NCBI GenBank assembly: GCA_040757115.1
Contig: JBFLYA010000166.1
Coordinates: 1 to 8,294, forward strand
From: a bacterium
GTDB taxonomy: Bacteria > UBA9089 > CG2-30-40-21 > SBAY01
Length of the DNA: 8,294 nucleotides
Direction of reading: 5' to 3'
Shown: positions 1-8,294 of the stretch, one piece after another
How positions within the stretch are numbered: position 1 is the first letter of the stretch
Layout of the letters: the number at the start of each line of letters is the position of its first letter
Program-made: the position numbers and the translations under genes
Notes under the pieces: model-generated
What the model saw: only the letters and a program-made list of their open reading frames with translations
Database searches by the model: none
Told to the model about the DNA's origin: nothing

Positions 1-12
1 TGTGGAAAACAA
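1..12 (+). repeat. 12-bp terminal direct repeat, left copy
   Basis: The first 12 bases, tgtggaaaacaa, are identical to the last 12 bases of the window (8283-8294). If the two ends were joined, this sequence would form the loop of a long imperfect hairpin, because the flanking AT-rich arms (a and t versions of tagaaatt) are roughly complementary. Confidence 0.85.
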
Positions 13-117
13 CAAATTTCCATAAATTTCTATTAGTTTCTATTAATTTCAATTTTTTTAATAATATCTCCCTATCTCCTTAATCTCCACATCTCCTTTT
101 GTTACACCACCTGAACG
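1..117 (-). repeat. Repeat module copy A (gttcagg / purine-rich / tagaaatt arm)
   Basis: Read on the minus strand this stretch begins cgttcagg (117-110), then tgtaac, then a purine-rich run of ggaga-type units, then several degenerate tagaaatt-like units, and ends in ttgttttccaca. The same order of blocks is seen at 8168-8294 on the plus strand, and shorter versions lie at 1263-1334 (+) and 1739-1778 (-). No gene is visible in it. It is a dispersed repeat of unknown type; the match to the other copies is by eye and imperfect. Confidence 0.6.
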
Positions 118-247
118 CTTACGAATTAGTGAATGTTTCATGCAATCTTATACCTAAGCTCTTAATTGCTTTATTTTAATAGAGTTATACATCCATTAAA
201 ATTTGTTCATCGTCAAATCGAATATACTTTTTCTTGTCAACACTCAC
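118..247. other. Short intergenic tail downstream of the Rpn gene
   Basis: No convincing gene or strong terminator is seen. On the minus strand the frame of the Rpn gene stays open past its TGA for 20 sense codons (247-185). It starts with GTG directly after the stop and encodes KKKYIRFDDEQILMDV-like residues before TAA. This could be read-through sequence, a remnant or chance. Confidence 0.35.
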
Positions 248-1117
248 TCAAGGTTTGACTCCAATCCCCTCTCTATTTATTTCCTCTTCTGAAAGTCCTG
301 TTATCTCAGCAATCATCTCCAATTTAAACCCTTTTTTATACATCGATTTAGCTGTCTCTATTAGTCCTTGTCGAATTCCTTGTTCTAACCCTTGTTGTAA
401 GCCTTTCTTTTCGGCATAAGAAATCGATGCCTTTTGAATATAGATGAAATCTTTCCTTTTATGCTGTATCTCTAATTCTTTAGCACTCAGACTTGCTTGA
501 TTGGCTATCTCAAATGCCTTCTTTATCTCTTTACTCATCCCCAGTGTTTTGGGTATGTAATTTAGCTTACCCGCATTTTTTATAAAATATATCCATTTAT
601 CCGTAATATCACTTAATTCACTTTCTTCCTTCTTGAATTTTGGCAACTCAATGAAGATTAATTCAATATCTCCACTATATTCAACTAACTCCTCCTTCTC
701 TATCAATCTGAAGTAACTGATGACCTTTGTCCACTCACTAAACATCTCAAAATCAGTAATAGTGATAGCAATAATCGGGTTTAATAGATAAAATTCATCA
801 CCACATAAAAGTTGAGTAGAATATGCCTTCGCCGCATTGTAGAGAATCCTTTTTTCTAATCCTTCATAATTTAATATCTGCATCTCAATAAGGACGCCAC
901 TACCATCTGATAACATTGCCTTGACATCAACATAGGTATCCTTCATCCCTTTAAGTAACGGTATCTGATATGGGTCAACGATGGTTAAATCTTCAATAAT
1001 GCTTCCATCTTTGAATTTAACCACTGAGTTTATAAAGTTTATAAGTATATCTTTTGATTGTTTGCTTCCAAATACCTTTTTAAAGGCAAAGTCTGTTTTT
1101 ACATCCAAAAACTGCAT
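248..1117 (-). CDS. Rpn family recombination-promoting nuclease / putative transposase (PD-(D/E)XK)
   Basis: The encoded protein is 289 aa and matches the Rpn/YhgA-like family (PDDEXK nuclease transposase), whose E. coli members are DNA endonucleases that promote RecA-independent recombination. Family hallmarks are visible: an N-terminal DFAFKKVFG block (residues 9-17), a catalytic-type D64-x13-E78-x-Q80 (YVDVKA ... IEMQ), a following R90 helix, and a C-terminal GLxQGxxQG coiled/helical tail ending in an ITGLSEEEI segment. The chosen ATG at 1117 has an excellent ribosome binding site (AAGGAGG, 9-nt spacing). The upstream in-frame ATG at 1171 lies inside a leader repeat and lacks such a site. 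The length is usual for the family, so the gene looks complete. It is transcribed alone from a clear promoter at 1222-1250. Activity as a nuclease is inferred from the family. Confidence 0.9.
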   Translation of the reverse strand: MQFLDVKTDFAFKKVFGSKQSKDILINFINSVVKFKDGSIIEDLTIVDPYQIPLLKGMKDTYVDVKAMLSDGSGVLIEMQILNYEGLEKRILYNAAKAYSTQLLCGDEFYLLNPIIAITITDFEMFSEWTKVISYFRLIEKEELVEYSGDIELIFIELPKFKKEESELSDITDKWIYFIKNAGKLNYIPKTLGMSKEIKKAFEIANQASLSAKELEIQHKRKDFIYIQKASISYAEKKGLQQGLEQGIRQGLIETAKSMYKKGFKLEMIAEITGLSEEEINREGIGVKP

Positions 1118-1126
1118 ATTTTTATT

Positions 1127-1133
1127 CCTCCTT
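1127..1133 (-). promoter_or_regulatory. Strong ribosome binding site fixing the Rpn start
   Basis: AAGGAGG on the minus strand lies 9 nt upstream of the ATG at 1117. It argues for that start rather than the upstream ATG at 1171. Confidence 0.85.
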
Positions 1134-1181
1134 GACTGATAGGAAATTGCTTTTTGAAACTGAGAGGACATTGCTTTTTGA
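1134..1181 (-). repeat. Two tandem 24-bp repeats in the Rpn leader
   Basis: Units 1134-1157 and 1158-1181 match at 21 of 24 positions. Each contains caaaaagcaat followed by a cctNtcag core on the minus strand. They fill the transcribed leader between the promoter and the Shine-Dalgarno sequence. The position suggests a possible operator or RNA-level control site, but no function is known. Confidence 0.8.
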
Positions 1182-1221
1182 GTGTTTTGGTATTATATCC
1201 ATTTGTGCCCATTGTGAGGAT

Positions 1222-1250
1222 ATTTTACCACAAATTTTATCCTTTGTCAA
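1222..1250 (-). promoter_or_regulatory. Sigma70-type promoter for the Rpn gene
   Basis: On the minus strand a perfect -35 TTGACA (1250-1245) is followed after exactly 17 bp by a -10 TAAAAT (1227-1222). Transcription would start near 1215, giving a leader of about 100 nt that contains the tandem 24-bp repeats. Confidence 0.75.
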
Positions 1251-1262
1251 CAAAAAATTCGG

Positions 1263-1334
1263 TAACCCGTTCAAGGTTATACATTAGAAGTGTAAACAAG
1301 GAGAAATGGGGAAAAGGGAGAATTGGAGAAATGG
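1263..1334 (+). repeat. Repeat module copy C (plus orientation)
   Basis: This stretch begins taaccc-gttcaagg, continues through tacattagaagtgtaaac and ends in a purine-rich ggagaaatgggg-type run. It resembles copy B at 8168-8294 and is an inverted counterpart of the leader of the GxxExxY fragment (1739-1778). No credible protein is encoded on the plus strand here. Confidence 0.55.
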
Positions 1335-1371
1335 CTCAAACTTTTCCACCTATGCGATTAGACTAATTCAT

Positions 1372-1386
1372 CGCAGAGACGCAAAG
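1372..1386 (+). repeat. cgcagagacgcaaag dispersed repeat motif
   Basis: The 15-bp sequence is noticeably more GC-rich than its surroundings and leads directly into the AT-rich hairpin arm that follows. A shorter relative (tcgcagagtaaag) appears inside the element at 6262-6626. I recall similar short repeats from other environmental genomes, but this cannot be checked here. Confidence 0.35.
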
Positions 1387-1393
1387 AAAAAAT

Positions 1394-1515
1394 AAATGTA
1401 AAATGTAAAATAGGAAATGAAAAATGGGAAATTTTACTACTTCGCAAGACTCATTACCTTTCAGTTATACATTTTCATTGGACATTTTTCATTTTACATT
1501 ATCCATTTTACATTT
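1394..1515. repeat. AT-rich imperfect inverted repeat
   Basis: The left arm 1394-1432 (aaatgtaaaatgtaaaat..., ending atgggaaat) is mirrored by the right arm 1470-1515, whose complement reads aaatgtaaaatggataatg... . The loop of about 37 nt contains ctacttcgcaagactcatt. The structure lies directly downstream of the truncated GxxExxY gene and abuts the 19-bp direct repeat. It could act as an RNA hairpin or be a remnant of a small non-autonomous element. It has no T-run typical of an intrinsic terminator. Confidence 0.7.
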
Positions 1516-1741
1516 AACCGCACAGGTCGAAAAGCTCAAGTCTATGAATCCCAACCTCAACACCTTGATAGAATATCTTAACTTCTTTTTCTGATTCAAA
1601 GATGATGTTCTGTCTTGCAAACTCAACCTTCAAGGCATTGTGATAGATGCTCTCCAGAAAACCAGGTCCTAACTTTTTATGGACATTAATACAGACATTA
1701 ATAATCCTATTAGTTAACTCTTCTTTTCTCCACTTCTCCAT
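1514..1741 (-). pseudogene. Truncated GxxExxY protein (PDDEXK_3-like), 3' end missing
   Basis: The 75-aa product begins MEKWRKEELT and carries the family signature GPGFLESIY (residues 25-33, G27-E30-Y33), then the usual YQGVEVGIHR strand. Family members are normally about 120-130 aa and continue with a D-LL-ve ... ElK nuclease-like core. Here the match stops at HRLEL (residue 70) and the last five residues (FDLCG) are encoded by a 19-bp repeat also found at 1786-1804. The catalytic ELK region is therefore absent and is not found downstream in any frame. The leader is an AAGGAGA-type purine run belonging to repeat module D. The function of GxxExxY proteins is unknown. This copy is most likely dead, unless the short form is itself selected. 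Confidence 0.8.
1515..1533. repeat. 19-bp direct repeat, copy 1
   Basis: taaccgcacaggtcgaaaa is identical to 1786-1804. This copy supplies the last codons and stop of the truncated GxxExxY gene, so the gene was cut exactly at the repeat. Confidence 0.9.
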
Positions 1742-1778
1742 CTTCTCCCTTTCTCCTTATTTTTATCCTACCTGAACC
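1739..1778 (-). repeat. Repeat module copy D = leader of the GxxExxY fragment
   Basis: Read on the minus strand it runs gttcagg, tagg, an A-rich spacer, then aaggagaaagggagaag directly into the ATG. It is an inverted relative of copy C at 1263-1334. The purine run doubles as the ribosome binding site. Confidence 0.55.
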
Positions 1779-1785
1779 CTTCACC

Positions 1786-1804
1786 TAACCGCACAGGTCG
1801 AAAA
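1786..1804. repeat. 19-bp direct repeat, copy 2
   Basis: Identical to 1515-1533. It lies between the GxxExxY leader and the end of the glycosidase gene. The following bases (ggttatatgtttcaaaagtct) resemble the head of module B (ctatatatcaaaagtgt), suggesting that the 19-bp repeat is a variant head of the same module family. Confidence 0.9.
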
Positions 1805-1836
1805 TATGGTATACATAGGTTATATGTTTCAAAAGT

Positions 1837-4188
1837 CTATATCCTTTGGCTATTAGGGTGACTATTAAAAATCTCAATTTGTGCCGTTGTTGAGTATAAA
1901 TTGATGACCAGAACATCATCCGCATCAATTGCTAATTCAAGCTCATCTTTAGATTTAATTAAAACCGAAGATTCCTTGTAGGAAAAGAGTTTTGTTGCTT
2001 TAATAAAATTCAGGTCTTTGAATTTTAAAATTCCTTCTTGTTTTCCCAGCCGATTGATGATAAAGACTAAATACCCTTCTCCCAAATTTCTTATTACTAC
2101 TTCTATTTCCAGACTGGTTAAGATTTTTTGTTCAACATCTGAAATTTTCATAAGATGAGTAATAAAGTTGGTTAAAGATGTTCTTGTGGATTTAGAGAGT
2201 TGGTAGTAAGTTGGTGTAAGAAAACAACCACCAGGGAGTGTGCCAATGACGATACTTTTGCCCAACCCGAGCTGAGATATGTAGCCAACAGGTTTGCCTT
2301 TATATTTTAAGATGGGGGCGACTGCCTTTTCATAAAAACTTAGATAATAATCTGCTCGAATATCTCCTACCTCTGATTTTATCTCTATCCCTTTATATCT
2401 GGCATATTGTCCCACCAACAAAGGTTCAAAGGTATCACAGATATGCATCTGGGTCTTATGTGCCTTTTTCAAACTCGGTCTTGTCCAAAGATTGTATTTG
2501 ATAAGAAAATGCCAAACAAGATGCTTAAGCAACCTTAAACGGTCAGGGTAAATTTCTTGCGAGGGAATTTCTGGATAAATATCAGTTACTTGTAATGGAT
2601 TACCATAAATATCCTCAGTAATGGGTTTGGGAAAGGTAATAAGATTGCCACCGTGTTTAATATATTCCCTTAGTTTCTCTAATAAATCTGGCGAAATAAA
2701 CCCTTTGGTCGGAAATATAACCACTTTAAATCTCTTCAAATCCTTAACCCTTTCTATGGATAAAATTTCGGGATTAAAACCTGCCTGAAGAAGTAAGGCG
2801 TAAATGCCATAATGCCCTAAAAAAGCCATATATTTGATAGGGTCTGGAAATATTTGAAAAGGAAGATAATCTTGCGGCGTAAATCTAAAATTAGGGAAAT
2901 AGGTTAAAATCGCAATTGGGTCATAAATTGTGGTGGATGAGATTAGCATTTGCTCATTCTCTACAATAAATTTATTAACCTTAGTGACTAAATCATATCC
3001 TGGGGTAGTATTTCCCTGATAATCAAGGATGGATTTAAAATTATAAATTTCACCAGTTATCTCTATGCCATCATGAACAGGGAATAGACAAAATCCTTTG
3101 ACGCCGTGGGCAATTGACCCCATCATTACCTGTAATGTTGCCTCATTTGACACATAAGCCCTTTTATCAAACCAACCACTGCCTAATTCACCAGCAAACA
3201 ATGGTTTTTTAGAAGTATAAGCTTTAAATAACGCCGGATATTGGGAATTAGAAAAAGGAAAATCTGCGGTATAAAGGCTACCAGTTGCTTTGGTGTACAA
3301 ATTATAAGCATAAATATCTCCGATAGGTTCTTTTAATTCGGGATTGGCTGGAGAAAGATATGTGGCTGATTCGTTGATAAGCAGAGGTAAATCAACCCCT
3401 GATTCTTTAATCAACTCTTTAAGTTTCAACAGATACTCTGTTACCCATATTTCCAAAAAAATCTGCCACTCCATAGCCTCCTGACGACCAAATATTTTCT
3501 CTGGAGGTAAAATCTCTGAAAAAGATGAATAGTTCTTCTTAAAGACCTGATTCAGGGTAGATAGAGCCTGATATTTTTGTTCTAAAAAACTCTGGTAATG
3601 ATTGATGGTGTCAGGATTAAAATCTAATTCCCCAAGTTGGTTATAGAACATAAGTCCGGTTTCATTATCTATCTGGAATAAAACAATAGGGTCATTAAAA
3701 TATGGCTGGATGACATCAATAACCGCAGAAAACCATTTTTTGATTAATGAAAGGTAGGCAGGATGGAGTAAGGAATAATTATAGTAAAAATCTCCCTTAT
3801 GTGGTTTACCATTGGGCTTAAGCATCACGGTTTCTTTATATCTCTCTCCAATCCATAAAGGATTACCCAATCCCTGGTATTCGGCGTAGATGAGGGGTCC
3901 TGGCTTGATAACTAAAAACAAACTCTTTTTTTTACATTCTTCTATAAAGCCAATTAAATCTCTTTCTGGATAGGTTTTCCCTCTAAAATCAAAGTTACCT
4001 TCCTCTACCTCGTGCCAGACCCAGGGGACATAAGTTGAAATACCATTAAAGCCAATAGATTTTAGTTTTGAAAGTCCTTCTGCCCAGAGTTTTTTCTTTA
4101 TTCTAAAATACTGGAATTCACCGATGAGCAAAAATCTTTCTTTTTCCTGTAAGGTAAAAACTCCATTTTTTATATTCAGGCTTTTCAT
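1837..4188 (-). CDS. GH35/GH42-like beta-galactosidase family protein
   Basis: The 783-aa product has a TIM-barrel glycosidase domain at about residues 15-400. GH35-type blocks are visible: GFNGISTYVPWVWHE (46-60), FDFRG (66-70) and KPGPLIYAE (95-103). A likely acid/base E176 lies in FQIDNETG and a likely nucleophile E334 in FAGELGSGWFD. A GH42-type glutamine-amidotransferase-like (trimerisation) domain follows at about 425-675 (LLLQAGFNPEIL, FKVVIFPTKGFISP, YIKHGGNLITFP, then GKPVGYISQLGLGKSIVIG). A small beta-sandwich ends the protein at about 690-765. There is no signal peptide or membrane segment, so it is probably cytoplasmic. The ATG overlaps the waaA stop (ATGA) with no good Shine-Dalgarno, implying translational coupling. 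Substrate is unknown; beta-galactosidase is the family default. Confidence 0.82.
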   Translation of the reverse strand: MKSLNIKNGVFTLQEKERFLLIGEFQYFRIKKKLWAEGLSKLKSIGFNGISTYVPWVWHEVEEGNFDFRGKTYPERDLIGFIEECKKKSLFLVIKPGPLIYAEYQGLGNPLWIGERYKETVMLKPNGKPHKGDFYYNYSLLHPAYLSLIKKWFSAVIDVIQPYFNDPIVLFQIDNETGLMFYNQLGELDFNPDTINHYQSFLEQKYQALSTLNQVFKKNYSSFSEILPPEKIFGRQEAMEWQIFLEIWVTEYLLKLKELIKESGVDLPLLINESATYLSPANPELKEPIGDIYAYNLYTKATGSLYTADFPFSNSQYPALFKAYTSKKPLFAGELGSGWFDKRAYVSNEATLQVMMGSIAHGVKGFCLFPVHDGIEITGEIYNFKSILDYQGNTTPGYDLVTKVNKFIVENEQMLISSTTIYDPIAILTYFPNFRFTPQDYLPFQIFPDPIKYMAFLGHYGIYALLLQAGFNPEILSIERVKDLKRFKVVIFPTKGFISPDLLEKLREYIKHGGNLITFPKPITEDIYGNPLQVTDIYPEIPSQEIYPDRLRLLKHLVWHFLIKYNLWTRPSLKKAHKTQMHICDTFEPLLVGQYARYKGIEIKSEVGDIRADYYLSFYEKAVAPILKYKGKPVGYISQLGLGKSIVIGTLPGGCFLTPTYYQLSKSTRTSLTNFITHLMKISDVEQKILTSLEIEVVIRNLGEGYLVFIINRLGKQEGILKFKDLNFIKATKLFSYKESSVLIKSKDELELAIDADDVLVINLYSTTAQIEIFNSHPNSQRI

Positions 4189-5459
4189 AGCATTATTTTT
4201 TCTATTTCCATCATAATTTTTCCCGTAGCACCTAAGTTTTCCTTAACTAATTCAAAGGCAGATTGACCTGATTTAGCAAGTAATTCTTGGTGGGTTAATA
4301 ATCGTATCATTATAGTTGTCAATCCTTGCGAAGTGGTAACGACAAATCCTGCTCCTCTTTCGACTAATAATCTTGCCTCTTTAGAATTATTTATCCGGGG
4401 GCCGAAAAAGACGGGTTTACCCATAACCGCTGGCTCAAGACAATTATGCACCCCATAACCAAAACTCCCTCCCACATAAGTCAAATCCCCCAGTTGATAA
4501 AGTCGGGCTAATAGCCCTATCCGGTCCACGACGATTACTTTTGCATCACCAATTGTGCGGGATTCTTCTAATGTTGACCATTTGATAGATAAAAGGTTTA
4601 ATTTTGAGGTCATTTTTTCTATTTCCTTCAATCTTTCAGAATTTGGTTCATGCGGGACTAAAATTAAGATTAAATCTTTAAATTGGCTCAGGAGGTGCTT
4701 ATATGCGGATAATATTATTTCCTCATCCTTTTGCCAGGTGCTTCCAGCGACAATTATTTTCGCCTCATCCGGGAAAAAGTTTCGGGTTTTAGATTCTTCT
4801 TTTTTGACCTTGATTAATCTTTGATATACCTGGTCATATCGGGTATCGCCAGTAACTAAAATTTTAGTTTGTGTAGTTAATGTTTTAAAAATCGTCTCAT
4901 CCTCTTTTAAAATGGCACAAATGGTGTCAAGAGAACTATATACCTGTTTATAAAATGATTTTGTAAGCAAGTTCAATTTGGTGTGGGAAAGGCTTCCGTC
5001 AGCTAAAAGTATTGGAATCTTCATTTTTTTCGCTTGCCAGACAAGATTAGGCCAGAGGTCATATTTAATAAAAATAAGTCCGGCTGGATTAACAAGTTTA
5101 AGCATTTTTTTAGTATTAGCGGCTGTATCAAACGGTAGATAGGAAACAATATCGGCGTCTTTATAATTAATATTAGGTTCATAGCCTGATGGAGAGAAGA
5201 AGGTAACTAATATTTGGACATCCTTTTTTTCTTTTAAAGTGCTAATGATAGGTTTTGCCTGCTCAAATTCTCCCATCGAACTGATATGAAACCAGAGCCA
5301 TTTCCCTGGGGTTAATTTCTTCTTTAACTTAAGGATAAGTTTTTTTCTTCCGACTAACCCTTTTCTTATCTTTTCATTAAAAACAGCCCCTAAAAAGAAT
5401 CCAGAATAAAGAAGTGGTAACCCCAGGGCGTTATAGAATATTTGGTAAAAAAGTTTCAT
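4185..5459 (-). CDS. waaA: 3-deoxy-D-manno-octulosonic acid (Kdo) transferase
   Basis: WaaA/KdtA (GT30) transfers Kdo from CMP-Kdo to lipid IVA at the cytoplasmic face of the inner membrane, an early step of LPS core assembly. The 424-aa length is normal. An N-terminal hydrophobic anchor (residues 5-26) precedes the FHISSMGEFEQAKPII block, where E64 corresponds to the family's catalytic base. KYDLWPN (132-138) stands where many homologues have ETELWPN. The C-terminal GT-B half has AGSTW (238-242), LVPHEP (267-272), GGSFGYGVHNCLEPA (330-344) and FFGPRINNSKEA (351-362), the CMP-Kdo-binding region. Usual GGHN is GVHN here. The start lies 11 nt after the slipin stop, with only a weak GG-rich site, and the stop overlaps the glycosidase ATG. 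Identity as WaaA is firm; the number of Kdo units added is unknown. Confidence 0.95.
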   Translation of the reverse strand: MKLFYQIFYNALGLPLLYSGFFLGAVFNEKIRKGLVGRKKLILKLKKKLTPGKWLWFHISSMGEFEQAKPIISTLKEKKDVQILVTFFSPSGYEPNINYKDADIVSYLPFDTAANTKKMLKLVNPAGLIFIKYDLWPNLVWQAKKMKIPILLADGSLSHTKLNLLTKSFYKQVYSSLDTICAILKEDETIFKTLTTQTKILVTGDTRYDQVYQRLIKVKKEESKTRNFFPDEAKIIVAGSTWQKDEEIILSAYKHLLSQFKDLILILVPHEPNSERLKEIEKMTSKLNLLSIKWSTLEESRTIGDAKVIVVDRIGLLARLYQLGDLTYVGGSFGYGVHNCLEPAVMGKPVFFGPRINNSKEARLLVERGAGFVVTTSQGLTTIMIRLLTHQELLAKSGQSAFELVKENLGATGKIMMEIEKIML

Positions 5460-5470
5460 TTATATCCAAC

Positions 5471-6229
5471 CTACTGTTTTTCTTTTCCAATTAAGTTTAA
5501 GAAAGGTTGAAGGATATCTATTGGAATTGGAAAGACAACCGTTGTATTTTTTTCAACCCCTATTTCAGTTAAGGTTTGTAAATATCTGAGTTGAACGGCG
5601 ACAGGAACTTTATTGATAACCTCAGCGGCTTGAGTTAATTTTTCTGCCGCCAGGAATTCACCTTCGGCATGAATAATCTTCGCCCGCTTTTCCCGTTCTG
5701 CCTCAGCCTGTTTTGCCATTGCTCGTTTCATCGCCTCAGGTAACTCAACATCCTTTACCTCAACCACACTTACCTTTATTCCCCATGGGTCTGTTTGAGA
5801 ATCGATTATTCGCTGTAACTCCTGATTTATTTTATCCCGATGTGCTAATAACTCATCTAATTCTGATTGTCCAAGAACACTTCTTAAGGTCGTTTGAGCA
5901 ATTTGCGAAGTCGCATAAACATAATTAGTGATTTTAGTAATCGCATTTGCTGGATTAAGCACTCGGAAATAACAAACAGCATTAACTCGAACAGTCACAT
6001 TATCCCGCGTAATGACTTCTTGTGGTGGAATATCCATTGTAACAGTTCTTAAATCAACCTTATTCCATTGTTCAAATAATGGAATAATATAAATAATCCC
6101 TGGTCCCCGGTCACCAACTAACCTTCCCAATCTAAAAACTACGGCTCTTTCATACTCACGCAAAACCTTAATTCCGCCAATTAAAAGCACAATCGCAAAA
6201 CCTATCACCACTAATGAAATATGTCCCAT
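5471..6229 (-). CDS. Slipin / stomatin-like SPFH (band 7) membrane protein
   Basis: The 252-aa protein has one N-terminal membrane segment (residues 4-20), then an SPFH domain starting [16 protein letters not shown] (21-36). It continues through [17 protein letters not shown] (42-62), [15 protein letters not shown] (76-90) and the [16 protein letters not shown] stretch (113-128). A charged helix rich in Ala/Glu/Lys (about 165-207) can form coiled-coil oligomers. The C-terminus has the hydrophobic [10 protein letters not shown] (231-240). Prokaryotic slipins scaffold membrane microdomains and pair with NfeD proteases. In the archaeal pair PH1510/PH1511 the protease cuts the slipin C-terminal hydrophobic segment, which is retained here. 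Its nfeD partner is the next gene upstream, now separated by an inserted element. The strong ribosome binding site AAAGGAGG (10-nt spacing) supports this start. Confidence 0.93.
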
Positions 6230-6239
6230 TTTTTTCTAA

Positions 6240-6247
6240 CCTCCTTT
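6240..6247 (-). promoter_or_regulatory. Ribosome binding site of slipin
   Basis: AAAGGAGG on the minus strand, 10 nt upstream of the slipin ATG. The target-site duplication of the inserted element begins only 2 nt further upstream, so the insertion just spared this site. Confidence 0.85.
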
Positions 6248-6249
6248 GT

Positions 6250-6261
6250 TTGGTAATTTGT
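6250..6261. repeat. 12-bp target-site duplication, left copy
   Basis: ttggtaatttgt directly abuts the left terminal inverted repeat and is perfectly repeated at 6627-6638, directly abutting the right one. Confidence 0.88.
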
Positions 6262-6626
6262 TAGGGTTCTGCAAAACCAGGAAACTGTAGTTTTTAAGCA
6301 GGTATTTAAAACCTCTATTTTTATCAATTTCATCCAAAGAGCAAAATGCAAAAAGCAAATATAAAAATTACATATCAAAATGTAAAATTATCTCTTTCCT
6401 TTCAGCGCTACTTCCTATTGCTCACCAATTCTTTGAGAAACACTATCCTTTGGCAACTTATCGATGAATTCTATAAGTCGCAGAGTAAAGTTATACACTC
6501 TTTTCTTGAAGTCCTTTTTGAAATTTGATTTGTAATTTTGCATTTTGATATTTATATTTGATATTTAATATTTGATATTTGATATTTATTTATTGTCTCC
6601 CCCAAATCCTATTTTGCAGAACCCTA
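6262..6626. mobile_element. 365-bp MITE-like element with 15-bp TIRs and 12-bp TSD
   Basis: The left end tagggttctgcaaaa (6262-6276) is the exact reverse complement of the right end at 6612-6626, and perfect 12-bp direct repeats flank both. This is the signature of a transposed unit. No transposase is encoded. Inside are a second inverted pair (6373-6390 and 6533-6550, 17 of 18 matching) and a broken four-helix-bundle protein gene. Removing the element and one duplication leaves an nfeD-slipin spacer of about 85 bp. A 12-bp duplication is within the range known for IS4-family elements (for example the IS231 group), but the parent family cannot be assigned from this sequence. Confidence 0.85.
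6415..6543 (-). pseudogene. 5' fragment of a four-helix-bundle (23S rRNA IVS-type) protein gene
   Basis: From an ATG at 6543 the minus strand encodes 42 aa starting MQNYKSNFKKDF, followed by RVYNF, LRLIEFIDKLPKDS and QRIGEQ, then TAG. This pattern (short lead, helix 1, LPKDxxSxxxGxQ) is that of the four-helix-bundle protein family found in 23S rRNA intervening sequences and widely elsewhere. These proteins are normally about 115-125 aa and continue after GEQ with LLRSATSIGAN. Here the next bases read LGSSAE if one T is restored after the CAA codon, suggesting a one-base deletion; similarity then ends in an AT-rich repeat. The fragment is therefore both frameshifted and 3'-truncated. It lies inside the inserted element, in the same direction as the surrounding operon. 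Confidence 0.78.
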
Positions 6627-6638
6627 TTGGTAATTTGT
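6627..6638. repeat. 12-bp target-site duplication, right copy
   Basis: ttggtaatttgt, identical to 6250-6261, directly follows the right terminal inverted repeat. Confidence 0.88.
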
Positions 6639-6702
6639 AATTGGTTAAATGGTAACTGGTTAAATACTTATCATATAACCGCTACCGAGTATCAATTACC
6701 AA
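6627..6702 (-). repeat. Inverted repeat at the end of nfeD, hit by the insertion
   Basis: TTGGTAATT at the nfeD stop (6702-6694, minus strand) pairs with AATTACCAA at 6635-6627. Between them are short tandem aaccaRttac-like units. An RNA hairpin here could act between nfeD and slipin, but the stem is AT-rich and no T-run follows, so it is not a typical terminator. Confidence 0.4.
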
Positions 6703-8008
6703 ATTTCCTTATCTTTAATTTTAATCCTTCCATTCCGACTATTTTTACTTTTTCACCTTCTTCAATCACCTCCTCGTCTTCAGTTATAGCCTCCCATATT
6801 TCACCTTGAGCAAAGACCAATCCTTGTTTTGATATTTTTGTTTTAGCTATGGCAGACTCTCCAATTATTCCTTCTTTTCCAGTAGTTACCTTGCGTCGAT
6901 GAGCGCGAATACTCAACCCAATAGCAATAAAGGAGGCTAAAGCAGTGCAAATTGCCACGGCTAAAATTAAATTCCTGGAAATAGTGATGAAAGGAGCGGC
7001 AGAAGAGTCAATCAAGATAAAAGAACCAAATATCAAGGATATACCACCTCCTATGCTTAATAGCCCATGTGAAGGGGCAAATGCCTCTAATATTAAGAGG
7101 ATGAAACCAAGAATAATTAGAAGTAAGCCGGCTAAATTAATTGGCAGACTTTGTAGTCCAAAGAAGGCTAATATCAAACAAATACTGCCACAAACAGCCC
7201 CTAATCCTACGCCCGGAGAGGCAAATTCATAGATAAGCCCATAAATACCCAGCATTAATAAAATATAAGCCACATTTGGCTCGGCAATGGCGTGGAGGAA
7301 TTTCTCTCTAAAATTCATCTTAATTTCTTGCGTGGCTATGCCTTTTGTTACAAGTTTAATTGTCTCTTTTTTCTTTTTTATGATTTTTCCATTTAATTTT
7401 TTAAGAAGGTCTGAGAAATCTTCGGCAATAAAGTCAATTACTTTAAGGTTAAGAGCCTCTTTTTCTGTAATAGATTTGCTTTTGCGCACAGCATCTTCTG
7501 CCCATTTGATATTGCGTCCTTTTTCCTCAGCAATGCTTTTAACCCCTGCGACTAAATCATTGGTAATTTTATCTTCCATAACCCCAGCACTTTTTGTTCC
7601 TTCGCTTTGAAAAGGAGCACTACCCATAGTTACCGGATGTGCGGCACCAATATGGGTCATTGGTGCCATAGCGATGACATCACAGGCTAAAGAAATAAAT
7701 ACACCCGCAGAAGCCGCCCTTGCACCTCGTGGGGAAATGTAAGTAATAATCGGGATTTTAGAGTTAAGTATTTCCTTGACAATATTATGGGTAGAACTGA
7801 CAAGTCCTCCTGGGGTATCCATTTCAATGATTAAACATACAGCCTCCTCTTTAACCGCCTTATTAATCGCATTGACTACAAATCGCTCGGTCACAGGATT
7901 AATTACACCTTCTATCTTGATCTGATAAATAATCTCTGTCTTTGCCCAAACAGGGCTATAAATAAACAGGAATATTACGGTTAAAAAAATCAATTTCCAC
8001 TTGGGCAT
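6692..8008 (-). CDS. nfeD: NfeD family membrane serine protease (ClpP-class + NfeD OB domain)
   Basis: The 438-aa full-length form of NfeD. It has a signal peptide (residues 1-22, ending SPVWA), then a ClpP-class protease domain (25-205) with IIEMDTPGGLV (60-70) and the nucleophile S100 in RAASAG. The probable general-base lysine is K147 in MEDKITND, and AEEKGRN and KSITEKEAL are also typical. Hydrophobic segments lie at about 245-263, 267-285, 291-310, 315-333 and 345-366. The C-terminal OB-fold NfeD domain (about 377-434) contains GKEGIIGESAIAK and EGEKVKIVGMEGLKLKI. The ATG at 8008 is chosen for its AAGGGGAG site and immediate signal peptide; an ATG at 8038 would place charged residues before it. 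The next gene encodes its expected slipin partner, supporting a joint role in membrane quality control or microdomain proteolysis. It is the first visible gene of the block. Confidence 0.94.
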   Translation of the reverse strand: MPKWKLIFLTVIFLFIYSPVWAKTEIIYQIKIEGVINPVTERFVVNAINKAVKEEAVCLIIEMDTPGGLVSSTHNIVKEILNSKIPIITYISPRGARAASAGVFISLACDVIAMAPMTHIGAAHPVTMGSAPFQSEGTKSAGVMEDKITNDLVAGVKSIAEEKGRNIKWAEDAVRKSKSITEKEALNLKVIDFIAEDFSDLLKKLNGKIIKKKKETIKLVTKGIATQEIKMNFREKFLHAIAEPNVAYILLMLGIYGLIYEFASPGVGLGAVCGSICLILAFFGLQSLPINLAGLLLIILGFILLILEAFAPSHGLLSIGGGISLIFGSFILIDSSAAPFITISRNLILAVAICTALASFIAIGLSIRAHRRKVTTGKEGIIGESAIAKTKISKQGLVFAQGEIWEAITEDEEVIEEGEKVKIVGMEGLKLKIRKFGN

Positions 8009-8016
8009 CTTTTTCT

Positions 8017-8024
8017 CTCCCCTT
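8017..8024 (-). promoter_or_regulatory. Ribosome binding site fixing the nfeD start
   Basis: AAGGGGAG on the minus strand, 8 nt upstream of the ATG at 8008. The alternative ATG at 8038 has no comparable site. Confidence 0.75.
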
Positions 8025-8070
8025 GAATAGGTTATCACATTCGCTGTAGCACGCTAAACACATACTCACT

Positions 8071-8120
8071 TTGACTATTTTCTCTCTATAGCACTTATTA
8101 ATCGAAATTTGACATAGATA
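8071..8120 (-). promoter_or_regulatory. Weak candidate promoter region for the nfeD block
   Basis: On the minus strand an extended -10-like TGCTATAGA is preceded by AT-rich DNA, with only a poor -35 (tgtcaa) near the right distance. No better match was found between nfeD and the right-hand repeat, so the true promoter could also lie outside the window. Confidence 0.22.
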
Positions 8121-8129
8121 TGGCTCTGA

Positions 8130-8160
8130 AATTCCAAATCACAAATTCCAAATTCCAAAT
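8130..8160. repeat. Short tandem aattccaaa repeats
   Basis: Three near-identical aattccaaat-type units (at about 8130, 8144 and 8151) lie immediately beside the terminal repeat module. No coding potential or function is apparent. Confidence 0.6.
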
Positions 8161-8167
8161 AAATTCA

Positions 8168-8294
8168 TAACCGTTCAGGCTATATATCAAAAGTGTAAGA
8201 AAGGGGATAAGGAGATAAGAGTGATATGGAGATAAGATAATAGAATATAGATTGAAATTTATAGAAATAGGTAGAAATTGATTGTGGAAAACAA
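8168..8294 (+). repeat. Repeat module copy B (plus orientation)
   Basis: The stretch begins taaccgttcagg, continues ctatatatcaaaagtgtaag, then purine-rich ggggataaggagataag units, then attgaaatttatagaaat-type units, and ends tgtggaaaacaa. It is the inverted counterpart of copy A at 1-117 with the same order of blocks. No gene is present. Confidence 0.6.
8283..8294 (+). repeat. 12-bp terminal direct repeat, right copy
   Basis: tgtggaaaacaa, identical to positions 1-12. Confidence 0.85.

Follow-up and report, generated by a model that had tools for sequence, protein, structure and literature searches.

The window analysed here, i.e., the whole stretch of 8,294 nt, represents one complete contig (G000:C166) of a source genome (G000) that comprises 4.3 Mb in 462 contigs. 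A gene for an NfeD protein (6692–8038, minus strand; PF24961, PF25145, and PF01957) and a gene for an SPFH/Band 7 protein (5471–6229, minus strand; PF01145, E = 3e-39) are located upstream and downstream, respectively, of a 365-bp element (6262–6626), which carries the remnant of a four-helix-bundle (4HB) gene on the minus strand and is thus enclosed by an nfeD-SPFH gene pair in the same orientation. The ends of the element are terminal inverted repeats (TIRs) of 15 bp at 6262–6276 (TAGGGTTCTGCAAAA, plus strand) and 6612–6626 (minus strand), which match at 15 of 15 positions, and these are flanked by 12-bp target-site duplications (TSDs; TTGGTAATTTGT) at 6250–6261 and 6627–6638 (both unstranded), in agreement with the claim of a first-pass annotation that the 4HB fragment lies inside a TIR/TSD element; approximately 28 paired copies of this element are present in the genome. 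The right TSD coincides with the start of a gene-less heptamer array (ATTGGTA, 6626–6660) that adjoins the element and has an inverted partner at 6684–6702, and this array hairpin (6626–6702) is the insertion target of the window element. A scan of the window against Rfam yielded no matches. Elsewhere in the window, positions 248–1171 hold an apparently intact gene of the PDDEXK_2 (PF12784) transposase family that encodes 307 aa.

Within the element, an open reading frame of 42 aa (6415–6543, minus strand), the ATG of which (6541–6543) is located within a leader array, was found to share 91% identity across 43 aa with P0001 (E = 6e-20), an intact 4HB protein of 123 aa that is encoded in the copy of the element at G000:C211. 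P0001 scored 81.7 bits against TIGR02436 (cut-off 24) and resembled PDB entry 2RLD (E = 3e-11) and, weakly, 2GSC; its match to the Avd profile of NCBIfam was weak (E = 0.0014; 19 bits vs. a cut-off of 80 bits). The earlier identification of the fragment as a 4HB gene was hence borne out through its identity to P0001, and this similarity supports assignment of the fragment to the 4HB proteins of the 23S IVP family (PF05635/TIGR02436). A profile search had been proposed as a check on this assignment; the fragment alone showed no Pfam or NCBIfam match at E<=1, which is consistent with its short length rather than with non-membership, and the match to PF05635 was obtained only via the intact copy (C211 locus, 66.8 bits; cut-off 33.8). 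As compared to the intact P0001 gene, the window gene has an internal deletion of approximately 216 bp, the junction of which carries an in-frame TAG, such that the minus strand contains, in this order, the first 42 codons, the in-frame TAG, the last eight codons, and the natural stop; the surviving 3' end of the gene (EVALKGKR*, 6388–6414, minus strand) includes this natural stop, a TAA at 6388–6390.

Direct comparison confirmed that the start region of this gene is repeated in inverted form, as previously noted, with positions 6373–6390 (TATCAAAATGTAAAATTA) representing the reverse complement of positions 6533–6550 (TAATTTTGCATTTTGATA) at 17 of 18 positions. No other such pair within 200 nt is present in the 8.3-kb window (this match appears in two registers), and none of 401 dinucleotide shuffles of the element produced a pair as good as 17/18; the inverted leader copy is not due to chance. 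While this copy had been placed just past the point where the gene breaks off, it instead begins at the natural stop codon of the gene (TAA, 6388–6390), and the supposed break-off is therefore the internal deletion. The 18-nt pair forms the inner part of two arms of 55 nt each that are 76% complementary and thus imperfect, i.e., a leader arm at 6533–6587 (minus strand), which contains the ATG and consists of a 7-nt array (ATATCAA...; 60% match at lag 7), and an inverted downstream arm at 6336–6390 (minus strand), the innermost 18 nt of which match the start region. In intact copies of the element, the ATG lies within the left copy (TATCAAAATGCAAAATTA) and the right copy opens with the stop codon (TAATTTTACATTTTGATA). 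Folding of the element RNA, which had also been suggested as a check, predicted pairing of the arms of the window element in both the MFE and the centroid structure (z = -4.08) as well as pairing of the leader arms of the intact element (z = -3.05), with both predicted folds being better than those of all 100 shuffles.

The TIR sequence (TAGGGTTCTGCAAAA) was found 144 times in the source genome at <=1 mismatch, as compared to no matches for a reversed control, and 28 unique TIR pairs with lengths of 258 to 584 bp were identified. TSDs of 8 to 13 bp, with 10 bp as the commonest length, were present in 25 of the 28 paired copies, and several target sites of the family, including the target site in the window, represent GGTAATTGGT-like repeat arrays. 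At the level of sequence, these ends and duplications show that the window's element family has been multiplied by TIR/TSD DNA transposition. The leader with the start codon was examined in 80 copies, of which only those in C211 and C50 have the full 123-aa 4HB gene, and most copies of the family have lost the middle of this gene. With regard to operon direction, 20 members of the family were co-oriented and one was opposed. G001, a genome of the same genus, contains eight exact TIRs and two or more paired elements, with no transposase inside the paired copies, and the two other genomes of the taxonomic family contained none. A TSD length of 8 to 13 bp, as observed here, would fit IS4-family elements, yet none of 11 PF01609 loci in this fragmented assembly had paired TIRs that match the ends of the element.

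A second short family, found at approximately 36 places in the source genome, has the ends GGTGGTGTC...GACACCACC and an 8-bp TSD, and carries one TAGGGTTCTGCAAAA end along with the same 4HB gene with an in-frame deletion (MQNYKSNFKEEVAGFLKELEEFGNIFASSILTLKGKR); this second family is a mosaic of two element families. Its ends are IS1-like (e.g., C10:14030, C84:13192, and C106:12272), and classification as an autonomous IS was ruled out, as the family is short and has no transposase. Yet another 4HB cassette is located in TIRs GTAACTATTCACC...TGAATAGTTAC (C50:15766, C49:15566, C18:341, C108:1641, C88:5119, and C72:15059), and the same TIRs also flank cassettes that carry GxxExxY genes (L189 and L190).

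In order to evaluate 4HB genes in general, we computed a local score for inverted matches between the 150 nt before a gene and the 220 nt after it, with a threshold of >=14 and with mismatched pairs as controls. When all 4HB genes in the source genome were read directly, most were found to have a short tandem array before the gene and the reverse complement of this array after it, with an array unit that is private to each gene; in some cases, the same 4HB lineage was present at several loci. For 14 of the 16 independent 4HB lineages in this genome, the score of the gene's own pair exceeded every mismatched pairing. The observation that the first-pass annotation had named as contrary to its proposal, i.e., intact family members that lack an inverted leader copy, thus did not occur. 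By comparison, one of 103 other small open reading frames in the examined DNA of this genome reached a score of 14, and this one is a GxxExxY (PF13366) gene. The inverted leader pattern also holds among relatives and across phyla, as a score of at least 14 was reached by 21 of 29 4HB loci in other genomes, the closest of which belong to the same genus and the most distant to other phyla (vs. 2.8% for mismatched pairs), and by 56 of 80 4HB loci in named genomes from approximately 20 phyla (vs. 3.0% of mismatched pairs); these 80 loci include representatives of Acidobacteriota, Chloroflexota, Bacteroidota, Planctomycetota, Omnitrophota, Patescibacteria, Spirochaetota, Synergistota, and SAR324. 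Seven of 106 control open reading frames in the named loci reached 14, and three of these seven are further 4HB genes. Autocorrelation in the flanks peaked at 7, 14, and 21 nt, with values at lag 7 of 0.40 and 0.38 in the upstream and downstream flanks, respectively, vs. 0.26 in the gene and in distal DNA; these peaks were absent in the gene and at a distance of 700 to 800 nt. The arms of the 4HB genes showed a mean match of 0.68 at lag 7, and 67 of 80 clear cases had a period of 7. Most upstream arms, which adjoin the start codon, are rich in purines, and downstream arms open at the stop codon or close to it. These sequence comparisons showed that in many phyla 4HB genes are, as a rule, bounded by inverted arrays, and the hairpin cassette is well supported as the architecture of the 4HB family.

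4HB cassettes located between close codirectional genes were co-oriented at 41 and opposed at 4 distinct sites (p = 9e-9), a bias that could be explained by selection against antisense inserts alone. Operon examples, for which neighbouring genes were identified by eye from sequence, include the arrangement sdhA-4HB-sdhB in approximately 12 Bacteroidota, odhB-4HB-lpd in Algoriphagus, two cassettes within one fatty-acid operon in Cecembia, and recJ-4HB-nadD in Chryseobacterium. Among 118 Chryseobacterium genomes, the recJ-nadD junction was filled in approximately 18 and decayed in at least two, with most others being without the gene. A flank tree of the best 30 loci showed at least nine changes between filled and empty states, and the sister pairs L372/L400, L371/L390, and L376/L399 differ at this junction. 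As gene-less alleles retain one heptamer array and are similar to each other, the pattern does not discriminate between repeated insertion, deletion, and allele exchange; recombination between alleles or convergent loss may account for it. The match between arms at sdhA-sdhB was 16.3 within species vs. 10.8 between species, and at recJ-nadD the own and cross values were 13.9 and 13.3, respectively, which represents essentially no arm covariation beyond shared ancestry; concerted evolution of the arms is thus not uniform. The 3' end of recJ (TTTAGGGATTAG) is identical to the unit TTAGGGA of the adjacent array (L252:2455-2475, L371-L400), hinting, from the recJ site alone, that host sequence at the point of insertion may seed an array.

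The GxxExxY proteins (PF13366) represent a second array-bounded protein family. The source genome contains 65 GxxExxY matches or fragments, and many of these genes are flanked by inverted arrays; among 22 GxxExxY loci from other genomes, 19 reached a score of 14, vs. 6.3% of mismatched pairs (loci L189-L208 and L401-L428, source genome and other genomes together). The units of these arrays are 8 to 10 nt long, with a mean match of 0.43 at lag 8 and 0.28 at lag 7. As 4HB arrays have units of 7 nt, and as this difference is also seen inside one genome, unit length tracks the protein family. Examples of GxxExxY units include CACAGAGAC and CGCAGATTA, and the outer end of many of these arrays opens with AACCRC. 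In the window, a GxxExxY fragment on the minus strand (1514–1756) has a period-8 array at its start (1726–1756, TTCTCCAC), and period-7/14 arrays are present past its end (1394–1515); this region is probably a broken cassette of the second type.

Overall, we consider it probable that the window element descends, by deletion, from a short TIR element that had taken up a 4HB hairpin cassette. Such a cassette consists of an array of 7-nt units that includes the ribosome-binding region (and, in the case of the window, the ATG as well), a 4HB gene of approximately 120 codons, and, at the stop codon, the same array in reverse complement; the gene thereby occupies the loop of a long, imperfect hairpin. 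We propose that the family would be mobilised in trans by a transposase encoded outside the element and that the hairpin would be retained because the transcript of the insert folds out of the host mRNA, in which case insertion into an operon would be tolerable in one orientation. The folded insert RNA might be cleaved by RNase III, by analogy with the mechanism published for 23S intervening sequences (IVSs), or might merely be insulated, and the match between the arms might be upheld by slippage and template-switch correction of quasi-palindromes and/or by selection for pairing. With regard to the suggestion in the first-pass annotation that 4HB genes travel as hairpin cassettes, the architecture thus proved to be general and the window family moves as a DNA element with TIRs and TSDs, but the part of the suggestion that makes the hairpin itself the traveller is conjectural. 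Bare (TIR-less) cassettes, which show scattered presence and absence but no TSD or clean ancestral empty site, may move autonomously.

One alternative explanation, which we regard as unlikely, is that the 4HB and GxxExxY proteins themselves generate or mobilise the arrays, with the protein setting the unit length, and that the resulting self-moving cassettes include the 23S IVSs. While the dependence of unit length on the protein family even inside one genome would be consistent with this explanation, as would the finding that the PD-(D/E)XK-like GxxExxY genes are also array-bounded (19 of 22 in other genomes), the existence of gene-less heptamer arrays and hairpins, and the relationship between 4HB proteins and the retroelement protein Avd suggested by the weak NCBIfam match (E = 0.0014), several observations argue against it. 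Specifically, we know of no biochemical activity of 4HB proteins, bare cassettes have no defined TSD or insertion junction, and GxxExxY genes in the source genome are often located within other TIR elements, which could mobilise these genes. We also find it improbable that the arms are regulatory, with purine-rich repeats providing the Shine-Dalgarno sequence and the downstream arm acting as a terminator or translation switch, and that they are inherited vertically without mobility; the mostly purine-rich upstream arms by the start codon and the location of the downstream arm from or near the stop codon would agree with such a role, but presence and absence are scattered among sister species, one 4HB lineage occurs at several loci in the source genome, and downstream neighbours are close and co-oriented, which makes a terminator role ill-suited. 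Finally, an ordinary MITE with a chance 4HB passenger, the leader of which would be a decayed inner TIR unrelated to 4HB genes generally, is highly improbable despite the clear TIRs and TSDs and the broken gene in most copies, as unrelated 4HB genes that lack these particular TIRs, both in this genome and in further phyla, bear gene-specific inverted arrays and as ordinary open reading frames are rarely array-bounded, such that the mismatched-pair and open reading frame controls largely refute this explanation.

The TIR element with a captured cassette that we favour shares with MITEs its short length, TIRs, TSDs, many copies, and lack of an internal transposase, but differs from MITEs by its 4HB remnant (intact in two copies), inner inverted arrays, and 20:1 co-orientation. 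23S IVSs with an S23p/IVP open reading frame occur in Coxiella and Leptospira, and cyanobacterial STRR heptamers are 7-nt units that occur in intergenic DNA as direct repeats. The Coxiella 23S IVS, which RNase III excises, has a 28-bp terminal stem and an S23p open reading frame that is directly preceded by two to three GACAGAT heptamers, the copy number of which is strain-variable (PMC4990558), and the analogy to 23S IVSs that was drawn in the initial description of the window is hence an apt one. Like 23S IVSs, the cassettes described here have a PF05635-type open reading frame in the loop of terminal inverted repeats; unlike 23S IVSs, they are located between protein genes (nfeD and the SPFH gene in the case of the window copy), the window copy sits in a TIR/TSD DNA element, and RNA excision is proposed by analogy only. 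In Beggiatoaceae, TAACTGA repeats with 7-nt units are found upstream of start codons, with one heptamer used genome-wide (PMC4679880). Both STRR and TAACTGA repeats share the 7-nt unit and the intergenic location upstream of start codons with the arrays reported here, but they have been described as direct repeats and have not been linked to 4HB genes; in contrast to the Beggiatoaceae repeats, the unit here is private to each cassette, and each array has an inverted partner. The Avd protein of diversity-generating retroelements may be a relative of the 4HB proteins, based on a weak profile match (19 vs. 80 bits). In the open-access subset of the literature, we found no description of the general 4HB inverted-array pattern.

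To our knowledge, the function and the spread of IVP/4HB proteins have been open questions ever since the discovery of IVSs in 23S rRNA. The idea that the IVS open reading frame aids mobility has been published (cited in PMC4990558), previously without a wider test. It is conceivable, even if on balance somewhat doubtful, that hairpin gene cassettes in approximately 20 phyla form a class without a name to date, in which a 4HB or GxxExxY gene is combined with private inverted arrays and unit length (7 vs. 8 to 10 nt) is determined by the protein family, that the encoded protein makes or moves the hairpin, and that 23S IVSs represent the rRNA case of these cassettes. Insertion of 4HB cassettes into operons also fits the reported presence of 23S_rRNA_IVP genes within cas loci and operons (PMC3936711), and 4HB genes in cas operons may thus have arrived there by cassette insertion instead of belonging to the CRISPR system. 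If 4HB genes everywhere sit in inverted heptamer arrays within operons, IVSs would be one case of a widespread class of elements, and both the role of the protein and the origin of the private mirror-image arrays would be testable in culturable hosts, e.g., in Chryseobacterium with its filled and empty sister sites.
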